DNA from: an uncultured bacterium
GTDB lineage: Bacteria > Planctomycetota > Phycisphaerae > Phycisphaerales > SM1A02
DNA: 64,000 bases
Reading direction: 5' to 3'
Assembly (NCBI GenBank): GCA_903919715.1
Contig: CAIXJC010000027.1
Coordinates: forward strand, 1-64,000
The notes beneath the pieces are model-generated. The model made no database searches. It was not told the origin of the DNA and saw only the letters and a program-made list of their open reading frames with translations. Both the position numbers and the translations under genes were made by a program. Of this stretch, positions 1 through 64,000 are shown one piece after another; position 1 is the first letter of the stretch, and each line of letters opens with the position of its first letter.

Positions 1-1295
1 CCTCCACCTTGTCCTCCACTGCGTGATTGCCGTGAATACGATTCCTCTCTCGTCTTGCCATTGGGATCGACGAAGATGAATCTCACTTTTCCAGATTCAT
101 CAATCGAATAATCAATTCGTGATGTTTTCCCCGCGACTTGATACGAAAGCGACCATGCCTTTGGTGCGGTCTGTTTGAAGCCGATGATGCTTGCGCCACG
201 CAGCGGTTGCAGTGACGGACGAAAGGGTGTTGCGTGAGCTTGCGGTGTGATTTCGTCGCCATTCACCGTGACCTTGCCACGCATTCCACCGTTGATGTAT
301 GGATAGGTCACGCTTGCGTGGTAGTGATATGAACGCGTTCCGCCATCGATGCCTTGACCAGCAGGAACAGTGCATTCATGTCCGTTCCATTCATCGAGCG
401 GGGCGGTTGCGCCAAGCGGGCAGGCGTTGTCCGCACTGGGCTTTGCCTTTGGATCGAACAATCCATAAATCGCAAATCCATCTAGCGCAAATGCGATTGG
501 ATTCTTCGCGCCGACAACTTTCTGAAGTGCAAGCGGCGCGGCGTGATAGTGATAATCATCCGCTCGGCCACAGTGACCGCCAAATTCATCCAACTCGCCG
601 ATTGCAAATGAATCTTCGCCACGATTGTTGTACGCATTGAAAATCGGAATTCCGTTTGCGGCGAGTGCGATTGCGCCACGGCGTAATCCAGTCTTGCCCG
701 AGACTGGATTTTCAGCCAAGGTCGGCTGAAGCGGTATCTGCCACGCATTCGCTCCCGTGTATGCCTGCGGAATTGGCACTTGTTGCTGCCACGCGCGAAT
801 GCCGACCATCATTGTGAAATCAACTGGCGCGTGCGGCAAACCATCAGATTCCACATAGAGCCACTGCGTATCCGAGTGCGTGCGAACGAATGGTGCGAAC
901 GGCACGAAAGAACTTGCCTGCCACGGCCCCACATCGGTCGGCGCTTTCGTTACCGCTGGTGTTGGTGGTGCAAATGAGTATTCATTCATCGCACGCACCA
1001 CAACAAGTTTCGATTCCGCTTGGGCGCGATCGTCTTGACTCAGATCTGCCATTGGAATGCTGACGAGCGCTCCATCGTCGAGTTCAATCGTTACACCATC
1101 AGCGCGCACAGTCATCAGCGATGCCTCGTATTGCACGCCTTTGCGAAGGTCGTGCCAAGTTTGTGTGACGGCATCATGATGATGGTCATCATCCGATCCT
1201 GGCGGGTGCGCTGATATCGGCGCAGCGAATGCGACGAGTGCGAGAGTTGCGAAAAACCCAATTTTCTTGTGATCAGTTTTCAATATTCGTTTCAT
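1..1295 (-). CDS. Secreted YHYH-domain protein with N-terminal SHD1-like domain (partial)
   Basis: The reverse strand is open from an ATG at 1295 to the left edge, so the C-terminus is missing. The first ~29 residues form a signal peptide (MKRILKTDHKKIGFF, then a hydrophobic stretch ending in ISA). Residues ~46-95 (TWHDLRKGVQYEASLMTV, then VSIPMADLSQDDRA) match the SHD1-type pattern common in planctomycete secreted proteins. The main part carries the YHYH-domain signature twice, DDYHYHAAP near residue 248 and SYHYHASVT near 322, with the linked FALDGFAIYG and GGTRSYHYH elements. A His-rich DDDHHH cluster follows the signal peptide. YHYH proteins are secreted and of unknown biochemical function, possibly metal-binding because of their conserved His and Asp. 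The gene lies downstream of nuoA on the same strand, 173 bases away, so it is probably a separate unit. Confidence 0.85.
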   Translation of the reverse strand, partial: MKRILKTDHKKIGFFATLALVAFAAPISAHPPGSDDDHHHDAVTQTWHDLRKGVQYEASLMTVRADGVTIELDDGALVSIPMADLSQDDRAQAESKLVVVRAMNEYSFAPPTPAVTKAPTDVGPWQASSFVPFAPFVRTHSDTQWLYVESDGLPHAPVDFTMMVGIRAWQQQVPIPQAYTGANAWQIPLQPTLAENPVSGKTGLRRGAIALAANGIPIFNAYNNRGEDSFAIGELDEFGGHCGRADDYHYHAAPLALQKVVGAKNPIAFALDGFAIYGLFDPKAKPSADNACPLGATAPLDEWNGHECTVPAGQGIDGGTRSYHYHASVTYPYINGGMRGKVTVNGDEITPQAHATPFRPSLQPLRGASIIGFKQTAPKAWSLSYQVAGKTSRIDYSIDESGKVRFIFVDPNGKTREESYSRQSRSGGQGG

Positions 1296-1394
1296 GCAAG
1301 GCTTGTTTTAATTGTCTGCATTTTCACAATGGGGACGGATTGTGCGAAATTATGTGCGCAGACACGTGAGGAATAAATTGATGTACTTGGAAAA

Positions 1395-1406
1395 CGTCTC
1401 GAGACG
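1395..1406. repeat. 12-bp perfect palindrome between nuoA and the YHYH gene
   Basis: CGTCTCGAGACG reads identically on both strands. A second small inverted repeat (ACTCG-TGG-CGAGT) lies at 1421-1433. No T-run follows either, so a terminator is not supported. They could be operator-like sites for the YHYH gene or chance. Nothing else is visible in the 173-base gap. Confidence 0.3.
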
Positions 1407-1468
1407 ATTCGCTGCGAATAACTCGTGGCGAGTGAGTGGGCCCGAATTTCAGTGCCGATGCGGCGCAA

Positions 1469-1849
1469 TCAATCCCAGCGAAAGACACCCTTGCGCCACG
1501 CATAGATGTATGCGATCACACTGGTTCCAACGAAGAATGCAATTCGTGCGAAGAAGAGAAAAGCTTCGGGACTGCGCGGTTGCAATTGAGCGAACGAAAC
1601 TGCCCAGGGATAGAGGAAGACGATTTCAACGTCGAAGACTAGAAATGTCATCGCCATCACATAGAAACGGATATTGAAACGCTTCTTGGTGGTGCCGATG
1701 GCATCCATTCCAGATTCGTATGCAAGTCCTTTGACGGCGTTTTCGACTTTCGGGCCCAGCAGCGAACTGACCACGATGTTGAGTATCGCAAAGCCAGCGG
1801 CCATCGCGATGATCAAGACAACAGGAAGATAGAAACCAATCGTGCTCAT
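1469..1849 (-). CDS. nuoA: NADH-quinone oxidoreductase subunit A
   Basis: 126 aa, the usual length for NuoA/NDH-1 subunit 3, an inner-membrane subunit of the proton-pumping complex I at the junction of the peripheral and membrane arms. Three hydrophobic helices are visible at residues ~7-29, ~64-84 and ~92-115. The family signature is present: GLAYESGMDAIG followed by RFNIRFYVMAMTFLVFDVE, with the acidic DVE at the membrane entry. The gene stands alone: no nuoB or other nuo gene lies on either side. The remaining subunits must be encoded elsewhere, or this is an extra copy. The start ATG at 1849 lies just beside the divergent MFS/SMR operon. Confidence 0.93.
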   Translation of the reverse strand: MSTIGFYLPVVLIIAMAAGFAILNIVVSSLLGPKVENAVKGLAYESGMDAIGTTKKRFNIRFYVMAMTFLVFDVEIVFLYPWAVSFAQLQPRSPEAFLFFARIAFFVGTSVIAYIYAWRKGVFRWD

Positions 1850-2011
1850 GGGATGCGGAGTCTATCGCTTGAAGTGCGCATTTTGCAATCGGCTTGCGGG
1901 AACTTCAGCCGACTTCTGCAAACACTACTATTGCGGCGTGCGAATGAGTGGAATCATCCCAGAAAGCCAAGGTTTTTTCATCATGCGCTCGACGGGGGAA
2001 GGTCAAGGTCA

Positions 2012-3286
2012 ATGCCAGTGAGCTCTTGCGCAGTATCACCTGCGCCCGCTTTCCCATCTCGGCCAGTTGCCTTCGGCGCATACTTCGTCGCGCTCGCGTT
2101 CATGGTTTATCAGCTCACCTTGCAAACGATGTTCGTTCCGTTGTCGGGTTTCATCTGCAAAGACTTATCGATGACGGCCATTCAAGGCTCGGTGGTCTCT
2201 GCATCATTCTTGGCGGTGTATGCGTGCATGCAGATTCCAGCAGGAGTATTGCTTGATCGCTTCGGATCTACGTGGTTGGTGCCGATGGCGTGCGTGATCC
2301 TTGGTTTGGCAGCGTTCTATTTTTCGTGGATCCATACATTGACTGGGGCATTGGTCGCACGAATGTTGATGGGCGCAGTAGCAGCATTCGCATTTCCTGC
2401 TGTTGGTATGGCTGCACGGCGTGGGCTTCCACCGTTCATGTTTCCGCTGATGATGGGGCTAGCTGATATTGGATTTGGCTTGGGCGGCGTGATCGGAAAC
2501 TTTGGAAGCGCTTTGTTGCAGCCAATGCTTGGATGGCGCGGCACAATGCAAGTCGCAGCAGCGTTTGCGTTGCCAATGGCAATCATTGCGCTTTGGTTGC
2601 TCCCGCGCCAATGGTTTGGTGCCGCTGTGGTAGCGAAGGAAGAAGCGAACGCGCATGGCGGATTACGCAGGGTTCTTGCTTCGCGTGATGTCTGGTTGGC
2701 GGCGGTCATTTATGGTGGTGGATGCGGGACCGTTTATGGATTTGGATCGATGTGGAATCAACAACTTGCGTTGGCGTGGGATTGGTCCCCCGCGCAAGCG
2801 AGCGTGATTTCGACTTCATTCTTCATTGGAGTGGGATTAGGCGCGCCGCTGACAGGATGGCTAGGGGGAAAGTTTGGTCCAGAGCGCCCGCTGAAATGGG
2901 GCTTATGGCTCACGTTTGTGATGCTGCTCATTTGGATGAAGCCGAGAATCTTGCTCGGCCCAGAGTTGCCGCGACTTTTTGCGCCGCCGCTTTGGTTTGA
3001 TTCGGCGAATGTTGGATTGATCGGCCTTGGTGTTGCGAGTTCTGTTCTGGCATTTGAGATTGGTTGCAGGTCACTGCCAACACGGTTGACCGCGACAACA
3101 GTGGGTGTGATCAATCTCGCAGGCGTTGGTTGTGGTGCGGCATTGCAAGTGATTCCAAGTATTGTTCCAGAGATCATGACAAGTGAGCGTTACACGGAAG
3201 TGCAAGCGGCGCATCTGTTTTTCGTCGCGGCGCTCATCGCTGCAATCATTGCATGCGCAAAAGTGAAACGCGTGCCGCGGAGTTGA
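2012..3286 (+). CDS. Major facilitator superfamily transporter
   Basis: 424 aa with about 12 hydrophobic segments and an MFS pattern. GVLLDRFGSTWLVP matches the loop 2-3 motif (G-x-x-x-D-R-x-G), and a GFGLGGVIGNFG-type glycine-rich helix follows. The reading frame is open upstream to 1853, but that extension is not hydrophobic and overlaps the divergent nuoA promoter region, so the ATG at 2012 is preferred. Substrate cannot be read from sequence. The gene is followed 6 bases later by two SMR exporter genes in the same direction, so the three are probably one efflux operon, and a small cationic or toxic metabolite is a reasonable guess. Confidence 0.85.
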   Translation: MPVSSCAVSPAPAFPSRPVAFGAYFVALAFMVYQLTLQTMFVPLSGFICKDLSMTAIQGSVVSASFLAVYACMQIPAGVLLDRFGSTWLVPMACVILGLAAFYFSWIHTLTGALVARMLMGAVAAFAFPAVGMAARRGLPPFMFPLMMGLADIGFGLGGVIGNFGSALLQPMLGWRGTMQVAAAFALPMAIIALWLLPRQWFGAAVVAKEEANAHGGLRRVLASRDVWLAAVIYGGGCGTVYGFGSMWNQQLALAWDWSPAQASVISTSFFIGVGLGAPLTGWLGGKFGPERPLKWGLWLTFVMLLIWMKPRILLGPELPRLFAPPLWFDSANVGLIGLGVASSVLAFEIGCRSLPTRLTATTVGVINLAGVGCGAALQVIPSIVPEIMTSERYTEVQAAHLFFVAALIAAIIACAKVKRVPRS

Positions 3287-3292
3287 TCAAGC

Positions 3293-3673
3293 ATGTCGTG
3301 GATTTACTTACTGTGCGCTGGAGTGTTTGAGATCGTGTGGGCGGTCGCGATGAAGCACACAGATGGCTTCACACAGTTGTGGCCGTCAATCGGTGTCATC
3401 ATCGCGATGAGTATCAGTTTCGTCTTATTGGGATTTGCGCTTCGCCATATTCCACTGGGAACTGCATATGCAGTTTGGGCAGGCATCGGCGCTGCGGGCG
3501 CAGCGATTTGTGGAGTGATTTTCTATGGAGAGCCAGCAACGTTGTGGCGCGTGCTGTCGCTGTGCGCGATTGTCGCGGGAGTTCTGGGATTGAAATTATT
3601 GCACGGGCAAGATGTCGATGGCGTGAACGATCATGATCCAACGCATGCGAGCAATGCACGAAAGGGCGGGTGA
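3293..3673 (+). CDS. SMR family exporter, SugE/Gdx-like (first of a pair)
   Basis: 126 aa with four hydrophobic helices. The membrane-embedded glutamate that binds substrate and protons is at residue 13 (AGVFEIVWAVAMK). The SugE/Gdx-type GTAYAVWAGIGAAGAA signature is in helix 3. Known Gdx proteins export guanidinium, while other SMR proteins export quaternary ammonium compounds; which applies here is not decided by sequence alone. A hydrophilic C-terminal tail of ~22 residues (GQDVDGVNDHDPTHASNA) is longer than in most SMRs. The next SMR gene starts 3 bases after this stop, an arrangement typical of heterodimeric paired SMR systems such as YkkCD. Confidence 0.92.
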   Translation: MSWIYLLCAGVFEIVWAVAMKHTDGFTQLWPSIGVIIAMSISFVLLGFALRHIPLGTAYAVWAGIGAAGAAICGVIFYGEPATLWRVLSLCAIVAGVLGLKLLHGQDVDGVNDHDPTHASNARKGG

Positions 3674-3676
3674 TCG

Positions 3677-4006
3677 ATGGTGACCGGTGTATGGCTTGCG
3701 TTGTTTGCAGCAGGGTGCTGTGAAATCTTGGCCACGACATGTGTGAAATTCAGTGATGGATTTCGCAAGGCGAAGTGGATCGCAGGATTTGTTGTGACGA
3801 TGGGTGGAAGTATTTTTCTGATGAGTATCGCCGTCAAGGTGATTCCAATTGGGACTGCGTACGCGGTGTGGACTGGAATCGGCGCTGCCGGAACTGCCGC
3901 GGTTGGAATGATCGCCTTCAAGGAGTCAAAGAAAGTCGTGCGAATCGCATGTTTGATGTTGATTCTTGCGGGGGTAATCGGCTTGCGACTCTCTGCGGCG
4001 GGATGA
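3677..4006 (+). CDS. SMR family exporter (second of a pair)
   Basis: 109 aa, four hydrophobic helices. The essential glutamate is at residue 16 (AAGCCEILATTCVK), and GTAYAVWTGIGAAGTAA is nearly the same signature as in the preceding gene. The two proteins differ clearly elsewhere, so this is an old paralogous pair rather than a fresh duplication. A GGGCGGG stretch before the start overlaps the end of the first SMR gene. Tight spacing argues for co-translation and probably for a heterodimer of opposite-topology subunits, which is inferred from known paired SMRs. Transcription may run on into the tRNA 28 bases downstream. Confidence 0.92.
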   Translation: MVTGVWLALFAAGCCEILATTCVKFSDGFRKAKWIAGFVVTMGGSIFLMSIAVKVIPIGTAYAVWTGIGAAGTAAVGMIAFKESKKVVRIACLMLILAGVIGLRLSAAG

Positions 4007-4033
4007 ATTGATTGCTACACTAATCCCCCCTCA

Positions 4034-4108
4034 CGGGGCGTAGCTCAGCTTGGCTAGAGCGCCTGCTTTGGGAGCAGGATGTCGTCGGTTCAAATCCGGC
4101 CGCCCCGA
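4034..4108 (+). tRNA. tRNA-Pro (UGG)
   Basis: A full cloverleaf can be drawn: acceptor stem CGGGGCG / CGCCCCG with C1-G72 and discriminator A as usual for tRNA-Pro; D arm GCTC / GAGC; anticodon stem CCTGC / GCAGG around loop TTTGGGA (anticodon TGG); T arm GTCGG / CCGGC around TTCAAAT. The 3' CCA is not encoded. The gene lies just downstream of the SMR pair and is followed by a strong terminator. Confidence 0.97.
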
Positions 4109-4116
4109 TTCATTTC

Positions 4117-4156
4117 GCCCAGTCGCAAAGTACGAACCTTGCGCCTGGGCTTTTTT
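4117..4156 (+). terminator. Rho-independent terminator after tRNA-Pro
   Basis: The GCCCAG-T-CGCAA arm pairs with TTGCG-C-CTGGGC around a short loop and is directly followed by TTTTTT. It would end the transcript of the tRNA and possibly of the MFS-SMR-SMR operon. Confidence 0.85.
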
Positions 4157-4221
4157 GTTGGGCTTTTTGTTGGGCTTTTCATTGGTGCATCCAACAAGAC
4201 CGACGATGGCAGCAAGAATGT

Positions 4222-4254
4222 AAAAAAAACGGCGCACTAATCAAAGCGCGCCGT
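4222..4254 (-). terminator. Rho-independent terminator of the kelch/beta-helix gene
   Basis: On the reverse strand ACGGCGC pairs with GCGCCGT and is followed by a run of eight T. It lies about 25 bases past the stop codon at 4280. Confidence 0.85.
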
Positions 4255-4279
4255 GTGAGAGTCGATTGAAGATTCAGCG

Positions 4280-6346
4280 TCAGTTTGGGCAGTATCCCCA
4301 GTTGGCCAGTAGCAAAGCGATATCCATCGCATCTGTGTCGCCATCGCCAGAAACATCACCGACTGAAGCCCCTGGGCCAGTTCCCCAGCTGGCAAGCACG
4401 ATGGTGAAGTCTGCTCCGTCAACTATCCCATCATTCGTGAGATCGCCTAGGCATGAGCACGCAGCGTTAAAGTCATTTCCTCCCAGGTTGGTCCATGGTC
4501 CTTGGAAGAGCGGATTCGATGCGGAGCAGAATCCGCTATTTGCTAAGGCGTAAGTGCCTGAATACGTGACGGCGAAAAGCGCCGTGTTGACATGGCAGTT
4601 GTAAAAATGGCAGCCGTCAATGAGTGTTTGGCCGTATCGCATGTTCATGACACTATCGCCTGTGAAACTTCTGAAGTCAGTGCGTCTGACGGTGAAAGGT
4701 GACCAACCAAAGAGGGCGGGGGTTTTCATTAGATCGAAAAGTGAATCTTCAATTGTCACAGTCGAATATGCGTTGTAGATATGGCCCCCAGTTTCTGTAG
4801 GTGCTCCCAGAAATGAAGACCGTTTGATGAATGCACTTCCTCCGCCCTCTTGCATGAGGATGTTGGCTTGCCCATTGAGACAGCCACGAAACGAGCAATA
4901 GTCGACGGTTGTTGCTCCACCGATACATCGAATTGCGCCACCGCCTCCATAGGTAGTGGAGGGGGTACTGCTCGCAACGCAATCAACAAAGTCACACGCA
5001 ATGAATGATGTTGCGCCTCCAGAGATCTGCGCGCCACCACCATGCCCGTTCGTGCAGTCTTCAATGATGCAGGAGTCAAAGGTCGGTGCAGAATTCACTG
5101 TTTCAATTCCACCGCCAATTTTCCCGCCCTTCGTGATTCTGAATCCAATCACCTTTGTGTTCGCGGATTCGTTCGAGGTTGCAACAAATGAGCGTGTTCC
5201 TTGTGGTGCTACGACGCTGGCGCCTCCGGGAAGGGCACTGCGAACAAGAATCGATTTTCCCCGAAGGTTAACGCTCTCAGGATAATTTCCTGGCGCTACT
5301 TGAACCGTATCTCCATTCGCCGCTGCATCAACAGCTGCTTGAATCGTCGCAAACTTCCCTGGGACGTGAAGAGTGGATGGTTGATCACTCATCGCAAGTT
5401 CCCACGTTTCGGGAATGTAAGTACGTCCGGATGGCGATGGACCCATTCCGCCTGGAAGAATGATCGTGTCTCGAACGCGGTCATATGCGATGTTCATATA
5501 TCCGCGAGCGGGACCTTGAAGGGCGCAGAGACTCCAGCTTGTGCCGTTCCAGACATAGGTCTGGGGATATTCGACTTCTCCACAGCATGTTGTTCCTCCG
5601 TGAAGAACAATCTGGCCACGATGGCTGTCAAAGGTCATTCCAAAGACATAACGAGCAGGGCCAGATGTGCCCGCCGCAGTCCAGGTAGATCCATTCCATT
5701 TCCATGTGTCATTCTTGTTCGTGTAGTAAAAGCCACCATGGAGCACTGTTTCATGGCGCAACTCGTCGTATGCCATTCGGTGTGCGTAACGCCGTCCGAT
5801 CGGCCCAGTTGCCCATCTCGCCCATGTATTGGCCGATGGATTCCACTCCAACGTGTCTTCAAGGAGTGAGCCGCCAGAACCTTGATATCCACCGTGCACA
5901 ACAAGTCGATTTCGGTCGCGGTCAAACGACATCGCAAAGTCGCCTCGCCCTGAGGCGTCAACTGGCCCAGCGGAAAGTTGCGACCACGCTTTTCCGTTCC
6001 ATTGCCAGAGGTCCTTTCGAACGCCTGCGTCGGAGTATCCACCGAACAGAAGGCATCGTTGGCCTACCGAGTCATACACCATTGCGCCTGCGCCACGCGT
6101 TGGTGGACCGCCAGTGGCGACAACGGACCAGACCGTTCCATTCCATATATATGTTTTCTGATCCCCACCAGAAAAGAGCACGGTCTGCGAACGAGCTTCG
6201 TCGTAACAAATTTCGTACGCCCCTGGTCCTGATCCAGTACCGAGGCTCCATTCAAAGCCGCACTGGGCATTTGCGGTTGAACTCACACTACTCACTGCAA
6301 TAACCGCACTGAAAAACGCAATGACACCTGTGGAGATCGTTCTCAT
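4280..6346 (-). CDS. Secreted kelch-propeller / beta-helix protein with dockerin-like C-terminus
   Basis: 688 aa. Signal peptide 1-27 (ends STANA before QCG). Residues ~45-320 contain six kelch-like motifs of the form YD-x-x-R-x5-LFGG (for example YDSVGQRCLLFGG, FDRDRNRLVVHGG and YDELRHETVLHGG), each with a W-x-W-N-G strand, consistent with a six-bladed propeller. Residues ~327-620 look like a right-handed parallel beta-helix of the pectate-lyase/NosD type, starting at FATIQAAVDAAANGDTVQV. The last ~57 residues form a dockerin-like tag with two loops (DLTNDGIVDGADF and DVSGDGDTDAMDI) and a WG after each. This tag is typical of Phycisphaerae secreted proteins and is probably an anchoring or sorting element. 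No catalytic function is evident; adhesin or structural surface role inferred. It has its own terminator. Confidence 0.85.
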   Translation of the reverse strand: MRTISTGVIAFFSAVIAVSSVSSTANAQCGFEWSLGTGSGPGAYEICYDEARSQTVLFSGGDQKTYIWNGTVWSVVATGGPPTRGAGAMVYDSVGQRCLLFGGYSDAGVRKDLWQWNGKAWSQLSAGPVDASGRGDFAMSFDRDRNRLVVHGGYQGSGGSLLEDTLEWNPSANTWARWATGPIGRRYAHRMAYDELRHETVLHGGFYYTNKNDTWKWNGSTWTAAGTSGPARYVFGMTFDSHRGQIVLHGGTTCCGEVEYPQTYVWNGTSWSLCALQGPARGYMNIAYDRVRDTIILPGGMGPSPSGRTYIPETWELAMSDQPSTLHVPGKFATIQAAVDAAANGDTVQVAPGNYPESVNLRGKSILVRSALPGGASVVAPQGTRSFVATSNESANTKVIGFRITKGGKIGGGIETVNSAPTFDSCIIEDCTNGHGGGAQISGGATSFIACDFVDCVASSTPSTTYGGGGAIRCIGGATTVDYCSFRGCLNGQANILMQEGGGSAFIKRSSFLGAPTETGGHIYNAYSTVTIEDSLFDLMKTPALFGWSPFTVRRTDFRSFTGDSVMNMRYGQTLIDGCHFYNCHVNTALFAVTYSGTYALANSGFCSASNPLFQGPWTNLGGNDFNAACSCLGDLTNDGIVDGADFTIVLASWGTGPGASVGDVSGDGDTDAMDIALLLANWGYCPN

Positions 6347-6699
6347 AATTTATTCCTCGAATTTCATAACCCCGGACCCCGAACTACCCCGAATCTAATT
6401 CGCCTCGGAGATGTATCCAAAGTACTTCTGTTCTCTTGCAAAATCTAGAGAATTACACATTTTTTTATATTTGTGGTTCTTCCATAATTAACCCATTGCC
6501 AATTATCCCGCCAAAGTTCGACTCACTCCTCAATCGATCCACGTTGGCGTTGTCGGTTGTGATGCAGGTGCAGCAATGAACGACAGCGCTGGCGCATTGT
6601 GGATGTGACGGGGGTTGAGTGCTCGGTTCAATACGCAAACACAGAGAGCGCTTCTGCATGTAACTCGCCAACGCAATTGGCAAATCGCAAGAGCGGTCA
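6347..6699. other. Non-coding gap of ~350 bases with a gene-end remnant
   Basis: No convincing gene is present. The left part (6347-6480) is A/T-rich and should hold the promoter of the reverse-strand kelch gene. The right part contains copy A of a 61-bp direct repeat (6519-6579). Read on the reverse strand, that repeat encodes PASQPTTPTWID followed by a stop, almost the C-terminus of the hypothetical gene ending at 7979. This looks like the tail of a lost paralogue. Confidence 0.6.
6519..6579. repeat. 61-bp direct repeat, copy A
   Basis: It matches 7968-8028 at 56 of 61 positions in the same orientation (counted by eye). The two copies flank the DUF4143 ATPase gene with its palindromic upstream site. 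On the reverse strand it covers the last ~15 codons, the stop and the 3' flank of a gene like the one ending at 7979. Confidence 0.85.
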
Positions 6700-7854
6700 T
6701 CAAGGCTCGTAGACACACGTCGGAGTGCGGATCAGCTCGTCAATCCCCACCGCCTTGATTCCCTTCGCAAGCGCGTAGCTCTTCGCGCCAGGATGCACGA
6801 TCGTGACCTGCTTGAGGCCGAGTGCCTCTTTCGCGATGCGAATCGACGGCGTGACAGTCGGAGCGTCGGCTCGTTTGACCTCGACGCCGAAGCGCTTTCC
6901 CTTATGAAATAGGACGAGGTCGATCTCGGCGCCCTGTTGTGTTGACCACCAGTATGCATCGCTGTGCGGCACGCGGGTGAGAATTTCTTCCACGACGAGT
7001 CCCTCCCACGATGCACCGCAACGTGGATGCGCGAGCAGCGACTTCGTCGAGTGAATGCCAAGCAATGAATGCAGCATGCCCGTATCGCGAAAATAGAGCC
7101 GCGGCGACTTCACCTGTCGCTTGCCGATGTTCTCGAACCAAGGTTGCAGCTGTCGAACCAGAAGGAGACCTGACAACAGGTCGAGATGATGACGAACAGT
7201 TGACGTCGGAGTTCCAAGGCTCGATGCAATCGATGAGTAGTTCGTGGTCTGTCCGTGGTAGTGCGCGAACATCGTCCACATTCGCCTGACGAGCCCAGGC
7301 GCGAGACGGGCATCGTAGAAGGGGAGGTCGCGCTCGATGAGCGTTGAGATGAAGTTCGTCATCCAGATAGTTGAGTCGTCGGCGCTTCGTGAAAGGAATG
7401 CGCGGGGGAATCCACCACGGCTCCAACGTTTATCGAGAGTGTTCGCGCCGCATTCGGCAAGCGTGAACGATCCGAGTTGCACGATTTCAACGCGACCTGC
7501 GAGAGACTCTGACGACTGTTGCAACATCTCTGGTGAAGCGCTACCGAGTACGAGAAATCGAGCAGGGAGCGGTTTGCGATCTGCAAGAACTCGAAGCAGT
7601 GGGAAGAGATCGGGAATCCGCTGCACCTCGTCGATGACGACCGTGCCACGCAGTGGTGCGAGCGCTGTCATGGGTTGACTCATGCGTGCGAGATCGTCTG
7701 GTGATTCGAGATCGAAGTATGCACCGCTGCCGCTGCCTACGAAGGTCTGCGCAAGGGTGGTCTTTCCGCATTGCCGAGGACCAAGCAACAGCACGATCTG
7801 CGCACGGCGAAGAGCGGCGCGAATTTGTGATGTGGCGTTTGTGCGGTCGATCAT
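6700..7854 (-). CDS. AAA family ATPase with DUF4143 C-terminal domain
   Basis: 384 aa, the usual length for this widespread prokaryotic family. The P-loop is at residues ~24-33 (LGPRQCGKTT), Walker B at ~71-78 (VVIDEVQR), and VLGSASPEML matches the sensor region. A winged-helix-like segment (SSIASSLGTPTSTVRHHLDLL) follows near residue 210, and the C-terminal DUF4143 part carries a PD-(D/E)XK-like core (GAEIDLVL, then FGVEVKR). The physiological role of the family is unsettled; members occur singly and are often horizontally acquired. Here the gene is bracketed by a 61-bp direct repeat, has a perfect palindrome just upstream, and looks richer in G+C than its neighbours, all compatible with acquisition as a cassette. 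Confidence 0.93.
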   Translation of the reverse strand: MIDRTNATSQIRAALRRAQIVLLLGPRQCGKTTLAQTFVGSGSGAYFDLESPDDLARMSQPMTALAPLRGTVVIDEVQRIPDLFPLLRVLADRKPLPARFLVLGSASPEMLQQSSESLAGRVEIVQLGSFTLAECGANTLDKRWSRGGFPRAFLSRSADDSTIWMTNFISTLIERDLPFYDARLAPGLVRRMWTMFAHYHGQTTNYSSIASSLGTPTSTVRHHLDLLSGLLLVRQLQPWFENIGKRQVKSPRLYFRDTGMLHSLLGIHSTKSLLAHPRCGASWEGLVVEEILTRVPHSDAYWWSTQQGAEIDLVLFHKGKRFGVEVKRADAPTVTPSIRIAKEALGLKQVTIVHPGAKSYALAKGIKAVGIDELIRTPTCVYEP

Positions 7855-7876
7855 GCAGATACTATATCATGAAAAA

Positions 7877-7894
7877 CGATAGTTATAACTATCG
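7877..7894. promoter_or_regulatory. 18-bp perfect palindrome upstream of the ATPase gene (putative operator)
   Basis: CGATAGTTATAACTATCG is self-complementary over all 18 bases and centred 31-32 bases before the ATPase start. On the reverse strand a TATAGT box lies only 6 bases before the ATG, so the transcript may be nearly leaderless, and the palindrome would overlap the -35 region. A repressor site is inferred; no regulator gene is adjacent. Confidence 0.55.
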
Positions 7895-7967
7895 ATTTAC
7901 ATGGTAACGAAAACAGCCAGTCTCGGCAGCTCCAACCACCAGCGCGCATGTCACGCACCAACCTCTG

Positions 7968-8028
7968 CGACTCAATCCTCAATCAATCCACGTTGGCGAT
8001 GTCGGTTGTGATGCAGGTTCAGGAATGA
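7968..8028. repeat. 61-bp direct repeat, copy B
   Basis: This is the partner of 6519-6579. It spans the last codons and stop of the hypothetical gene 7979-8770 and eleven bases of its 3' flank. The distance between corresponding positions of the two copies is 1449 bases. Confidence 0.85.
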
Positions 8029-8770
8029 GGGGAAGGAGTTGCGCAGGTTCGAATATGCGAACTGCTGCGGGGTCGCTGCGGTCATACTCCCTGTAGATGT
8101 AACTATTCGTACTTACAAGATGGTTTTGAAGAATCCATTGGCGCAAATCGTTGAGTGTTCCAATGAACCAGGAAAATGTCCTTTGCGTGTTTCGCGCCCA
8201 TTCGGCTTCGGATGGATCCGATGGAGCCGGCGGTGTTTTGTCGCACGCGATTTGCCACGCATATACCCGACCGTCATCGCGTGAAATCGATTCTCGTTTA
8301 TTCACGCTTTTAATCGCCGAAACAATGGGTTCACCCGCATCAATAATTTCCAGCGGCTCCAAATCAGTGGCCCCAATGGTTCCACTGGCGAATTTCCGTC
8401 GATCGAAACGAAATCCGCGAAATCCAGCAATTGCTGTTGGATATGAAACAACTCCGTTGCGATCGGGTTTGATCAACGCCACACGTTTGACTTTTCCATC
8501 AACAGCGCGCGGCGGCATCCATCCACGACCGTCTTGGGAATCTTCAAAGAGGGGAGTTTCGGCGACCACCCCAACAAAGTCGTTTGGAAGTTCTATGAGT
8601 AATGTCGTCGATGGCCAAAGAGGAATTTGATAGCGATCCTCTGCAAGTTTCTTGAACATCATTGGGAATGATCCAGTTCCCCATGTGCGTATCCACTGAG
8701 TCGAAGGTTGATCAACCGCAGATGGATCGTGGCAGAACATGCGCCATCGATGTGCATCCAGAAAATGCAA
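7979..8770 (-). CDS. Hypothetical protein, probably a frameshifted lipoprotein
   Basis: 263 codons with no family I recognise. The body is soluble-looking, with a hydrophobic strand near residues 52-63 (LWPSTTLLIELP) and a Pro-rich end (LLPLIPEPASQPTSPTWID). The only available start in this frame is a TTG at 8770; an in-frame TGA lies a few codons upstream. In another frame, a clear lipoprotein leader begins at 8834 and overlaps this start. The simplest reading is one lipoprotein gene (8834 to 7979) broken by a frameshift near 8715-8770, either a real mutation or a sequence error. The 3' end is duplicated at 6519-6579. Confidence 0.55.
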   Translation of the reverse strand: MHFLDAHRWRMFCHDPSAVDQPSTQWIRTWGTGSFPMMFKKLAEDRYQIPLWPSTTLLIELPNDFVGVVAETPLFEDSQDGRGWMPPRAVDGKVKRVALIKPDRNGVVSYPTAIAGFRGFRFDRRKFASGTIGATDLEPLEIIDAGEPIVSAIKSVNKRESISRDDGRVYAWQIACDKTPPAPSDPSEAEWARNTQRTFSWFIGTLNDLRQWILQNHLVSTNSYIYREYDRSDPAAVRIFEPAQLLPLIPEPASQPTSPTWID

Positions 8771-8834
8771 CGGCGCAGGCTGCGAATGCGGTCAAACTGA
8801 GGATGCTGCGTATCGAATGCATCAAGTGTTTCAT
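8712..8834 (-). other. Lipoprotein signal peptide in a different frame from the following ORF
   Basis: This is a 40-codon reading frame starting MKHLMHSIRSILSLTAFAAC, then AVAFSGC, a normal lipobox (FSGC) with Thr-Ser after it. It stops at 8712 after 13 more residues. It overlaps the start of the hypothetical ORF 7979-8770 in another frame. A free 40-aa lipopeptide is possible, but a frameshifted N-terminus of that ORF is more likely. Confidence 0.55.
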
Positions 8835-8841
8835 TGGTGAT

Positions 8842-8873
8842 AAAAAAACGGCCCCCGCACTGTGCGGAAGCCG
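8842..8873 (-). terminator. Rho-independent terminator of the 8915-9445 gene
   Basis: On the reverse strand ACGGC-TT-CCGCAC pairs with GTGCGG-GG-GCCGT, followed by seven T. It lies about 40 bases after the stop codon. Confidence 0.8.
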
Positions 8874-8914
8874 TTCAATTTATCAGTTGTATTTGCGGTT
8901 CACAGTCGTGCGAA

Positions 8915-9445
8915 TCAGTCGATCTTCTTCCAGTGATCTGTGAATGCTCCAGGCATGGTCGCAATCATTCCATCTTTTGTGAATGCCCCGCTTGGTTCGC
9001 CGTGGTTTGGGAACTTGAATTGAGGTCCGCCATCCTTCATCGTCACTGGTGATGCGCCATGCAGCGCAGTCGTGTCGTATGTCATTCCCTTGGCATCAAT
9101 ATTCGCCGCATAGAACATAGATTCTTCCGTATATTCCTTTTCGCTCAACGTGTACTTGGCGATGAGCGAAATTGAAGCGGGCTTACCGTCATTCGTCCAG
9201 CAGACATTCATATTTCGGTAATCATCCGAATACGTCATCATTCCAACGACAGCAGGCGAAGTGACTTTCTTGCCGTCAGCCATCATGCGATATTCAAGGA
9301 TGTACGTTCCTTCGATTTTGGGTCCGCCAGCGTTCGGTTTGGCAGCTCCAAGGCCCATGCCTACGAGCCCGATGCCAACAAGTGCGCAAGGAAGTGCGAG
9401 CGCGAGAGTCCAGACGATTCGTTTGGTGTTGTTGATGTTTGTCAT
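8915..9445 (-). CDS. Membrane-anchored or secreted lipocalin-like protein
   Basis: 176 aa from the ATG at 9445; the frame is open further upstream, but that part would overlap the divergent lipoprotein gene. Residues ~8-32 (RIVWTLALALPCALVGIGLV) are a signal peptide or membrane anchor. The rest follows the pattern of small lipocalin-like bacterial domains: KIEGTYILEYRMMADGKKV, then VVGMMTYSDDYRNMNVCWT, a second strand pair (ISLIAKYTLSEKEYTEESMF) and a C-terminal FKFPNHGEPSG. Function is unknown, and the lipocalin assignment rests on the G-T-Y start and the G-x-M-T-Y-S-D-D strand. The gene is divergent from the FGE-like gene with only 23 bases between the starts, so their promoters must overlap. 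Confidence 0.5.
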   Translation of the reverse strand: MTNINNTKRIVWTLALALPCALVGIGLVGMGLGAAKPNAGGPKIEGTYILEYRMMADGKKVTSPAVVGMMTYSDDYRNMNVCWTNDGKPASISLIAKYTLSEKEYTEESMFYAANIDAKGMTYDTTALHGASPVTMKDGGPQFKFPNHGEPSGAFTKDGMIATMPGAFTDHWKKID

Positions 9446-9468
9446 AGTCCGTACTGTATCGTTTGCAG

Positions 9469-10458
9469 ATGAACATCGCATGGTGGAAGAAGTGCCGGGT
9501 CGTTTTGCTGTTGGCAACGACAACAATATGCAGCTGCTCGAAAGATGATGGGGCGGCAAAAGTTGCGCCACCTATTTTGGTCGAGTCGGCGGCGCCCGCT
9601 GCGCCTGCCGCGCCAGTTTTAATTTCAACTCCAATTTCAACTCCAGCTGCGGCTCTGGCTCCAACTCTGACAGCGGCTCCATCTCCACTCGCATGGGCTG
9701 AAGTGATTGACTTACATCCTGATCCCACGATCGTCACGAATGCAGATTTGCTTGCGCGGATTACTGCAACGGGTTTGCCTTGGCGAGTTCGCGATAACAA
9801 AACGAAAATCGAGTTCTTGCTCGTTCCTCCTGGAACATTCATGATGGGATTGAGTCCAAGCGATGAAGAGGGGCAGAAATCCGAGAAGCCTGCGCATCAA
9901 GTGACAATCACGAAGGCTTTTTATCTCGGTCGCACAGAAGTCACGCAAGAACAGTGGGAGCGAATCGCGAATTCGAATCCGAGCGCAATTCTTGGTCCAT
10001 CGATACCAGTTCACCGAGTTCGCTTTCAAGATTTTGATGTACTCCTCGACAAGTTTGGTCTTCGATTGCCAACTGAAGCGGAGTGGGAATATGCATGCCG
10101 AGCAGGAGTGCGCGAGTCGCGTTATGGGGATCTCGATCGAATCGCTGCGTACGAAAAAAATGCAGCGCGCGGCCCACAAGTCGTCGGCCAGAGATTGCCG
10201 AACGCTCTTGGATTTCAAGACATGTTGGGCAATGTCATGGAGTGGTGTTCTGATTGGTATAGCGCGGACTATTACACGCAGTGTCAGGGCGGCGTCACGG
10301 ATCCAACTGGACCGCCGACTGGAACTGTTCGAGTTCAGCGTGGCGGATCGTGGGCGGGAATAAATAAATCATGTCGTGCGTCTTATCGCTTTGGGATTGC
10401 GCCTGATTATCGCGGCGAATTTTTCGGTGATGGAGTTCGATTAGCACGAACGCCGTAA
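9469..10458 (+). CDS. FGE/SUMF-family lipoprotein (formylglycine-generating-enzyme-like)
   Basis: 329 aa; a TTG two codons earlier is an alternative start. The N-terminus is a lipoprotein signal with a possible lipobox at TICSC. A Pro/Ala/Thr-rich linker follows (to ~residue 80), then a complete FGE-sulfatase fold: VPPGTFMMGLSPSDEEGQ, FYLGRTEVTQEQW, GLRLPTEAEWEYACRAG, LGNVMEWCSDWY and VQRGGSWAGINKSCRASYR. True formylglycine-generating enzymes bind copper with two cysteines in GGS-x-x-C-x4-C. Here the first is replaced by glycine and only the second remains, so oxidase activity is doubtful. No sulfatase gene is in the window. A divergent role as a surface or signalling lipoprotein is more likely, as for many planctomycete SUMF-domain proteins. 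Confidence 0.85.
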   Translation: MNIAWWKKCRVVLLLATTTICSCSKDDGAAKVAPPILVESAAPAAPAAPVLISTPISTPAAALAPTLTAAPSPLAWAEVIDLHPDPTIVTNADLLARITATGLPWRVRDNKTKIEFLLVPPGTFMMGLSPSDEEGQKSEKPAHQVTITKAFYLGRTEVTQEQWERIANSNPSAILGPSIPVHRVRFQDFDVLLDKFGLRLPTEAEWEYACRAGVRESRYGDLDRIAAYEKNAARGPQVVGQRLPNALGFQDMLGNVMEWCSDWYSADYYTQCQGGVTDPTGPPTGTVRVQRGGSWAGINKSCRASYRFGIAPDYRGEFFGDGVRLARTP

Positions 10459-10477
10459 AACTGAATGGAGTTTTACG
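10454..10477. terminator. Hairpin shared by two convergent genes, containing both stop codons
   Basis: CGTAAAACT-gaatgg-AGTTTTACG is a perfect 9-bp stem. The TAA of the FGE-like gene lies in the left arm and the TAA of the RCC1-like gene in the right arm. The A/T-rich arms could give a weak bidirectional terminator, though no separate long T-run follows. Confidence 0.5.
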
Positions 10478-12899
10478 GGCAAGGGCCCCAGCCCGCTAAG
10501 AGTGTGGCGAGGTCGTTTCCGTCGGTTATTCCGTCACCGTTGCAGTCGCCGACAGGCGTTCCCCATCCAGCAAGAATTGCAGTGAGATCAAGGCCGTCGC
10601 GAAAACCGTCGTTGTTCCAATCAGCGGTGCAAGAAATTGTTGGGGCACCCGCAATAACAATTGTGTGAAATCCACCCGCGGCTATTTGGCTAGCAGGACC
10701 GATATTGGACGGGACAGCGCACTGTTGTTGTTCGCAAGTGCCCCAACTGGAAAATTTCTCTTGTGTATTAATCGCGACCGTGTGTTCCTCGCCGGCAGCG
10801 ATGTCGTGGAAAAGCATTGGGCCGTTTGGAATTGCCCACGATCCGCCGATCGGCGATCCCCAAGATCGAATTGTGCCGTCGGATTTCAGCGCAACAGTGT
10901 GGTATGCGCCTGCTGCGATGCGAACGCATGATCCAACTTGCTGACAGTCGAGCGGCGTCGATGTTGGCGAGAGTTGCCCAAACAGATCATCCAGAATTCG
11001 CACGCTGAGTTTCGAGTAACCGAGGTCGGAAAGGTGAAACTGACTGCCGCTATTGCTGTACCACTGCCGTGTTGCCATCTCGTTGATCGATGTCAGTTTG
11101 GATAGATCAATGATGGTGAGGTTTGAAACTGTTTGGGGAAGGTCATTCGCATATGTTCGAAGCGCACCAAGCCCTCCGTCGATTTCAAAGATTGGGTGCG
11201 AGACCATTGCAACGAAAGTAATGTTGGCAGAGTTTTTTCCCAGCGCAGCCCACGCACTCTCCATTGCATTCTTGATACCGACGACGGCGCTCCCCCAAGA
11301 ATTTGGCGTGTTGAGATCCTGATTTACCCCGCCTTGGATGAGCACAATGATTCGTCCGCTTCCGCCTCCAGCAACTTGGCGGTCCGCAAGCTCCTTCAGG
11401 TATGTCATGCGAGACTCAAGCGGCATTCGTGTCACGTCTGCAGCGATTTGCGTCATCGTTGCACCACCGCGATATTCCAAGGGCTGCACTCCCCAACCAC
11501 GCCTTCGTTTGTAGACGCTCTGCAGGCCGAGCGCACAATTGCCTTGTATCCCGAACGCTTGTCCAAACCCAGTTCCGCAGCAGGTTGCATGCAGCGTCGA
11601 CATCGAGCGGTTTTCATCAGCGGGTAGCGTTAATTCATCAGCGACCCATCGGCGAGAAATACCAGCGACTGATCGCAGTGTTGGAGGGACGAGAACCTGC
11701 TGCGCGACATTCCGCCATCCTTGATAATAAGAACCGGGGCTGTTTGATTGCGGAAGTTCTGCGCGCAACATGCGATAGACAAGTTCACTCTTGATATCGA
11801 GTCCGCTGTTCGAATTGAGATAGACGCCCGAACCGAAATCCGCAAACCGATATTGTTGAAATGGGATCCATGCGAAGTCAAACGGTAACGCAGTTGGTTG
11901 CAAACCAATTTCATTTCCTGCGACACCGCTCGTCAATTGTGTGACCAATTCAGATGGCGCATTCGCGCGTCCGCTTTGATTGACAGCTGAGGTCGCTCCC
12001 GTGGTCGATCCATTTCCAGTGGGCATCGATACTTGCATCGTTGCGACACCGAAGGAAGCGCCGGGAGGGTTCACGGGAAGAAGTGGAGTCGCATATTGCG
12101 GGAATCCAAGTGTGCCAAGCGCTGTGGCAAGTCCATCAGTCCAACCGTGAATAACCGATGTCGATTCTCCAAATCCAGTATTGCTATCGCCGCAGAGAAG
12201 GAAGTCCACACTGTCGATTCCGTCTTGCGCTTCGCGCAGGAAACCAGTCGTTTTCTGTGCAGCGGTGACTGAACATTGGTCGCGCCCCCAACAGATCACG
12301 CTCCCCTGTGTGGTGAGTCCGACAGAGTGATAACCACCAGCTGCCACAGCGATGCACGATCCGACAGATGTTGGAATGGAAGTTTGGCCGAACTCGTTGC
12401 TTCCAAATGCGACAACTTCGCCGCTTGCTCGCAGGGCGAGTGAGTGCGCGGCACCACCTGAGATTTGCATGCACGGTCCAAGAGCAGGCGAGATTGTGCA
12501 CTGGCCGGAGTCGTTGCGGCCCCACGCCTTGACCGCGCCGTCCGATGCGATCGCGAGTGTGTGATACCAACCAGCAGCGATGAACGAAAATGGGAAACCG
12601 TTCGTTGGTGTCGTGCACTGTTGGTACTCATTGGATCCCCAACACTTGATGGAGCCATTGACTTCGAGTGCGACCGAGTGAAATTTTCCCGCGGCGACTT
12701 GAGTGCACGGCCCCAACGTTGGCGGGACGGAGCACTGACCTTCGGTCGTCCTTCCCCAGCACGCGACAACATCGTTTGATTGTGCCGAACAAGGAACGGC
12801 TCGTGCCGATGCGATGAAGACAACGCAAGATGTTCCCAGCGTTCGGACGATGCGAACGCAACGAGCTCTCCGTCGATTGATTTGATCGATCGATTTCAT
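10473..12899 (-). CDS. Secreted RCC1-like propeller interrupted by an SGNH-like domain, with dockerin-like tag
   Basis: 808 aa from the ATG at 12899. Signal peptide to about residue 40 (ends ARAVPCSAQ). Residues ~45-215 hold four RCC1-type blades, marked by AAGKFHSVAL, AAGWYHTLAI, SGGAAHSLAL and AAGGYHSVGL with WG strands between. Residues ~230-640 form a different domain of SGNH/GDSL character: FLLCGDSNTGFG (block I, nucleophile Ser ~239), IVLIQGGVNQDLN (block III) and SQFHLSDLGYSKLS (block V His ~622). The usual Asp three residues before that His is Ser. Three more RCC1 blades follow (AAGAYHTVAL, AAGEEHTVAI, AAGGFHTIVI), so the propeller count is 4+3=7. The last ~52 residues are a dockerin-like tag with two D-N-x-D-G loops. 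Function is unknown; a surface carbohydrate esterase is one possibility. Confidence 0.85.
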   Translation of the reverse strand: MKSIDQINRRRARCVRIVRTLGTSCVVFIASARAVPCSAQSNDVVACWGRTTEGQCSVPPTLGPCTQVAAGKFHSVALEVNGSIKCWGSNEYQQCTTPTNGFPFSFIAAGWYHTLAIASDGAVKAWGRNDSGQCTISPALGPCMQISGGAAHSLALRASGEVVAFGSNEFGQTSIPTSVGSCIAVAAGGYHSVGLTTQGSVICWGRDQCSVTAAQKTTGFLREAQDGIDSVDFLLCGDSNTGFGESTSVIHGWTDGLATALGTLGFPQYATPLLPVNPPGASFGVATMQVSMPTGNGSTTGATSAVNQSGRANAPSELVTQLTSGVAGNEIGLQPTALPFDFAWIPFQQYRFADFGSGVYLNSNSGLDIKSELVYRMLRAELPQSNSPGSYYQGWRNVAQQVLVPPTLRSVAGISRRWVADELTLPADENRSMSTLHATCCGTGFGQAFGIQGNCALGLQSVYKRRRGWGVQPLEYRGGATMTQIAADVTRMPLESRMTYLKELADRQVAGGGSGRIIVLIQGGVNQDLNTPNSWGSAVVGIKNAMESAWAALGKNSANITFVAMVSHPIFEIDGGLGALRTYANDLPQTVSNLTIIDLSKLTSINEMATRQWYSNSGSQFHLSDLGYSKLSVRILDDLFGQLSPTSTPLDCQQVGSCVRIAAGAYHTVALKSDGTIRSWGSPIGGSWAIPNGPMLFHDIAAGEEHTVAINTQEKFSSWGTCEQQQCAVPSNIGPASQIAAGGFHTIVIAGAPTISCTADWNNDGFRDGLDLTAILAGWGTPVGDCNGDGITDGNDLATLLAGWGPCP

Positions 12900-12946
12900 A
12901 CGCTGAAGAGAGTATTCACTGCTCGAGCGCGAATGCAAATTTCAGC

Positions 12947-12975
12947 AGAAAAACGGCAATAGAAAAGTGCCGTTT
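12947..12975 (-). terminator. Rho-independent terminator of the rhamnose/fucose operon
   Basis: On the reverse strand AAACGGCA and TGCCGTTT form an 8-bp stem with a 9-base loop, ending in a short T-run. It lies ~40 bases past the stop of the aldolase/dehydrogenase gene and just before the RCC1-like gene. Confidence 0.75.
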
Positions 12976-13015
12976 CATACAGGGAGTGCGTTTGAACGCA
13001 GCCGATTGGGGGCAA

Positions 13016-15220
13016 TTAGCGTAGGAATGCTTCGTGCAAACCGCCGTCGACGGGAATGATCTGCCCCGTCGTCTTGCTGAGGCGATTGGATACAAGAAGA
13101 AAGTATGCCTCCGCTTGATCAGCTGGCGTGATTGGCGCCTTGGTCAGCGTGCGCTGCGCATAGAAGTTGGAAAGTTTTTTGGTGAGCGAATCATCGGACT
13201 CGCTCGTGTCATAGGCGATCGAGTATTTCGCAAGTGATGCGATCACGCGGTCGCGAGGAAACATAGAAGAACCTTGCACGACGGTTGCAGGCGCAACAGC
13301 GTTGACTCTCACGAGCGGTGCAAGTTCCATCGCCAACTCTCGCACAAGGTGATTCGCCGCAGCCTTCGACGTGTCGTATGCAAGGGATCCCTTCTTTGCG
13401 ACAAGCGCATTTGCGCTCGTCGTCAGAACAAGATTGCCAGCAAGCCCTTGGTCTTTCCATGTGCTCGCCGCTTCATCTGCAACGAGATAGCTGCCTGTGA
13501 CATTCAGCGCAAAGGTGAACGCCCACTTGTCGTCTGGAATATGCCCTGTTGTATCGGGAGGAACAAAGACTCCTGCCGTGATGCAGATTGAATCAAATCC
13601 GCCATATGCGAGCGCAACTTGATCGAGCATGATCCGAATCGACGCACGATCGGTGATGTTGGCCGCGAGCCCGATTGCGGGACCGCACCCCGAGAGACCC
13701 GAACCAGCCACGCCGATACCAAGCCCATACTTGTCGGTGATTTCCTTCGCAGTCGCCTTTGCAGCTGCTTCATTCACATCGACGCAAACGATGTGCGCGC
13801 CTTCCTTGACCAAGCGATGCGCTGTTTCTTTCCCGATGCCAGAGCCTGCGCCGATGACGATGATGATTTGGCGGGCGAGTTCTTTTTCAGCTGGCATCCG
13901 CTGCAACTTTGCCTCTTCAAGCAGCCAATATTCGATGTCGAATGCTTCTTGCTGTGGGAGCGAGACATATTGGTCGATCGCTTCGGCGCCGCGCATGACT
14001 TCAACTGCGCAGTTATAGAATTCTGCTGTCACGCGTGATTCGGATTTGTCTTTGCCCCATGCAATCATTCCTAAGCCTGGAATAAGCACGACCGTCGGAT
14101 TTGGATCGCGCATCGCTGGAGAGTTTGGGCGCTTGCAGGCGTTGTAATACGCAGCATAATCCGTGCGGTATTTCTGGAGCGCTGCAGAAAGTTTCTTCCG
14201 CAGCATCGCACTGTCTTCGCTTTGCGGATCCCATGCGACATACATCGGCTTGATCTTCGTTCGCAGAAAGTGATCTGGACAAGATGTGCCGAGTTCTGCG
14301 AGACGATGCGAATCATGCGAGTTGATGAATCGCAGTATTGCGTGGTCGTCCTGAATCGTCGCCACGAAACGCTTGTTCTTGGAAATGTGCCCACGAAGCC
14401 ACGGCAAAATCGCAGCAAATGTGGATCGACGTTGCAGTTCGTCAAGGCTCTTGTGTTTCGCTCCGCCAAATGCCTTTGTATCGCCCCCCTTGGACTGATA
14501 CTTCGATTCGATAAAGAGTGATGCTGTTTCGATCATCGAGAGCGTTCGCTCATAACAAACCTTGTCGTCATCGTCCCACGAAATAAATCCGTGTTGCCCC
14601 ATCATGATCGCTTTCATGTGTGGCTGCTGCTTCGCAATTTCTTGCATTGCAAGTCCAAGTTCAAATCCAGGACGCATCCAAGGCATATACGCCATCGCTT
14701 CAGATCCGGCGGCGCCAAATATTTCCTTCGTCAGCGCCTGGCAATTCTTGGATGCCGCGATCGCAATGATCGCATTGGGATGCATGTGATCAACGTGTTT
14801 TCCTGGAAGAAAACTATGCAGGGGAGTATCGATCGACGTGGCGCGCGGATTGAGATTGAAGGTCGTGTGGTTGTACATCGCAACCATCTCATCTTCAGCG
14901 GGAGACTTCAGCCCTTTGTCGGCGCGTGCCGCATAGATGCGCTGAAGGCCGACGACTTTTTCTTGATAGAGGGACGCAAAGTTTTCGCGTGTGCTTGTTC
15001 GAAGATCGCCGCCAGAACCCTTGACCCAAAGAACTGCGGCATTCTCGCCAGTCAGAGGATCTTTCTGCGAAATCTTCGATGACGTATTTCCGCCACCAGT
15101 ATTAGTGATTCGCTGATCGGCGCCTAATTTATTCGATCGATACACGAGCCGTTCGGCTGCATCGAGTGCCGCGGCCTCCGCGTCGTTCCAGAGATGATGT
15201 ACGTGTTTGAATGAAGTCAT
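13016..15220 (-). CDS. Bifunctional rhamnulose-1-phosphate aldolase / lactaldehyde dehydrogenase (short-chain dehydrogenase)
   Basis: 734 aa. The N-terminal class II aldolase half (~1-430) has ITNTGGGNTSSKI, the zinc-binding HVDHMHPNA motif and MMGQHGFISWDDD. The C-terminal half (~455-734) is a classical SDR with the nucleotide motif IGAGSGIGKETA and catalytic YDTSKAA. This fusion splits L-rhamnulose (or fuculose) 1-phosphate into dihydroxyacetone phosphate and L-lactaldehyde and then oxidises the aldehyde. The chosen ATG at 15220 overlaps the kinase stop by 4 bases (ATGA) and has AAGAAGAG upstream; a longer reading would run into the kinase gene. It is the last gene of the operon and is followed by a terminator. 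Confidence 0.92.
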   Translation of the reverse strand: MTSFKHVHHLWNDAEAAALDAAERLVYRSNKLGADQRITNTGGGNTSSKISQKDPLTGENAAVLWVKGSGGDLRTSTRENFASLYQEKVVGLQRIYAARADKGLKSPAEDEMVAMYNHTTFNLNPRATSIDTPLHSFLPGKHVDHMHPNAIIAIAASKNCQALTKEIFGAAGSEAMAYMPWMRPGFELGLAMQEIAKQQPHMKAIMMGQHGFISWDDDDKVCYERTLSMIETASLFIESKYQSKGGDTKAFGGAKHKSLDELQRRSTFAAILPWLRGHISKNKRFVATIQDDHAILRFINSHDSHRLAELGTSCPDHFLRTKIKPMYVAWDPQSEDSAMLRKKLSAALQKYRTDYAAYYNACKRPNSPAMRDPNPTVVLIPGLGMIAWGKDKSESRVTAEFYNCAVEVMRGAEAIDQYVSLPQQEAFDIEYWLLEEAKLQRMPAEKELARQIIIVIGAGSGIGKETAHRLVKEGAHIVCVDVNEAAAKATAKEITDKYGLGIGVAGSGLSGCGPAIGLAANITDRASIRIMLDQVALAYGGFDSICITAGVFVPPDTTGHIPDDKWAFTFALNVTGSYLVADEAASTWKDQGLAGNLVLTTSANALVAKKGSLAYDTSKAAANHLVRELAMELAPLVRVNAVAPATVVQGSSMFPRDRVIASLAKYSIAYDTSESDDSLTKKLSNFYAQRTLTKAPITPADQAEAYFLLVSNRLSKTTGQIIPVDGGLHEAFLR

Positions 15221-16737
15221 ATTTTTGCTCTTCTTGCGCGCCGAATAGTAGTGGACGATGCCGCGGCAACGAGTGGAAGATCTTGGAAGCGATCGAGTGC
15301 CTCGCGCCACGATCCAACGCTCTTTGTGCTGGTGCGAGGCTTGTACAACTTGAGTTGGAACGATCGACGCATCACACTGCGGATCGCGGCGATCCCTGAG
15401 AGTTCTCCCATCGCAGCGGCTTGAACAAGAATGTTGCCCGCGGCCGTTGCCTCGACTGGCCCAACGATGACCGTCCGATCAAGCGCGTCAGCAGTCATCT
15501 GATTCAGGAGCGCATTTTGGCAACCGCCGCCAACGACGTGCAGCGTCGAAATGCTCCGCCCCGTCAACTTCTCGAGTCCGTCGAGTTCAGTGCGATAGAG
15601 CAATGCAAGTGACTCGAAGATGCAGCGCGCAATGGCGCCGCGTGTTCGTGGAACGGGTTGATTCGTTTCGCGGCAGTACAACTGAACTTTGCTCGTCATA
15701 CGCCCCGTCTTTGCAAAGCGGATATCTCCTGGATGAATCAGCGAGCGAAGCGGCGTTGCAGAACGGGCGAGTTTCACGATGCGTGCGTAATCACAATCCG
15801 CCTTCGGCCACTCTTTGCGACATTCCTGCAAGATCCAAAGTCCCACGAGGCATTTCAGTAGACGCGTGGTTCCTGCAAATCCAGCCTCGTTCGTGAAATT
15901 CGCTTCGCGCACCTTTTCGTTGACGAGCGGCTTGGGCAGTTCAACTCCCAAGAGTGACCAGGTGCCAGACGAAAGGTATGCCCAGTTTTTCCCAGTCGCT
16001 GGAATCGCTGCAACAGCGGCGGCAGTGTCGTGCGAGCACGTGGCGACAACTTTCGTTCCAACGAGTCCAGTATTGCTGGCGACCTGAGGAAGCATTTCGC
16101 CAACGACAGTTCCTGGTTCGATCGTCTTTGGAAAAATATGCTTTGGAATTCCCAACTTCTTCAGAAGCGGCCACGCCCAAGTTCGCTTTCGCGTGTCCCA
16201 ACACTGCGACGTCGAAGCGAGCGTCGTCTCAGCTTTGGATTGGCCCGTCATCATCCAATTGATGTAATCAGCGATCAGTAAGATGCGGTCGGCCTTGCGC
16301 AGGAGTTCGGGCCGTTGCTGTACATCGTCGTAGAGTTGATAGAGCGTATTGATCGGTCCGAAGCCGATTCCAGTGGCCGCATAAATTTCTTCGCGCGAGA
16401 TTTTCTTGAGGACTTTGGTAAACGCAGCGAATGTTCGCTCGTCGCGATATGTATATGGCAGCGCAAGCAGTGGCTGATTCCCTTTCAAGAGAACATAATC
16501 GACTCCCCACGAATCGCAGGCGACTGCTCGAACATCACCGACATTCGAAGCAGCGTTCAGTCCAATTTGGATTTCTGCCCAGAGTCGCACCACGTCCCAT
16601 CGCAGTGTCCCGCGAAGGCGAATGGGTTCGTTGGTGAATCGATGCAATTCGCGCATGCGCAGACGACCGCTTTGCAATGCGCCGAGGATGATGCGCCCTG
16701 ATTCCGCTCCAAGGTCAATGGCGATATAGCGCGACAT
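15217..16737 (-). CDS. rhaB: Rhamnulokinase (FGGY family)
   Basis: 506 aa, normal FGGY-kinase size. The N-terminal phosphate-binding motif is IAIDLGAESGRI; the E-S-G form is typical of rhamnulokinase. ACDSWGVDYVLL holds the family Asp, LSSGTWSLLGVE is the second ATP loop, and VVGGGCQNALLNQMTADAL is the adenosine motif of RhaB. It phosphorylates L-rhamnulose in the cytoplasm using ATP. It starts 28 bases after the class II aldolase gene and overlaps the aldolase/dehydrogenase gene by 4 bases. The C-terminal ~25 residues are basic and extend beyond the conserved fold. L-fuculokinase activity cannot be excluded, as the operon contains a fucose-isomerase-like gene. Confidence 0.9.
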   Translation of the reverse strand: MSRYIAIDLGAESGRIILGALQSGRLRMRELHRFTNEPIRLRGTLRWDVVRLWAEIQIGLNAASNVGDVRAVACDSWGVDYVLLKGNQPLLALPYTYRDERTFAAFTKVLKKISREEIYAATGIGFGPINTLYQLYDDVQQRPELLRKADRILLIADYINWMMTGQSKAETTLASTSQCWDTRKRTWAWPLLKKLGIPKHIFPKTIEPGTVVGEMLPQVASNTGLVGTKVVATCSHDTAAAVAAIPATGKNWAYLSSGTWSLLGVELPKPLVNEKVREANFTNEAGFAGTTRLLKCLVGLWILQECRKEWPKADCDYARIVKLARSATPLRSLIHPGDIRFAKTGRMTSKVQLYCRETNQPVPRTRGAIARCIFESLALLYRTELDGLEKLTGRSISTLHVVGGGCQNALLNQMTADALDRTVIVGPVEATAAGNILVQAAAMGELSGIAAIRSVMRRSFQLKLYKPRTSTKSVGSWREALDRFQDLPLVAAASSTTIRRARRAKI

Positions 16738-16765
16738 GATTTCTCCGTGGCTTTCTGAGTGAGGC

Positions 16766-17527
16766 TTAAAGTTTCAGGACGCTCTGTCGATAATGCTCAT
16801 CGGGTCGGCCAGCAATTCGCTCAACTTGTTTCATTGTGAGAAAGTTTGGGCCGCCGAGATTCGCCGCTCCCACAAAGATCTGCGCCGACTTTTCGACCAT
16901 CAAGAGTGAGGCAAGGACTCCTTGTGGCGAAGAGCCGACCGCAATCACTCCATGATTCTCAAGCAGGATGATTCGCGGCTCGCGCTTGGTGCGTGCTACG
17001 AATTTCAATGTCTTCGTCCGAATCGCCTGCGCAAGGGCAAGGCCAGGATCCGTATATGGAACGAATACAGATTCGCATCCGCAGCAGACAACTTCGTCTG
17101 GGAAAATTCGTTTGCGCGCGAATTCCTTCGCGCGCGGCGAGCAGAGAATCTGATTGACAGCGATTGCGTGCACATGCCCAACGCACTGGACGCCTGGAAG
17201 ACCAAGCAGCCACGCGTGAAAGAGCGATTCAACGGAAGGTTTTTTCGCGTCGGCGCTCACGCGCGCATCGAAGAGCGACTGATCGATCTGCGCATCCGTC
17301 AATCCTTTGCTTTCGATCATGTGAAGCAATCTGTCGAAGCGGCACTCGACGATTCCGGACTCATCAAGAGTTGCGAGATTGGACCCCGAAGCCTTGACGG
17401 CGAATGTTTCATCAGTCAGCCGTACAGAAACATTTCCCTCTCCCAAGATTGACATGCGCAAATCGTCTTTGCCAAGTTTGTGAGCAAGTTCGAGAAGTCC
17501 GGCGATGGGATTTACGCGCTTCGTCAT
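16766..17527 (-). CDS. Class II aldolase/adducin family protein (sugar-phosphate aldolase)
   Basis: 253 aa from the ATG at 17527, 2 bases after the isomerase stop. Class II aldolase features are present: GEGNVSVRL, KASGSNLATL, the catalytic Glu in SVESLFHAW, zinc-binding HVH in CVGHVHAIAVNQ, and a third zinc His in LLENHGVIAVG. Known relatives include L-fuculose-1-phosphate aldolase. It is unusual that the same operon also contains an aldolase fused to a dehydrogenase. The two may serve different sugars (fucose versus rhamnose), or this one may act on another phosphoketose. All metal ligands are present, so it is probably active. Confidence 0.88.
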   Translation of the reverse strand: MTKRVNPIAGLLELAHKLGKDDLRMSILGEGNVSVRLTDETFAVKASGSNLATLDESGIVECRFDRLLHMIESKGLTDAQIDQSLFDARVSADAKKPSVESLFHAWLLGLPGVQCVGHVHAIAVNQILCSPRAKEFARKRIFPDEVVCCGCESVFVPYTDPGLALAQAIRTKTLKFVARTKREPRIILLENHGVIAVGSSPQGVLASLLMVEKSAQIFVGAANLGGPNFLTMKQVERIAGRPDEHYRQSVLKL

Positions 17528-17529
17528 TG

Positions 17530-19149
17530 TCAGAGTGTCCCACAGATGAAGACTTCCATCCCGAGTGCGCGCATCGCCGCCGCCTTGATCGCAAGACCCT
17601 TTCGAGCATCGGCCTTGCTTGGTGCATAAACCACTTGAATGTGATTTGCTTTGTGTCGGGCCATCATTTGATCGCGGTCGATTCCCGGAAGCACGACATG
17701 CATGATGGGCCATGGCGGCGTCGTCAATTTCCACCGTTCTTCACTCTCGGCGCCTGGAAGTTCGACGACTTCGCCGATGCCAGTGTCGAATTTCAGACGT
17801 GCGTCTTCTATATATATGCGGGACCAGACGATCCAGCCCGGTTTCGAGATCCCTTTGACCGTGCCGCCTCCAAGGCGAAAGTACATCGGAGGTTGTCTCT
17901 CGCTCGATGTGCCGCGATACCCGCCGATGAAATGGGCTGGCGGTGCGGCGCCAGAGATGAGGAATACCCAGACATACGCATCGAGCATTCGGCTGCCGGA
18001 TTTTCCGCAGTAGTGGCGACCCCAGCGAAGATCATGCAGCGTGTTCTCTGGTTCCCAGCCGAGTTGCTTCCACAGGTCGTACGTCACCAAACCGTCGAGT
18101 CCAGCACACTCATCAACTTCGTTGAAGTGCGGCAAGGCTTCGCCAGCGAAAAGTTCCTTGCGCGAATTCGCGTGATAGACCGGCGGCCGATCACGATTAT
18201 TCAGCAGACCTTCAGCAAGATCTGATGCAGGCGCCAGATCCTTCAGGCCTTGTTGATATTGAATGCCGATCGTCGAACATCCAAAGTCGTCCGCAATTCG
18301 TACGGCGGCGATATACATCTTCAGCTGATCGATCGTCTGCTGCTTCGTCAGTTCTGTTTTCGTGTTCTTGCCCCAATTGAATTTCATTCCTCGGCGGAGC
18401 AACCAACGAAGCGCGTTATTCGCCTCGGCGGTCGAGACTTCCAGCATGGCGGCATACAGCGAAGATTGACTGAGTCTCTCTTTGAAAACGCCCGTTGACT
18501 GCAGCAGTTCGTCAGGAATAATCGCATTATGCATTCCCATGCACCCCTCATCGAATACACCCATGATCGCCTTGCGGCTGCGCAGGTCCGCCGCATATTT
18601 TTCGCCGATGCGAGTCGCAGATGGCGGGAGTTTTGCACTGGCATACGAACGAACATGTTTCGTTGCATGCACAAATTTTCCTGTGCGAAGCCACGCACGC
18701 AATCCACTGCGGAATGTTGCATCTTGAAAGTCTTCACTCCAGAGAGAGGAATATCGAACGCCCGCCTTCGTCATCGATCCGTTGAGATTCAGCATCCCGA
18801 CAAGTCCTGGCCATGTCCCAGACCAATTTGCGGCGGTCAAAATCGGACCTTCATGCGTTATCAATCCATGGAGAATGTGATGGGAGTATTGCCAGACCGC
18901 TTCGGCGATGATCAGTGGAGCACCGCGTGGGATCTTGCGGAATATTTCCATTCCATATTTCTGCGAATCAATAAAACTATGGCCTACTTCTTTACGAAAG
19001 CCGTGCGCACGTTTGACAGCCCACCCTTCCAACTTGATCGCTTTGGTCAGTGCCGCCTCCATCTCTCGTTGAGCGGCTTCGCACTTTTGATTCGCTGAGG
19101 TGCGCAGGTCACCGTTGGCAATGAGATAGATGATTGGCTTTGTGGTCAA
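17530..19149 (-). CDS. L-fucose isomerase-like protein
   Basis: 539 aa, slightly shorter than typical FucI. The sequence matches the L-fucose/L-arabinose isomerase superfamily: FDEGCMGMHNAIIPDELL in the first half, and ADDFGCSTIGIQYQQGL with HFNEVDECAGLDGLVTYDL in the second, where acidic residues would bind Mn2+. It should convert an aldodeoxysugar (L-fucose, L-rhamnose or D-arabinose type) to its ketose in the cytoplasm. It is the first gene of a four-gene operon (isomerase, class II aldolase, rhamnulokinase, aldolase/dehydrogenase). No canonical RhaA is present, so this protein probably supplies the isomerase step. The promoter must lie between 19150 and 19250, shared with the divergent polyketide operon. 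Confidence 0.82.
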   Translation of the reverse strand: MTTKPIIYLIANGDLRTSANQKCEAAQREMEAALTKAIKLEGWAVKRAHGFRKEVGHSFIDSQKYGMEIFRKIPRGAPLIIAEAVWQYSHHILHGLITHEGPILTAANWSGTWPGLVGMLNLNGSMTKAGVRYSSLWSEDFQDATFRSGLRAWLRTGKFVHATKHVRSYASAKLPPSATRIGEKYAADLRSRKAIMGVFDEGCMGMHNAIIPDELLQSTGVFKERLSQSSLYAAMLEVSTAEANNALRWLLRRGMKFNWGKNTKTELTKQQTIDQLKMYIAAVRIADDFGCSTIGIQYQQGLKDLAPASDLAEGLLNNRDRPPVYHANSRKELFAGEALPHFNEVDECAGLDGLVTYDLWKQLGWEPENTLHDLRWGRHYCGKSGSRMLDAYVWVFLISGAAPPAHFIGGYRGTSSERQPPMYFRLGGGTVKGISKPGWIVWSRIYIEDARLKFDTGIGEVVELPGAESEERWKLTTPPWPIMHVVLPGIDRDQMMARHKANHIQVVYAPSKADARKGLAIKAAAMRALGMEVFICGTL

Positions 19150-19250
19150 TGGACTTTCATTTTACCGAATGCGATCTCGTCTGGCAGGGTGACGGGCGAT
19201 ATCTCGATGAGCATGTTGACCTAGCATCGCAGTCGAGCCGAGCGGCGCAT

Positions 19251-20027
19251 ATGACCAACACCACCAGTTCCATCCGCTGGTCGACATTGACTCCACTCGA
19301 GCGCGTTCGCGTCGAAGAATTGATGGATGATCCTGCGCTCGATCCACTCGAACATCATGTTGCGCTCGCAGGTTTGAAACGCTTGAACGCATGGTCGAGA
19401 AGCGCGCGCATTCTGTGGCCCGATATTGCGCGTATGGCTGAGCTGATGAACATGCAGGGTCGACCACTGCGCGTGATGGATGTGGCGACTGGGTCTGGCG
19501 ATGGGCCGATGAAAATGGCGATGTTGGCGCGGCGGCGAGGACTGAATATCGAATGGACCCTTTGTGATTGCAGTGCTCGCGCTCTCGAGGTTGCGGCGCA
19601 CACTGCGCAGTCGATCGGTGAGCGTGTGAATCTGGTTTGTGTCGACCTGCTGCGCGCAGAACTTCCAGTGCGTGCAGACGTCGTGATCTCTTCCCTTTTC
19701 ATGCACCATCTTGATCGCGACACGGGCGAATCGGCGCTGCGCACGATGGCGAGTGCCGCGGATCTTGCTGTGGGCATCGCGGATCTCGATCGATCGAAGT
19801 TTGGTTTATCGCTGGCATGGGTTGGATCGCGAGTGCTGACACGTTCTCGCGTGGTGCATTTCGATGCAATTGCAAGCGTACGCGCCGCATTCACGGTCGA
19901 CGAAGCGCAAGCAATGGCTATCGATGCAGGATTACATGGCGCATCTGTTACTCGTGCGTGGCCCGCACGGTGGAAACTCTGGTGGCAGAGATCTTCAATT
20001 GAAACCACGAACGGGACTGCTCGATGA
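19251..20027 (+). CDS. Class I SAM-dependent methyltransferase of a type III PKS operon
   Basis: 258 aa using the ATG at 19251; the frame is open back to 19134, but that extension overlaps the start of the divergent isomerase and is not conserved-looking. Motif I is LRVMDVATGSGDGP (residues ~79-92), motif II-like IEWTLCDCSARAL follows, and ADVVISSLFMHHLD is the post-motif region. It overlaps the next gene by 4 bases (ATGA). Methyltransferases in this position modify alkylresorcinol- or alkylpyrone-type products of type III PKSs; the exact acceptor is unknown. Confidence 0.87.
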   Translation: MTNTTSSIRWSTLTPLERVRVEELMDDPALDPLEHHVALAGLKRLNAWSRSARILWPDIARMAELMNMQGRPLRVMDVATGSGDGPMKMAMLARRRGLNIEWTLCDCSARALEVAAHTAQSIGERVNLVCVDLLRAELPVRADVVISSLFMHHLDRDTGESALRTMASAADLAVGIADLDRSKFGLSLAWVGSRVLTRSRVVHFDAIASVRAAFTVDEAQAMAIDAGLHGASVTRAWPARWKLWWQRSSIETTNGTAR

Positions 20028-21190
20028 AAGTGGTCGCCACAAATCTGGCCGCGGTCGCAGATGAATTCGATGTCATCGTTGCAGGCGGGGGACCTGCAGG
20101 GTCAGCGGCTGCAATCGCCGCAGCACGCGCAGGCTGTTCGGTGCTCATCGTTGACCGTGGCGTTCATCCACGCCAGAAAGTTTGCGGATGTTGCTTGGCT
20201 CCTGCAGGAATTGGAGTGCTTGCTCAACTTGGAGCATCGTCAGTTCTTGATGGCGCGCAGCATGTATCGAGTGTGCACTTGGAATGCGGTGATCGAGCAG
20301 TGATTGTGCGCCGAGATGGAGGTGTTGCGATCGCTCGCGATCAACTCGATGAATCATTGTTGCATTTCGCCGCTGAGTCTGGTTGCGCAACTCTGATGGG
20401 AGCAATCGCGTCATTCAGTGCTGATGGGACCGTTGCCGTGCGGCAAGATCAAATCGTTCGAACGATTCGCTGTCGTGTTCGGATCGCAGCGGATGGATTG
20501 CAGGGGACTTCGCTTGATGGACTCCCAGAATTTGGATGGAAGGTTTCCCAATCAAGTCGAATGGGATTCGGCGCAACGGTTGATGGGGCTGCGCTTGATC
20601 TTGCTCGCGAGCAAATTCTGATGAGCGTTCATGGCGGTGGCTATATCGGCGCAGTTCAACTTGCAGATGGACGAATCGATATTGCAGCTGCGGCGCATCC
20701 AAGTGTTGTTCGAAGTGCTGGCGGAGTTGCGCAACTCGCTTCGCTGTGGCTTGGTTCGCACGTGCGCACAACCGCAATGATTGGCGCGGCGCAGTGGCGA
20801 GGGACATCGCTCTTGACTCGTCGGCGCATGCAAATTGCGCGCAGCGATGTCTTGGTCGCAGGCGATGCTGGCGGTTATGTCGAACCATTCACTGGAGAGG
20901 GAATGAGCTGGGCTCTCGCGACTGGCAGCAGTGCGGGTAGCCATGCGAGTGCAATGATTCACGCGGGCGCGTCATTTTCCCAGTGGCCAATGATCACCAG
21001 TCGTATTGTTCGTTCGTCACGTGCGCGATGCTTCATGATCGCTCATCTCCTTCGTCATCCGAGAATTCTCCAAACCGCAATGAGCGCATCGGAGTTTTTC
21101 CCGTCGGTTACGGAACGAGTCGCAAATGCATTTGGTTCCGATTTCACTGCGCCAGTCCTTCGAGATTTTCGCCAGGAACCTGCACAATGA
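20024..21190 (+). CDS. FAD-dependent oxidoreductase, geranylgeranyl-reductase/UbiH-like
   Basis: 388 aa. The N-terminal dinucleotide motif is DVIVAGGGPAGSAAAIAAAR (residues ~15-34) followed by VLIVDRG. KVCGCCLAPAGIGVL matches the conserved Cys-Gly stretch of the geranylgeranyl-reductase-related flavoproteins. The second FAD motif is VLVAGDAGGYVEPFTGEGM (~285-303). It sits between a methyltransferase and a type III PKS, with 4-base overlaps on both sides, so the three enzymes should be made together. It probably hydroxylates or oxidises the polyketide ring to a quinone or reduces a side chain. The substrate is inferred from context only. Confidence 0.88.
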   Translation: MKVVATNLAAVADEFDVIVAGGGPAGSAAAIAAARAGCSVLIVDRGVHPRQKVCGCCLAPAGIGVLAQLGASSVLDGAQHVSSVHLECGDRAVIVRRDGGVAIARDQLDESLLHFAAESGCATLMGAIASFSADGTVAVRQDQIVRTIRCRVRIAADGLQGTSLDGLPEFGWKVSQSSRMGFGATVDGAALDLAREQILMSVHGGGYIGAVQLADGRIDIAAAAHPSVVRSAGGVAQLASLWLGSHVRTTAMIGAAQWRGTSLLTRRRMQIARSDVLVAGDAGGYVEPFTGEGMSWALATGSSAGSHASAMIHAGASFSQWPMITSRIVRSSRARCFMIAHLLRHPRILQTAMSASEFFPSVTERVANAFGSDFTAPVLRDFRQEPAQ

Positions 21191-22254
21191 TGCACGCCTG
21201 CATTCATTCCATCGGCTGCGCGAATCCCACTCAGCGACTGACGCGTGAGCAGTGGATCGAGATGGCGTCATCGATCGCTCCCAAATCGCTAGACCGCGCA
21301 GTCATTGCTCGACTTGCTGAGCGCAGTGGTATCGATGGTCGTTGGTGCGCGTCGGCGCAGCAAGTTGGCGAGCCAGCATTTTTCCAAGCAGGTCAAGACG
21401 GGCAAGGACCAACCACGGCGCAGCGCATGCAACTCTGGGCGAGCGCCGCACGACAAATGAGTATGGAGGCGTGCTCGCAAGCAATTGATCGGGCAAAGAT
21501 TTCTGGCCGAACAATCACCCATGTTGTGACCGCATCATGCACTGGTTTCGATGCTCCGGGCTTGGATGCGTGGTTGATTGAAAATCTTTCGCTCTCTGCC
21601 GAATGCCGCAGAATCAACGTTGGATTTATGGGTTGTCATGCTGCCGTGAATGCGTTGGCGATTGCGCGCGATACGACACTGGCCAATCCCGATGCAGTTG
21701 TTCTGGTCTGCTGCGCGGAGGTTTCTTCGGCGCATTTGCATTATGGCGTTCGCCTCGACCAACTGATCGCGAACACGCTTTTCAGCGACGGTAGTGCCGC
21801 GGTAATCGTTGCACGTGGAGATCCGAGCGTGCTGCCATACATCGCGGGAACGCACAGCATCATGATTCCAAATAGTGCGGGCGAGATGGCGTGGCGCATT
21901 GGCGACAATGGATTTGAAATGACGCTCGGCGCACGCGTTCCAGAAATCCTCGAGGCGCGGGTTGGCGAATGGGTGCGCCGTGCGCTTGCCAATTATTCCC
22001 ACACGGTTGAAGACATCCAAGGCTGGGCGATTCATCCAGGTGGACCGCGGGTCATTGAAGCAGTGATCGCATCGTTATCGATACCACACGAGTCAGGTGA
22101 TGCGAGCCGCCGCATTCTTCGAGACTTCGGAAATATGAGCAGCGCAACGTTGCTTTTCATTCTTCGCGAATTGCTCGATCACAATGTGGCGCGACCATGG
22201 GTGGGGTTGGCATTTGGTCCCGGACTTGCTGGCGAAATGCTGGTGGTTGGCTAA
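21187..22254 (+). CDS. Type III polyketide synthase (chalcone/stilbene synthase family)
   Basis: 355 aa starting at the ATG that overlaps the previous stop (ATGA). The upstream extension of the frame is a shadow of the oxidoreductase. The catalytic triad of type III PKS is intact: Cys in VGFMGCHAAVNAL (~residue 145), His in WAIHPGGPRVIE (~282) and Asn in DFGNMSSATLLF (~315). VVTASCTGFDAPGLD and LAFGPGLAGEMLVV are further family signatures. It condenses a CoA-linked starter with malonyl-CoA units. Together with the methyltransferase and flavoprotein it probably makes a methylated alkylresorcinol, pyrone or quinone, often a membrane lipid. The operon converges with the APC permease gene 14 bases downstream. 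Confidence 0.93.
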   Translation: MMHACIHSIGCANPTQRLTREQWIEMASSIAPKSLDRAVIARLAERSGIDGRWCASAQQVGEPAFFQAGQDGQGPTTAQRMQLWASAARQMSMEACSQAIDRAKISGRTITHVVTASCTGFDAPGLDAWLIENLSLSAECRRINVGFMGCHAAVNALAIARDTTLANPDAVVLVCCAEVSSAHLHYGVRLDQLIANTLFSDGSAAVIVARGDPSVLPYIAGTHSIMIPNSAGEMAWRIGDNGFEMTLGARVPEILEARVGEWVRRALANYSHTVEDIQGWAIHPGGPRVIEAVIASLSIPHESGDASRRILRDFGNMSSATLLFILRELLDHNVARPWVGLAFGPGLAGEMLVVG

Positions 22255-22268
22255 AAATCCTTGCGATT

Positions 22269-23627
22269 TCAGAGGGCAGAAGTGCGAGAATTGCCAATCG
22301 TGAGCAGCGGTTTGATGAATAAAAGTATCGCAACGGCAGCGATGGAAGCGATGATCGCCGTCAATCCGCCATCCATCACACTCGCAGCGATACTCCATCC
22401 CGCAAGTGCCATATAGATGATCGGCGTCACGGGATAGAAGGGCACTCGAAAAGGTCGCGGCGCATCGGGCATTGTTCTGCGGAGAACGAGTACCGCTGCG
22501 ACCGACAGTGACGAAAAAATATTGATGAGAACCGTGAGCAGTCCAAGAATGTCATCAAGGTTTCCAACGGCAAGCGAGAGAAGGCTGGCGGCGACTGTGA
22601 CGATCAGTGCACGCATCGGCACACCGTTGGCGAGACGAATACCCGCCCACGCTGGAATTTCTCTCGCATGAGCCATCGATTCAATGATGCGTGCGGCCGT
22701 GATGACTCCAGAGACCATCGTTGAAAAAAAGAGCAGTGCGATCACGCCTGCCATCGCATCACCAATCGCTGTTCCGAAGAGCAAGCGCGCGGCGACGGCG
22801 CCAATAGCTCCCATTGGCTTGCCATCAGCTTCCACCATTGCAGGTGGGTCGATCACACGCAGATAGACAAGGTTGACTCCGATATACAGAGCGAATACCA
22901 GCACGATTGCAGTGATGATCGATAGCGGGACATTGCGCCCGGGCCGCTTGATGTCGCCAGCGATGTCGGCACCAGTGGACCAACCGAGGTATGCGAAACT
23001 GACAACGAGTGTGGCACTTGCGACCGCACCAGAAAGAAGTCCCGGATGTGCGACAGCCTCTGTCAATGCGGGAGCAGCCATGCGCGAAGTGATCGGCCAG
23101 AAAAGTCCGACAAGGACGAAGGCGGCAACAAAGCCAATCTTGATAATCGAAAGGGCAGTGTTAAAGCCATATCCAGCGTGCAGTCCAAAGAGTTGCGAAA
23201 CAAATGCGGCGATGATGGCGATCGCTGCAATCCAATTGATATCAAGCGTCGTCGGAAGCAGTTGATTGACATATTCACCGAGCAGCAGGCCGACAACCGC
23301 GAGCGATAGAAAGTAGCCACAGAAAATCGTGACCATTGCGACGAGATATCCCGTTGTTCGGCCGAATGCGCGGCGTGCAAACTCAACACTGCCTCCCGAG
23401 CATGGGATCATCGCACCAAGTTCAGCCAACGATAAGCCACCGCAAAGTGCGAGTATGCCACCGATGATCCACGCGGCAAGAATATTCTGAGACGTCCCAA
23501 CCTTCGCACCGAATTGTCCGGTGAGCGAAAATATGCCGCTTCCAACCATAGACGCAACGATGATTCCAGTGGCGCCGACGGAGCCAACGACTCGGAAGTT
23601 CTCAGGTTGTTTCTGCTCGCTTTTCAT
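22269..23627 (-). CDS. APC family amino-acid permease
   Basis: 452 aa from the ATG at 23627; a further 36 open codons upstream are polar and unlikely to be translated. About 12 hydrophobic helices. The first has VASMVGSGIFSLTGQF, the G-S-G-I-F motif that contacts the backbone of the amino-acid substrate, and FAYLGWSTGADIAGDIKRPGRNVP is the helix 6 consensus. The substrate is not determined. It is a single gene, divergent from the VOC protein gene across a 93-base gap. Confidence 0.9.
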   Translation of the reverse strand: MKSEQKQPENFRVVGSVGATGIIVASMVGSGIFSLTGQFGAKVGTSQNILAAWIIGGILALCGGLSLAELGAMIPCSGGSVEFARRAFGRTTGYLVAMVTIFCGYFLSLAVVGLLLGEYVNQLLPTTLDINWIAAIAIIAAFVSQLFGLHAGYGFNTALSIIKIGFVAAFVLVGLFWPITSRMAAPALTEAVAHPGLLSGAVASATLVVSFAYLGWSTGADIAGDIKRPGRNVPLSIITAIVLVFALYIGVNLVYLRVIDPPAMVEADGKPMGAIGAVAARLLFGTAIGDAMAGVIALLFFSTMVSGVITAARIIESMAHAREIPAWAGIRLANGVPMRALIVTVAASLLSLAVGNLDDILGLLTVLINIFSSLSVAAVLVLRRTMPDAPRPFRVPFYPVTPIIYMALAGWSIAASVMDGGLTAIIASIAAVAILLFIKPLLTIGNSRTSAL

Positions 23628-23720
23628 GGACGATTGACTGCGAAAAATTTGAGAAGCGGGCGGTCTATCACTTTTTGTTGAGTGTAACGAACGCCTCGTG
23701 ACGATGGGTAGATTGAGCGA

Positions 23721-24101
23721 ATGAAACAAGGTCACACGAACGAATGGATGGATGTCTGTTTGCGGGTCGCAGATGTAATTCGTTCAAGAAATTTCTATGA
23801 AGGGCTGGGCTTTACCCGCGTTGAGGGAGATGATGCCGACGGTTGGGCGGTGGTTGTGAATGGGAATGCTCGCATTGGATTGTTCGAGCAGAAATACATG
23901 AATGGTCGTTCGTTCATGTTGAACTTTCGTGGTGGAGACGTTCTCGCCAAAGTCGCTGCGCTCGAAGCGAAGGGATATCAATTTGTGACGCCCGCACGGC
24001 GCAGTGCGGATGGTGGCGGTTCTGCGACGTTAGAAGATCCAGATGGCCACCGAATATTTTTCGATGCGGAGCCGAATGAGACGATGCGACTGCCGTCTTG
24101 A
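23721..24101 (+). CDS. VOC/glyoxalase family protein
   Basis: 126 aa, one vicinal-oxygen-chelate module pair. WMDVCLRVADVIRSRNFYEGLGF is the first beta-alpha unit, and ATLEDPDGHRIFFDAEP the last, with the Glu/Asp that normally binds metal (the N-terminal metal ligand is replaced by Asp/Cys in the first strand, MDVCLRV). Members are lyases, isomerases or antibiotic-binding proteins. No specific substrate is evident. It is 36 bases before the TlpA-like gene and may be co-transcribed. Confidence 0.85.
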   Translation: MKQGHTNEWMDVCLRVADVIRSRNFYEGLGFTRVEGDDADGWAVVVNGNARIGLFEQKYMNGRSFMLNFRGGDVLAKVAALEAKGYQFVTPARRSADGGGSATLEDPDGHRIFFDAEPNETMRLPS

Positions 24102-24137
24102 ATGACGAACACTGGGGTCCACGACTAGACTGCGTGC

Positions 24138-25544
24138 ATGACCAAACTCTTCATTCGCATCGCACTCGTTCTCTCGCTTCCTCTTGGTATCGCATCTTCA
24201 GCAACTGCTCAAGGCAGTGCGACGGCGACGACACCAGCGAAAGTCACTCCGGTAGTGGCGGCAAAGATTGTTCCCTCAGTTCCCACTAGTCCATCGAAGG
24301 GCGACGAACCGACAGCGAAAGTCGCTCCGCCAGTCACGACGGCTCAGGCACAACCGCAGACGATCGATCCGAAAGCACAAGCGATCTTCGACAAGTCCGT
24401 CGCGGTCGTGCGGGGGTTGAAGGCGGTTCAATTGACAACGAAATTGACTGCATCTGGGAGTGATGCTGGGATGATGCCGGCGGAGTTTCTTGACCCGACG
24501 AACTCGACGTGGGATCTGGAACACGTCGAAGGGTCACCGTGCAAGCGAATGCGAATCGAAAGCATGAAGAACGACAAGGCGGCTCGTGCGATCATTTTCG
24601 ATGGGGCTCATTCACTCGCGATCGACAATGCGTCGAAGACATATAGAGAGGGTGATACGAACTGGCCATCACTGCTTGGAACCGCAGGGGCTGGCGTTCC
24701 GCAGTGGGTCCTTGAAAAGCGTCAAGAAGAAGCAATGCCTGCGAAGTTCGTCGCTGCATCAATCGTCGGCGAAGAAACAATCGATGGCCAGCCGTGCGAT
24801 ATTGTTCTTGTATCGCGAGCGATTGTTGTCGGCGCCTCTCCAGATGGCGGCGAGCAAACGCCTGTGACGATGACGACAACAGACACAATCGCAGTTGCAC
24901 GCAGTGATAGTTTTCCAAGAAGGATTTCTCAGAAGATGGAAATCAACGGCGAAAACCAGATGGGAAACATGTCTTTCTCGTTTCAGTATTCGAACGTAAA
25001 ACTTGACCCAACGCTCGACGCATCGATGTTTTCAGTTGTGCCGCCAGCGGGTTACACCAAAGGGGAACAGCCGAAAGAGGACGGCGATGGCGACCACGAA
25101 CAACCACAACTGAAGGCCAAAGTTGGCGACAAGGCGTTGGATTTCACGCTGACGGCGATTGACGGAGCGCACGTTTCGCTTGATGGACTCAAAGGCAAAG
25201 TCATCTTGTTGGACTTCTGGGCGACATGGTGTGGTCCTTGCAAACAAGTCATGCCAACGATTCAGAAAATCGCAGATGAATATAAGGACAAGGGTGTCGC
25301 GGTCTATGGAGTGAACACATGGGAGCGCGGCGAAGGCGCAGCGAAGAAATATATGGAGTCGAAGAGTTACACCTATCCGTGCCTTCTTGCCGGTGATGAA
25401 CTTGCAAAGTCGTATGGAGTTCCAGGTATTCCAACTCTTCTCGTCATTGGAAAAGACGGCGTGATTGTGTTGGCGGAAGTTGGGATGGCTCCAGATGGGG
25501 GCAAAGCACTCCGCACCGCAATCGATGCAGCGCTGGCAAAGTAG
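24138..25544 (+). CDS. Secreted two-domain protein: LolA/DUF2092-like domain plus TlpA-type thioredoxin
   Basis: 468 aa. Signal peptide ~1-24 (ends SSATAQ), then a Thr/Pro/Val-rich linker to ~residue 75. Residues ~80-310 resemble the LolA-fold DUF2092 type (AQAIFDKSVAVVRGLKAVQL at the start, SFQYSNVKLDPTLDASMFSV at the end). Residues ~335-468 are a TlpA/ResA thioredoxin domain with active site FWATWCGPCKQV and cis-Pro in GVPGIPTLLVI. The protein probably acts in the periplasm as a thiol-disulfide oxidoreductase, with the N-terminal domain binding a lipid or hydrophobic ligand. This domain pairing recurs in planctomycetes. It converges with the choice-of-anchor I gene 8 bases downstream. Confidence 0.88.
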   Translation: MTKLFIRIALVLSLPLGIASSATAQGSATATTPAKVTPVVAAKIVPSVPTSPSKGDEPTAKVAPPVTTAQAQPQTIDPKAQAIFDKSVAVVRGLKAVQLTTKLTASGSDAGMMPAEFLDPTNSTWDLEHVEGSPCKRMRIESMKNDKAARAIIFDGAHSLAIDNASKTYREGDTNWPSLLGTAGAGVPQWVLEKRQEEAMPAKFVAASIVGEETIDGQPCDIVLVSRAIVVGASPDGGEQTPVTMTTTDTIAVARSDSFPRRISQKMEINGENQMGNMSFSFQYSNVKLDPTLDASMFSVVPPAGYTKGEQPKEDGDGDHEQPQLKAKVGDKALDFTLTAIDGAHVSLDGLKGKVILLDFWATWCGPCKQVMPTIQKIADEYKDKGVAVYGVNTWERGEGAAKKYMESKSYTYPCLLAGDELAKSYGVPGIPTLLVIGKDGVIVLAEVGMAPDGGKALRTAIDAALAK

Positions 25545-25552
25545 AAAACTGA

Positions 25553-27268
25553 TCAGTGTGAACTTTTCGCAGTGACTTTGTGAGCGTCGTCTGCGACGGT
25601 GATATCGAAGAGTGAAAGCGTTCCGCTGACTTCGTTGCACACAACAAGTATTGGTCTCTTGGTTGGACTCGAACTCGCAGGAATCACGATTAGTCCTTCT
25701 GGTCCCAAATCGCCAACATCCGAAAGCTTGTCTGGAACCTTGTCTGGAACTTTGTCGCCATCCGCATCGACAGTCAAATCAATGCTTGTGTCGCGTCGAT
25801 TGAAATAACCAGCAAAGATCGGCTTCGTTGGATTCGTCGCATCCCACATCATCACTCCGCCAGCTCGTTCCAGTCCGACGAAGATAAATCGATGATTCGA
25901 AATCATCGCCACGGCAACGCCTTCTGGCTCTGGACCGCGCGCATCGCTGCGGTCATCTTGCGAAGAATTTTTGCGGTTGTCCGCATTAAAAGCAAGTGGC
26001 ATGCGATCGCGAAGTGTTCGTTCTATTTCGCTTCCAGAATCCCACGTCAATTCAAGTCGCGTTTGTGCGTCGCCAGTTGCTGGCACGATTCGCCAAATAC
26101 TTGCTGATCGTGCGCCGAAACATACAAGATCGTCATAGTCTCCATCTTGATCTTTGTCGCCGCATGCTTCACTGACTTCAAGTCGACCTATTGCGTCGGA
26201 TTTCAATAAGTCGCTTTGCGAATGGCCCTCTTCACCCTCGGCCGAAAGTGGAAATCGAGTCGGATCAAGTGCAGGCTTTGTTTTATCTTTCGAATTTTTC
26301 AATTTCGAAACGCGCTGGGTTTCGTTATAAAACGGATATTCGAATGATTCGCCTTCATTCGCTGTCACGAGATATTCCTGCCCATCGCACTTGAAATACG
26401 CAACCGTATCGGGTTGATACATGCCACGAACCGGCCAGAGCGAAATCGTTGCGCAATTGTCTTTATCGCTTGCATCAAGTCCCACGCCCGCAGCGCCGAA
26501 ATCTTTCAGCCCTAGCGGCAAGATCGCGGTGATTTTCGCTGCGGCGATGTCAAGCACCGCAAGTGCGTTTGCTTCTTGCAATGTGATGTATGCACTCTTG
26601 CCATCTTCAGAGACGGCGATGTATTCCGGCTCGAGTTGTTGGACGAAGGATCTGCCAGGCATCGGTGCGTGAATTCCTGCCGCCCGCAATTCGGTGGCGC
26701 GTGACTCGAACGCATCGAAACTTGCATTTCGAAGCCTTGCTTTCTCAGCACCCTGCGAGAGATCGATGACGGAGATTGACCCAGCGGGATCTTCGGCGCC
26801 ATCATCGCTCGGCTCCGCTTCGTTGGCGACGAGTAATGTCTTGCCATCAGGTGTGAATGTCAGCATGTCGGGACCGAAGCCCACTTTGATTGCTCCAATT
26901 TGTTTCATCTCCAAATCGAAGAATCGGACCTCGCCCTGAACTCCTTTCGACTTTGGAATCCAGCACATTGCAACAAGATTTCCATATGTTGCAACGCTGG
27001 TGATTCCAAACTGCCGAGTCATCGAAATTCGCAAGGGATTTGCTTGGTCTGAAATGTCGACCATTGAGAGCCCTTGCGCCGAGTTTGTGACATAGAGCCG
27101 CTTTGAGTCTGGACTCCACGCCGAAATCTCGCACGCAGATTCATTAAAGAGTCCAGAAGAATATGCGCCAAGGAACTTGACCTGAGCGATGTCGGAGGGG
27201 GCCGTACCTGCCAAGGGCGGGGAGCAAATCGCAAACATAGAAGCGAGAAGATGTGAAAGCAATGTCAT
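25553..27268 (-). CDS. Secreted beta-propeller protein, choice-of-anchor I family
   Basis: 571 aa. Signal peptide ~1-21 (MTLLSHLLASMFAICSPPLA). The rest is a WD40/YVTN-like propeller of the choice-of-anchor I type: SAWSPDSKRLYVTNSAQGLSM, ITSVATYGNLVAMCW, LTFTPDGKTLLVANEAEP and YIAVSEDGKSAYITLQEANA, later PDTVAYFKCDGQEYLVTANEGES and HRFIFVGLERAGGVMMWD. No C-terminal sorting signal is visible here, unlike some relatives. The function of the family is unknown; some members are fused to phosphatase domains. The gene is divergent from a dockerin-tagged protein and separated from it by a region with a 12-bp perfect inverted repeat. Confidence 0.88.
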   Translation of the reverse strand: MTLLSHLLASMFAICSPPLAGTAPSDIAQVKFLGAYSSGLFNESACEISAWSPDSKRLYVTNSAQGLSMVDISDQANPLRISMTRQFGITSVATYGNLVAMCWIPKSKGVQGEVRFFDLEMKQIGAIKVGFGPDMLTFTPDGKTLLVANEAEPSDDGAEDPAGSISVIDLSQGAEKARLRNASFDAFESRATELRAAGIHAPMPGRSFVQQLEPEYIAVSEDGKSAYITLQEANALAVLDIAAAKITAILPLGLKDFGAAGVGLDASDKDNCATISLWPVRGMYQPDTVAYFKCDGQEYLVTANEGESFEYPFYNETQRVSKLKNSKDKTKPALDPTRFPLSAEGEEGHSQSDLLKSDAIGRLEVSEACGDKDQDGDYDDLVCFGARSASIWRIVPATGDAQTRLELTWDSGSEIERTLRDRMPLAFNADNRKNSSQDDRSDARGPEPEGVAVAMISNHRFIFVGLERAGGVMMWDATNPTKPIFAGYFNRRDTSIDLTVDADGDKVPDKVPDKLSDVGDLGPEGLIVIPASSSPTKRPILVVCNEVSGTLSLFDITVADDAHKVTAKSSH

Positions 27269-27281
27269 AAGCGGAGCAGTA

Positions 27282-27313
27282 AATATGAACAGAGTTCAGA
27301 TTCTGTTCATATT
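27282..27313. promoter_or_regulatory. 12-bp perfect inverted repeat in a divergent promoter region
   Basis: AATATGAACAGA and TCTGTTCATATT are exact inverted copies separated by 8 bases. The element lies 14 bases upstream of the choice-of-anchor I start and ~80 bases upstream of the lamin-tail/dockerin start. It could be an operator for both genes or an RNA hairpin in one leader. No T-run follows. Confidence 0.55.
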
Positions 27314-27391
27314 CAACGAAGAAAAATTTTGAATGCACGCCTGAATAAAAACCGAACGCTATCTGAACGTTCAAAGCGCATCATCCCACAC

Positions 27392-29161
27392 ATGTTTGCA
27401 AATCAAATCACTGTAAGTTTCTTTGTCACGATCTTCTCCGCAATGTTTTCAACGAACGCATTTGCCTCGGATGTCATCGTGAACGAATGGAATTCTGTTG
27501 GAAGCACAAAGTGGCTTGGGAATCCTGCTGCGGCAGTGGCAGGGTGTCCGACGCCTGACGGAATCGGCGGAGCAGCCTGTTCGACTGAAGAAGATGTCTA
27601 CTTCGGTCGTTCGCTCGGCAACGGTGGTGATTGGATCGAGATCGTCATCGTCAAAGATCACACAGATATTCGCGGATGGAAACTTCAGTGGATCGAAACT
27701 GGAGCGACAGATGCAGATGGCACCGATGTGTGGTACGGAAACGGTGCTGTATCGCAGGGAGAGATTACTTTTTCCGCCGCCGCAATCTGGTCTGATTTGC
27801 GCGCAGGAACAATTCTGACAATCACAGAAGCCTCGACAGTGCTTGGGGGGCTTGATACTGATACATCATTCAATCCGTGCAATGGAGATTGGTGGATCAA
27901 TGTCAATTGCTTTGACGCAGCTCTCGTCACTTGCAACGCAAACGTGATCGACTTGGAACATCCGACATACAACGATCCGTTGGATGTTGGAAACGACAAC
28001 TGGGCGTCGCGCATCATCAATGCGCAAGGACAGATCGTTATCGATCTTGCCGGCGAAGGCCAGCCATCATGGGGAGCAACCGGCGTAAATAGCCGTGAAA
28101 TTGTGCGACTTGAGGAGAATCCATCACAGGTAATCACGCCATATTCACGGTACGACGACGGGGACAGTTCTTCTTTCGGTCAACCGAATGGCTGGAGCGA
28201 CACGGTCACTCTGTGCAAGACATATCAGGACTTTTCTGCTTTGCGCGCGCCCGTTCTCGCCGCCTTGTGTCAATCATGCAAGCCGCTCATGCTGAATGAA
28301 TTCAACGCAGTCTCTGCGACTGGATTCTTAGGCGGCGGTACGCAAGCAGCCGACGCTGCTGGCGGTCAGGCGAATGATTTACAGTTCGGTCGATCGCTCG
28401 GCAACGGAGGCAACTGGTGTGAATTTGTAATCATTGCGGAGAACTTGGATATGCGCAATTGGATCTTGCGCTGGCAGGACAAAACAGATTCGGGAACGAT
28501 CCGTTTATCGAACAACACATTCTGGTCGAATCTTCGCAGCGGCATGATCTTGACCTTCACCGAAAGCACTGCTGCGCAGGGTGGAATGAACACAGACTTG
28601 TCATACAACCCAACGGCAGGCGACCGATCGGTCAATGTCAACACGTTTGATACGACGCTTGTTACGCAGACGACCAGCACGAAGCCGCTCCATATTTCGG
28701 GAGAATTTTCCGTGTCGAATGATCGCTGGGCGATTGAAGTTCGTGACCAATCATTCGCGCCAATCGTCGAGCTTCAGGGTGAAGGTTCGCCGAATTACTT
28801 TGGTGGTGGCGTTGGTGCCGATGATGTTTGCAGACTGCGAGCGAATCCATCTGGTCGCATCGATGCCGCAAGTTTTTACGATGATTCCAGCACTTCCAGC
28901 ACCTTTGGAAAACCGAACACTTGGACTTCTTGCCCAGGTTCGACGACTGTCACGCAATCATTCGTTGCCCTTCCGCAAGTTGGATGTGTTTGGGTGATTG
29001 CCAATCCAGCGGATATCAATGGCGATGGGCTTGTCAATGGTTCAGACTTGACGTCGCTGCTGTCCGCGTGGGGAACCTCAGGGCCAATCGGCGATATCAA
29101 CCACGATGGTGTCATCAATGGAGCGGATCTCACTGCGCTGCTTTCGGGATGGTTGCCTTAA
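27392..29161 (+). CDS. Secreted protein with two lamin-tail-like domains and dockerin-like tag
   Basis: 589 aa from the ATG at 27392, which gives a clean signal peptide (MFANQITVSFFVTIFSAMFS, then TNAFA). Two copies of the same ~230-residue unit follow: DVIVNEWNSVG, FGRSLGNGGDWIEIVIV, then FGQPNGWS in the first; PLMLNEFNAVSATGFLGGG, FGRSLGNGGNWCEFVII, then FGKPNTWT in the second. LNEF/VNEW starts and G-x-W-E strands match lamin-tail domains, Ig-like folds common on secreted bacterial nucleases and adhesins. The last ~50 residues are the dockerin-like tag (DINGDGLVNGSDL and DINHDGVINGADL). The stop overlaps the start of the pseudopilin gene (TAATG), so the two are translationally coupled. Confidence 0.85.
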   Translation: MFANQITVSFFVTIFSAMFSTNAFASDVIVNEWNSVGSTKWLGNPAAAVAGCPTPDGIGGAACSTEEDVYFGRSLGNGGDWIEIVIVKDHTDIRGWKLQWIETGATDADGTDVWYGNGAVSQGEITFSAAAIWSDLRAGTILTITEASTVLGGLDTDTSFNPCNGDWWINVNCFDAALVTCNANVIDLEHPTYNDPLDVGNDNWASRIINAQGQIVIDLAGEGQPSWGATGVNSREIVRLEENPSQVITPYSRYDDGDSSSFGQPNGWSDTVTLCKTYQDFSALRAPVLAALCQSCKPLMLNEFNAVSATGFLGGGTQAADAAGGQANDLQFGRSLGNGGNWCEFVIIAENLDMRNWILRWQDKTDSGTIRLSNNTFWSNLRSGMILTFTESTAAQGGMNTDLSYNPTAGDRSVNVNTFDTTLVTQTTSTKPLHISGEFSVSNDRWAIEVRDQSFAPIVELQGEGSPNYFGGGVGADDVCRLRANPSGRIDAASFYDDSSTSSTFGKPNTWTSCPGSTTVTQSFVALPQVGCVWVIANPADINGDGLVNGSDLTSLLSAWGTSGPIGDINHDGVINGADLTALLSGWLP

Positions 29162-30030
29162 TGCAGGCCGAGCATCAACTTTCAACTCAGCGAGCCCGAG
29201 CATTTACGCTTATTGAAATTCTTGTTGTCATTGGCATCATCGCAACTTTGGTTGGGTTGCTGATGCCAGGTATCGGCATGGTCCGCAAGAGCGCTGCCGC
29301 AACGAAGAGCCAATCAAACTTGAAACAGTGGGGAGTGGGCACAATCATGTGGTCCACAGTCAACAAGGATCGATTGCCATGGGAAGGATTGAAAGATGCG
29401 AATGACATGTCTTTGAATCTTGCTCAAAAAGCATATTGGGCGAATGCGATTCCGCCAATGGTTGGTGAACTTCCATACTCTAAAATTTCTGATGATGCAT
29501 ACAACGCACAAACAGATGTGCCATTTGCAGGCAGCAGCAATTCGATTTTTGTCGATCCTGGTGCAACGAGTGCGGAATTTGCACCTTGGGGCAGCGGTCA
29601 GCCAGGTTCTGGAGGAATTCAGCGTCAGTTTTATTTCAACTATGTTCCAAACAGCCAACTGAACAACACTCTGCTCGCCTCTTCTGGTCAGGGGCAATAT
29701 TCGCCGAAACTCGCAATGAAAGTCGCATCAATCTCGCGAGCAGACTCGACGATCTTGATGTTGGAAATGCGATCAAACCCTCGCGAATTACCAGGAAGCG
29801 ATGTTCACTTCGGCCGCGATCTGAAGCGACACCGCGCGGACTGGAAACGTTTCGCTTCGCGACATTTCGATGGTGGCCACCTTCTCTTCGCGGATGGACA
29901 TGTTGGTTGGATGTTGAATTCAGAGGCAACACGAAATGTCCAAGGAAGTCGCGATCCAAGTTTCGCAGGCGGCGATTGGAACACGAACAAACTTGTTTGG
30001 GATCCGATTGGTCCAGCAACGGACGAATGA
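29161..30030 (+). CDS. Type II secretion-like pseudopilin with H-X9-DG motif
   Basis: 289 aa. The ATG at 29161 overlaps the previous stop; longer readings are shadows. The N-terminus is a prepilin-type signal: a short polar leader (MQAEHQLSTQRARA) then FTLIEILVVIGIIATLVGLL with Glu at +5. Near the C-terminus SRHFDGGHLLFADGHVGWM contains the H-X9-DG motif that defines a large planctomycete pseudopilin family. Such proteins are processed by prepilin peptidase and presumably form short fibres or surface assemblies; their true role is unknown. Coupling to a dockerin-tagged lamin-tail protein suggests the pair acts together at the cell surface. Confidence 0.9.
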   Translation: MQAEHQLSTQRARAFTLIEILVVIGIIATLVGLLMPGIGMVRKSAAATKSQSNLKQWGVGTIMWSTVNKDRLPWEGLKDANDMSLNLAQKAYWANAIPPMVGELPYSKISDDAYNAQTDVPFAGSSNSIFVDPGATSAEFAPWGSGQPGSGGIQRQFYFNYVPNSQLNNTLLASSGQGQYSPKLAMKVASISRADSTILMLEMRSNPRELPGSDVHFGRDLKRHRADWKRFASRHFDGGHLLFADGHVGWMLNSEATRNVQGSRDPSFAGGDWNTNKLVWDPIGPATDE

Positions 30031-30195
30031 TCATGAACTTTTTCTCAATGTCTTTGAATATCTTCACACAGTCTTCACCAAGTATTCACTTGTATTCACA
30101 TGATCTCGGTCTATGTTTTCTTTGATTGATCCACGCGTTGTGGATTGATCTGTTCAGAATGTAGGGAGGCGTAAAAAGGATTTGGAGTTCTTGTT

Positions 30196-30981
30196 ATGTC
30201 ATTGCATTCATCCCTACCTTTTCCGGCAATTGCTGCCACTCTTCTCTCTACTTCATCCTTCGGTGCATTGATCGCTGGCGATGTTGCAATCGTTGGCTTT
30301 CAAGCTTCGGGCGTGACAACGGACTCTGTGTCATTTGTCACATTCGTCGATCTTGCACCAGGCACAGTCCTTTACTTCACCGACAATGGTTGGACAGGTA
30401 GCGCATTTCGAGGGGTTTCAGCAACTGATGGCGATGGAAATGAAAACCTCATGCGCTTCACAGTTGTCAACACAATCGTTGCGGGAACGATCATTGGATC
30501 AAAAACATCATCCGCGGATTATGCTTGGACACTCAGCGGTTTGATTGGACCTGGAACATCAGCGTATGGACAGCTTTCGCTTTCTTCGACTGGTGAGCAA
30601 GTCACGATTCTCCAGAGCACAAATCCAGCAAATCCGATTTTCAGTGACTTCACTGCGCTGTACAACTTCGACAATACGAGTGCATATGAAGCTGCGACAA
30701 CTTCTGCAACTGGAAGTTTGGCGCCTGGATTGATTCAGGGAACTAGTGCAGTTCTTTTGACCAATCTTGCTAATTCCGCAACGTTCAATCTCGGCACGCT
30801 GACTTCGGGAACACAAGCAGAGTGGCTCGCAGCGATTGGCGTTGAGGCAAATTGGACGTTTGGAACTGGAACTGCTGATGCAGGTGCTGGTTTTATCAAT
30901 GTGGTTCCAGCACCTGGTGCTCTCGCTCTTTTGGGATGCGCAGGTTTGGTCGGATCTCGCCGTCGACGCAGCGCACGCTGA
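30196..30981 (+). CDS. Secreted PEP-CTERM-type protein
   Basis: 261 aa. Signal peptide ~1-23 (ends TSSFGA). The middle is a beta-rich secreted domain ([20 protein letters not shown], then [16 protein letters not shown]) of a type found in other PEP-CTERM proteins. The C-terminus [19 protein letters not shown] followed by RRRRSAR is a PEP-CTERM-like sorting signal in the VPAPG form frequent in Phycisphaerae: motif, hydrophobic helix, arginine cluster. It should be recognised by an exosortase, which is not encoded in this window. The 165-base upstream gap contains repeated TATTCAC words (~30089-30107) and no gene. A strong terminator follows. Confidence 0.85.
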
Positions 30982-31039
30982 ACATTTATAACAAGTCCCG
31001 TCTCGCCGCACGCTTCCTGCGGGATACGCAAGACAAATA

Positions 31040-31073
31040 CGCTGATCGCTTCAAGCGATCGGCGTTTTCTTTT
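31040..31073 (+). terminator. Rho-independent terminator of the PEP-CTERM gene
   Basis: CGCTGATCGCTT pairs with AAGCGATCGGCG (one G-T pair), followed by TTTTCTTTTC. Confidence 0.85.
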
Positions 31074-31133
31074 CACTGGCGACTCAATTTCGATGGGCGT
31101 TACACTCTCGCCACGCAACACGAGCATCTTCAT

Positions 31134-32540
31134 ATGTCACACACAACATCGTCACAAGCAACTCGCACCGAAACCGACGCTATGGGAGCGATTGAAGTTC
31201 CCGCCAATCGATATTGGGGAGCGCAGACGGAGCGTTCGATTCATCATTTCCCGTTTGGCGATCGAATGCCACTGCCGATTGTGCACGCATTTGGACTGTT
31301 GAAAGCTGCGTGTGCCGAGGCGAACTGCGAAATGGGCGGTCTCTCGAAGGAACTGCGCGATCTCATCGTGTCGGTTTCTAAAGAAGTTTCATCTGGAATA
31401 CTGGATCAGGAATTCCCGCTGAAAATATGGCAAACAGGCTCTGGAACACAGTCGAACATGAATGTGAACGAGGTGATTTCGAACCGCGCAATCGAGTTGG
31501 CGGGCGGAGTCAAAGGTTCGAAGAAGCCTGTTCATCCAAATGATCACGTCAATCTTTCGCAGTCCAGCAACGACACATTTCCAACGGCGATGCATGTCGC
31601 GGCGGCGATCGAATTTGAGAAGACCCTGCTTCCTGCGGTGAAGCAGTTGCGTGATGCGCTTGATGCGAAGGCAAAGGAATTCTCAAAGATCGTCAAGACG
31701 GGGCGCACGCATCTTCAAGATGCGGTCCCATTGACTCTTGGTCAAGAATTTTCTGGCTATGTCGCCCAGTTGGACATGGCGATGCGGGCGATTCATGAAA
31801 GTCTTCCTGGCTTGCGCGACCTCGCAATCGGTGGGACGGCGGTTGGGACGGGACTGAATGCGCCGGTTGGCTTCGGCGAACTTGTTGCAAAGAAACTTGC
31901 AGTCACAACTGGGATTGCATTCACCAGCGCGCGCAATAAATTTGCGGCTCTTGCTGGACATGAAGCGGCAACGCAGGCCCACGGCGCGCTTTCTGTGCTC
32001 GCGGGATCGCTCATGAAGATCGCCAATGATGTGCGTTGGCTCGCGAGTGGGCCACGGTGCGGTATAGGCGAAATTTCAATTCCTGAAAATGAACCAGGGT
32101 CTAGCATCATGCCGGGCAAGATCAATCCAACACAAAGCGAAAGCATGACGATGGTGTGCGTGCAGGTCTTCGGCAACAATACTGCTGTGCAGTTTGCGGC
32201 AAGCCAGGGCAACTTTGAGTTGAACGTTTTCAAGCCAGTGATCGCAAAGAATCTTTTGCAGTCATGCGAATTGCTTGCAGGCACTTGTCACGCTTTCCGC
32301 GAGTTCTGTGCAGAAGGCATCGTGGCGAACAACGAACGAATCGAGGAGTTGCTAGGTCAAAGTCTCATGATGGTCACCGCATTGACACCACATATTGGAT
32401 ATGACAAATCGAGTGCGATTGCCAAGCATGCGCACCACCAGCGGATGACGCTCAGGGCTGCTGCGCTTCACTTAGGGCATGTCGATGAAGCGACATTCGA
32501 CAGGGTCGTTCGACCCGATCAGATGGTGAACCCTCAGTAA
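31134..32540 (+). CDS. fumC: Fumarate hydratase class II
   Basis: 468 aa from the ATG at 31134. The frame is open upstream through the terminator and the PEP-CTERM gene end, which is clearly not coding. Class II fumarase features are present: [15 protein letters not shown] near the start, [39 protein letters not shown] with the catalytic His, and the superfamily signature [13 protein letters not shown] with the catalytic Ser loop. It catalyses the reversible hydration of fumarate to L-malate in the TCA cycle, without an iron-sulfur cluster. The gene appears to be a single transcription unit. Confidence 0.96.
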
Positions 32541-32652
32541 CGCAATAAAGATCAGTGTTCGGAGGTTGTTGCTGCCTTAAGAAATCTCCATAATTCTGAC
32601 TGCGATAGGGGGGTATGCCTGCTAAAGTGATCAACCTTTCAGCGGATCAACC

Positions 32653-32685
32653 CTACGAAATAACTACGAAATAACTACGAAATAA
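32653..32685 (+). repeat. Three tandem 11-bp repeats in front of the desaturase gene
   Basis: CTACGAAATAA occurs three times without interruption or mismatch. The array ends ~40 bases before the preferred ATG of the desaturase and ~10-15 bases before alternative TTG starts. It could be a set of helically phased protein-binding sites or an RNA leader element; slippage could change its copy number. Confidence 0.75.
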
Positions 32686-32727
32686 CATGGAGACTTGGTT
32701 TTGCAAAGTACGACAGAAGAAAATGTG

Positions 32728-33693
32728 ATGGTCCTCGACGAAGATTCGGCCATCGAAACCGAATTGAATGACGGCAGCGAAATTCTTGATGAGGCTTCGC
32801 CGCTGTCGAAAGGGCAAATGCATCTCGCAATGTTGGCCGCTGTAGCGCTTCCGCCACTCGGTTTATTGGCGGCGATGTATTTCCTTTGGGGCGGATTGTT
32901 CAGTTCACTCAATCTCGTCATGATGATCGTTCTTTACATTGCGACTGGTCTGGGGATCACGATTGGATATCACCGTATGTTCACGCACAAGGCGTTTGCG
33001 GCGCCAAAGCCGATTGGGATTTTCTTCATGATCCTCGGCGGCATGGCTGCTCAAGGACCGCTTGTCTGGTGGGTCGCGACGCACCGCAAGCATCATCACC
33101 ACTCTGATCAAGAGCACGATCCGCACTCGCCGCACGCAAGTCGCAAGCCTGGAGTTGTCGGTTGGATCGTCGGATTCGCACACTCCCATATCGGGTGGCT
33201 CTTCAGCAGTACCGGTGATAGCAACTATCGATATGTTCCAGACTTGTTGGCGGATGCGACCATCATGCGCATCAATAATCTCTTCCCAGTCTGGGTTGGG
33301 CTTGGACTTCTGATTCCTGCAGTCATCGGTGGACTCGTCACGATGACATGGACAGGCGCGGCGCTGGGATTCTTGTGGGGCGGGCTCGTCCGCATGTTCT
33401 TGCTTCACCATGCGACCTGGAGCATCAACTCGGTGTGTCATGTGTGGGGATGGCGCGACTACCGATCTGGTGATGAAAGTCGTAATAATCCAGTGATGGG
33501 AATCCTGTCATTTGGCGAAGGATGGCATAACAACCACCACGCATTCCCGTCGAGTGCACGTCATGGTCTGAAGTGGTGGCAACTTGATGTGAGTTGGATC
33601 ATCATCCGTTCTCTGCAAATCGTTGGGCTCGCGAGCAAGGTTCGCCTTCCGACGAAGGAGCGAATGGATGCTCGGCGCCGCATTGCGGTGTGA
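32728..33693 (+). CDS. Membrane fatty acid (acyl-CoA/acyl-lipid) desaturase
   Basis: 321 aa from the ATG at 32728. In-frame TTG codons at 32695 and 32701 (the latter 8 bases after GGAG) are alternative starts, so the N-terminus is uncertain. The first ~30 residues are acidic. The three histidine boxes of the di-iron desaturases are complete: HRMFTH (~residue 83), HRKHHHH (~119) and HNNHHAFP (~267). They alternate with hydrophobic helices. It should introduce a cis double bond into acyl chains in the membrane using O2 and an electron donor, probably in response to temperature. The TrhO-like gene starts 4 bases after its stop, which suggests co-transcription. Confidence 0.92.
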
Positions 33694-33697
33694 TGGG

Positions 33698-34522
33698 ATG
33701 TTCACCAATATCGCCGCATATAAGTTCGCGCCACTCTCCGATCTGGAGGCGCACCGTGAAAAACTGCAGCAAATCTGCCGCGATGGAGAGTTGAAGGGGA
33801 CGATTCTGTTGAGCCCAGAAGGGATCAATGTATTTGTTGCCGGGACGCAAGCCAACATTCAAACTCTATTGAGTGAACTGCGATTGATTCCAGGATTTGA
33901 GGACCTCAATCCCAAAGAGAGCGTCAGCGAAAACCAACCCTTTCGTCGGATGTTGGTGAGATTAAAAAAAGAGATCATTGCATTCGGTGTCGAGGGAATC
34001 GATCCTGCAAAAAAATCATCAGCGAAAATCACGGCGACGACATTGAAGCAGTGGATCGACGAGGGCAAGTCACTCACGCTGCTTGATACGCGCAACGATT
34101 ATGAAATTCGGATGGGGACATTCGAGGGAGCTATTCCGGCCGGCGTCGCACACTTCCGCGAATTCCCAGATGCGATTGAAAAGCTTCCGCCGGAAATGAA
34201 GGATCAAACGATCGTGATGTTTTGCACGGGTGGTATCCGCTGCGAGAAGGCGGGGCCCTTCATGGAGCGAGCAGGATTTCAGAATGTCTTTCAGCTTGAT
34301 GGTGGCATACTCAAGTATTTCGAAGAGTGTGGTGGCTCGCATTACAAAGGCGATTGCTTCGTCTTTGATCGACGCGTCTGCGTTGATTCGCAGTTGCGCG
34401 AGACAACAGCGGCGATCTGTTTCAGTTGTCAGATGCCACTCACGGAGCAGGAGCAACGACACCCACATTATCTCGTTGGAGAAACGTGTCCATTCTGTCA
34501 TCCTGCGCGCGAGCCTTCATAG
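33698..34522 (+). CDS. trhO: Rhodanese-domain tRNA uridine(34) hydroxylase (TrhO/YceA family)
   Basis: 274 aa. The ATG at 33698 gives the normal N-terminus ([13 protein letters not shown]). The acylphosphatase-like N-terminal domain has [16 protein letters not shown]. The central rhodanese domain (~residues 110-215) has [19 protein letters not shown] and active-site cysteine in [12 protein letters not shown]. The C-terminal Cys-rich part ([18 protein letters not shown], then ICFSCQ and CPFC) is a putative metal-binding knuckle. Characterised members make 5-hydroxyuridine at position 34 of several tRNAs using O2. It lies in a probable operon with a desaturase. Confidence 0.9.
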
Positions 34523-34568
34523 CCTTGCGACTGAGGCGAAATTCGGTATTCGCTGATTGGTTCGAAGG

Positions 34569-35276
34569 ATGCGTATCATCCCAACTGTGAATTCGACTCC
34601 ACAGGACACATGCCAACCCGCTTGCCAAAGAATCGCGATTGCGTCGATCGGCGCACTTGTGGTTGCTGGCATCTTGGATATCGCAACTGGAGAATCGCTG
34701 AGCATGACGGAGCATTCTCCTGCTTCGCTCGTTCTGGTCTTGCGCAGTTTGGATCAGTTTTGCAGCCCCCTGGCGCTGGTCTGTGCTGTCCTTGCGGCAC
34801 TCTTGTGGTTCCGTGGATCCCCTCGATTTCTCGTCTGGTTCGACTTTGTATTGGTGCTTGCGATGCTTGCGCTACTTGACAATCTTGCTGGACTGATCGT
34901 TTCGATCTTTGAGCCCAAGGTAAGCGCCGCATATTTGCTGCTGTCAGCAAGTTTGGTCTATTTAGAAAACATTACTGTATTCGTTGCCTATTACTGGCGA
35001 TTCGATCATAAGTTTCAGGATCGAATTGCCCGTGGCGAACAAGTTCATCCGGCAGTTATGTTTCCCCAGAATTCGCTTTCGTCCGAGTCCATGCGTGGCT
35101 GGCGACCGAATTTTATGGACTACCTCTTTTTGTCTTTCAATACGGCGAGTACGTTCGGTCCAACATTGCCTGTGCCTCTTCGTGCATCGATGCAAATCGG
35201 AATGATGATTCAAGTCACGATCGCGATGGCAGTCTTGATCATGATCGCTGCCCGAGCCATTGGGCTGATCGGATAA
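34569..35276 (+). CDS. Integral membrane protein, ion-channel-like C-terminus
   Basis: 235 aa from the ATG at 34569, preceded by GAAGG; a TTG four codons earlier is possible. About five to six hydrophobic segments: ~22-40, ~62-82, ~90-115, ~118-140, and the last ~35 residues. Before the final helix, WRPNFMDYLFLSFNTASTFGPT resembles the pore-loop region of DUF1345-type and two-TM potassium-channel-like proteins (D-Y-L-F-L-S-F-x-T-x-x-x-F-x-P-T). The K+ selectivity sequence is not present. Function is unknown. It converges with thrC 36 bases downstream. Confidence 0.6.
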   Translation: MRIIPTVNSTPQDTCQPACQRIAIASIGALVVAGILDIATGESLSMTEHSPASLVLVLRSLDQFCSPLALVCAVLAALLWFRGSPRFLVWFDFVLVLAMLALLDNLAGLIVSIFEPKVSAAYLLLSASLVYLENITVFVAYYWRFDHKFQDRIARGEQVHPAVMFPQNSLSSESMRGWRPNFMDYLFLSFNTASTFGPTLPVPLRASMQIGMMIQVTIAMAVLIMIAARAIGLIG

Positions 35277-35312
35277 GAAGTCGCGTGTTGGCGTTCGCTG
35301 GTGAAGCAGCCG

Positions 35313-36611
35313 TCACTTCGAAGCACTTTTCAGAACGCATTCGACCGAAGCCAAGTCCGCATCGATCTCGATCGGTGAAATGGGATGTGGATGTGGCGAG
35401 TTGGCATCGCTTGCCAACATCTTTTCTGGATCTTTCAGTACGTGTCCTGTCAGAATTGTCACAACGCTTTCGCCAGGCTTGATCACGCCGCGTGCAACAA
35501 GCAATTTGACCCCTGCGAGACTTGCCGCACTTGCGGGTTCGCAGCCGACGCCGGTTGCATCAATAACAGACTTTGCTTCCATGATCGCATCGTCGCTGAC
35601 GGCCGCAACAACACCATTGGTAAATCGAATCGCAGCGACGCCACGATCCCATGATGCGGGATCGCCGATGCGAATCGCCGTGGCGATTGTTTCGGCGCGA
35701 ACTCGGTGGCGGGTTGCAAAGTCTTCAGCGAATGCATGCGCAAATGGAGCCGCGCCACTCGCTTGAACAGATAGCAGGCGTGGGATTTTTGTAATCAGTC
35801 CCAGTTCGTGTGCTTCGCGCAGGGCCTTGCCGAACGCAGATGTGTTTCCAAGATTGCCCGCAGGAAGCGCAATCCAATCTGGTGGATTCCATCCGCATTG
35901 CTGGAGAAGTTCGAAGATGATCGTCTTCTGGCCTTCAATGCGAAATGGATTCAGCGAGTTGCCCAAGTACACGCCGAGCGACTGCGCAGATTCCCGCACG
36001 AGGCGAAGGCAATCGTCGAAGTCGCCGCGGACTAATAAAGTTCGCGCGCCATAAGCCACAGTCTGCGCAAGTTTGCCCATCGAAATTCGTCCCGCAGGAA
36101 CCATGACCAGCGCAGGAATGCCGGCGTGTGCGGCATAGGAGGCGAGCGAACTGCTTGTGTTGCCAGTTGAAGCGCAGGCGATCGCAGTTGCGCCACAACG
36201 ACGAGCCTGCGTTACGGCAACAGTCATTCCGCGATCCTTGAATGATCCAGTTGGATTGTGCCCCTCGTGTTTCATGCGCAGAGAATCGATACCGGCATAA
36301 CGCGATACAGCATCACGGTGCAGCAGTGGTGTATTGCCTTCGGGATGGGAGATGATTGACGAATCGTCGGTGGCCAGCACGAGTTCGCGGAAGCGCCAGA
36401 CACCAGACTGTTGAATCGCCGTTCCTCGCATCGCATGATCACTTGCGCGCGCGTCGAACAATTTCTGAAGCGCAGTACCACGTGCGGGGGGCGATGCAGG
36501 TGTGATGTCGAGTAATCCATCGCACTTTGGACATGTTGCGTACGGCGTGCGGTCATTGAGCGTTTCACCGCACGCGGTGCACGCGATGATCATTTCGTGG
36601 ATATTCGTCAT
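35313..36611 (-). CDS. thrC: Threonine synthase
   Basis: 432 aa. The N-terminal zinc ribbon is MIIACTACGETL with YATCPKCDGLLD. This is the type found in archaea, plants and many bacteria, not the E. coli type. The PLP lysine is in NPTGSFKDRGM (~residue 126), and ACASTGNTSSSLASYAAHAG forms the phosphate-binding region. It converts O-phospho-L-homoserine to threonine, the last step of the pathway. Its ATG overlaps the thrB stop by 4 bases (ATGA). It is the last gene of the thrA-thrB-thrC operon. Confidence 0.96.
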   Translation of the reverse strand: MTNIHEMIIACTACGETLNDRTPYATCPKCDGLLDITPASPPARGTALQKLFDARASDHAMRGTAIQQSGVWRFRELVLATDDSSIISHPEGNTPLLHRDAVSRYAGIDSLRMKHEGHNPTGSFKDRGMTVAVTQARRCGATAIACASTGNTSSSLASYAAHAGIPALVMVPAGRISMGKLAQTVAYGARTLLVRGDFDDCLRLVRESAQSLGVYLGNSLNPFRIEGQKTIIFELLQQCGWNPPDWIALPAGNLGNTSAFGKALREAHELGLITKIPRLLSVQASGAAPFAHAFAEDFATRHRVRAETIATAIRIGDPASWDRGVAAIRFTNGVVAAVSDDAIMEAKSVIDATGVGCEPASAASLAGVKLLVARGVIKPGESVVTILTGHVLKDPEKMLASDANSPHPHPISPIEIDADLASVECVLKSASK

Positions 36612-37570
36612 GCGTCCCTCACGATAGCGCCTTGTGAATCGACTTCGCAGGTGCGCACGGTGCAGTCGAGTCCAGCGTGTGCATACGCACTCTGCATTGC
36701 CGATCCGATCTTTGTAGCGATGGCATCACTGTCGCAGAGCGCAAATGCGGTTGGGCCAGCGCCTGATATAGAAACTCCGAGTGCTCCAGCATCGAGCGCA
36801 GATTTTTTAGCATCAGCAAATCCTGGCAGAAGGGGAGTTCGCGCAGGCTCTGCGATGCGATCATCCATTGCGCGCCCCAGCAGTGCGAGATCCTCTGAGT
36901 TGCATGCAGCAATGACTGCGGCGACCTGCGCTAATTGATGGACCACGATGGAACGCAGCACCTCAGTCGGCAGAACGCTGCGTGCTCGCGTTGTCGTCAA
37001 TTGTTGCGCTGGTGTCGCAAGAACGATGCGCAGACCAGCAGGCACTTGGATTTTTATAACTTCGATTGGATCGAGCGAACGAACGAGAACGATGCCCCCA
37101 AGAAGCGAAGGCGCAATGTTGTCGAGATGGCGACCTGCGACCGCTTCTTCGCCAGCGAGCGCGCACGCCAGCAAATCATTCACTGCGAGGCCAGAGTCAG
37201 TTGGCCAAATCAGTGCATTCGCTGCAACCGCGCCCGCAACTGCCGAAGCTGCGCTTCCGCCTTGACCTCCAGAAAGTGGGAGTCCTTTCTTAATGGTGAT
37301 CGCAATGCCAGGCTGTGTCAGAGGTACTCCGCGCTCGGCCGCGGTGCGCATGACGGCTGCTGCGGCGATCGACGCTGTGTTTTTTGCAGGATCTCTGGGC
37401 AATTGTGGATGACCGGCATCGATGATCGTGACGCCTGCCGTCTGCGACCACTCCGCCATCACTTCATCGCGCGCGCCAGTCAACGCACATCCGAGGACAT
37501 CGAGTCCCGGTCCGAAATTTCCGATTCCACCAGGGACTGAAGCGACGACACGCATGCGTGGAGTACTCAT
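36608..37570 (-). CDS. thrB: Homoserine kinase (GHMP family)
   Basis: 320 aa, normal length. GHMP motif 1 is NFGPGLDVLGCAL near the N-terminus; motif 2, the ATP loop, is LPLSGGQGGSAASAVAG (~residues 94-110); motif 3 is VSISGAGPTAFAL near residue 285. It phosphorylates homoserine for threonine synthase. The start ATG overlaps the thrA stop, and the end overlaps thrC, each by 4 bases. A second ATG at residue 6 is possible. The motif 2 sequence carries an extra Gln-Gly-Gly compared with the usual G-L-G-S-S-A, a mild variation seen in other phyla. Confidence 0.95.
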   Translation of the reverse strand: MSTPRMRVVASVPGGIGNFGPGLDVLGCALTGARDEVMAEWSQTAGVTIIDAGHPQLPRDPAKNTASIAAAAVMRTAAERGVPLTQPGIAITIKKGLPLSGGQGGSAASAVAGAVAANALIWPTDSGLAVNDLLACALAGEEAVAGRHLDNIAPSLLGGIVLVRSLDPIEVIKIQVPAGLRIVLATPAQQLTTTRARSVLPTEVLRSIVVHQLAQVAAVIAACNSEDLALLGRAMDDRIAEPARTPLLPGFADAKKSALDAGALGVSISGAGPTAFALCDSDAIATKIGSAMQSAYAHAGLDCTVRTCEVDSQGAIVRDA

Positions 37571-40083
37571 GACGCCACCACCCGAAGGAGGTCGTTGAGT
37601 ACGCCCGCAGCTGTAACCGCAGGACCTGCTCCAGGGCCGGAGATGACCAGCGCGTTTTCACGGTATCGAGTGGTCGTGAAAACGAATTGATTGTCGGTAC
37701 CGCTGAGCGAGCCAAGAGAACTGGAACGCGGGACGCCGAGAAGTCCGACGCGCACGGATGCGCGCGTGACGGTTGCGCAATAACGCAAGACATCACCCTT
37801 GGCGGTGGCCGTGTTGACTCGCTCACTCCATCCATCGTCGAGCGTGCGGAGTTGGGCGATAAAGTCCTTCAGCGGTACATCGCGTAGTGCGATTGGAACG
37901 AGCGATTCGACAGCAATATTTGCAAGTTCGCCTTCGTAACCAATGAGTCGACCCAAGATGATCGCCTTGCGCGCAACGTCACATCCAGAGAGATCTTCTC
38001 GTGGGTCTGGCTCGGTGTATCCGAGTTTCATTGCGCCGCGTAGTGCGTCGGAAAACTTTCGTCCTCGTCCGAGCTCGCTGAAGAGATATCCCATCGTTCC
38101 AGAAGGACAGGCCAAGATGCTCAAAATGCGATCACCAGATGCGATCAGTTTTTCCGCAGTATCAATGATCGGTAGTCCGGCTCCAACCGTCGCCTCGTGA
38201 AGAATCTGTCGACCATTCGCTCGTGCATCGCGAAGTAGCGCGCGAGCCGAAACCGCATCGAGCGAGAGCGGCACTTTGTTTGCGATTACAAGATCCATCC
38301 CGTGGGCAACGGCGTTGAGCAGCGGCTCGCGTGTATCGCCGCTTGAGACATCGATCAGGACTGGACGTGTGAGCGCATGAGATGCGAAGTATTGAACAGC
38401 TTCGAGCGGCGACCCTGCATGCGAGCCTGACAATTCCGTCAGTGCTCCACCGCGTTTTTTGGTCGAGGTGATCGCCGCAAGCCGAGTCGGCGACAATCCG
38501 CGTGATTGAAAAACGAATCCAGTTCGGTCGATGACACCGACGATGCGCATGACGGATCGCTCTTGAAGTGGGAGCGATGCAATTTGATCGAGCAGCTCAC
38601 GTCCAATTCTGCCACATCCCATCAGAATGACATCCGCTCCGTGGCGTCGAACGGTGCGGCCGCCGCCAACTTTGTCGAGCCTGAATGTCGTATGAATTGC
38701 GCGGACTGCGCTCGGGACACTTTCGCTATTCACGACGAATGAAATGTTTCGCTCAGAAGAACCTTGCGCAATCGCGATTACATTCACCTGCGCATCGGCA
38801 ATTGATCCCAAGACTCGCGCCGCAGTTCCTGGAGTGCGCGCCATTCCTACGCCGACTACGGCGACAGTTGCGACTCCCATCAATACTTCCACCGAGTCAA
38901 TTTCACCTCGTTCGAGTTCCGATGCGAACGCCGCACGCAATTCTGTTTCCGCCGCCGCCGCCGCATGTTCTGGAACGGTAAAGCAGATCGAATGTTCCGA
39001 AGATGCCTGTGAAATGAGCGAAACAGATATGCCGGCATTCGCAAGTGCTCCGAAAGTTCGAGCAGCGATACCAGGCACTCCAAGCATTCCATTGCCCGCG
39101 ACCGTTACGAGGGCTTGCGAAGTCATCGCAGAAAGCGCACGCACCGGCGATCCCGCAACAGATCGACCGTGCGCAATTTCAGTTCCATGCGCTTCAGGAT
39201 CGGCAAAGGGACGAATGCGAAGAGTTGTTCCAAGCGTCAACGGAATCAGCGCGCGCGGGTGCAATACCTTTGCGCCGTAATAAGCCAACTCCGAAGCTTC
39301 GCGTGGATCAAGTTGAGGAACGATGCGCGCTTCTGGAACGATGCGTGGATCCGCGGTCAGGAATCCGCGAACATCTTTCCAGAGAGTCACTTCACTCGCC
39401 GCAAGCACGCGGGCGATCACAGTTGCAGTGAGGTCAGATCCTCCGCGGCCGAGCGTGACGACTGCGTCATCTATTCCCGCGCCGATGAATCCAGGAACAA
39501 CAACAATGTCGCCCCGGGCCAAGATGGGTAAAAACAGGGGCGCTGCAAGCGCCTCCGTACGTGCGATATCTGGAGCGGCATCGCTGAATCGTCCATCAGT
39601 CCGCAAAAAATCGGTCGCATCGATCACGGTTGCAGGGGCGCCGGAGATGCGTAGCGCGGATGCAACGATGCGCGCTGCGATTCGCTCGCCTCGGGAGATG
39701 ATTGCATCGCTCATTCGGTGGGTGAGCGTTCGTGCACTGGCGGCGTCGCCGAGTAGTCGACCGAGTTCTGCGAATGATCCATCGATGTATTGTCGGAGCG
39801 CCATGTCGTTGGCGTCGATCAACTCGATGATGCGCAGATGTCGCTCGTGAAGCACGCGAGAATCGGCGTGAGCGCGCGCAAGATCGCCGGCAGCAGCGGC
39901 ATGAGAAACCGAGAGCAAGACGTCAGTGACACCCGCTAGCGCAGATGTGACGATGACTCGCATGCCCGTTGTGTGTGAGAGAAGCTCTACAACACATCCA
40001 ATGGCTTGGGCATTTGCAAGCGCCGCGCCGCCGAATTTGTGCACGGAGATCGTTTGGGCTGGCGCTCGCTTGGCACTCTTCAT
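37567..40083 (-). CDS. thrA: Bifunctional aspartate kinase / homoserine dehydrogenase
   Basis: 838 aa, like E. coli ThrA. The aspartate kinase domain (~10-290) has HKFGGAALANAQA, DIVVVPGFIGAG and TLGRGGSDLTATV, and AYYGAKVLHPRAL marks its end. Two ACT regions follow (~315-470: TVAGNGMLGVPGIAARTF and VGVGMARTPGTAARVL), implying feedback control by threonine or lysine. The homoserine dehydrogenase domain (~485-838) has VILMGCGRIGREL, IANKVPLSLD and LGYTEPDPREDLSGCDVARK. It catalyses the first and third steps from aspartate to threonine, and it is the first gene of a fully overlapping thrABC operon. No threonine-rich leader peptide is apparent upstream, so attenuation of the E. coli kind is not supported. 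Confidence 0.96.
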   Translation of the reverse strand: MKSAKRAPAQTISVHKFGGAALANAQAIGCVVELLSHTTGMRVIVTSALAGVTDVLLSVSHAAAAGDLARAHADSRVLHERHLRIIELIDANDMALRQYIDGSFAELGRLLGDAASARTLTHRMSDAIISRGERIAARIVASALRISGAPATVIDATDFLRTDGRFSDAAPDIARTEALAAPLFLPILARGDIVVVPGFIGAGIDDAVVTLGRGGSDLTATVIARVLAASEVTLWKDVRGFLTADPRIVPEARIVPQLDPREASELAYYGAKVLHPRALIPLTLGTTLRIRPFADPEAHGTEIAHGRSVAGSPVRALSAMTSQALVTVAGNGMLGVPGIAARTFGALANAGISVSLISQASSEHSICFTVPEHAAAAAETELRAAFASELERGEIDSVEVLMGVATVAVVGVGMARTPGTAARVLGSIADAQVNVIAIAQGSSERNISFVVNSESVPSAVRAIHTTFRLDKVGGGRTVRRHGADVILMGCGRIGRELLDQIASLPLQERSVMRIVGVIDRTGFVFQSRGLSPTRLAAITSTKKRGGALTELSGSHAGSPLEAVQYFASHALTRPVLIDVSSGDTREPLLNAVAHGMDLVIANKVPLSLDAVSARALLRDARANGRQILHEATVGAGLPIIDTAEKLIASGDRILSILACPSGTMGYLFSELGRGRKFSDALRGAMKLGYTEPDPREDLSGCDVARKAIILGRLIGYEGELANIAVESLVPIALRDVPLKDFIAQLRTLDDGWSERVNTATAKGDVLRYCATVTRASVRVGLLGVPRSSSLGSLSGTDNQFVFTTTRYRENALVISGPGAGPAVTAAGVLNDLLRVVAS

Positions 40084-40142
40084 CCCTGCAATATAAAGGC
40101 AACGAGCATCTATGATCGGTGCTCAACCCAAATTCAAATGGC

Positions 40143-40631
40143 ATGACCGATTCCAACCCGACAACTTCAATAACACTTGTGACTGTCGATGAGTCAAATC
40201 TCGACATCGCGATGCAATTTATCTGCCAGTTTTACGCACATTTCAATTATTCATTCGACCAGCAGCGCAAGCGCGAAGTGGTTGCCCAGTTCATTGCAGA
40301 CGAATCACTCGGTCGAGCTTGGTTGATCGAGCAAGCGGGTGTGGCCGTCGGATATGCAATCGTTGCATTTTCATTTTCTCTTGAGCGCAATGGCCAAATT
40401 GCATTCGTCGATGAGTTGTTTATCGAATCGTCGGCGCGCAGTGCCGGCATTGGAGCTTCGGTGCTTGCCGAAATCGAATCGTGGTGCGCCTCGGTTGGTG
40501 TCATGACTGTTCGACTTGAAGCGGAAGCATCAAACCAACGCGCGGCGGCCCTTTATATCCGCTGCGGATATGTGGATCAGCACCGACGATTGTTGACAAA
40601 AGTGCGCGGCGCGGGGCAGATGCATTCATGA
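40143..40631 (+). CDS. GNAT family N-acetyltransferase
   Basis: 162 aa from the ATG at 40143; a GTG at 40119 is in frame. One GNAT domain: IAFVDELFIESSARSAGIGASVL contains strand 4 and the acetyl-CoA pyrophosphate loop (R-S-A-G-I-G-A), and VRLEAEASNQRAAALYIRCGY is the C-terminal N-x-x-A-x-x-L-Y-x-x-x-G-Y motif. The substrate is unknown. It overlaps the next gene by 4 bases. Confidence 0.9.
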   Translation: MTDSNPTTSITLVTVDESNLDIAMQFICQFYAHFNYSFDQQRKREVVAQFIADESLGRAWLIEQAGVAVGYAIVAFSFSLERNGQIAFVDELFIESSARSAGIGASVLAEIESWCASVGVMTVRLEAEASNQRAAALYIRCGYVDQHRRLLTKVRGAGQMHS

Positions 40632-41089
40632 AGATTCGAACCGCATCGATTGCTCTAGGTTTCATACTCGCAGTGCTCGGATGTGATTCGACGAGCCGTG
40701 TCGATTGCACGGCGTGTCGAACATTGACAGTCGCAAGTGCGAAGTCAGATCCAGAGGCATGGAAGGGACTCGAGAGTGACCTCGCCGCAGGGAAGTGCGT
40801 TGTGATTGTTGTTCGCAAGGGAGAGTCACTGCCAGTCGACATCAAGGCAGTCTTGCCGATGGCCACACTGCGGACGCAAGAGGTCGAGCTTGTGTTTGAT
40901 GTGGATACATATCTGATGCTCCAACAGGGGCGCTTACGCACTAGCCCTGACGGACAGCGCTGGGCGGACATTCAGGACTTCAAAGCGCAGCGAACACTCT
41001 TCGGTTTTACGACGAGTTCTTTGTCGCTCGGCCTCGCGGCTTCGCATGAAAATGGTGTCAAGGCGACGGTCGATTTGACGACGAAGTAA
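40628..41089 (+). CDS. Small hypothetical lipoprotein
   Basis: 153 aa, no family recognised. The first 19 residues are a lipoprotein signal with lipobox VLGC at Cys19. A DCTACRTL motif follows shortly after the acylated Cys. The remainder looks beta-rich (CVVIVVRKGESLPVDIKAVL, then VELVFDVDTYLML). It is translationally coupled to the GNAT gene through an ATGA overlap. It converges with the 41114-41707 lipoprotein gene 24 bases away. Confidence 0.7.
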   Translation: MKIRTASIALGFILAVLGCDSTSRVDCTACRTLTVASAKSDPEAWKGLESDLAAGKCVVIVVRKGESLPVDIKAVLPMATLRTQEVELVFDVDTYLMLQQGRLRTSPDGQRWADIQDFKAQRTLFGFTTSSLSLGLAASHENGVKATVDLTTK

Positions 41090-41113
41090 TCCGCCAATAT
41101 CGATTGCGTGCGA

Positions 41114-41707
41114 TCACTTGATCTTCGATGCGAGTGGATCGTTGGGAACCTTGTACACATGATCCGCGCGCACGACAAATGACCCGCCTTCAGTTGACTG
41201 CAGCGTTCCATCAACTGCGATCAGCATGAGTGGCTTGAACGTTCCTTCGGATTCGAGCGCGAGCGCAAGTGGCTTGCCATTTTCGTCGTTGATCTCGATT
41301 GACGCCATGGATTTCGCAAGGACTGACTTGTCCTCACAGCAATAGTCCCATGGGCGTGGGCAGTGTTCGTCGTCATCCATTTCGATGCAAGATTTCATGG
41401 TTTGATCGACGATGGTGAAGATTGCACGATTGCTCACAAATGGCGAACGCGTTCCTCCGATTCGTCCGATGATGGCAACGTGGTTGCCAACCTTTGCGGA
41501 CTTGCGAGCTTCGATTACACCGACTGCGCCAGCAGGTTGCTCCGCGACGATTAAGTTTGCTGGAAGGGCAGCAGAGGTAGCAACTGGTTGCGCAGTTTGT
41601 GAAGTTGTATTCGCTGCCGGCGGGGCTGCCTTATCGCAACCGATGGCGAATGAAAACGAAGTGATGGCGACGAGCGCCACGAAAAGTTTGGATGAGAGGT
41701 GTTGCAT
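41114..41707 (-). CDS. Lipoprotein with CPRPWDYCC motif, possibly OB-fold
   Basis: 197 aa from the ATG at 41707, which gives a proper lipoprotein signal (MQHLSSKLFVALVAITSFSF, then AIGC). A Thr/Ala/Pro-rich linker leads to a beta-rich domain: KVGNHVAIIGRIGGTRSPF, AIFTIVDQTMKSC, then MDDDEHCPRPWDYCCEDK, a dense acidic/Cys/His cluster, and ASIEINDENGKPLALALES. The strand order resembles an OB fold. The Cys/His/Asp cluster suggests metal binding. The gene lies 28 bases after the last permease gene of the ABC efflux operon on the same strand, so it probably belongs to that operon. Function is unknown. Confidence 0.6.
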   Translation of the reverse strand: MQHLSSKLFVALVAITSFSFAIGCDKAAPPAANTTSQTAQPVATSAALPANLIVAEQPAGAVGVIEARKSAKVGNHVAIIGRIGGTRSPFVSNRAIFTIVDQTMKSCIEMDDDEHCPRPWDYCCEDKSVLAKSMASIEINDENGKPLALALESEGTFKPLMLIAVDGTLQSTEGGSFVVRADHVYKVPNDPLASKIK

Positions 41708-41735
41708 GATGTTCCTTTGAGAGATTGAGTATGAA

Positions 41736-42932
41736 TTAAACAAGATCAGATTTGAGGGCGGTTGGAATCGAAGTGCGAAGGCAGCGAATTGCGGGCGGGA
41801 GGCTTCCGACGAGTCCGAGCAAGAGTCCTGCGCCGAGGCCACTTGCCACACAAGTTGCGTCGACTGAAAGTGAGAAGACCCCCATCGAAAATCGAACGCC
41901 TGCTCCATCGAGCAAGAGGCTCGCAATGACTAACGCAGGCAATGCCCCCGTTGCAACTGTGAGCAGTGATTCCTGCACAAGGCTGAAGATGACGGCGGTT
42001 CTGGAAAATCCAAGCACTTGAAGCATTGCGATCTCGCGCGAACGGGATGCGAACGCAGCGTCAAGCGCATTCAGGCCACCGAGCATTGCGCCAAGTGCAA
42101 CGACAAGAGCACTGACACCAATGAGAACCTGCACGGGTCGAAAGAACTTTGCGAGTTGTGCGTAATACGAGACCTCATCGATCGCTGCGATCTCCAAGTC
42201 AGACCTTCGTGCCGCAAAGACTTCGAGATCGCCAATGTCTGCGCGATCGAGTGAGATGACGGCAACCGAAATCGTTTGCCGTTTCGTCAGCACTAAGAGA
42301 TCTGCAATCGGCATCCATGCTTCGCCATCGATCGCGACGCCAGGCGCATCAATGATGCCAGTGACGTGGTGAACTCGATCATCGATCTCAATTGTTGGCT
42401 GCAGCGAGTCATCGTTCGTGATGTCTGCATCGCTCATTCGCAGTCGGGCAGCGAGTGAACGCCCCACAAGCACTTCGTCACGTCCGCCTTGCGGTAGTCG
42501 CCCTACTGAAAGCCGCGCCTGTGGATGCACAAGAAATGCGCTCGGTTCAACGCCGCGAACAAGCACGAGGTCTCTCGCATTCCCAGTGGGTGCAGGCTCG
42601 TCCGCACGGCGCAGTGGGAGCGGCACATGCAATTCTGGCGAGACAAACTGAGCCCCACCAAGCGTACGAATGCCTTGAATGCTCGCAGAAATCACTCCAG
42701 GCGCTGACGCAGAAATCTCGCTTCGCTCAACACTCTCTTCGCTGCCAGCGCCGACAATCATCACATTTCCAGATGTCCCACTGGCACGAATGCCCCGATC
42801 AAGCGCACGCACGCTCGCCATGGCACTAACGACGAGAAAAACAACCAGTGCGCCCCCGCCTGCGGTGAGCACCAAGCGCAGCGGACTGCGCCCGATGTTG
42901 CGTGCGGCATAATGAAGTGGAAGTCGTTTCAT
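41736..42932 (-). CDS. ABC transporter permease, FtsX/MacB type (second permease)
   Basis: 398 aa with the four-helix FtsX layout: helix 1 at ~18-40 (LVLTAGGGALVVFLVVSAMA), a large periplasmic domain (~45-265), then three C-terminal helices (~270-390). SREIAMLQVLGFSRTAVIFS is the conserved cytoplasmic coupling segment before helix 3. MacB-type permeases do not move substrate through the membrane but use ATP hydrolysis to drive periplasmic extrusion through adaptor and TolC. This operon encodes two different permeases rather than a homodimeric one. It overlaps the first permease gene by 4 bases. Confidence 0.9.
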   Translation of the reverse strand: MKRLPLHYAARNIGRSPLRLVLTAGGGALVVFLVVSAMASVRALDRGIRASGTSGNVMIVGAGSEESVERSEISASAPGVISASIQGIRTLGGAQFVSPELHVPLPLRRADEPAPTGNARDLVLVRGVEPSAFLVHPQARLSVGRLPQGGRDEVLVGRSLAARLRMSDADITNDDSLQPTIEIDDRVHHVTGIIDAPGVAIDGEAWMPIADLLVLTKRQTISVAVISLDRADIGDLEVFAARRSDLEIAAIDEVSYYAQLAKFFRPVQVLIGVSALVVALGAMLGGLNALDAAFASRSREIAMLQVLGFSRTAVIFSLVQESLLTVATGALPALVIASLLLDGAGVRFSMGVFSLSVDATCVASGLGAGLLLGLVGSLPPAIRCLRTSIPTALKSDLV

Positions 42933-44089
42933 GATCTGAATCCCGCAACGATTGATTGGCGCGATGCGATGATGGCTGGGATAACGCCGGCCGCAAGACT
43001 GAGTCCGATTGCAATGACGACTCCCGCCAATGCAATTGGCATTGATGGAGTTACGGCGATCGAAACTCCTTCCATCGTGAGTGCGGTTCTCGCAAGCGAC
43101 ACGGTGGCATATGAAGCACCCGCTCCGATTGCACCACCGATTCCGCCGAGCAAGATCGCTTCGGCGATCACGAGAGCGCCAAGATGCGCACCTCGAAATC
43201 CAAGTGTTTGCAGAATGCTGACTTCCTTCTCTCGACTGCGCATTGAAAGGATGATCGCATTTGCGACAAGCGCGAAGACTGCTGCGAGTCCAGCAACGCC
43301 AAGAAGTTGGGCGAACCCAACGAGTGCGATGACGTCCGTCGCCGCGCGCGCGACGTGTGCTGTTTCAGCTCGTGTGGAGGTTGGTGCTTGGTCTTTGGCG
43401 AACCGTTCGTCAATCGCTACTGCAATCGCATCGAGTTGCGTTGGATCCTTCACGCGAACGTCAAACTGAGTGACGATCGTTCCGGTACCTCCGCGTTTCG
43501 CTTGCTCTTGCAAGAAGGGCAGGTGCACGAATGCGCTGCTTTGATCTTGAGGTTCGTCACTCTCGATGATTCCAGCGACATAGGCATCGACACCTGCTGC
43601 AGTAAAGCGGTCGCCCGCTTTCAGGCGACGCCTTTCGGCAAGTTCACGGCCGATCAGCGCCGCATCACCTCGACCGACCCATGATTGCATGGCGATTGGA
43701 TCGACTTTGGCTGCTTGATCTCGGGCAAATGTTTCTGGAGGGACGCCGCGAAATGTCACGACATCCAGCGATGCGCGGCAATTTGATACAACGATCTTGA
43801 CGGGCGTGACGGTGTCCACTCCAGGCACCTTGCGAATTTCACTCTCGTAGTGCTGCGGAAGTTGGCTCGTGAATGGACAAAAGCGATTCTGGCGGTAGAC
43901 CACAAGTGCGGTGTCTTGTGCCGCTCTCTGTGTCGCGCGCTCGACACCTTTGCGGGTTGCGTCGACTGTGCAGAAGAGAAATACGGCGATCGCGACACCT
44001 GCAATCACGAGTGCGCTTCGAGTGGGCCTTCGCACAAGTCCGCGCCATGCCAGCGCCACGATGCCGATCATTGAATGAGCAAAGTTCAT
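42929..44089 (-). CDS. ABC transporter permease, FtsX/MacB type (first permease)
   Basis: 386 aa with the same helix-periplasmic domain-three helix plan. Helix 1 is at ~20-40 (SALVIAGVAIAVFLFCTVDA); SREKEVSILQTLGFRGAHLG is the coupling segment at ~280-300. The periplasmic domain has an unusual YRQNRFCPFTSQLPQHYE (~70-87) and a second cysteine in VVSNCRASLD. In this setting these could be metal ligands or a disulfide. The gene overlaps both neighbours by 4 bases. The two permeases share only the fold, so they probably form a heterodimer with one ATPase dimer. Confidence 0.9.
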   Translation of the reverse strand: MNFAHSMIGIVALAWRGLVRRPTRSALVIAGVAIAVFLFCTVDATRKGVERATQRAAQDTALVVYRQNRFCPFTSQLPQHYESEIRKVPGVDTVTPVKIVVSNCRASLDVVTFRGVPPETFARDQAAKVDPIAMQSWVGRGDAALIGRELAERRRLKAGDRFTAAGVDAYVAGIIESDEPQDQSSAFVHLPFLQEQAKRGGTGTIVTQFDVRVKDPTQLDAIAVAIDERFAKDQAPTSTRAETAHVARAATDVIALVGFAQLLGVAGLAAVFALVANAIILSMRSREKEVSILQTLGFRGAHLGALVIAEAILLGGIGGAIGAGASYATVSLARTALTMEGVSIAVTPSMPIALAGVVIAIGLSLAAGVIPAIIASRQSIVAGFRS

Positions 44090-44790
44090 GATGGAACTCT
44101 CGCACTCTCGACGAGCCGTCCCTTGTCAAGGTGCACATTTCGTTGGGCGAATGCCGCAGTCGCCGGATCGTGCGTCACCATCACGATGGTCTGGCCACGT
44201 TCTTTGTGTAGGCGTGTAAGCAACTCCATAATTCCAGATGCGGCAACTCGGTCAAGGTCACCGGTTGGTTCGTCTGCGAGCAAGAGTGCGGGTTGCGTGA
44301 CGATCGCTCGTGCAATTGCCACGCGTTGTTCCTGTCCACCAGAGAGTTGGCGTGGATAGTGTGCATGACGATCTGCGATTCCCACAGACTCGAGAGCTTC
44401 GGAGACTCGGCGGTGTCGCTCGCGTCGAGTGAGCGAGTGCAAATAAAGTGGCAGCTCGACATTTTCATACGCAGTTAAAACAGGTACGAGGTGGTAGAGC
44501 TGAAAGACGTATCCGACACTTCGCGCACGCCACTGTGCGAGTGCGGCGCGCGAAAGCCGCGCAATGTCTTGACCATCAACGATGAGCGATCCTGCAGATG
44601 GTCGATCGATTCCTGCAAAGAGATTCAGGAGCGTTGTCTTGCCAGATCCTGATGGTCCCATCAGCGCAACAAATGCGCCGCGCGCGAGGGAAAGATCGAT
44701 CGATTCGAGTACACGCACAGTTTCGCCACCACGGGAATAATGTTTTTCCAGTGCGATGCATGAAATGATTGGTTTACTTGTGTCCATCAT
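44086..44790 (-). CDS. ABC transporter ATP-binding protein, LolD/MacB type
   Basis: 234 aa, a stand-alone nucleotide-binding domain. Walker A is MGPSGSGKTTLLNL, the Q-loop YVFQLYHLVPVLTAYENVELPL, the signature LSGGQEQRVAIARAI, Walker B LLLADEPTGDLD, and the H-loop IVMVTHDPATA. The V-P-V-L-T-A-x-E-N-V-E-L-P sequence is typical of the MacB/LolD subfamily that partners FtsX-type permeases. The start lies 17 bases inside the end of the adaptor gene, and the end overlaps the permease gene. Confidence 0.95.
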   Translation of the reverse strand: MMDTSKPIISCIALEKHYSRGGETVRVLESIDLSLARGAFVALMGPSGSGKTTLLNLFAGIDRPSAGSLIVDGQDIARLSRAALAQWRARSVGYVFQLYHLVPVLTAYENVELPLYLHSLTRRERHRRVSEALESVGIADRHAHYPRQLSGGQEQRVAIARAIVTQPALLLADEPTGDLDRVAASGIMELLTRLHKERGQTIVMVTHDPATAAFAQRNVHLDKGRLVESARVPS

Positions 44791-46090
44791 GTTCTCCCTT
44801 CATTGATGAGCCGATCGGTGTATCGCTGACGCGGACCATTTCGCCTGCACGAGTCATCGGCGAATCGTCGAGCACAACGAGATCTCCTGGACGTAGTCCG
44901 TCATACACAGCTGTCCATCCATCGACGCCAGCCTCGGCAGCGCATGTGATGTTTCGCACTTCGATTTTTCCGACCTGATCTCGCATGTCGACGACAACAC
45001 GCACTTGACCAGTGCGATTTCCGTCAGCACTTGCCACGGTGTGACTCAGAGCACTTGAAGGTGCTGCGATCTCCGCGCGTGCAGCGTCACTCTGCGAATT
45101 CGTGGAAGTTGCGCCACTGCCGCTTGCAGAAATTGCGCCCGTTTGAATTTTCACACGCGCCAACATGTCTGGCACGAGTCCCGTGGGTGGATCGTCAAGG
45201 AGTACCTTGACTTGCAGTGTGTTCTTGGCAATATCCGCTTGTTGCACCAAACGAAGGACATGCCCGCGAATGATGACCCCAGGCAATGAATCGACCTGAA
45301 TTTCAGCAGTTTGGCCGATCGCAAGTCGACCTGCATCTGCAAGTGGAACGTCAGTTCGAACTTGCAAACTCTTGGGATCGAACAATTGCACGACCGCAGC
45401 TGTTGCTGCATCCATGCCGACGAATGATCCGGGCGCAGCGAGTCGTGCCATGATCACGCCCGCAACTGGCGCACGTACTTCGGTGCGAGCAAGGACGAGC
45501 GCTACCTGATCACGCATCGCGGCAACTTGTTTCAGCGCAGCCTCTGCTCCGCGAATACGTATTGCGAGACGAGCGACCTCGCCTTCGCCGACGCCGCCTC
45601 CAGCAACGAGTTTTGATTTACGTGTCAACTCATCGCGTAGCACCGAAACCTCTGCTTCTTTGATATCGACTTCTGCGGTGGCACGGCGAAGTTCGATTTT
45701 TGCCTGATCGTCGATCAGCCGTGCGACCACTTGCCCTTCGGTGACTCGGTCGCCCTCCAGTACAAGCACTTCGCGGATCACGCCCGAAGTCAGCGCAGAG
45801 GCACTGATAGGAAATGGAGACGGCTCGATCCATCCTGGTGCTTGAACAATGAGTCCACGAGCAGTGGTCTTCATTGGGACGACCGAAGATCCTGCCGCAG
45901 AATTTCGCGTTGGAGTTTTCTCAAGCGTGGTTGTGCGCACGATCACAGGCATCGCATGAACAACAGTCAGCGGAGCCCACGCACGCCAACTTGACCACGC
46001 AAGAATTGCAAGTGCGCCGCCAATGATGATGAGTGGAAGAACAATGCGCGTTCCGATACGTGCACGAGGGAGGGGAATGGTTGTTGTCAT
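44774..46090 (-). CDS. Periplasmic adaptor (HlyD/MacA/RND-MFP family)
   Basis: 438 aa. N-terminal membrane anchor ~18-36 (VLPLIIIGGALAILAWSSW). The lipoyl half-motifs are at ~95-125 (ASALTSGVIREVLVLEGDRV) and ~205-225 (VRAPVAGVIMARLAAPGSFV), with a coiled-coil hairpin between (~130-195, rich in Glu, Leu, Arg). The membrane-proximal beta-barrel follows (LQVRTDVPLADAGRLAIGQ). The C-terminal domain closes with YDGLRPGDLVVLDDSPM. It should link the FtsX-type permeases to the TolC-like channel. It overlaps the TolC-like gene by 4 bases and the ATPase gene by 17. Confidence 0.92.
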   Translation of the reverse strand: MTTTIPLPRARIGTRIVLPLIIIGGALAILAWSSWRAWAPLTVVHAMPVIVRTTTLEKTPTRNSAAGSSVVPMKTTARGLIVQAPGWIEPSPFPISASALTSGVIREVLVLEGDRVTEGQVVARLIDDQAKIELRRATAEVDIKEAEVSVLRDELTRKSKLVAGGGVGEGEVARLAIRIRGAEAALKQVAAMRDQVALVLARTEVRAPVAGVIMARLAAPGSFVGMDAATAAVVQLFDPKSLQVRTDVPLADAGRLAIGQTAEIQVDSLPGVIIRGHVLRLVQQADIAKNTLQVKVLLDDPPTGLVPDMLARVKIQTGAISASGSGATSTNSQSDAARAEIAAPSSALSHTVASADGNRTGQVRVVVDMRDQVGKIEVRNITCAAEAGVDGWTAVYDGLRPGDLVVLDDSPMTRAGEMVRVSDTPIGSSMKGEHDGHK

Positions 46091-47481
46091 GGCAGTGTCT
46101 CCGTTGGAAGAAATCCGGCAGCTTTGGCGAGCGCAAGACGGGCGCTACGTCGCTGACGTTCTAGGTCGTTCATTTCCAGCTTCGTATGATTCAGCGCATG
46201 CTGGGCGTCGATTGCATCGCGGCGTGATCCCTCACCAATATCTGCAGAGAGCTGCGCACGCTTGAATGTTTCTGCGCTGGGCGCGAGCAAACTCTCTGCA
46301 CTTACATCGCGCTTCTCTTGCGAGGCAAGGGCTTGGGCCATCGCACGGCGCAACTCGATGATCGCAGTTTGTCGCACACGCTCCGCTTCGATGTCGGCGG
46401 TTTGTAGTTCTGCCTCGGCTTTGGCAATACGGGCCGAACCATTGTTGAAAATGGGAAGCTCTACGTTGGCGCTGACCATTGCTGCTTGGTCGCCTTCCAT
46501 GTCGCGCTCAAATCCTGCACCGACATCGAGTTTGTTGGATCGACTGCGACGGGCGAGTTCTACCTTCGACTTTGCTGCGCTTGCCTGTGCTTGCGCCGCA
46601 CGTACATCTAGGCGTCGATCTGCCATCGCAACGAGCAGTTTCTGTTCGTCGGAGAGAGGCGCATGAAGAGTGAAATCGGATGACGAATCTGGCGCTCCAG
46701 TGCGCCAATTGGCGGATGCTTCGGCTCGTCCAAGAAGCGACATCATCGTCAATTGCGCGGCGGAAAGCATGTCATGCGCCTGCGCCAAACGGTGGTGCGC
46801 ATCAGTGAATTCCGCCTGCGACTTCGCAACGGCGTCGCCAGTCGATTCTCCAACAGCGAATCGTTCGCGGGCAATCGCTAGCAAGTTCTCGGTGATTTGT
46901 AGGTCGCTTTGCGCCAGGTCGCGCTCCTCGCTTCGCATTGCAACTTCGTGCCATGCGACCCGTGTTTCAACAGCAAGCGCAACGGCACTCGCCCCGAGCG
47001 AGAGCAAGGCGGATTGATAATTGTCGCGCGCAGCCTCGCTGCGCAGAGGTTGCTTCCAAAGCTCATCGATTTGAAACATCAGCATCGCAAAAATTGGCAC
47101 GGCGCTCATCGAACTCAGTGGCACGCCAGATGTGAAGTTCAGTACTGGATTTGCTGGCGTTGAAATGTCGATCGCCTCAGCACGCAGGGCATTCGTTTGC
47201 GAAATCATTTTCGCAATGGACGGACTGGAGTCCAGGGCGATCGCAACCGCATCCACTTCATTGAGGGGATCTGGCAGAGCAACGGCAGCCGCTGCATGCA
47301 GTGATTGCGCATCTGGCGTAACGCTCGCGTCATCGCGAGACCACGCTGGCCGCGTCCCAGTGCGCGAGGCGATATCAGGACCGATTGAAACGGGCAAATC
47401 CATTTGTGGCGCAGCGCACGCAGAGAGGAAAAGAATGGGCAGCGCAATCAATATGACTATCAATCGAATTGAATTATGCAT
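46087..47481 (-). CDS. TolC-family outer-membrane efflux lipoprotein
   Basis: 464 aa. Lipoprotein signal with Cys22 (LFLSACAAPQ). The rest has the duplicated coiled-coil/beta-barrel plan of outer-membrane efflux proteins: LNEVDAVAIALDSSPSIAKM at the start of the first repeat, and DERRLDVRA-type second repeat (LLVAMADRRLDVRAAQAQAS), with ELPIFNNGSARIAKAEAELQ, the conserved P-I-F-x-x-G-x-x, before the last helix. The N-terminal MDLPVSIGPDIASRTG resembles CzcC-type heavy-metal efflux proteins. The gene starts ~70 bases after the Cys/His-rich protein gene, and its end overlaps the adaptor gene. Confidence 0.93.
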   Translation of the reverse strand: MHNSIRLIVILIALPILFLSACAAPQMDLPVSIGPDIASRTGTRPAWSRDDASVTPDAQSLHAAAAVALPDPLNEVDAVAIALDSSPSIAKMISQTNALRAEAIDISTPANPVLNFTSGVPLSSMSAVPIFAMLMFQIDELWKQPLRSEAARDNYQSALLSLGASAVALAVETRVAWHEVAMRSEERDLAQSDLQITENLLAIARERFAVGESTGDAVAKSQAEFTDAHHRLAQAHDMLSAAQLTMMSLLGRAEASANWRTGAPDSSSDFTLHAPLSDEQKLLVAMADRRLDVRAAQAQASAAKSKVELARRSRSNKLDVGAGFERDMEGDQAAMVSANVELPIFNNGSARIAKAEAELQTADIEAERVRQTAIIELRRAMAQALASQEKRDVSAESLLAPSAETFKRAQLSADIGEGSRRDAIDAQHALNHTKLEMNDLERQRRSARLALAKAAGFLPTETLP

Positions 47482-47513
47482 CTATGAACTCCAAAATTGA
47501 CAACGAACAACCT

Positions 47514-47530
47514 CTCGGAAACGTTCCGAG
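47514..47530. promoter_or_regulatory. Short perfect hairpin between the Cys/His-rich gene and the efflux genes
   Basis: CTCGGAA-ACG-TTCCGAG lies in the 70-base gap. No T-run follows on the reverse strand, so it may be an mRNA-stabilising or processing hairpin that separates expression of the first gene from the rest. Confidence 0.35.
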
Positions 47531-47551
47531 TGGATCTAGCGTGTCAAGAGT

Positions 47552-48004
47552 TCAAATAATCCAGATGCTGAATGTCGAGCGCCGTTCGCTGGCGCTCATG
47601 ACACATCCGAGCTGTACGGGCGGGGGCGGTACAGCCCAGCGACCATATAGTTCATTCGCATGCAGCAATGATGGTTCGATCAGCGCAAGCGGCAGGGCGC
47701 CATCAAATGCGATTTCAGTCAAGATGAAGAGCGAATCAAGTGATGGCGCAGTTGGAGGCGGTGCCTTCGTCGCACAGTGGACGCACGATTTCGGCGCCTG
47801 CTCATGTGATGGGGTTTCTTCGTCCTCGCAGCAACTGTGCGTGTGCTTGTCGGAGGTTTTCTCGTTTGCCTGTTCGTCAGCTTCGCAGCAGGAAGCGGAC
47901 TCGACTCCAGTCGCGGCATTTGCAAAGGCAAGCACTTGGCAACAACACAGTGGAAGCCAGAGGGCGACCGCTGCAGTGATGAGGATGCGCTTCAATCCGA
48001 ACAT
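47552..48004 (-). CDS. Small secreted Cys/His-rich protein, putative metal binder
   Basis: 150 aa. The N-terminus (MFGLKRILITAAVALWLPLC, then CCQVLAFANA) is a signal peptide. Residues ~37-85 are crowded with Cys, His, Asp and Glu: ASCCEADEQANEKTSDKHTH, SCCEDEETPSHEQ, then SCVHCATKAPPP. No known domain is recognised. Composition and position suggest a periplasmic metal-binding or sensing protein, as in small proteins that head metal-efflux operons. It is the first gene on the reverse strand of a run that continues with the TolC-like, adaptor, ATPase and permease genes. The metal is not identifiable. Confidence 0.65.
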   Translation of the reverse strand: MFGLKRILITAAVALWLPLCCCQVLAFANAATGVESASCCEADEQANEKTSDKHTHSCCEDEETPSHEQAPKSCVHCATKAPPPTAPSLDSLFILTEIAFDGALPLALIEPSLLHANELYGRWAVPPPPVQLGCVMSASERRSTFSIWII

Positions 48005-48195
48005 TGTTCAATGACATTAGGCGGTTTTATTCAAGCATGTCAAGTGAAGAGGCCGCATTTCCTTGGCGAGAGCTGGCGAAAGAGTCCATAAACATCATTC
48101 ATCACTCCGATTCGGTGAAAAGTCGTCGCGCGCAATTGGGAATTTGTTTTATCGCCCAACGTCATCATCTTGGTCGTGGTCGGTAATCTTTACTT

Positions 48196-49581
48196 ATGGC
48201 CATGGATCGGCTCGGAAATCGCTCACGTTTTCAATCATTTACTGATCTCTATAGAAGTCGGACGATGCTGGTCCTGTTGTTCTTGGGTATCGCCGGTGGC
48301 TTGCCGAATGTCCTCGTTACCAGTGTCGCGCAAGCGTGGACGTCATCAGTTGGTTGGAGTGTGACTGCGATCAGCGCTCTCACATTCTGCACCTTGCCAT
48401 ACGCACTGAAATTTCTTTGGGCGCCAATCGTCGATGGCGTGTCGCTGCCAATTCTTGGACGGCTTGGCCGACGGCGAGGTTGGCTGATCTTGTCACAGAT
48501 TCTCTCGCTCGCTGCGCTGGTCGCACTCTCATTGTGGGGACCAGTGCCGATCGATCCTCCAAGCGGCGTCGTTTGGAGTCCGAGCGAAATTGACGCGGCG
48601 ATTTTTCATAACCGAATATTTTTCGTATTCCTCTGTGCAACCGCATTTTTCTCTGCCACGCAAGACATCGTTGCGGATGCGTTTCGCGCGGACTCGCTTT
48701 CGCCGACAGAACTCGGCGCTGGCGCAAGCACATTCGTCACGGGATATCGAATCGCATTTATGGTTTTCGGCGCTGGCGTTCTTCTTGCGGCCGATGCAAT
48801 CTCGTGGCGACTCGCATCGACCGCAGCGTCCATGGCGATGCTGCTTGGACTCGCCGCAACACTTGTCGCACGTGAACCAGAACTCGTCGGAGTTGTCCGA
48901 CCTGGACTTGCAGATTCAGTCGTGCAGCCGCTTGTGCGCTTCTGGAGCGTGTGGCGGATTCGAATCTTCGCATTGGCACTCTTTGTCTTACTTTTCAAGT
49001 TGCCAGATCAATTGACAAACTCGATCACAACGCCGCTGTTGATGAAAGGCCTTGCGTATTCAGCGGAATCGATTGGTTGGGTTCGGCAGTCGTTTGGTTT
49101 CGCAATGACAATTGTTGGCGCAGGCGCAGGCGGTTGGATGGTGGCGCGCATGGGCGTGATGCGCTGCTTATGGATTTTTGGTTTCGCACATTCGGTCAGC
49201 ATTGGTGGGTTTCTGATTCTCGCGGTCGCATTTGGCGCGACTGTCCATGCGACTCCGACAACGGCGCCACCGATTTGGGCGCTCATGTCTGCGATTGCAG
49301 TCGAAAATATTGTGATTGGAATGGTGACGAGCGGATTCGTGGCATTCTTAATGGCGATTTGCGATCATCGATACACCGCCACGCAGTACGCACTCTTGAC
49401 CGCCATCATGGCGGCGGGAAGTTCCGTGGCAGGAGGGATGAGCGGCGCGCTTGCAGAGCGCTTCGATTACCCATTGTTCTTGGTCATTGCAATGTTGAGC
49501 GGAATCCCGGGAATACTTCTGATTCCATTCGTGGGGCCGCCTGATCAGGCCGAGCGGGGTTCGAGTTTCGCCCAAGGCTGA
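48196..49581 (+). CDS. AmpG-like muropeptide/MFS permease
   Basis: 461 aa, about 12 hydrophobic helices. AmpG/acetyl-CoA-transporter signatures: LPYALKFLWAPIVDGVSLP, LGRRRGWLILSQ, FFSATQDIVADAFRADSLSP, GAGASTFVTGYRIAFMVFGA, and DHRYTATQYALLTAIMAAG near the C-terminus. AmpG imports anhydro-muropeptides from the periplasm for cell-wall recycling; in planctomycetes the substrate may differ. The 191-base gap upstream, shared with the Cys/His-rich gene, holds both promoters and a weak TGACAT-N19-ATGTCA dyad (48012-48042). The alpha-mannosidase gene follows within 50 bases and may be in the same operon. Confidence 0.87.
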   Translation: MAMDRLGNRSRFQSFTDLYRSRTMLVLLFLGIAGGLPNVLVTSVAQAWTSSVGWSVTAISALTFCTLPYALKFLWAPIVDGVSLPILGRLGRRRGWLILSQILSLAALVALSLWGPVPIDPPSGVVWSPSEIDAAIFHNRIFFVFLCATAFFSATQDIVADAFRADSLSPTELGAGASTFVTGYRIAFMVFGAGVLLAADAISWRLASTAASMAMLLGLAATLVAREPELVGVVRPGLADSVVQPLVRFWSVWRIRIFALALFVLLFKLPDQLTNSITTPLLMKGLAYSAESIGWVRQSFGFAMTIVGAGAGGWMVARMGVMRCLWIFGFAHSVSIGGFLILAVAFGATVHATPTTAPPIWALMSAIAVENIVIGMVTSGFVAFLMAICDHRYTATQYALLTAIMAAGSSVAGGMSGALAERFDYPLFLVIAMLSGIPGILLIPFVGPPDQAERGSSFAQG

Positions 49582-49627
49582 AGGCGCAGACGGTTCATAC
49601 ACTGCGTCCGTGCTCCCTCATTTTCAA

Positions 49628-52600
49628 ATGAATGCGATTCGCTGCGAAGAGTTCTGCAAAGACATTCTTCAGCCGCTCGCGTGGCCCGTGAAGCAATCGG
49701 TTTTAGTTGAAGTGGCGCACTTTGCGTCGCGCGTGCCGATCGCTGATGCGATGCGCACTCGAACGAAGCGCGCCGAAATTGGTTATCGATGGGGACCCAT
49801 TTGGAGTACTGCATGGTTTCGCATTCGTGGAAAACTCACTGCGAACTTTCGCGGCCATCGTGCGCTGCTGAGATTTTCCAGTGGTACGGAAGCGTGTGTT
49901 TGGGTTGATGGCACGGCGCATGCGGGGCTCGATCCATATCACGACACGGCGCCAATTCTTCCCCTTGATTGGCGAAGTTCGCAGCGCGCTCGAGGTGGCG
50001 AAAAAATCGATTTGTGGATTGAAGCGGCGTGCAATCTTCCCCTCGGAGCCACAACGTTTTGGTGGGATCAGCCAGAACAACGCGCGCGCTGGAATGAAGC
50101 GAAACCTGGCAGGCTTGAGTGCGCAGAAATTGTGGCGATCGACGAAGCAGTCTGGCAGTTCTGCCAACGATTCGATTGGTTGCGACGAATGCTTTCGAGT
50201 GGCAACGCCGAGCATTCGCGCACGAATGACATTGACGAAGGACTCAACGCGATCGTTCGCGCGATTCCTGCGGGAAGTGCAACGCGTCAAGATGTTCTCG
50301 CTCAGCGCGGCGCGCTCGATCGACTGCTGAAAGGTCGAACGAGCGGCGAACGCGCCACAACATGCATCGCTATTGGTCATGCGCACATTGATACGGCATG
50401 GCTTTGGCGTATTGATGAGACTCGACGCAAATGCGTGCGCTCGTTTGCGACAGCGCTGCGAAATATTGAACGCTTTCCAAACTTTCGTTTTCTCTGCAGT
50501 CAGGCGCAGCAATATCAATATGTCAAAGAGGAGTCTCCCAAACTCTTTGATGGCATTCGCGCAGCAGTGAAAGCTGGCAAGTGGGAACCCAACGGCGCAA
50601 TGTGGATCGAGCCCGATTGCACCGCACCAAGCGGCGAAAGTTTTATTCGTCAGATCACGCATGGAACAAGTTGGTGGAAAGAACAATTTGGATCGTCTGC
50701 ACCACAGAGATTTTTGTATCTGCCAGATACATTTGGATTCCCCGCATGCCTTCCGCAGATTATTGCCAAGGCCGGACTGGATACTTTCATCACCAACAAG
50801 ATTATTTGGAGCGACACAAATCGCTTTCCGCATGTGACTTTCAATTGGCGTGGACTTGATGGCACTGAGGTACTGACGCATCTCACGCCGGGGCATAATT
50901 ACAACAGCGATTTTCTTCCGGCTGATTTACAACTCGCAGACGCAAACATCGAGCGTCAAGATAGAGGTCGCACGCGAACATACTTGCAGCCATATGGTTG
51001 GGGCGATGGCGGCGGTGGTCCAGATCCGATGCAGATCGAGCGAACGCGTAGCGCATCGCAGTGCGAAGGGATGCCCGCTACAAAGTATGTAAAGGCAGGG
51101 GATTTCTGCGAGATTCTGCATGGTGAAGCCGAGGCATGTGCTCGACGAGGAACCGAGATACCTGTCTGGGACGGCGAGCTCTATCTCGAAGCGCACCGAG
51201 GCACATACACATCGCAGCGTTGGATCAAACAAGCGAATCGCAAGGCCGAGCAACTTCTTCGCCAAGTTGAAATGCTCGCAGTGCTTGCGCCGCTTGCTCG
51301 TGCGCAGGAGCGGGCGCTTCTCGTCGAACTCGATGCTCTGTGGAAGATTGTTCTGCTCCATCAATTCCATGACATCCTTCCTGGATCAAGCATCGGTCCC
51401 GTCTATGACGACGCACGCAAGGCGATGGGTGGCACAATCAAACAGTTGACCGCACTCCGTGACGCGGGACTTTCACGCGCGGCGCTAATAGTTGGCGGAG
51501 CGAAGAGCGATCGAGTTGTTTTTAATCCAGCAAGTAGCGCAACGATCGAAGCGCCAGCATGCAGTGTTTCTGTGGCGAACGTTGTCAAGAAAGATGAATC
51601 GCTTCGCGCGTCCGATCGGGAGATATCAAATTCGCTCGTCACCGTTCGCTTTGATGCGCTTGGCCGCATCGCTCAGATCATTACGCTTGATGGCACAGTG
51701 CAACCCATGCGCGGTCGTGCGTTCAACGAACTCGTCCTCTATGAAGATCGTCCACGCAGATGGGAAGCGTGGGATACGGACAAGGAATATCTTCAGAAGC
51801 CAACGCCGGTGATAACGCCATGCACGATGAAGGCGGCCATGCGCGGTGGTATCGCGACACTCTCTGTCGAGCGCAAACTTGGAACGCGTAGCACGATTGC
51901 GCAGGCATATGAATTGCAACCGTGGAGTGATGTCGTTCTCGTTCGCACCCGCTTGGACTGGAAAGAGGATCGCACATTGCTACGTGCACTTTTCCCAACG
52001 AGAGTGCGGGCGCGTGCTGCTCGCTTCGGCACGCAGTTCGGGCACATCGACCGTGACTCGCACCGAAATACAAGTTGGCAGACGGCGCAGTTCGAAGTCC
52101 CAGGTCATGATTGGATGAGTTTGAATGATGGTGCGACGACGTTCGCCGTGATCGACGATGGCATCTTTGGAAAGAGCGCCCACGGCGGAACGCTTGGGTT
52201 GACGCTCGTCAAGAGTCCAAACTTTCCGGATCCAAAGTGTGATCGCGGAATTCATGAGTTCGCGTATGGAATTCGTTGCAGTCCGGCGTGGGACATTGGC
52301 GAATGGGTTGCCTCGGATCGTCTCAATCATTCGATTGTTGAAGTTTCTGGGCCAAAGCGTAAACAGCCAGCAGAAGCCCAGCAGTTCTTGTCGATTCAGA
52401 CGGTTGGCGGGGCTGTCGGCACCGAAATCTCTGCTCTCAAGCCAGCGGGCGACGGCAGCGGTGACATCATTGTTCGCCTTGTCGATCGAACCGGCTCGCC
52501 TCAAACGTGCGCGCTGACTTGGGTGCGTGGCGCAAAGCGTGTGACGCACTGCGATTTCTTTGAAATCCCTATCAACGGCGGTGGCGTGCCAGTGAAACGA

Positions 52601-52663
52601 TCGACATCCGTTATTCAGATGAGTCCATTTCAAATTGTTTCGCTACGAGTGCGCGGCGCATAA
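49628..52663 (+). CDS. Alpha-mannosidase, glycoside hydrolase family 38
   Basis: 1011 aa from the ATG at 49628; an in-frame GTG at 49610 is an alternative. GH38 features: zinc-site AIGHAHIDTAWLWRIDETRR (~residues 251-270), CSQAQQYQYVKEESPKLFDG, WIEPDCTAPSGESFIRQITH (nucleophile Asp), FLYLPDTFGFPACLPQI, and LLHQFHDILPGSSIGPVYDD. A ~230-residue N-terminal beta domain precedes the catalytic part, and a large beta-sandwich follows. No signal peptide is seen, so it is probably cytoplasmic and trims mannose from imported oligosaccharides. One difference from many relatives is Cys-Thr where W-x-E-x-D-x-N is usual. Confidence 0.93.
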   Translation: MNAIRCEEFCKDILQPLAWPVKQSVLVEVAHFASRVPIADAMRTRTKRAEIGYRWGPIWSTAWFRIRGKLTANFRGHRALLRFSSGTEACVWVDGTAHAGLDPYHDTAPILPLDWRSSQRARGGEKIDLWIEAACNLPLGATTFWWDQPEQRARWNEAKPGRLECAEIVAIDEAVWQFCQRFDWLRRMLSSGNAEHSRTNDIDEGLNAIVRAIPAGSATRQDVLAQRGALDRLLKGRTSGERATTCIAIGHAHIDTAWLWRIDETRRKCVRSFATALRNIERFPNFRFLCSQAQQYQYVKEESPKLFDGIRAAVKAGKWEPNGAMWIEPDCTAPSGESFIRQITHGTSWWKEQFGSSAPQRFLYLPDTFGFPACLPQIIAKAGLDTFITNKIIWSDTNRFPHVTFNWRGLDGTEVLTHLTPGHNYNSDFLPADLQLADANIERQDRGRTRTYLQPYGWGDGGGGPDPMQIERTRSASQCEGMPATKYVKAGDFCEILHGEAEACARRGTEIPVWDGELYLEAHRGTYTSQRWIKQANRKAEQLLRQVEMLAVLAPLARAQERALLVELDALWKIVLLHQFHDILPGSSIGPVYDDARKAMGGTIKQLTALRDAGLSRAALIVGGAKSDRVVFNPASSATIEAPACSVSVANVVKKDESLRASDREISNSLVTVRFDALGRIAQIITLDGTVQPMRGRAFNELVLYEDRPRRWEAWDTDKEYLQKPTPVITPCTMKAAMRGGIATLSVERKLGTRSTIAQAYELQPWSDVVLVRTRLDWKEDRTLLRALFPTRVRARAARFGTQFGHIDRDSHRNTSWQTAQFEVPGHDWMSLNDGATTFAVIDDGIFGKSAHGGTLGLTLVKSPNFPDPKCDRGIHEFAYGIRCSPAWDIGEWVASDRLNHSIVEVSGPKRKQPAEAQQFLSIQTVGGAVGTEISALKPAGDGSGDIIVRLVDRTGSPQTCALTWVRGAKRVTHCDFFEIPINGGGVPVKRSTSVIQMSPFQIVSLRVRGA

Positions 52664-52697
52664 AGAAAAATATTGAATTTGGGGATAGTCTTTTTCC

Positions 52698-53804
52698 ATG
52701 AGAAAGACAATCCTTCCGTGCGTTTTAGTTCTCACCCTTTTCGCATTCCAAGCTGCTGCGCAAGATTCGCAAACACCAGCGCAGGCACAACTGGTTCCTG
52801 GAACCCAGGTGTTGGTCCAACTCGTTGGTGGTGATTCCCTGCGCGGCGAGCTCGTCTCGTCGACCCCCGATTCAATCATCATTCAACATTCAGTTCTTGG
52901 GCAGATGACGATTGCTCGCAAAAATGTGATCGGCTTTGCAGCTCAAGCTGCGACTCCAGTTGCAGCTGCAAACCAAACTGCAAACCAAGCCACAACTCCG
53001 CAAGTTCCTGCCAATGTTGCGGCGATTGCCACTGACATCACCAATGCGAATCAAGCGAGCAGTGAAGCCGTCGTTGTCGATTCTTCCAAAGGCACAGCTG
53101 CGCCCGCAGGAGGCGCTGCAGCTGAGGCACCGAAGCCTGTGGTTCCAGTATCTCCTTGGAAATTTGCGGTTGCCGCCAATGCGAATTACACGGATGCTTC
53201 AGATAAGCAGCTGGACTTTCGCGTGGCGGGCGGTGCGGTCTATGAAATCAAGGATGTTGAAAAATGGAAAACGGACGCTGAGTATTTTTTCAAGACCGTC
53301 AATGATGCGACCACCGACAACAATTTGCTTGTGACAAGTGTCTACGACCGAGACGTCACGGCAACCGATTGGTTGTGGTTCTTGAAAGCTCAAGGTCAGG
53401 CTTCATCACTCGAAGCGTGGGAAGAGCGTCTCTCTGGCTGGGGTGGAATTGGTTATCGCTTCTTCAGAGCTCCGCCATTTGCACTCGTGGGCAAGGTCGG
53501 AATCGGTGCTTCGCATGAATTCGGTGCGGTCAACGAAACATATCCAGAGGGTTATTTCGAACTCGATAGCAAGTGGGACATTACCGAGCGGCAATCGATC
53601 CAAGGGAATGCATATATCGCCCCGGATGTTTCGGATATCAGTCAATATGTCATGATCGCACGTGCGGAATGGGTATTAAAGGTTGATCCCGAGATTGGCC
53701 TTTCGCTTGTTGGTGGACTTCGATATCAGTACCAATCAAATGTTCCAGCTGGCGAGAACGCAACGGACTTGCGCGTGTATGCCGGTTTGAAGTTGGATTT
53801 TTGA
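52698..53804 (+). CDS. DUF481 outer-membrane beta-barrel protein
   Basis: 368 aa. Signal peptide 1-21 (FAFQAAAQ). Residues ~30-75 form a small beta domain (VLVQLVGGDSLRGELVSS, then HSVLGQMTIARKNVIGF), then an Ala/Thr/Gln-rich linker to ~150. Residues ~155-368 are a DUF481 barrel: WKFAVAANANYTDASDKQLD, AEYFFKTVNDATTDNNLLVT, GWGGIGYRFF, then GLRYQYQSNVP and a terminal aromatic (LKLDF) as expected for outer-membrane insertion. DUF481 proteins are often salt-induced; function is not settled. It is close to the mannosidase gene (34 bases). Confidence 0.88.
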   Translation: MRKTILPCVLVLTLFAFQAAAQDSQTPAQAQLVPGTQVLVQLVGGDSLRGELVSSTPDSIIIQHSVLGQMTIARKNVIGFAAQAATPVAAANQTANQATTPQVPANVAAIATDITNANQASSEAVVVDSSKGTAAPAGGAAAEAPKPVVPVSPWKFAVAANANYTDASDKQLDFRVAGGAVYEIKDVEKWKTDAEYFFKTVNDATTDNNLLVTSVYDRDVTATDWLWFLKAQGQASSLEAWEERLSGWGGIGYRFFRAPPFALVGKVGIGASHEFGAVNETYPEGYFELDSKWDITERQSIQGNAYIAPDVSDISQYVMIARAEWVLKVDPEIGLSLVGGLRYQYQSNVPAGENATDLRVYAGLKLDF

Positions 53805-53875
53805 GGTGCAATCTTGCGCTGTATTCTTCATGGATTGCATTTCATGAGTGAACCTTTCAGCCTGGAGAATCGCCA

Positions 53876-55321
53876 ATGCTTTTTCGTCAAATCGTCGACG
53901 CAAATCTTTCTCAGTACGCATATCTGATCGGTTGCCAGAAGACCGGTGAAGCAATTGTCTTCGATCCACAGCGCGACGTTGATCGTTACATCGAAATTGC
54001 ATCATGCGAGAAGATGAAAATCGTTGGCGTTGCCGAGACGCATATTCACTCAGACTTTCTCAGCGGTGCGCGCGAACTTGCCGAGCGAGTTGGTGCGTGC
54101 GTCTATGTCAGCGCCGAAGGTGGAGCGGATTGGCAATCGAAATGGGTCGGTCCATACAAGCATGTGCTGTTGCATGATGGCGACATGATTACGCTTGGAG
54201 GCATTTCGATCCGTGCGATGCACACGCCGGGGCATACCCCAGAACATATGAGTTATTTGGTATTCGACCGTGCAACTGGGACGGATTTTCCCATCGGGAT
54301 CATCAGCGGCGACTTCGTATTTGCCGGCGATCTCGGTCGGCCTGATCTGCTTCAAGCCGCAGTGGGGATTCAAGGAACCAGAGAGCAGAGCGCGCACGCT
54401 CTCTTTGCGAGTGCGCAAAAGTTTGCGCAACTCCCAGAATTCTTGCAGGTATGGCCTGGACACGGGGCAGGCAGCGCATTCGCGAAAGTCCTCGGTGCCG
54501 TTCCGCAAACCACGGTGGGATATGAGAAAGCGGTCAGTCCCATTCTGCAATTGCTGCGCAGTGAAGGTGCGTTCGTCAAAGATATTCTTGCAGGTCAACC
54601 AGAGCCGCCGCTGTATTTCGCTCGAATGAAGACGACGAATCGTGACGGCGTGGATGTGCTCGGTCAGATTCCAACTCCCGAAGTTGTCACAGATCTGAAG
54701 GCGCACAGTGCGCTCTGGGAAAAGCCAGGAACAGTGGTCGTTGATACGCGCGCGTGGACGGCGTTTCGTGATGGCCATTTGCCGGGTGCGATTTATGCCC
54801 CACTTGGGAAAATGTTCCCGATGGTCGTTGGCTCATATGTGAAGCCGCAAGAAAAAATCGTTCTTGTTTGCGAACCCTTGATGAGCGAGGAGGTCATTCG
54901 TGATCTCGTGCATATCGGATATGGCCACATCATTGCAATCGTTCCGCCGATGGCGATCGCAACAGCTGTACTCCTGGAGAAGACACCAGAAGTCAGCGTG
55001 AAGGAAGCGGCGAGCGAATTGGGAAGCTCGTTCATTTTGGACGTTCGAGGATTGAGCGAAAATGCGCTCGGTTGTGTCGAGGGATCGTGCAATATTCCTT
55101 ACACGAGGTTGAGTACCAAACTCGCACAAGTTCCCAAGAGCAAACGCGTGCTCGTTCACTGCGCACTTGGAGGACGATCCGCTGCCGCAACGGCGATGTT
55201 GCGACGCCTTGGATATGACGCCGCGAATATCGCTGGCGGATTTGAAGCGTGGAAGAAAGAGAAATTGCCCACGGCGATGCCAGTTGTGGGCGGTTGTTGT
55301 GGCGGGCGCTGCCACTCGTAA
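53876..55321 (+). CDS. Persulfide dioxygenase-like MBL-fold protein fused to two rhodanese domains
   Basis: 481 aa. The metallo-beta-lactamase domain (~1-250) has ETHIHSDFLSGARELA, HTPGHTPEHMSYLV and SGDFVFAGDLGRPDLL, the iron-site pattern of ETHE1-type persulfide dioxygenases. Rhodanese domain 1 (~270-365) has VVDTRAWTAFRDGHLPGAIY with VLVCEPLMSEEV at the loop. Rhodanese domain 2 (~380-470) has ILDVRGLSENALGCVEGSCN and an intact active-site loop, HCALGGRSAAATA. The chain ends in a cysteine-rich tail, VVGGCCGGRCHS. Known fusions of this kind oxidise glutathione persulfide to sulfite and transfer sulfane sulfur. It converges with another rhodanese fusion gene 9 bases away. Confidence 0.92.
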   Translation: MLFRQIVDANLSQYAYLIGCQKTGEAIVFDPQRDVDRYIEIASCEKMKIVGVAETHIHSDFLSGARELAERVGACVYVSAEGGADWQSKWVGPYKHVLLHDGDMITLGGISIRAMHTPGHTPEHMSYLVFDRATGTDFPIGIISGDFVFAGDLGRPDLLQAAVGIQGTREQSAHALFASAQKFAQLPEFLQVWPGHGAGSAFAKVLGAVPQTTVGYEKAVSPILQLLRSEGAFVKDILAGQPEPPLYFARMKTTNRDGVDVLGQIPTPEVVTDLKAHSALWEKPGTVVVDTRAWTAFRDGHLPGAIYAPLGKMFPMVVGSYVKPQEKIVLVCEPLMSEEVIRDLVHIGYGHIIAIVPPMAIATAVLLEKTPEVSVKEAASELGSSFILDVRGLSENALGCVEGSCNIPYTRLSTKLAQVPKSKRVLVHCALGGRSAAATAMLRRLGYDAANIAGGFEAWKKEKLPTAMPVVGGCCGGRCHS

Positions 55322-55330
55322 TTGATCGAG

Positions 55331-56194
55331 TCAATTCTTGGTGCAGGACTTCGAATCTTCTGCTGCGGCTTTATTGCATGAATTTGTTTGCACACTTTTT
55401 GCATTCCACGGCATTTTCCCAAGCACCGTCGCCATCGGGCATATTCCCGTGATTCCCGCGAACGCCAATCCCGCACCAACGAATCCAGTTCCGATGAGAA
55501 ACCACGGGCTGATGAGAGCAGCGAGTGCGGTGAACAAAAGCATCAGCGATCCTGCGAAAATCAAGACCTGACGCATGATTGAAATTTGAATTTTTTCGCC
55601 AGTGACAACAGGAAGTCCCGCGGCCTTCCAGCCAGCGATACCTCCCTTGACGATCGCAATATCGGAGCGACCACTTGCGCGCAATTGATCGGCGACGCCT
55701 GTGGCGCGCATTCCTCCGTGGCACATGACGAGCGTTGTGCGACCGACATGCGCGCTTGGGAAACTATTGATCGAGAATATGGAGGCCGGAAAGAGCGCTG
55801 CGCCAGCGACATGCTGCTGCTTATGTTCGTCGAGCTCGCGAATGTCGATCAATATCGCTTCGCCATTATTCAGCATTCGTGACGCGTCGAGCGCGTCGAT
55901 CGATGGCAGTTTGGATGAGGAGTGGACCGTTGGTGCTGCGGTGGACATGGGGGAATGATAATGCGCATCTTGGGCTTTCTTCGTAGCCGCCGTAATCCAC
56001 GCCTTTGCCTGCGCCAACCAACGTCGCGCCCAATCAAATTCGAGTGCAAGGATGCTCAGTCCAACTGGAATAACGATAAACGCTGGACCAGGCAGCACGA
56101 TCATCGCAATGCCGATGATCGTCACGGTGCCACCCGCAAGCAGCACCGCGATTTTTCGCGCTTTCACGTACGGATTGCCATCCCAGTCGCCCAT
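55331..56194 (-). CDS. Membrane fusion protein: PGPGW domain, rhodanese, YgaP-like transmembrane domain
   Basis: 287 aa. Residues ~1-65 resemble PGPGW-type small membrane proteins (IGIAMIVLPGPAFIVIPVGL). Residues ~90-200 are a rhodanese domain: ILIDIRELDEHKQQHVAGAA, active-site cysteine in VMCHGGMRATGVAD, and VKGGIAGWKAAGLPV. Residues ~205-270 match the YgaP-type membrane domain (MRQVLIFAGSLMLLFTALAA, ending GICPMATVLGKMPWN). A hydrophilic tail with two more cysteines closes the protein. YgaP-type proteins are membrane rhodaneses; the extra N-terminal PGPGW module is unusual. The gene converges with the persulfide dioxygenase fusion, pointing to sulfane-sulfur chemistry at the membrane. Confidence 0.85.
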   Translation of the reverse strand: MGDWDGNPYVKARKIAVLLAGGTVTIIGIAMIVLPGPAFIVIPVGLSILALEFDWARRWLAQAKAWITAATKKAQDAHYHSPMSTAAPTVHSSSKLPSIDALDASRMLNNGEAILIDIRELDEHKQQHVAGAALFPASIFSINSFPSAHVGRTTLVMCHGGMRATGVADQLRASGRSDIAIVKGGIAGWKAAGLPVVTGEKIQISIMRQVLIFAGSLMLLFTALAALISPWFLIGTGFVGAGLAFAGITGICPMATVLGKMPWNAKSVQTNSCNKAAAEDSKSCTKN

Positions 56195-56240
56195 GACAAA
56201 AGCCTACGCACAGTCGCCAGCGGCACTTCGAACAGGAGAG

Positions 56241-57323
56241 TTATTTCGCATGGATTTCTTGCTCGGGAAAAGCATCACGCACTTGCTCAACTTCGTCGAT
56301 ATTCGCAAGCAAGATCTCGGACAACTCTGGGTCAAAGTGTTTGCCCGCCTCTTCAGCAAATAGCTTTTCGATGCGTTCACGGGGCCAAGGTTCCTTGTAT
56401 GCCCGCCGTGATCCAAGTGCGTCATAGACATCAGCGACCGCAACGATTCGTGCAAACAGCGGAATCTCTTCCCCGCGAAGTTTGTGTGGGTAGCCACTGC
56501 CGTCCCATTTCTCGTGATGACATCGCGCTACTTCAGCGGCAGGATCGTCGAGCTCTGATCGCTTTCCAAAAAAAATCTCTCCGCCAATTTCCGCATGGCG
56601 TTCCATCGTCGCTCGTTCTTCAGCATCAAGCTTGCCGGGTTTTTTTAGGATCGCATCAGCGATGCCGACCTTGCCGACATCGTGAAGGATTGCGGCAATG
56701 CGAAGCAACGCTTGTTTCGAATTGCACTCGATATCGGTCAGCACGTGTGCTTTCGCCCACGCTCGAAAAAGAATCTTCGAAATGCCCGCGACGCGCTGAA
56801 CATGTCCGGCGGTTTCTGTGGGATCTCGCAGCCTTGCCATTTCAACCATTCGGAAAATGAGTGTTTCCGCCCACTGCGCCCGTTCGACTGCGACCGCTGC
56901 ATTGACGAGTTGTTTCTGCGCACGCGATGCGAGCGCATGGTGTTGAATGCGTGCGACAAATTCCGCAAGCGGGGGAAGTTTCTCGATGTAATCCGCGGCA
57001 CCGCGAGCAAAGGCTTCAGCTTTGATCTGGGCATCTTCGGTCGCAGAGAGAACGACGACGGAAGTCTCGGCGAGGCTTGGCTGGGAGCGATACGAGGAAA
57101 CAAGGTCCAACCCGTTCCCATCGGGCATCGTCAGATCTTGCAGGATGACAGCGGGGCGAAGGGCAATCGCCTGCGCGACGGCATCGACGGCGCGCCCGCA
57201 ACCGTGAACTCGCACGTTGGTATCGGTCGCGAGTAGTCGACGAACTGCTTCGATAATCATCGGCTGATCATCGACGACCAACACGTCATAACGCTCAGCA
57301 GTTGGGTTGGCTAGTTCGCTCAC
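56241..57323 (-). CDS. Response regulator with HD-GYP output domain
   Basis: 360 aa. The receiver domain (~12-128) has VLVVDDQPMI, phosphoacceptor Asp in VILQDLTMPDGNG (~residue 63) and VVLSATEDAQ. The HD-GYP domain (~165-350) has ILHDVGKVGIADAILKKPG, HAEIGGEIFF, CHHEKWDGSGYPHKL and VAVADVYDALGSRRAYKEPW, all metal ligands and the GYP loop present. RpfG-like enzymes hydrolyse cyclic di-GMP. The cognate histidine kinase is not adjacent. No operon partner is visible; the gene is divergent from prfC with ~120 bases between. Confidence 0.95.
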   Translation of the reverse strand: MSELANPTAERYDVLVVDDQPMIIEAVRRLLATDTNVRVHGCGRAVDAVAQAIALRPAVILQDLTMPDGNGLDLVSSYRSQPSLAETSVVVLSATEDAQIKAEAFARGAADYIEKLPPLAEFVARIQHHALASRAQKQLVNAAVAVERAQWAETLIFRMVEMARLRDPTETAGHVQRVAGISKILFRAWAKAHVLTDIECNSKQALLRIAAILHDVGKVGIADAILKKPGKLDAEERATMERHAEIGGEIFFGKRSELDDPAAEVARCHHEKWDGSGYPHKLRGEEIPLFARIVAVADVYDALGSRRAYKEPWPRERIEKLFAEEAGKHFDPELSEILLANIDEVEQVRDAFPEQEIHAK

Positions 57324-57443
57324 GACGAAAGAGTATCCGAGGAGTTATTGTGAGCAGCCAACGTTGGGTGGTCATGCATCTTTGGGTACATTACTCCACT
57401 CGCAATTATCCAACTCGGATGCTGTGAAAAACGAAATGATGCC

Positions 57444-59027
57444 ATGACAGCACTTCCCTTGCCACGACGAACATTCGCGATCATCTCGCATCCAGATGCC
57501 GGCAAGACGACATTGACCGAGAAATTGCTGTTGTATGGCGGCGCTTTGGACTTAGCCGGTTCGGTCACGGCGAGAAAGTCCCAGCGTGCGACGGCGAGTG
57601 ACTGGATGGAGCTGGAAAAGCAACGAGGTATCTCGATCAGTTCGACGGTGCTTCAATTTGACTACGACGGGTTTCGCATCAATTTGCTTGACACCCCTGG
57701 GCACAATGATTTTTCTGAAGACACATACCGCGTTCTGACAGCGGTCGACGCAGTCGTGATGGTCATTGATGCGGCGAAGGGAATCGAAACGCAGACGCGT
57801 AAATTGTTTGAAGTGTGTCGGAAGCGTGGGGTGCCAATTTTCACATTCATGAACAAGTGCGATCGTCCGATGCGTAATCCGATCGAATTGATCGACGAAC
57901 TCGAATCCGTGCTTGGCATCACAGCCTTTCCGGTGAATTGGCCACTCGGTTCAGGGCCAACATTTCGTGGCGTCTTTGATCGGTTGACGCATCAAGTGCA
58001 TCTCTTTGAACGCACGAAGGCTGGTGCGTATGTCGCGCCAGTCAAAGTGGTCGGTCTTGAAGATCCGGCGATACACGAAAAACTTGACGAATTGGATTAT
58101 GCCCGTGCCCGCGAAGAGATCGAACTTCTCCAAGGCGCAGGCGAGACATTCGACGAAGTGCGCGTCGCATCTGGCGCGGTGACGCCAGTATATTTCGGTA
58201 GCGCATCAAACAATTTCGGCGTTCAGTTACTGCTCGACGGATTTCTTGCGCACTCGGTTGGTCCTGGTCCGCGTCCTGCGGGCGATCGAATCGTGCAGCC
58301 GAATGATGAAGCGTTCAGTGGATTTGTATTCAAGATTCAGGCGAACATGGACCCGCGTCATCGCGATCGCATCGCGTTTGTACGCGTTGTTTCTGGTGCG
58401 TTCACCCGAGAAATGACCGTCATTCATTCACAAAGTGGGCGACGCATTCGGCTCTCTAATGCGCAGAAACTATTTGGGCAGCAGCGCGAGACAGTCGAGG
58501 AAGGGCGCGCAGGCGATGTCGTTGGAATCGTGGGACAAGATGCGCTGCGCATCGGCGATACGCTGACGGAAGATCGAACGATTGTCTACAACGAGATTCC
58601 TCGATTTGCTCCTGAGTGCTTTACATATGTCAGCAATCCTCAGCCTGGGAATGCGAAGAAGTTTCAGCTCGGCCTTGAACAGTTGCTGCAAGAGGGAGTC
58701 GTGCAGATGCTGATGGTTGGAACTGGACAGTTTCAGCGGCCGCTTTTGACGGCTGTTGGTCCACTTCAATTTGAAGTTGTGCAGTACCGACTGAAGGCGG
58801 AGTATGGCGCCGAGTCGAGGTTGGAGCCATCGCGCTGGAAGATTGCGCGGTGGTGGCGAAAGCTTGATGCTCCGAGTGATTGGACGCCGGACTTACTTTC
58901 TGACGCGACGGTAGGCACAGATCGCGACGATCACTCAGTCATTCTCTTTACGGATGAATGGGCGTTAAAGCAGTTCTCGCAGCGAAATGCTGGAGTCGAA
59001 CTGTCGCCGATACCGTGGACGAAGTAA
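57444..59027 (+). CDS. prfC: Peptide chain release factor 3
   Basis: 527 aa, the usual RF3 length. GTPase motifs: G1 ISHPDAGKTTLTEKLL, switch I region KQRGISISSTVLQFDY, G3 LLDTPGHNDFSEDTYR, and G4 FMNKCDRPMRNPIEL. The RF3-specific SVTARKSQRATASDWMELEK distinguishes it from elongation factor G, and the C-terminal domain III (VVQYRLKAEYGAESRLEP) matches RF3. It promotes release of RF1/RF2 from the ribosome after termination. It appears as a single gene, with no tight coupling to neighbours. Confidence 0.97.
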   Translation: MTALPLPRRTFAIISHPDAGKTTLTEKLLLYGGALDLAGSVTARKSQRATASDWMELEKQRGISISSTVLQFDYDGFRINLLDTPGHNDFSEDTYRVLTAVDAVVMVIDAAKGIETQTRKLFEVCRKRGVPIFTFMNKCDRPMRNPIELIDELESVLGITAFPVNWPLGSGPTFRGVFDRLTHQVHLFERTKAGAYVAPVKVVGLEDPAIHEKLDELDYARAREEIELLQGAGETFDEVRVASGAVTPVYFGSASNNFGVQLLLDGFLAHSVGPGPRPAGDRIVQPNDEAFSGFVFKIQANMDPRHRDRIAFVRVVSGAFTREMTVIHSQSGRRIRLSNAQKLFGQQRETVEEGRAGDVVGIVGQDALRIGDTLTEDRTIVYNEIPRFAPECFTYVSNPQPGNAKKFQLGLEQLLQEGVVQMLMVGTGQFQRPLLTAVGPLQFEVVQYRLKAEYGAESRLEPSRWKIARWWRKLDAPSDWTPDLLSDATVGTDRDDHSVILFTDEWALKQFSQRNAGVELSPIPWTK

Positions 59028-59091
59028 TGCATTCGAGTGGCTCGAGAACGCCCATTTTCTGTGGCAGACTTTCTAGGTAAAGTTTGACCTG

Positions 59092-61062
59092 ATGACTACG
59101 CTCACGCCGCAACGAATTGCTCCCATTCCATTTTCAAGTGTCGCAAATCCGGGATCAGGCGAACGTCTCAGTGTCGCAGTGTGGTCGCGGCCAGGAGATA
59201 TGGCGCTCGCGATTGCGATTCGTATCGCAGAATTGATTCGACAGCGCCAAGCTGAGGGGCGTCGCTGCGTATTGGGTCTAGCGACTGGAAGTACTCCCAT
59301 TGGAATCTACGACGAACTCATTCGCATGCATCACGATGAAGGGCTCTCGTTTAAGAATGTCACGACATTCAATCTCGACGAATATTGGCCGATGAGTCCA
59401 ACGGGTCCGCAGAGCTATCACCTGTTCATGCGCGAGCAACTTTTCGATCATGTCGACATTGATCTTTCGTGCACGCATGTTCCAGACGGCATGGTGAGCG
59501 CCGATGGCGCTGCTGCATCGTGCGCCGCATATGAAGCGAAGATTCGAGCCGCGGGTGGGATCGACCTTCAAATTCTTGGAGTGGGTCGCACGGGTCATAT
59601 TGGATTTAATGAGCCAGGATCGCCGCGCGCAAGTCGAACTCGCCTCATCGTGCTTGATCGAGTGACACGCAACGATTCCGCGAGCGATTTCTTTGGTGAG
59701 GAGCAAGTGCCAATCCGCGCGCTCACGATGGGAATTGGAACGATTCTCGAATCCAAGCAGATCATCTTGATGGCGCTCGGTGAAGCGAAAGCTCCCATCG
59801 TTGCGCAGTTGGTTGAAGGGCCAATTTCCGAGCAAATTCCTGCGACGTTTCTGCAGGCACATCCAAGCGTTGAAGTGCATTTGGATCGTCCTGCTGCTGC
59901 GCATCTCGAACGTGAGCGCACACCTTGGGTTTCTCGGTCTGTCGATTGGACACCCAGCATGATCCGTCAAGCGGTCGTTTGGCTGAGTGGTCATACGAAG
60001 AAAGCGATCCTGAAATTGACGGCCGAGGATTACAACGAAAATCATCTGCAAGATCTTGTCGCGCGCAACGGGAGCGCCCATGACATCAACCTTATCGTCT
60101 TTCGAGATTTGCAGGAAACGATTACGGGATGGCCAGGTGGAAAACCTCGCGATCGTAAACAGGCGGGCGATATCGATCGACCACGCGACGAAATTTTCCC
60201 CAAGCGCGTGTTGATCTTCAGCCCGCATCCAGATGACGATGTCATTTCGATGGGGGGCACGCTGATTCGCTTGAGCGATCAAGGGCACGAAGTCCATGTT
60301 GCATATCAAACTTCAGGAAGCATCGCGGTATCGGACGAAGAAGCGCGTAGGTTTCTCGACTTTGTTCGCGACTATTCCAAATCCTTTGGCGCGGCCAATA
60401 TGGATCACTCCGCACGAAAGATGATCGAAGTTCTTGCTGCGACAAAGCCAAGCGATCCAGATGCGCCGGAAATCCAGAGGCTGAAGTCGCTCATTCGCAG
60501 AGAAGAGGCGAAGTCGGCTGCTCGCGTGTGCGGAGTCGGTGGAGAGCGACTGCACTTTCTTGATTTGCCTTTCTATGAGACAGGTCGCGTACGCAAGAAG
60601 CCGATCACCGATGCCGATATCGATATCGTTGTGAAGTCCTTGCGAGCAATTCAGCCGCATCAGGTTTATGCCGCTGGCGATCTTTCTGATCCACACGGAA
60701 CCCATCGTTGCTGTCTTGCTGCCGTGTTCGCTGCTCTTGATATTGTTCGCGGCGATACGTGGTGCAAGCAAGCACCGATTGAAACACTTTTGTATCGAGG
60801 CGCATGGCAGGAATGGGGGATTGAGGCGATCGATCTCGCCGTGCCGCTGTCGCCCGACGAAGTCGCTCGGAAACGCCGCTCGATTTTTCGTCATCAGTCG
60901 CAAAAAGATCGTCCGCTTTTTCCAGGTGCGGACGACCGCGAATTCTGGCAACGCGCCGAAGCGCGCAATGAAGCCACGGCCGCAAAGTATGACGCGCTTG
61001 GCCTCGCTGAATATGAAGCGATCGAAGCGTTCGTCGTTTGGAACGGCAAGTCGATCGACTGA
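59092..61062 (+). CDS. nagB: Glucosamine-6-phosphate deaminase fused to LmbE/PIG-L deacetylase domain
   Basis: 656 aa. The NagB half (~1-270) has LGLATGSTPIGIYDELIRMH, TFNLDEYWPMSPTGPQSYHL with the catalytic Asp-Glu, and GVGRTGHIGFNEPGS. The LmbE/PIG-L half (~365-656) has IFSPHPDDDVISMGGTLIRL, the zinc-binding H-P-D-D, and GDLSDPHGTHRCC with the third zinc His. Similar fusions are known from Bacteroidetes and Planctomycetes. The combination would remove the acetyl group from an N-acetylglucosamine derivative and then isomerise and deaminate glucosamine-6-phosphate to fructose-6-phosphate. It fits with the AmpG-like and mannosidase genes in a cell-wall or glycan recycling role. Confidence 0.93.
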   Translation: MTTLTPQRIAPIPFSSVANPGSGERLSVAVWSRPGDMALAIAIRIAELIRQRQAEGRRCVLGLATGSTPIGIYDELIRMHHDEGLSFKNVTTFNLDEYWPMSPTGPQSYHLFMREQLFDHVDIDLSCTHVPDGMVSADGAAASCAAYEAKIRAAGGIDLQILGVGRTGHIGFNEPGSPRASRTRLIVLDRVTRNDSASDFFGEEQVPIRALTMGIGTILESKQIILMALGEAKAPIVAQLVEGPISEQIPATFLQAHPSVEVHLDRPAAAHLERERTPWVSRSVDWTPSMIRQAVVWLSGHTKKAILKLTAEDYNENHLQDLVARNGSAHDINLIVFRDLQETITGWPGGKPRDRKQAGDIDRPRDEIFPKRVLIFSPHPDDDVISMGGTLIRLSDQGHEVHVAYQTSGSIAVSDEEARRFLDFVRDYSKSFGAANMDHSARKMIEVLAATKPSDPDAPEIQRLKSLIRREEAKSAARVCGVGGERLHFLDLPFYETGRVRKKPITDADIDIVVKSLRAIQPHQVYAAGDLSDPHGTHRCCLAAVFAALDIVRGDTWCKQAPIETLLYRGAWQEWGIEAIDLAVPLSPDEVARKRRSIFRHQSQKDRPLFPGADDREFWQRAEARNEATAAKYDALGLAEYEAIEAFVVWNGKSID

Positions 61063-61070
61063 CAATTTTT

Positions 61071-62417
61071 TCAGAAGGCAATTTGGAATCGCAGTGTGCC
61101 AACGAGCGCATCATCGAGCGACCCACTCGGTGTGCCAATCCACTGCACGTCCGGTTGAATCGAGAACGACGGCGTGATCTGGAATTGGTAATAGGCTTCT
61201 ATATTTTTTTCGCTTCCGCCAGGCGTTGAGGGCAGCCCGTATTGCGTGCCAAGTGCCGTGAATCCTGGATTGTCAGCGAAGAGCGTCCATGATCCCATCA
61301 CGCCAAACGAATCATTGGGTCGTCCTGGCACAAGACCTGCAAATGTCACGCCGCTGTTGAAGCCCCACTCCATAAGACTCATGCTCGGGTCGCTCCACGA
61401 AAGTGCGCCGAAGAGATTCACCTTTGGTCCGGAATCGCCACCACCATCCGCTGCCCACACCGTTTGGAGTGCGGTTCCATAAAAACCATATGGATTCTGG
61501 ACCACTGTCGTGATGAGTTCGCCTGTCGCGGGGTTGAGCGGACCGCTCAATCCAGTTTGCCCGAGATGTATCCAGCACCCGCCTTTGACGAGCCCTTCGT
61601 ATTCCTTGCCAAGCGACCAATCAAATTGCAACTCGCTCATGAGCATGGCAGATTCAGGGTTGGTAAAAAAAGTTGACGGCCCACGCCTGCCTGTCGACGG
61701 TCCGTTTTCGCCAGTATCAGCATTCCATGAATTCGTCGTTCCGTCATACCAAGCAGCTTGCCATGTCAATTGTTTTGTTGGCTTCAATGCAATCTCAAGC
61801 GCAGTCGCAGGGTTGCCCCAGTTGGCGAGGTACTCGGCAATGCCAGAAACATAACCGCCATAGTTACTCATGAATTGCGAGGCGCCGTTTATGAATGCGA
61901 AGTTCGTTGCGGCGTCCGCTTTTCCAAACTGAACTTCGACGAGATCGTCGAACAGTTTTTGCCGCCAATAGAGCGCAGAAATGATCACTTCCGAGCTGCT
62001 GCCACCCGGATAGTTGCCGTCATAGAACACGAAGTCCCCAATGGGATAATCCTGATGAGTCAGTTTGTTGTACGCCTGCATTTCAAGGTGAAAAGTGCCG
62101 CCATCGATCTGCGCAAACTTTTTGGAATCAATCTCGAACGCCATGTCCAAAAACGCTTGGCCCCAGAATCCAGTTCGAATGCCGCCTGTTGCATTCTGCG
62201 AGAAATCGAGAGTCAGGTTTCCATTGAATGTGACGCCTTGTTCGCCAAGGGAATCGCGAATTCCAAAAAAATCGCCAAGGACGTCATAGTGCGATTCTGC
62301 AGAGATGGGTTCACGGCTCGGAGCTGACAGAGTCGCAACAGCTTGCGGAGCGTTTGTTGTCTGGCTGGGTGGAACTGCCGACGAAATCAAAGCGAGCGCA
62401 ATGAGTGGCAGAAACAT
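61071..62417 (-). CDS. OprB-family carbohydrate-selective porin
   Basis: 448 aa from the ATG at 62417; the upstream extension of the frame overlaps the divergent promoter and is not plausible. Signal peptide ~1-25. OprB features: YDVLGDFFGIRDSLGEQGVT, LDFSQNATGGIRTGFWGQAF, then ADAATNFAFINGASQFMSNY, FNSGVTFAGLVPGRPNDSFG and a terminal beta-strand ending in F (GTLRFQIAF). These form 16-strand outer-membrane barrels for sugar uptake. Finding it here supports an outer membrane in this planctomycete. It is divergent from the phosphatase gene, with ~95 bases between starts. Confidence 0.92.
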   Translation of the reverse strand: MFLPLIALALISSAVPPSQTTNAPQAVATLSAPSREPISAESHYDVLGDFFGIRDSLGEQGVTFNGNLTLDFSQNATGGIRTGFWGQAFLDMAFEIDSKKFAQIDGGTFHLEMQAYNKLTHQDYPIGDFVFYDGNYPGGSSSEVIISALYWRQKLFDDLVEVQFGKADAATNFAFINGASQFMSNYGGYVSGIAEYLANWGNPATALEIALKPTKQLTWQAAWYDGTTNSWNADTGENGPSTGRRGPSTFFTNPESAMLMSELQFDWSLGKEYEGLVKGGCWIHLGQTGLSGPLNPATGELITTVVQNPYGFYGTALQTVWAADGGGDSGPKVNLFGALSWSDPSMSLMEWGFNSGVTFAGLVPGRPNDSFGVMGSWTLFADNPGFTALGTQYGLPSTPGGSEKNIEAYYQFQITPSFSIQPDVQWIGTPSGSLDDALVGTLRFQIAF

Positions 62418-62513
62418 TGCACGAAGAGTATCGCACGAGGCGATGCCTTGGCATTTCGGTCGTATGCTTTTGTGGCTTGTGATTTCAACTCTTTGACTCC
62501 ATAAAGACTCTCC

Positions 62514-63209
62514 ATGAAACTTCAAAGTCCAACTGCAATTCTCTTTGACCTTGACGGAACACTCGTTGATTCGGTTGGCGATATCGCATATGCGGCGAAC
62601 GAGATGCTTTCGCAACTTGGAATGCCACATTGTCCCGACGCTGATATTCGCCACTATGTTGGCAATGGTGTGCGCTTACTCGTCGATCGTGCACTTGTGC
62701 GAGACATTGCTGGCGGCGCCTCCGACAAACAAATCGATGCTGCGATCGAGATCTTCAGGGGGATCTATTCACGCAGTTGTGTCGCTCGAACGACGCTGAT
62801 GCCACATGCTCGCAAAACTCTCGAGTCTCTTGCCGCCGAAGGCGTGATCTTGTCTGTTGTCACCAACAAGCCCGAGGGTCCAACGCGACAGATTCTCGAT
62901 CACTTTCAGCTTTCGCCGATCATCGCGTCGATCGTTGGCGGCGACACGCTGGCTGTGCGCAAGCCTGACCCCGCAGTCGTGCGCGAAAGTTTGCTTCGGG
63001 CTGGGCTTGATCACACTGCAGGCGCATGGTTTGTCGGCGATTCGCATACGGATGTGTTGACGGCGAAGAGCGCAGGAATGCCATCGATCATTGTGCGTGG
63101 GGGATACAACCACGGCGCGCCACTGGAAGAAATGGATCCGCCTCCCGGCGTAATCATCGACCATCTCGCAGAAGTGTTCGCGATGTATCGCGCCGCACGG
63201 TCTATTTGA
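62514..63209 (+). CDS. gph: HAD-family phosphatase, probably phosphoglycolate phosphatase
   Basis: 231 aa. HAD motif I is LFDLDGTLVDSVGDIA (Asp nucleophile at residue ~12), motif II is SVVTNKPEGPTRQIL, motif III is Lys in VRKPDPAVV, and motif IV is FVGDSHTDVLTAKSAG. The cap region (MLSQLGMPHCPDADIRHYVG, then NGVRLLVDRAL) fits the Gph subfamily, which removes 2-phosphoglycolate formed in DNA repair and metabolism. Other phosphomonoester substrates are possible. Its end overlaps the convergent metallopeptidase gene by 8 bases. Confidence 0.88.
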   Translation: MKLQSPTAILFDLDGTLVDSVGDIAYAANEMLSQLGMPHCPDADIRHYVGNGVRLLVDRALVRDIAGGASDKQIDAAIEIFRGIYSRSCVARTTLMPHARKTLESLAAEGVILSVVTNKPEGPTRQILDHFQLSPIIASIVGGDTLAVRKPDPAVVRESLLRAGLDHTAGAWFVGDSHTDVLTAKSAGMPSIIVRGGYNHGAPLEEMDPPPGVIIDHLAEVFAMYRAARSI

Positions 63210-64000
63210 TTTCGGCGCGACTTTCGGTCGTTGCAGCAACGACTGCGCCAAGTGGTTTGCCTGCAGACGAGATCATCCAGACGTGACCTGCAAATGTATT
63301 TTGAAGATGCGTAACGCCGGGTCGTACGTTGCAATAAAACTTTGGCTTGCCATTTGAGTCGATCCAGTCAATCTCTACGACTTCGTTGCGCTGATTGACG
63401 AATTGAATTGTGGTTGGTGTGCTTGCGGCGGGTGGTGTTGCGTGCGGCATTGATTCTGCTGGAATCCACGCAAGCAGAGTTTCGAGTGACGCATCAGCAT
63501 TCGGTTTCATCGGCCAGATGAATGGCGCGCGGATTGAAGGATCGAATCCAGATAAATGCGCGAGGCCATTCGCATTGCCGTCATTCTCTGATTCCACTCG
63601 TCGGTCTGGTCGGACATATCGCCACGCTCCATCGCCAAAGATTTCGGTCAACAGCGCAGCGAGTTTCGGGTCATACGACTTCAGTTTCTCTCGCATATCA
63701 ATCGGACCGTGCTCGTTGTCATTCGCTCGGTTGGTATCGAACCACGACTGCGCACCCTCAGCCCAGTATTCCATGCGATTTTCCATCGCATAGGTTCCCT
63801 TCCATAAGCCTTCAGCTTTCGCAGTGTCGTACGCCGTTTGCAATCGCGCATCAAATGTTGGGTCAACTGTATTGAGTCCCATTTCGTGAATCGCGTGGGC
63901 AAATTCATGCACGAGAATGTTCTCTGTGGAATAGGGATCGCCACGCAAGCAGAGAAGATTTTCTTCGCCGCAACTGACAGCGGGTCGCTGTGTCGTAGCG
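63202..64000 (-). CDS. HExxH metallopeptidase-like protein with C-terminal VHL-beta-like domain (partial)
   Basis: The frame is open from the right edge, so the N-terminus is missing; 265 codons are visible. Near the edge SCGEENLLCLRGDPYSTENI is followed by LVHEFAHAIHEMGL, a zinc-metallopeptidase H-E-x-x-H motif, and NRMEYWAEGAQSWFDTN supplies a likely third ligand region. This layout is seen in secreted planctomycete proteins. The last ~65 residues (TIQFVNQRNEVVEIDWIDSN, then GKPKFYCNVRPG and NTFAGHVWMISSAGKPL) match the von Hippel-Lindau beta domain. Compared by eye with human pVHL, the hydroxyproline-pocket residues W88, Y98, H115 and W117 are conserved and S111 is Thr. The function is unknown; binding of hydroxyproline-containing peptides is a possibility. 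Confidence 0.85.
   Translation of the reverse strand, partial: ATTQRPAVSCGEENLLCLRGDPYSTENILVHEFAHAIHEMGLNTVDPTFDARLQTAYDTAKAEGLWKGTYAMENRMEYWAEGAQSWFDTNRANDNEHGPIDMREKLKSYDPKLAALLTEIFGDGAWRYVRPDRRVESENDGNANGLAHLSGFDPSIRAPFIWPMKPNADASLETLLAWIPAESMPHATPPAASTPTTIQFVNQRNEVVEIDWIDSNGKPKFYCNVRPGVTHLQNTFAGHVWMISSAGKPLGAVVAATTESRAEIK

Follow-up and report, generated by a model that had tools for sequence, protein, structure and literature searches.

An Ape1-like SGNH domain nested in a predicted BLIP-II/RCC1-type propeller of an uncultured planctomycete

Enzymes and the binding modules that accompany them are usually joined end to end. An open reading frame in a 64,000-nucleotide stretch of an uncultured planctomycete genome (hereafter the window) raises the question of whether an enzyme has been lodged inside a binding domain, and whether such an enzyme would still be active. 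The initial annotation, made from the letters of the sequence, had read the product as a seven-bladed RCC1-like propeller split four plus three by an SGNH-like domain. Our analysis makes it rather probable that the gene encodes an exported, tagged protein with a closed BLIP-II/RCC1 propeller, carrying, in the loop that links repeats 4 and 5, an Ape1-like SGNH esterase with its jelly roll. The features of the protein, and those of related proteins discussed below, are collected in Table 1.

Table 1. Features of the window protein and of related proteins. Positions are those of the window unless marked as model residues (model residue = protein residue minus 39) or as genome handles.
Feature	Position	Strand	Basis
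Gene of the propeller-SGNH-propeller-tag protein, 808 aa	10473..12899	(-)	Open frame
N-terminal region with hydrophobic stretch, residues 1-40	12780..12899	(-)	Putative signal peptide, from sequence
Propeller part 1, closing N-terminal strand and repeats 1-4, residues 43-205	12285..12773	(-)	Pfam, motifs, model
Inserted Ape1-like SGNH module, residues ~209-645	10965..12275	(-)	Alignment, models, Foldseek
Block I G237-D238-S239-N240, S239 the putative nucleophile	12180..12191	(-)	Motif, 23-row alignment
Beta-rich jelly-roll region nested in the SGNH domain, residues ~285-476 (approximate limits)	11472..12047	(-)	
Block III G523-G524-V525-N526, N526 the putative oxyanion-hole residue	11322..11333	(-)	Motif, alignment
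Block V His622, no Asp at -3	11034..11036	(-)	Alignment
Propeller part 2, repeats 5-7, residues 658-751	10647..10928	(-)	Pfam, motifs, model
Dockerin-like C-terminal tag, residues 757-808	10476..10631	(-)	Pfam match below cut-off, genome matches
Closing N-terminal blade strand	Model residues 4-10		AlphaFold2
Pre-insert blade strands	Model residues 26-31, 35-40, 45-49; 65-70, 74-79, 84-88		AlphaFold2
Further pre-insert blade strands	Model residues 104-109, 113-118, 123-127; 143-148, 152-157, 162-166		AlphaFold2
Post-insert blade strands	Model residues 619-624, 628-633, 638-642; 658-663, 667-672, 677-681; 697-702, 706-712		AlphaFold2
Flanked SGNH proteins	G101 (L127:1749-3833), G102, G103 (genus g17); G130:C4, G135:C174 (genus g75)		

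The same frame runs on to a TTG at 12938. Its N-terminal sequence suggests that the protein is probably secreted. At the other end, the tag described earlier as dockerin-like does resemble a type I dockerin, but that model scores only 13.0 bits against a Pfam cut-off of 22.9. Moreover, the tag is common in the same genome, where it is C-terminal in 69 of the 81 matches besides the gene itself (counted by hand). As it misses the dockerin cut-off and occurs genome-wide, we treat it as a sorting or anchoring tag. A cellulosome, which such a tag could hint at, was considered and dropped on the same two grounds.

Seven motifs of the A-A-G-x-x-H type were found, at residues 68, 107, 146 and 185 and then at 661, 700 and 739. 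Their spacing is exactly 39 residues inside each half, while the fourth and fifth motifs lie 476 residues apart (661-185), leaving about 437 extra residues between them. Pfam RCC1_2 also recognises seven stretches (E 2.6e-51), so the claimed division of seven blade motifs into four and three by a segment of about 400 residues was borne out. The same kind of profile search gave a different result for the segment itself, as no Pfam or NCBIfam model matched an SGNH domain in the window protein; NCBIfam had no family for the protein, and PHROGs gave a single match at E 0.1.

Relatives of the inserted domain were aligned and placed in a maximum-likelihood tree when the reading frame around them had 300 aa or more and contained a GDSN-like motif. 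This gave 23 domains, of which seven are fused into propellers and 16 lie outside them; L064, L067/L076, L077, L083, L085 and L088 were left out, as were second loci of included proteins.

The inserted domain and its active site

The insert carries GDSNTG at 237, GGVNQD at 523 and FHLSD at 621. At E <= 1, Pfam GDSL models match 4 and 2 of the 23 aligned sequences, the best at 5.9e-5, with scores under the cut-off in these relatives. When the insert was searched as a profile against PDB sequences, only weak matches came back, the best being a GDSL lipase at E 0.097, so a comparison of folds was needed. Modelled alone, the insert reached a pLDDT of 88.8 and a pTM of 0.91. Its best solved match in Foldseek was Ape1 of C. 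jejuni (8gkd_C, E 7.0e-14 over 457 columns, TM-score 0.64 by target length and 11% identity), followed by 8gld_A. The CE2 esterases 2wao and 2waa ranked third and fifth, and lower in the list stood the CE3 enzyme 5b5s and 6hfz, which is called RiCE17 (PMC9487903). Most of the other listed matches were carbohydrate modules, glycosidases and other jelly-roll proteins, many of which fit the jelly roll only. An alpha/beta SGNH fold is thus predicted for the insert, an assignment that rests on motif, fold and weak Pfam matches in relatives, and the earlier description can be refined to an Ape1-like domain with a jelly roll inside.

The position of this jelly roll also recalls Ape1, in which a carbohydrate module is reported to be inserted within the SGNH domain (PMC9487903), at residues 104-221, past the catalytic Ser80 (PMC6174289). 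In the window protein the beta-rich part, placed from strand order, falls between block I (237) and block III (523). The models therefore give three nested domains, with a jelly roll in an SGNH domain that is itself in a propeller. By comparison, Ape1 of C. jejuni (8gkd/8gld) and of Neisseria has the same SGNH fold holding a carbohydrate-module-like domain but lies outside any propeller. The CE2 esterases likewise combine SGNH and jelly roll; theirs is N-terminal, whereas here it is inserted.

Alignment showed that Asp238, Ser239, Asn240, Asn526 and His622 are invariant in all 23 sequences; for block II there are two candidate glycines, G468 in all rows and G479 in at least 90% of them. Three residues before the block V His, where gonococcal Ape has Asp366 ahead of His369 (PMC6174289), the window protein has Ser, as the initial annotation had stated. 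An Asp at this position is missing from every fused copy (0/7) and present in 7 of the 16 copies outside propellers; among the nine Asp-less copies of the latter group, two have an Asp at -2 or -4 instead. On the tree, its presence and absence need at least three changes.

From the missing Asp it had been proposed that the enzyme might be altered or inactive. The absence itself is confirmed, but it does not show inactivity, since more than half of the copies outside propellers and active CE2 esterases lack the residue as well. CtCE2 and CjCE2B are described as active with a Ser-His dyad and no Asp, the His being held by a main-chain carbonyl (PMC2661963), and in CE20 enzymes the triad contact is described as water-mediated (PMC12313940). 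In addition, when the window protein was compared pairwise, the insert was more conserved than the propeller in all six cases (53.7 versus 44.7% and 51.0 versus 39.3%, for instance, but only 72.6 versus 70.7 in the nearest relative). Considering the invariant Ser, Asn and His, this conservation and the active Asp-less SGNH carbohydrate esterases, inactivity is disfavoured, and the sequences favour an active esterase.

The SGNH domain could also be a catalytically dead binding module, in a protein that is purely adhesive or structural at the surface. Such a pseudo-enzyme would agree with the loss of the Asp in all seven fused copies, and one CE2 enzyme is reported to use its active site for both catalysis and non-catalytic binding (PMC2661963). 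We consider it unlikely, because the same loss is common outside propellers, the remaining catalytic residues never vary, the insert is better conserved than its host, and both the dyad and the water-mediated triad belong to working enzymes. A different SGNH activity, that of an acyltransferase, a lipase or a strictly peptidoglycan-specific esterase instead of a general polysaccharide O-acetylesterase, appears distinctly improbable. The closest solved structure is indeed a peptidoglycan O-acetylesterase, and SGNH domains include acetyltransferases (PMC6174289). However, the extracellular location suggested by the N-terminal sequence would suit an external glycan equally, and 11% identity to Ape1 is too low for its substrate to be transferred to the window protein.

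The propeller and its closure

To model the protein with AlphaFold2 we used residues 40-808 and 23 aligned sequences. The best model had a mean pLDDT of 90.0 and a pTM of 0.83, while the other four ranged from 86.8 to 73.9; the orientation of the domains to one another in the model is tentative. The best model showed one seven-bladed propeller, with the SGNH domain protruding between repeats 4 and 5 as had been predicted. Neither outcome that would have refuted the initial annotation, a pair of propellers or an insert lacking the alpha/beta SGNH fold, was thus seen in the models. Its blades comprise 21 strands, or seven times three, the first strand being grouped with the last two, which suggests from strand order that the N-terminal strand closes the ring.

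The best solved match of the whole model in Foldseek was BLIP-II (3qhy_B, E 3.1e-17, rmsd 1.7, 37% identity). The alignment takes in 170 columns against 271 target residues, and such partial coverage of the ring is to be expected where an insert interrupts it. BLIP-II outranked UVR8 and RCC1, and the sequence search agreed. BLIP-II is described as having seven blades of only three strands each (PMC6121496). It is also a secreted binder, which inhibits class A beta-lactamases by binding them, an activity not claimed for the window protein. The seven RCC1-type repeats expected from the initial annotation are therefore present, as in BLIP-II (1jtd, 3qhy), UVR8 and RCC1, but three-stranded blades and the best match place the propeller with the short-blade BLIP-II type and not with RCC1 proper. 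Judged by title, the best 50 Foldseek matches listed include no esterase, whereas the window protein holds an SGNH domain between repeats 4 and 5. As about 437 residues part these two repeats, the protein represents a variant of the RCC1/BLIP-II family. Elsewhere in the same genome another protein, taken as a control, has seven uninterrupted repeats.

The order of the motifs alone, with four repeats, a domain and three repeats, would permit two independent half-propellers or a bead-on-string fusion, and a further protein of the same genome does carry two propellers in tandem. Each of those, however, has seven repeats by eye (three and five by a stricter pattern), while here four and three add up to seven, with an N-terminal strand to spare for the last blade. 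The alignment gave a consistent picture. All seven repeat positions align in the seven fused rows, the fifth motif being altered and without His in two of them, and a pattern search recovers the period of 39 residues in each half in six of the rows, while the alignment shows it in the remaining one; all seven copies have the same insertion point. With this common split and a confident model, two half-propellers are very improbable, and one closed seven-bladed propeller interrupted by an inserted domain is supported by the model.

Distribution, origin and a second host fold

A search of 101 genomes with the insert gave matches in 8: the window's own, six of the 18 others of its genus, and G039. 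These six encode the same four-plus-three arrangement with SGNH domain and tag, at 38-69% identity and in partly different gene neighbourhoods. A profile search detected the domain in 17 of 181 genomes at the rank of family, in 8 of 397 at that of class and in 2 of 392 at that of phylum, each count including the window's own genome; class and phylum searches were less sensitive, with at most four candidates scored per genome, so that their negatives are soft. At the phylum level the matches were the window's own and one weak fragment with a stop.

Outside the genus, the SGNH-motif frames that were checked held at most two RCC1-like motifs each. There was none in the coding frames of L079, L080 and L082 (520, 496 and 519 aa), and the two loose matches in L078 do not suffice for a propeller. 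In named genomes, nine relatives showed no convincing insert, with two matches at chance level (E 0.16 and 0.70), the first of which falls on RCC1 repeats.

In the tree, the seven propeller-nested copies form one branch (support 100/98), which favours a single origin and disfavours an assembly error; the nesting probably arose once within the genus, judging from these sequences. As the tree has a midpoint root only, the direction from stand-alone to nested is drawn from the fact that the other forms are more widely spread. Within the genus the gene is dispensable, with no copy found in 12 of the 19 genomes, some of them incomplete. No uninterrupted orthologue was present at the same site in G011, G016 and G002, where just 12 or 13 bases, counting the stop codons, separate the matches to the two neighbours. 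In these genomes the whole gene is absent, and the difference is therefore a gain or loss of the gene and not of the insert.

The C-terminal tags and the types of protein encoded also suggest a planctomycete-like source. Its assembly (2.9 Mb) is fragmented into 85 contigs, but a chimera of an SGNH gene and an RCC1 gene, produced by assembly or binning, has a negligible probability given the single open frame and the same architecture, amid partly different neighbours, in six other genomes. The sharing of the arrangement among close relatives makes it a real, if unusual, joining of enzyme and binder and not a sequencing error.

Separate genes of the two kinds are also found side by side. In G157, a stand-alone SGNH gene with the tag (L126:5949-7532) lies directly downstream of three propeller genes on the same strand, the closest being L126:7617-8873. 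In G160, of the same genus, an SGNH gene comes after a frame for propeller plus tag, both on one strand, so that adjacency was seen in both genomes of genus g40 that matched the family profile. No propeller gene was found in the stretches around the stand-alone copies in G130:C43, G135:C117 and G039. Moreover, G157 has many RCC1 genes in clusters, and one such adjacency could be due to chance; we take it as supporting and not as decisive.

The same SGNH family also occurs between two flanks in five proteins of two other genera, and these copies form a branch of their own (support 100/100). When the flanks were joined, Pfam Lectin_C matched those of G101 and G103 under its cut-off (E 0.0033 and 0.0024), while on the five uncut proteins Pfam found no lectin. 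The joined flanks of G103 matched C-type lectin chains in the PDB, the best at E 2.2e-5 with an alignment that spans the junction, and non-lectin chains appeared only from E 0.3. As a control, each flank was searched alone. The N-flank matched C-type-lectin-type chains (best E 0.00081), and the C-flank matched the later half of such a chain only at E 0.68, so the lectin signal lies mostly in the N-flank. G101 also encodes an uncut relative of the N-flank, which stops at the contig end. The sequence evidence makes a lectin-like host likely for g17 and possible for g75, so that in another genus this family probably interrupts a domain of C-type-lectin-like fold. The flanks of g75 look more degenerate.

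Proposed function and known parallels

We propose that the protein is likely an O-acetylesterase that acts on glycans outside the cell while a binding propeller holds it. Once exported, it would be kept, anchored or sorted in or on the cell envelope by its tag. The propeller would bind a partner, protein or glycan, and so fix the position of the active site on that surface, where the esterase, tied to the ring at both ends, could strip O-acetyl or similar groups from nearby polysaccharide or peptidoglycan. Ser239 would act as nucleophile, Asn526 would contribute to the oxyanion hole and His622 would be the base, either forming a Ser-His dyad or assisted by an acid in a displaced position. Attachment at two ends may restrain the enzyme far more than a linker does. 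As to its origin, an SGNH gene of the stand-alone type, such as adjoins propeller genes in a related genus, may have been joined into a propeller gene.

More generally, the balance of the evidence inclines us to see the SGNH family as a recurring guest, lodged, in separate clades, in surface loops of two binding folds that are unrelated, the BLIP-II-like propeller and the C-type-lectin-like domain. The two halves of the host would clamp the enzyme, and a ligand bound by the host could aim or gate it.

Every domain of the protein is of a known kind, and the nesting itself did not appear in the literature searched. The initial annotation knew of no such protein, and the literature consulted on RCC1 or other propellers with SGNH/GDSL domains, mostly outside subscription journals, did not describe this architecture, and neither did PMC3017826, PMC10017367 and PMC3779223 in the parts consulted. 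The literature consulted on SGNH/GDSL domains with C-type lectins or nested domains, again mostly outside subscription journals, did not contain it either.

Two known systems nevertheless offer a likeness. The integrin alpha-I domain is described as a whole domain lying between two blades of a seven-bladed propeller (PMC3192720, PMC12422189). There the repeats are of the integrin type, and the domain inserted, between blades 2 and 3, is a vWA domain; there is no esterase. No homology is claimed. The second is the haemagglutinin-esterase-fusion glycoprotein of influenza C virus. In this viral protein an SGNH esterase is reported to be inserted in a host domain while itself holding a binding domain (PMC3779223), but host domain and source are unrelated, and the likeness is one of architecture only.

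The integrin I domain thus finds a bacterial parallel in the planctomycete protein. Together, the nested, adjacent-gene and stand-alone forms represent a natural before-and-after series for the nesting of one domain in another, and the family bears on how SGNH esterases work when the Asp is missing. The protein may also serve as a ready-made scaffold by which an enzyme could be mounted on a propeller.

Neighbourhood of the propeller-SGNH gene

The whole gene for the RCC1-type propeller split by an SGNH domain is cleanly present or absent at a site between the aldolase and FGE-like genes. On the aldolase side lie genes that probably serve rhamnose catabolism. The FGE-sulfatase-like neighbour belongs to a family expanded in the genus, with matches in 18 of 19 genomes and up to 28 match places per genome. 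We also noticed, in the window's own genome (stretch L009), one frame running from an RCC1 propeller through a region that by eye resembles a beta-helix and the dockerin-like tag into an FGE-like region. The window itself encodes a further modular protein of the same kind, in which Kelch repeats precede the right-handed beta-helix region and the dockerin-like tag.

Features discussed (G, compared genome; L, stretch taken from a genome; C, contig)
Feature	Location
Kelch repeats, right-handed beta-helix region, dockerin-like tag	window 4280-6346
FGE-sulfatase-like protein (PF03781 match), beside the gene	window 9463-10458
Presence/absence site of whole gene	window 10458-13016; L121 (G011); L122 (G016); L123 (G002)
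Aldolase_II + short-chain dehydrogenase protein; FGGY sugar kinase; second Aldolase_II protein	window 13016-17734
FGE-like region reached by RCC1-propeller frame, own genome	C78:128-577
RCC1-propeller genes + stand-alone SGNH gene	L126:5949-12319 (G157); L072:3-2787 (G160)
SGNH apparently splitting C-type-lectin-like domain	L127:1749-3833 (G101)
Further copies of the latter	L066; L069; L128:3825-5819; L071

SGNH and propellers as separate genes

In two genomes of one other genus, RCC1-propeller genes are followed directly downstream, on the same strand, by a stand-alone SGNH gene. In one of them (G157, including L126), RCC1-propeller frames are clustered and very numerous, some exceeding 1,600 aa, with closely similar repeats, which looks like recent repeat amplification.

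A probable second host fold

In other genera, SGNH domains of this family seem to interrupt a C-type-lectin-like domain, a reading tested on the flanks from G101 and G103. This domain would be a second host fold, unrelated to the propeller.
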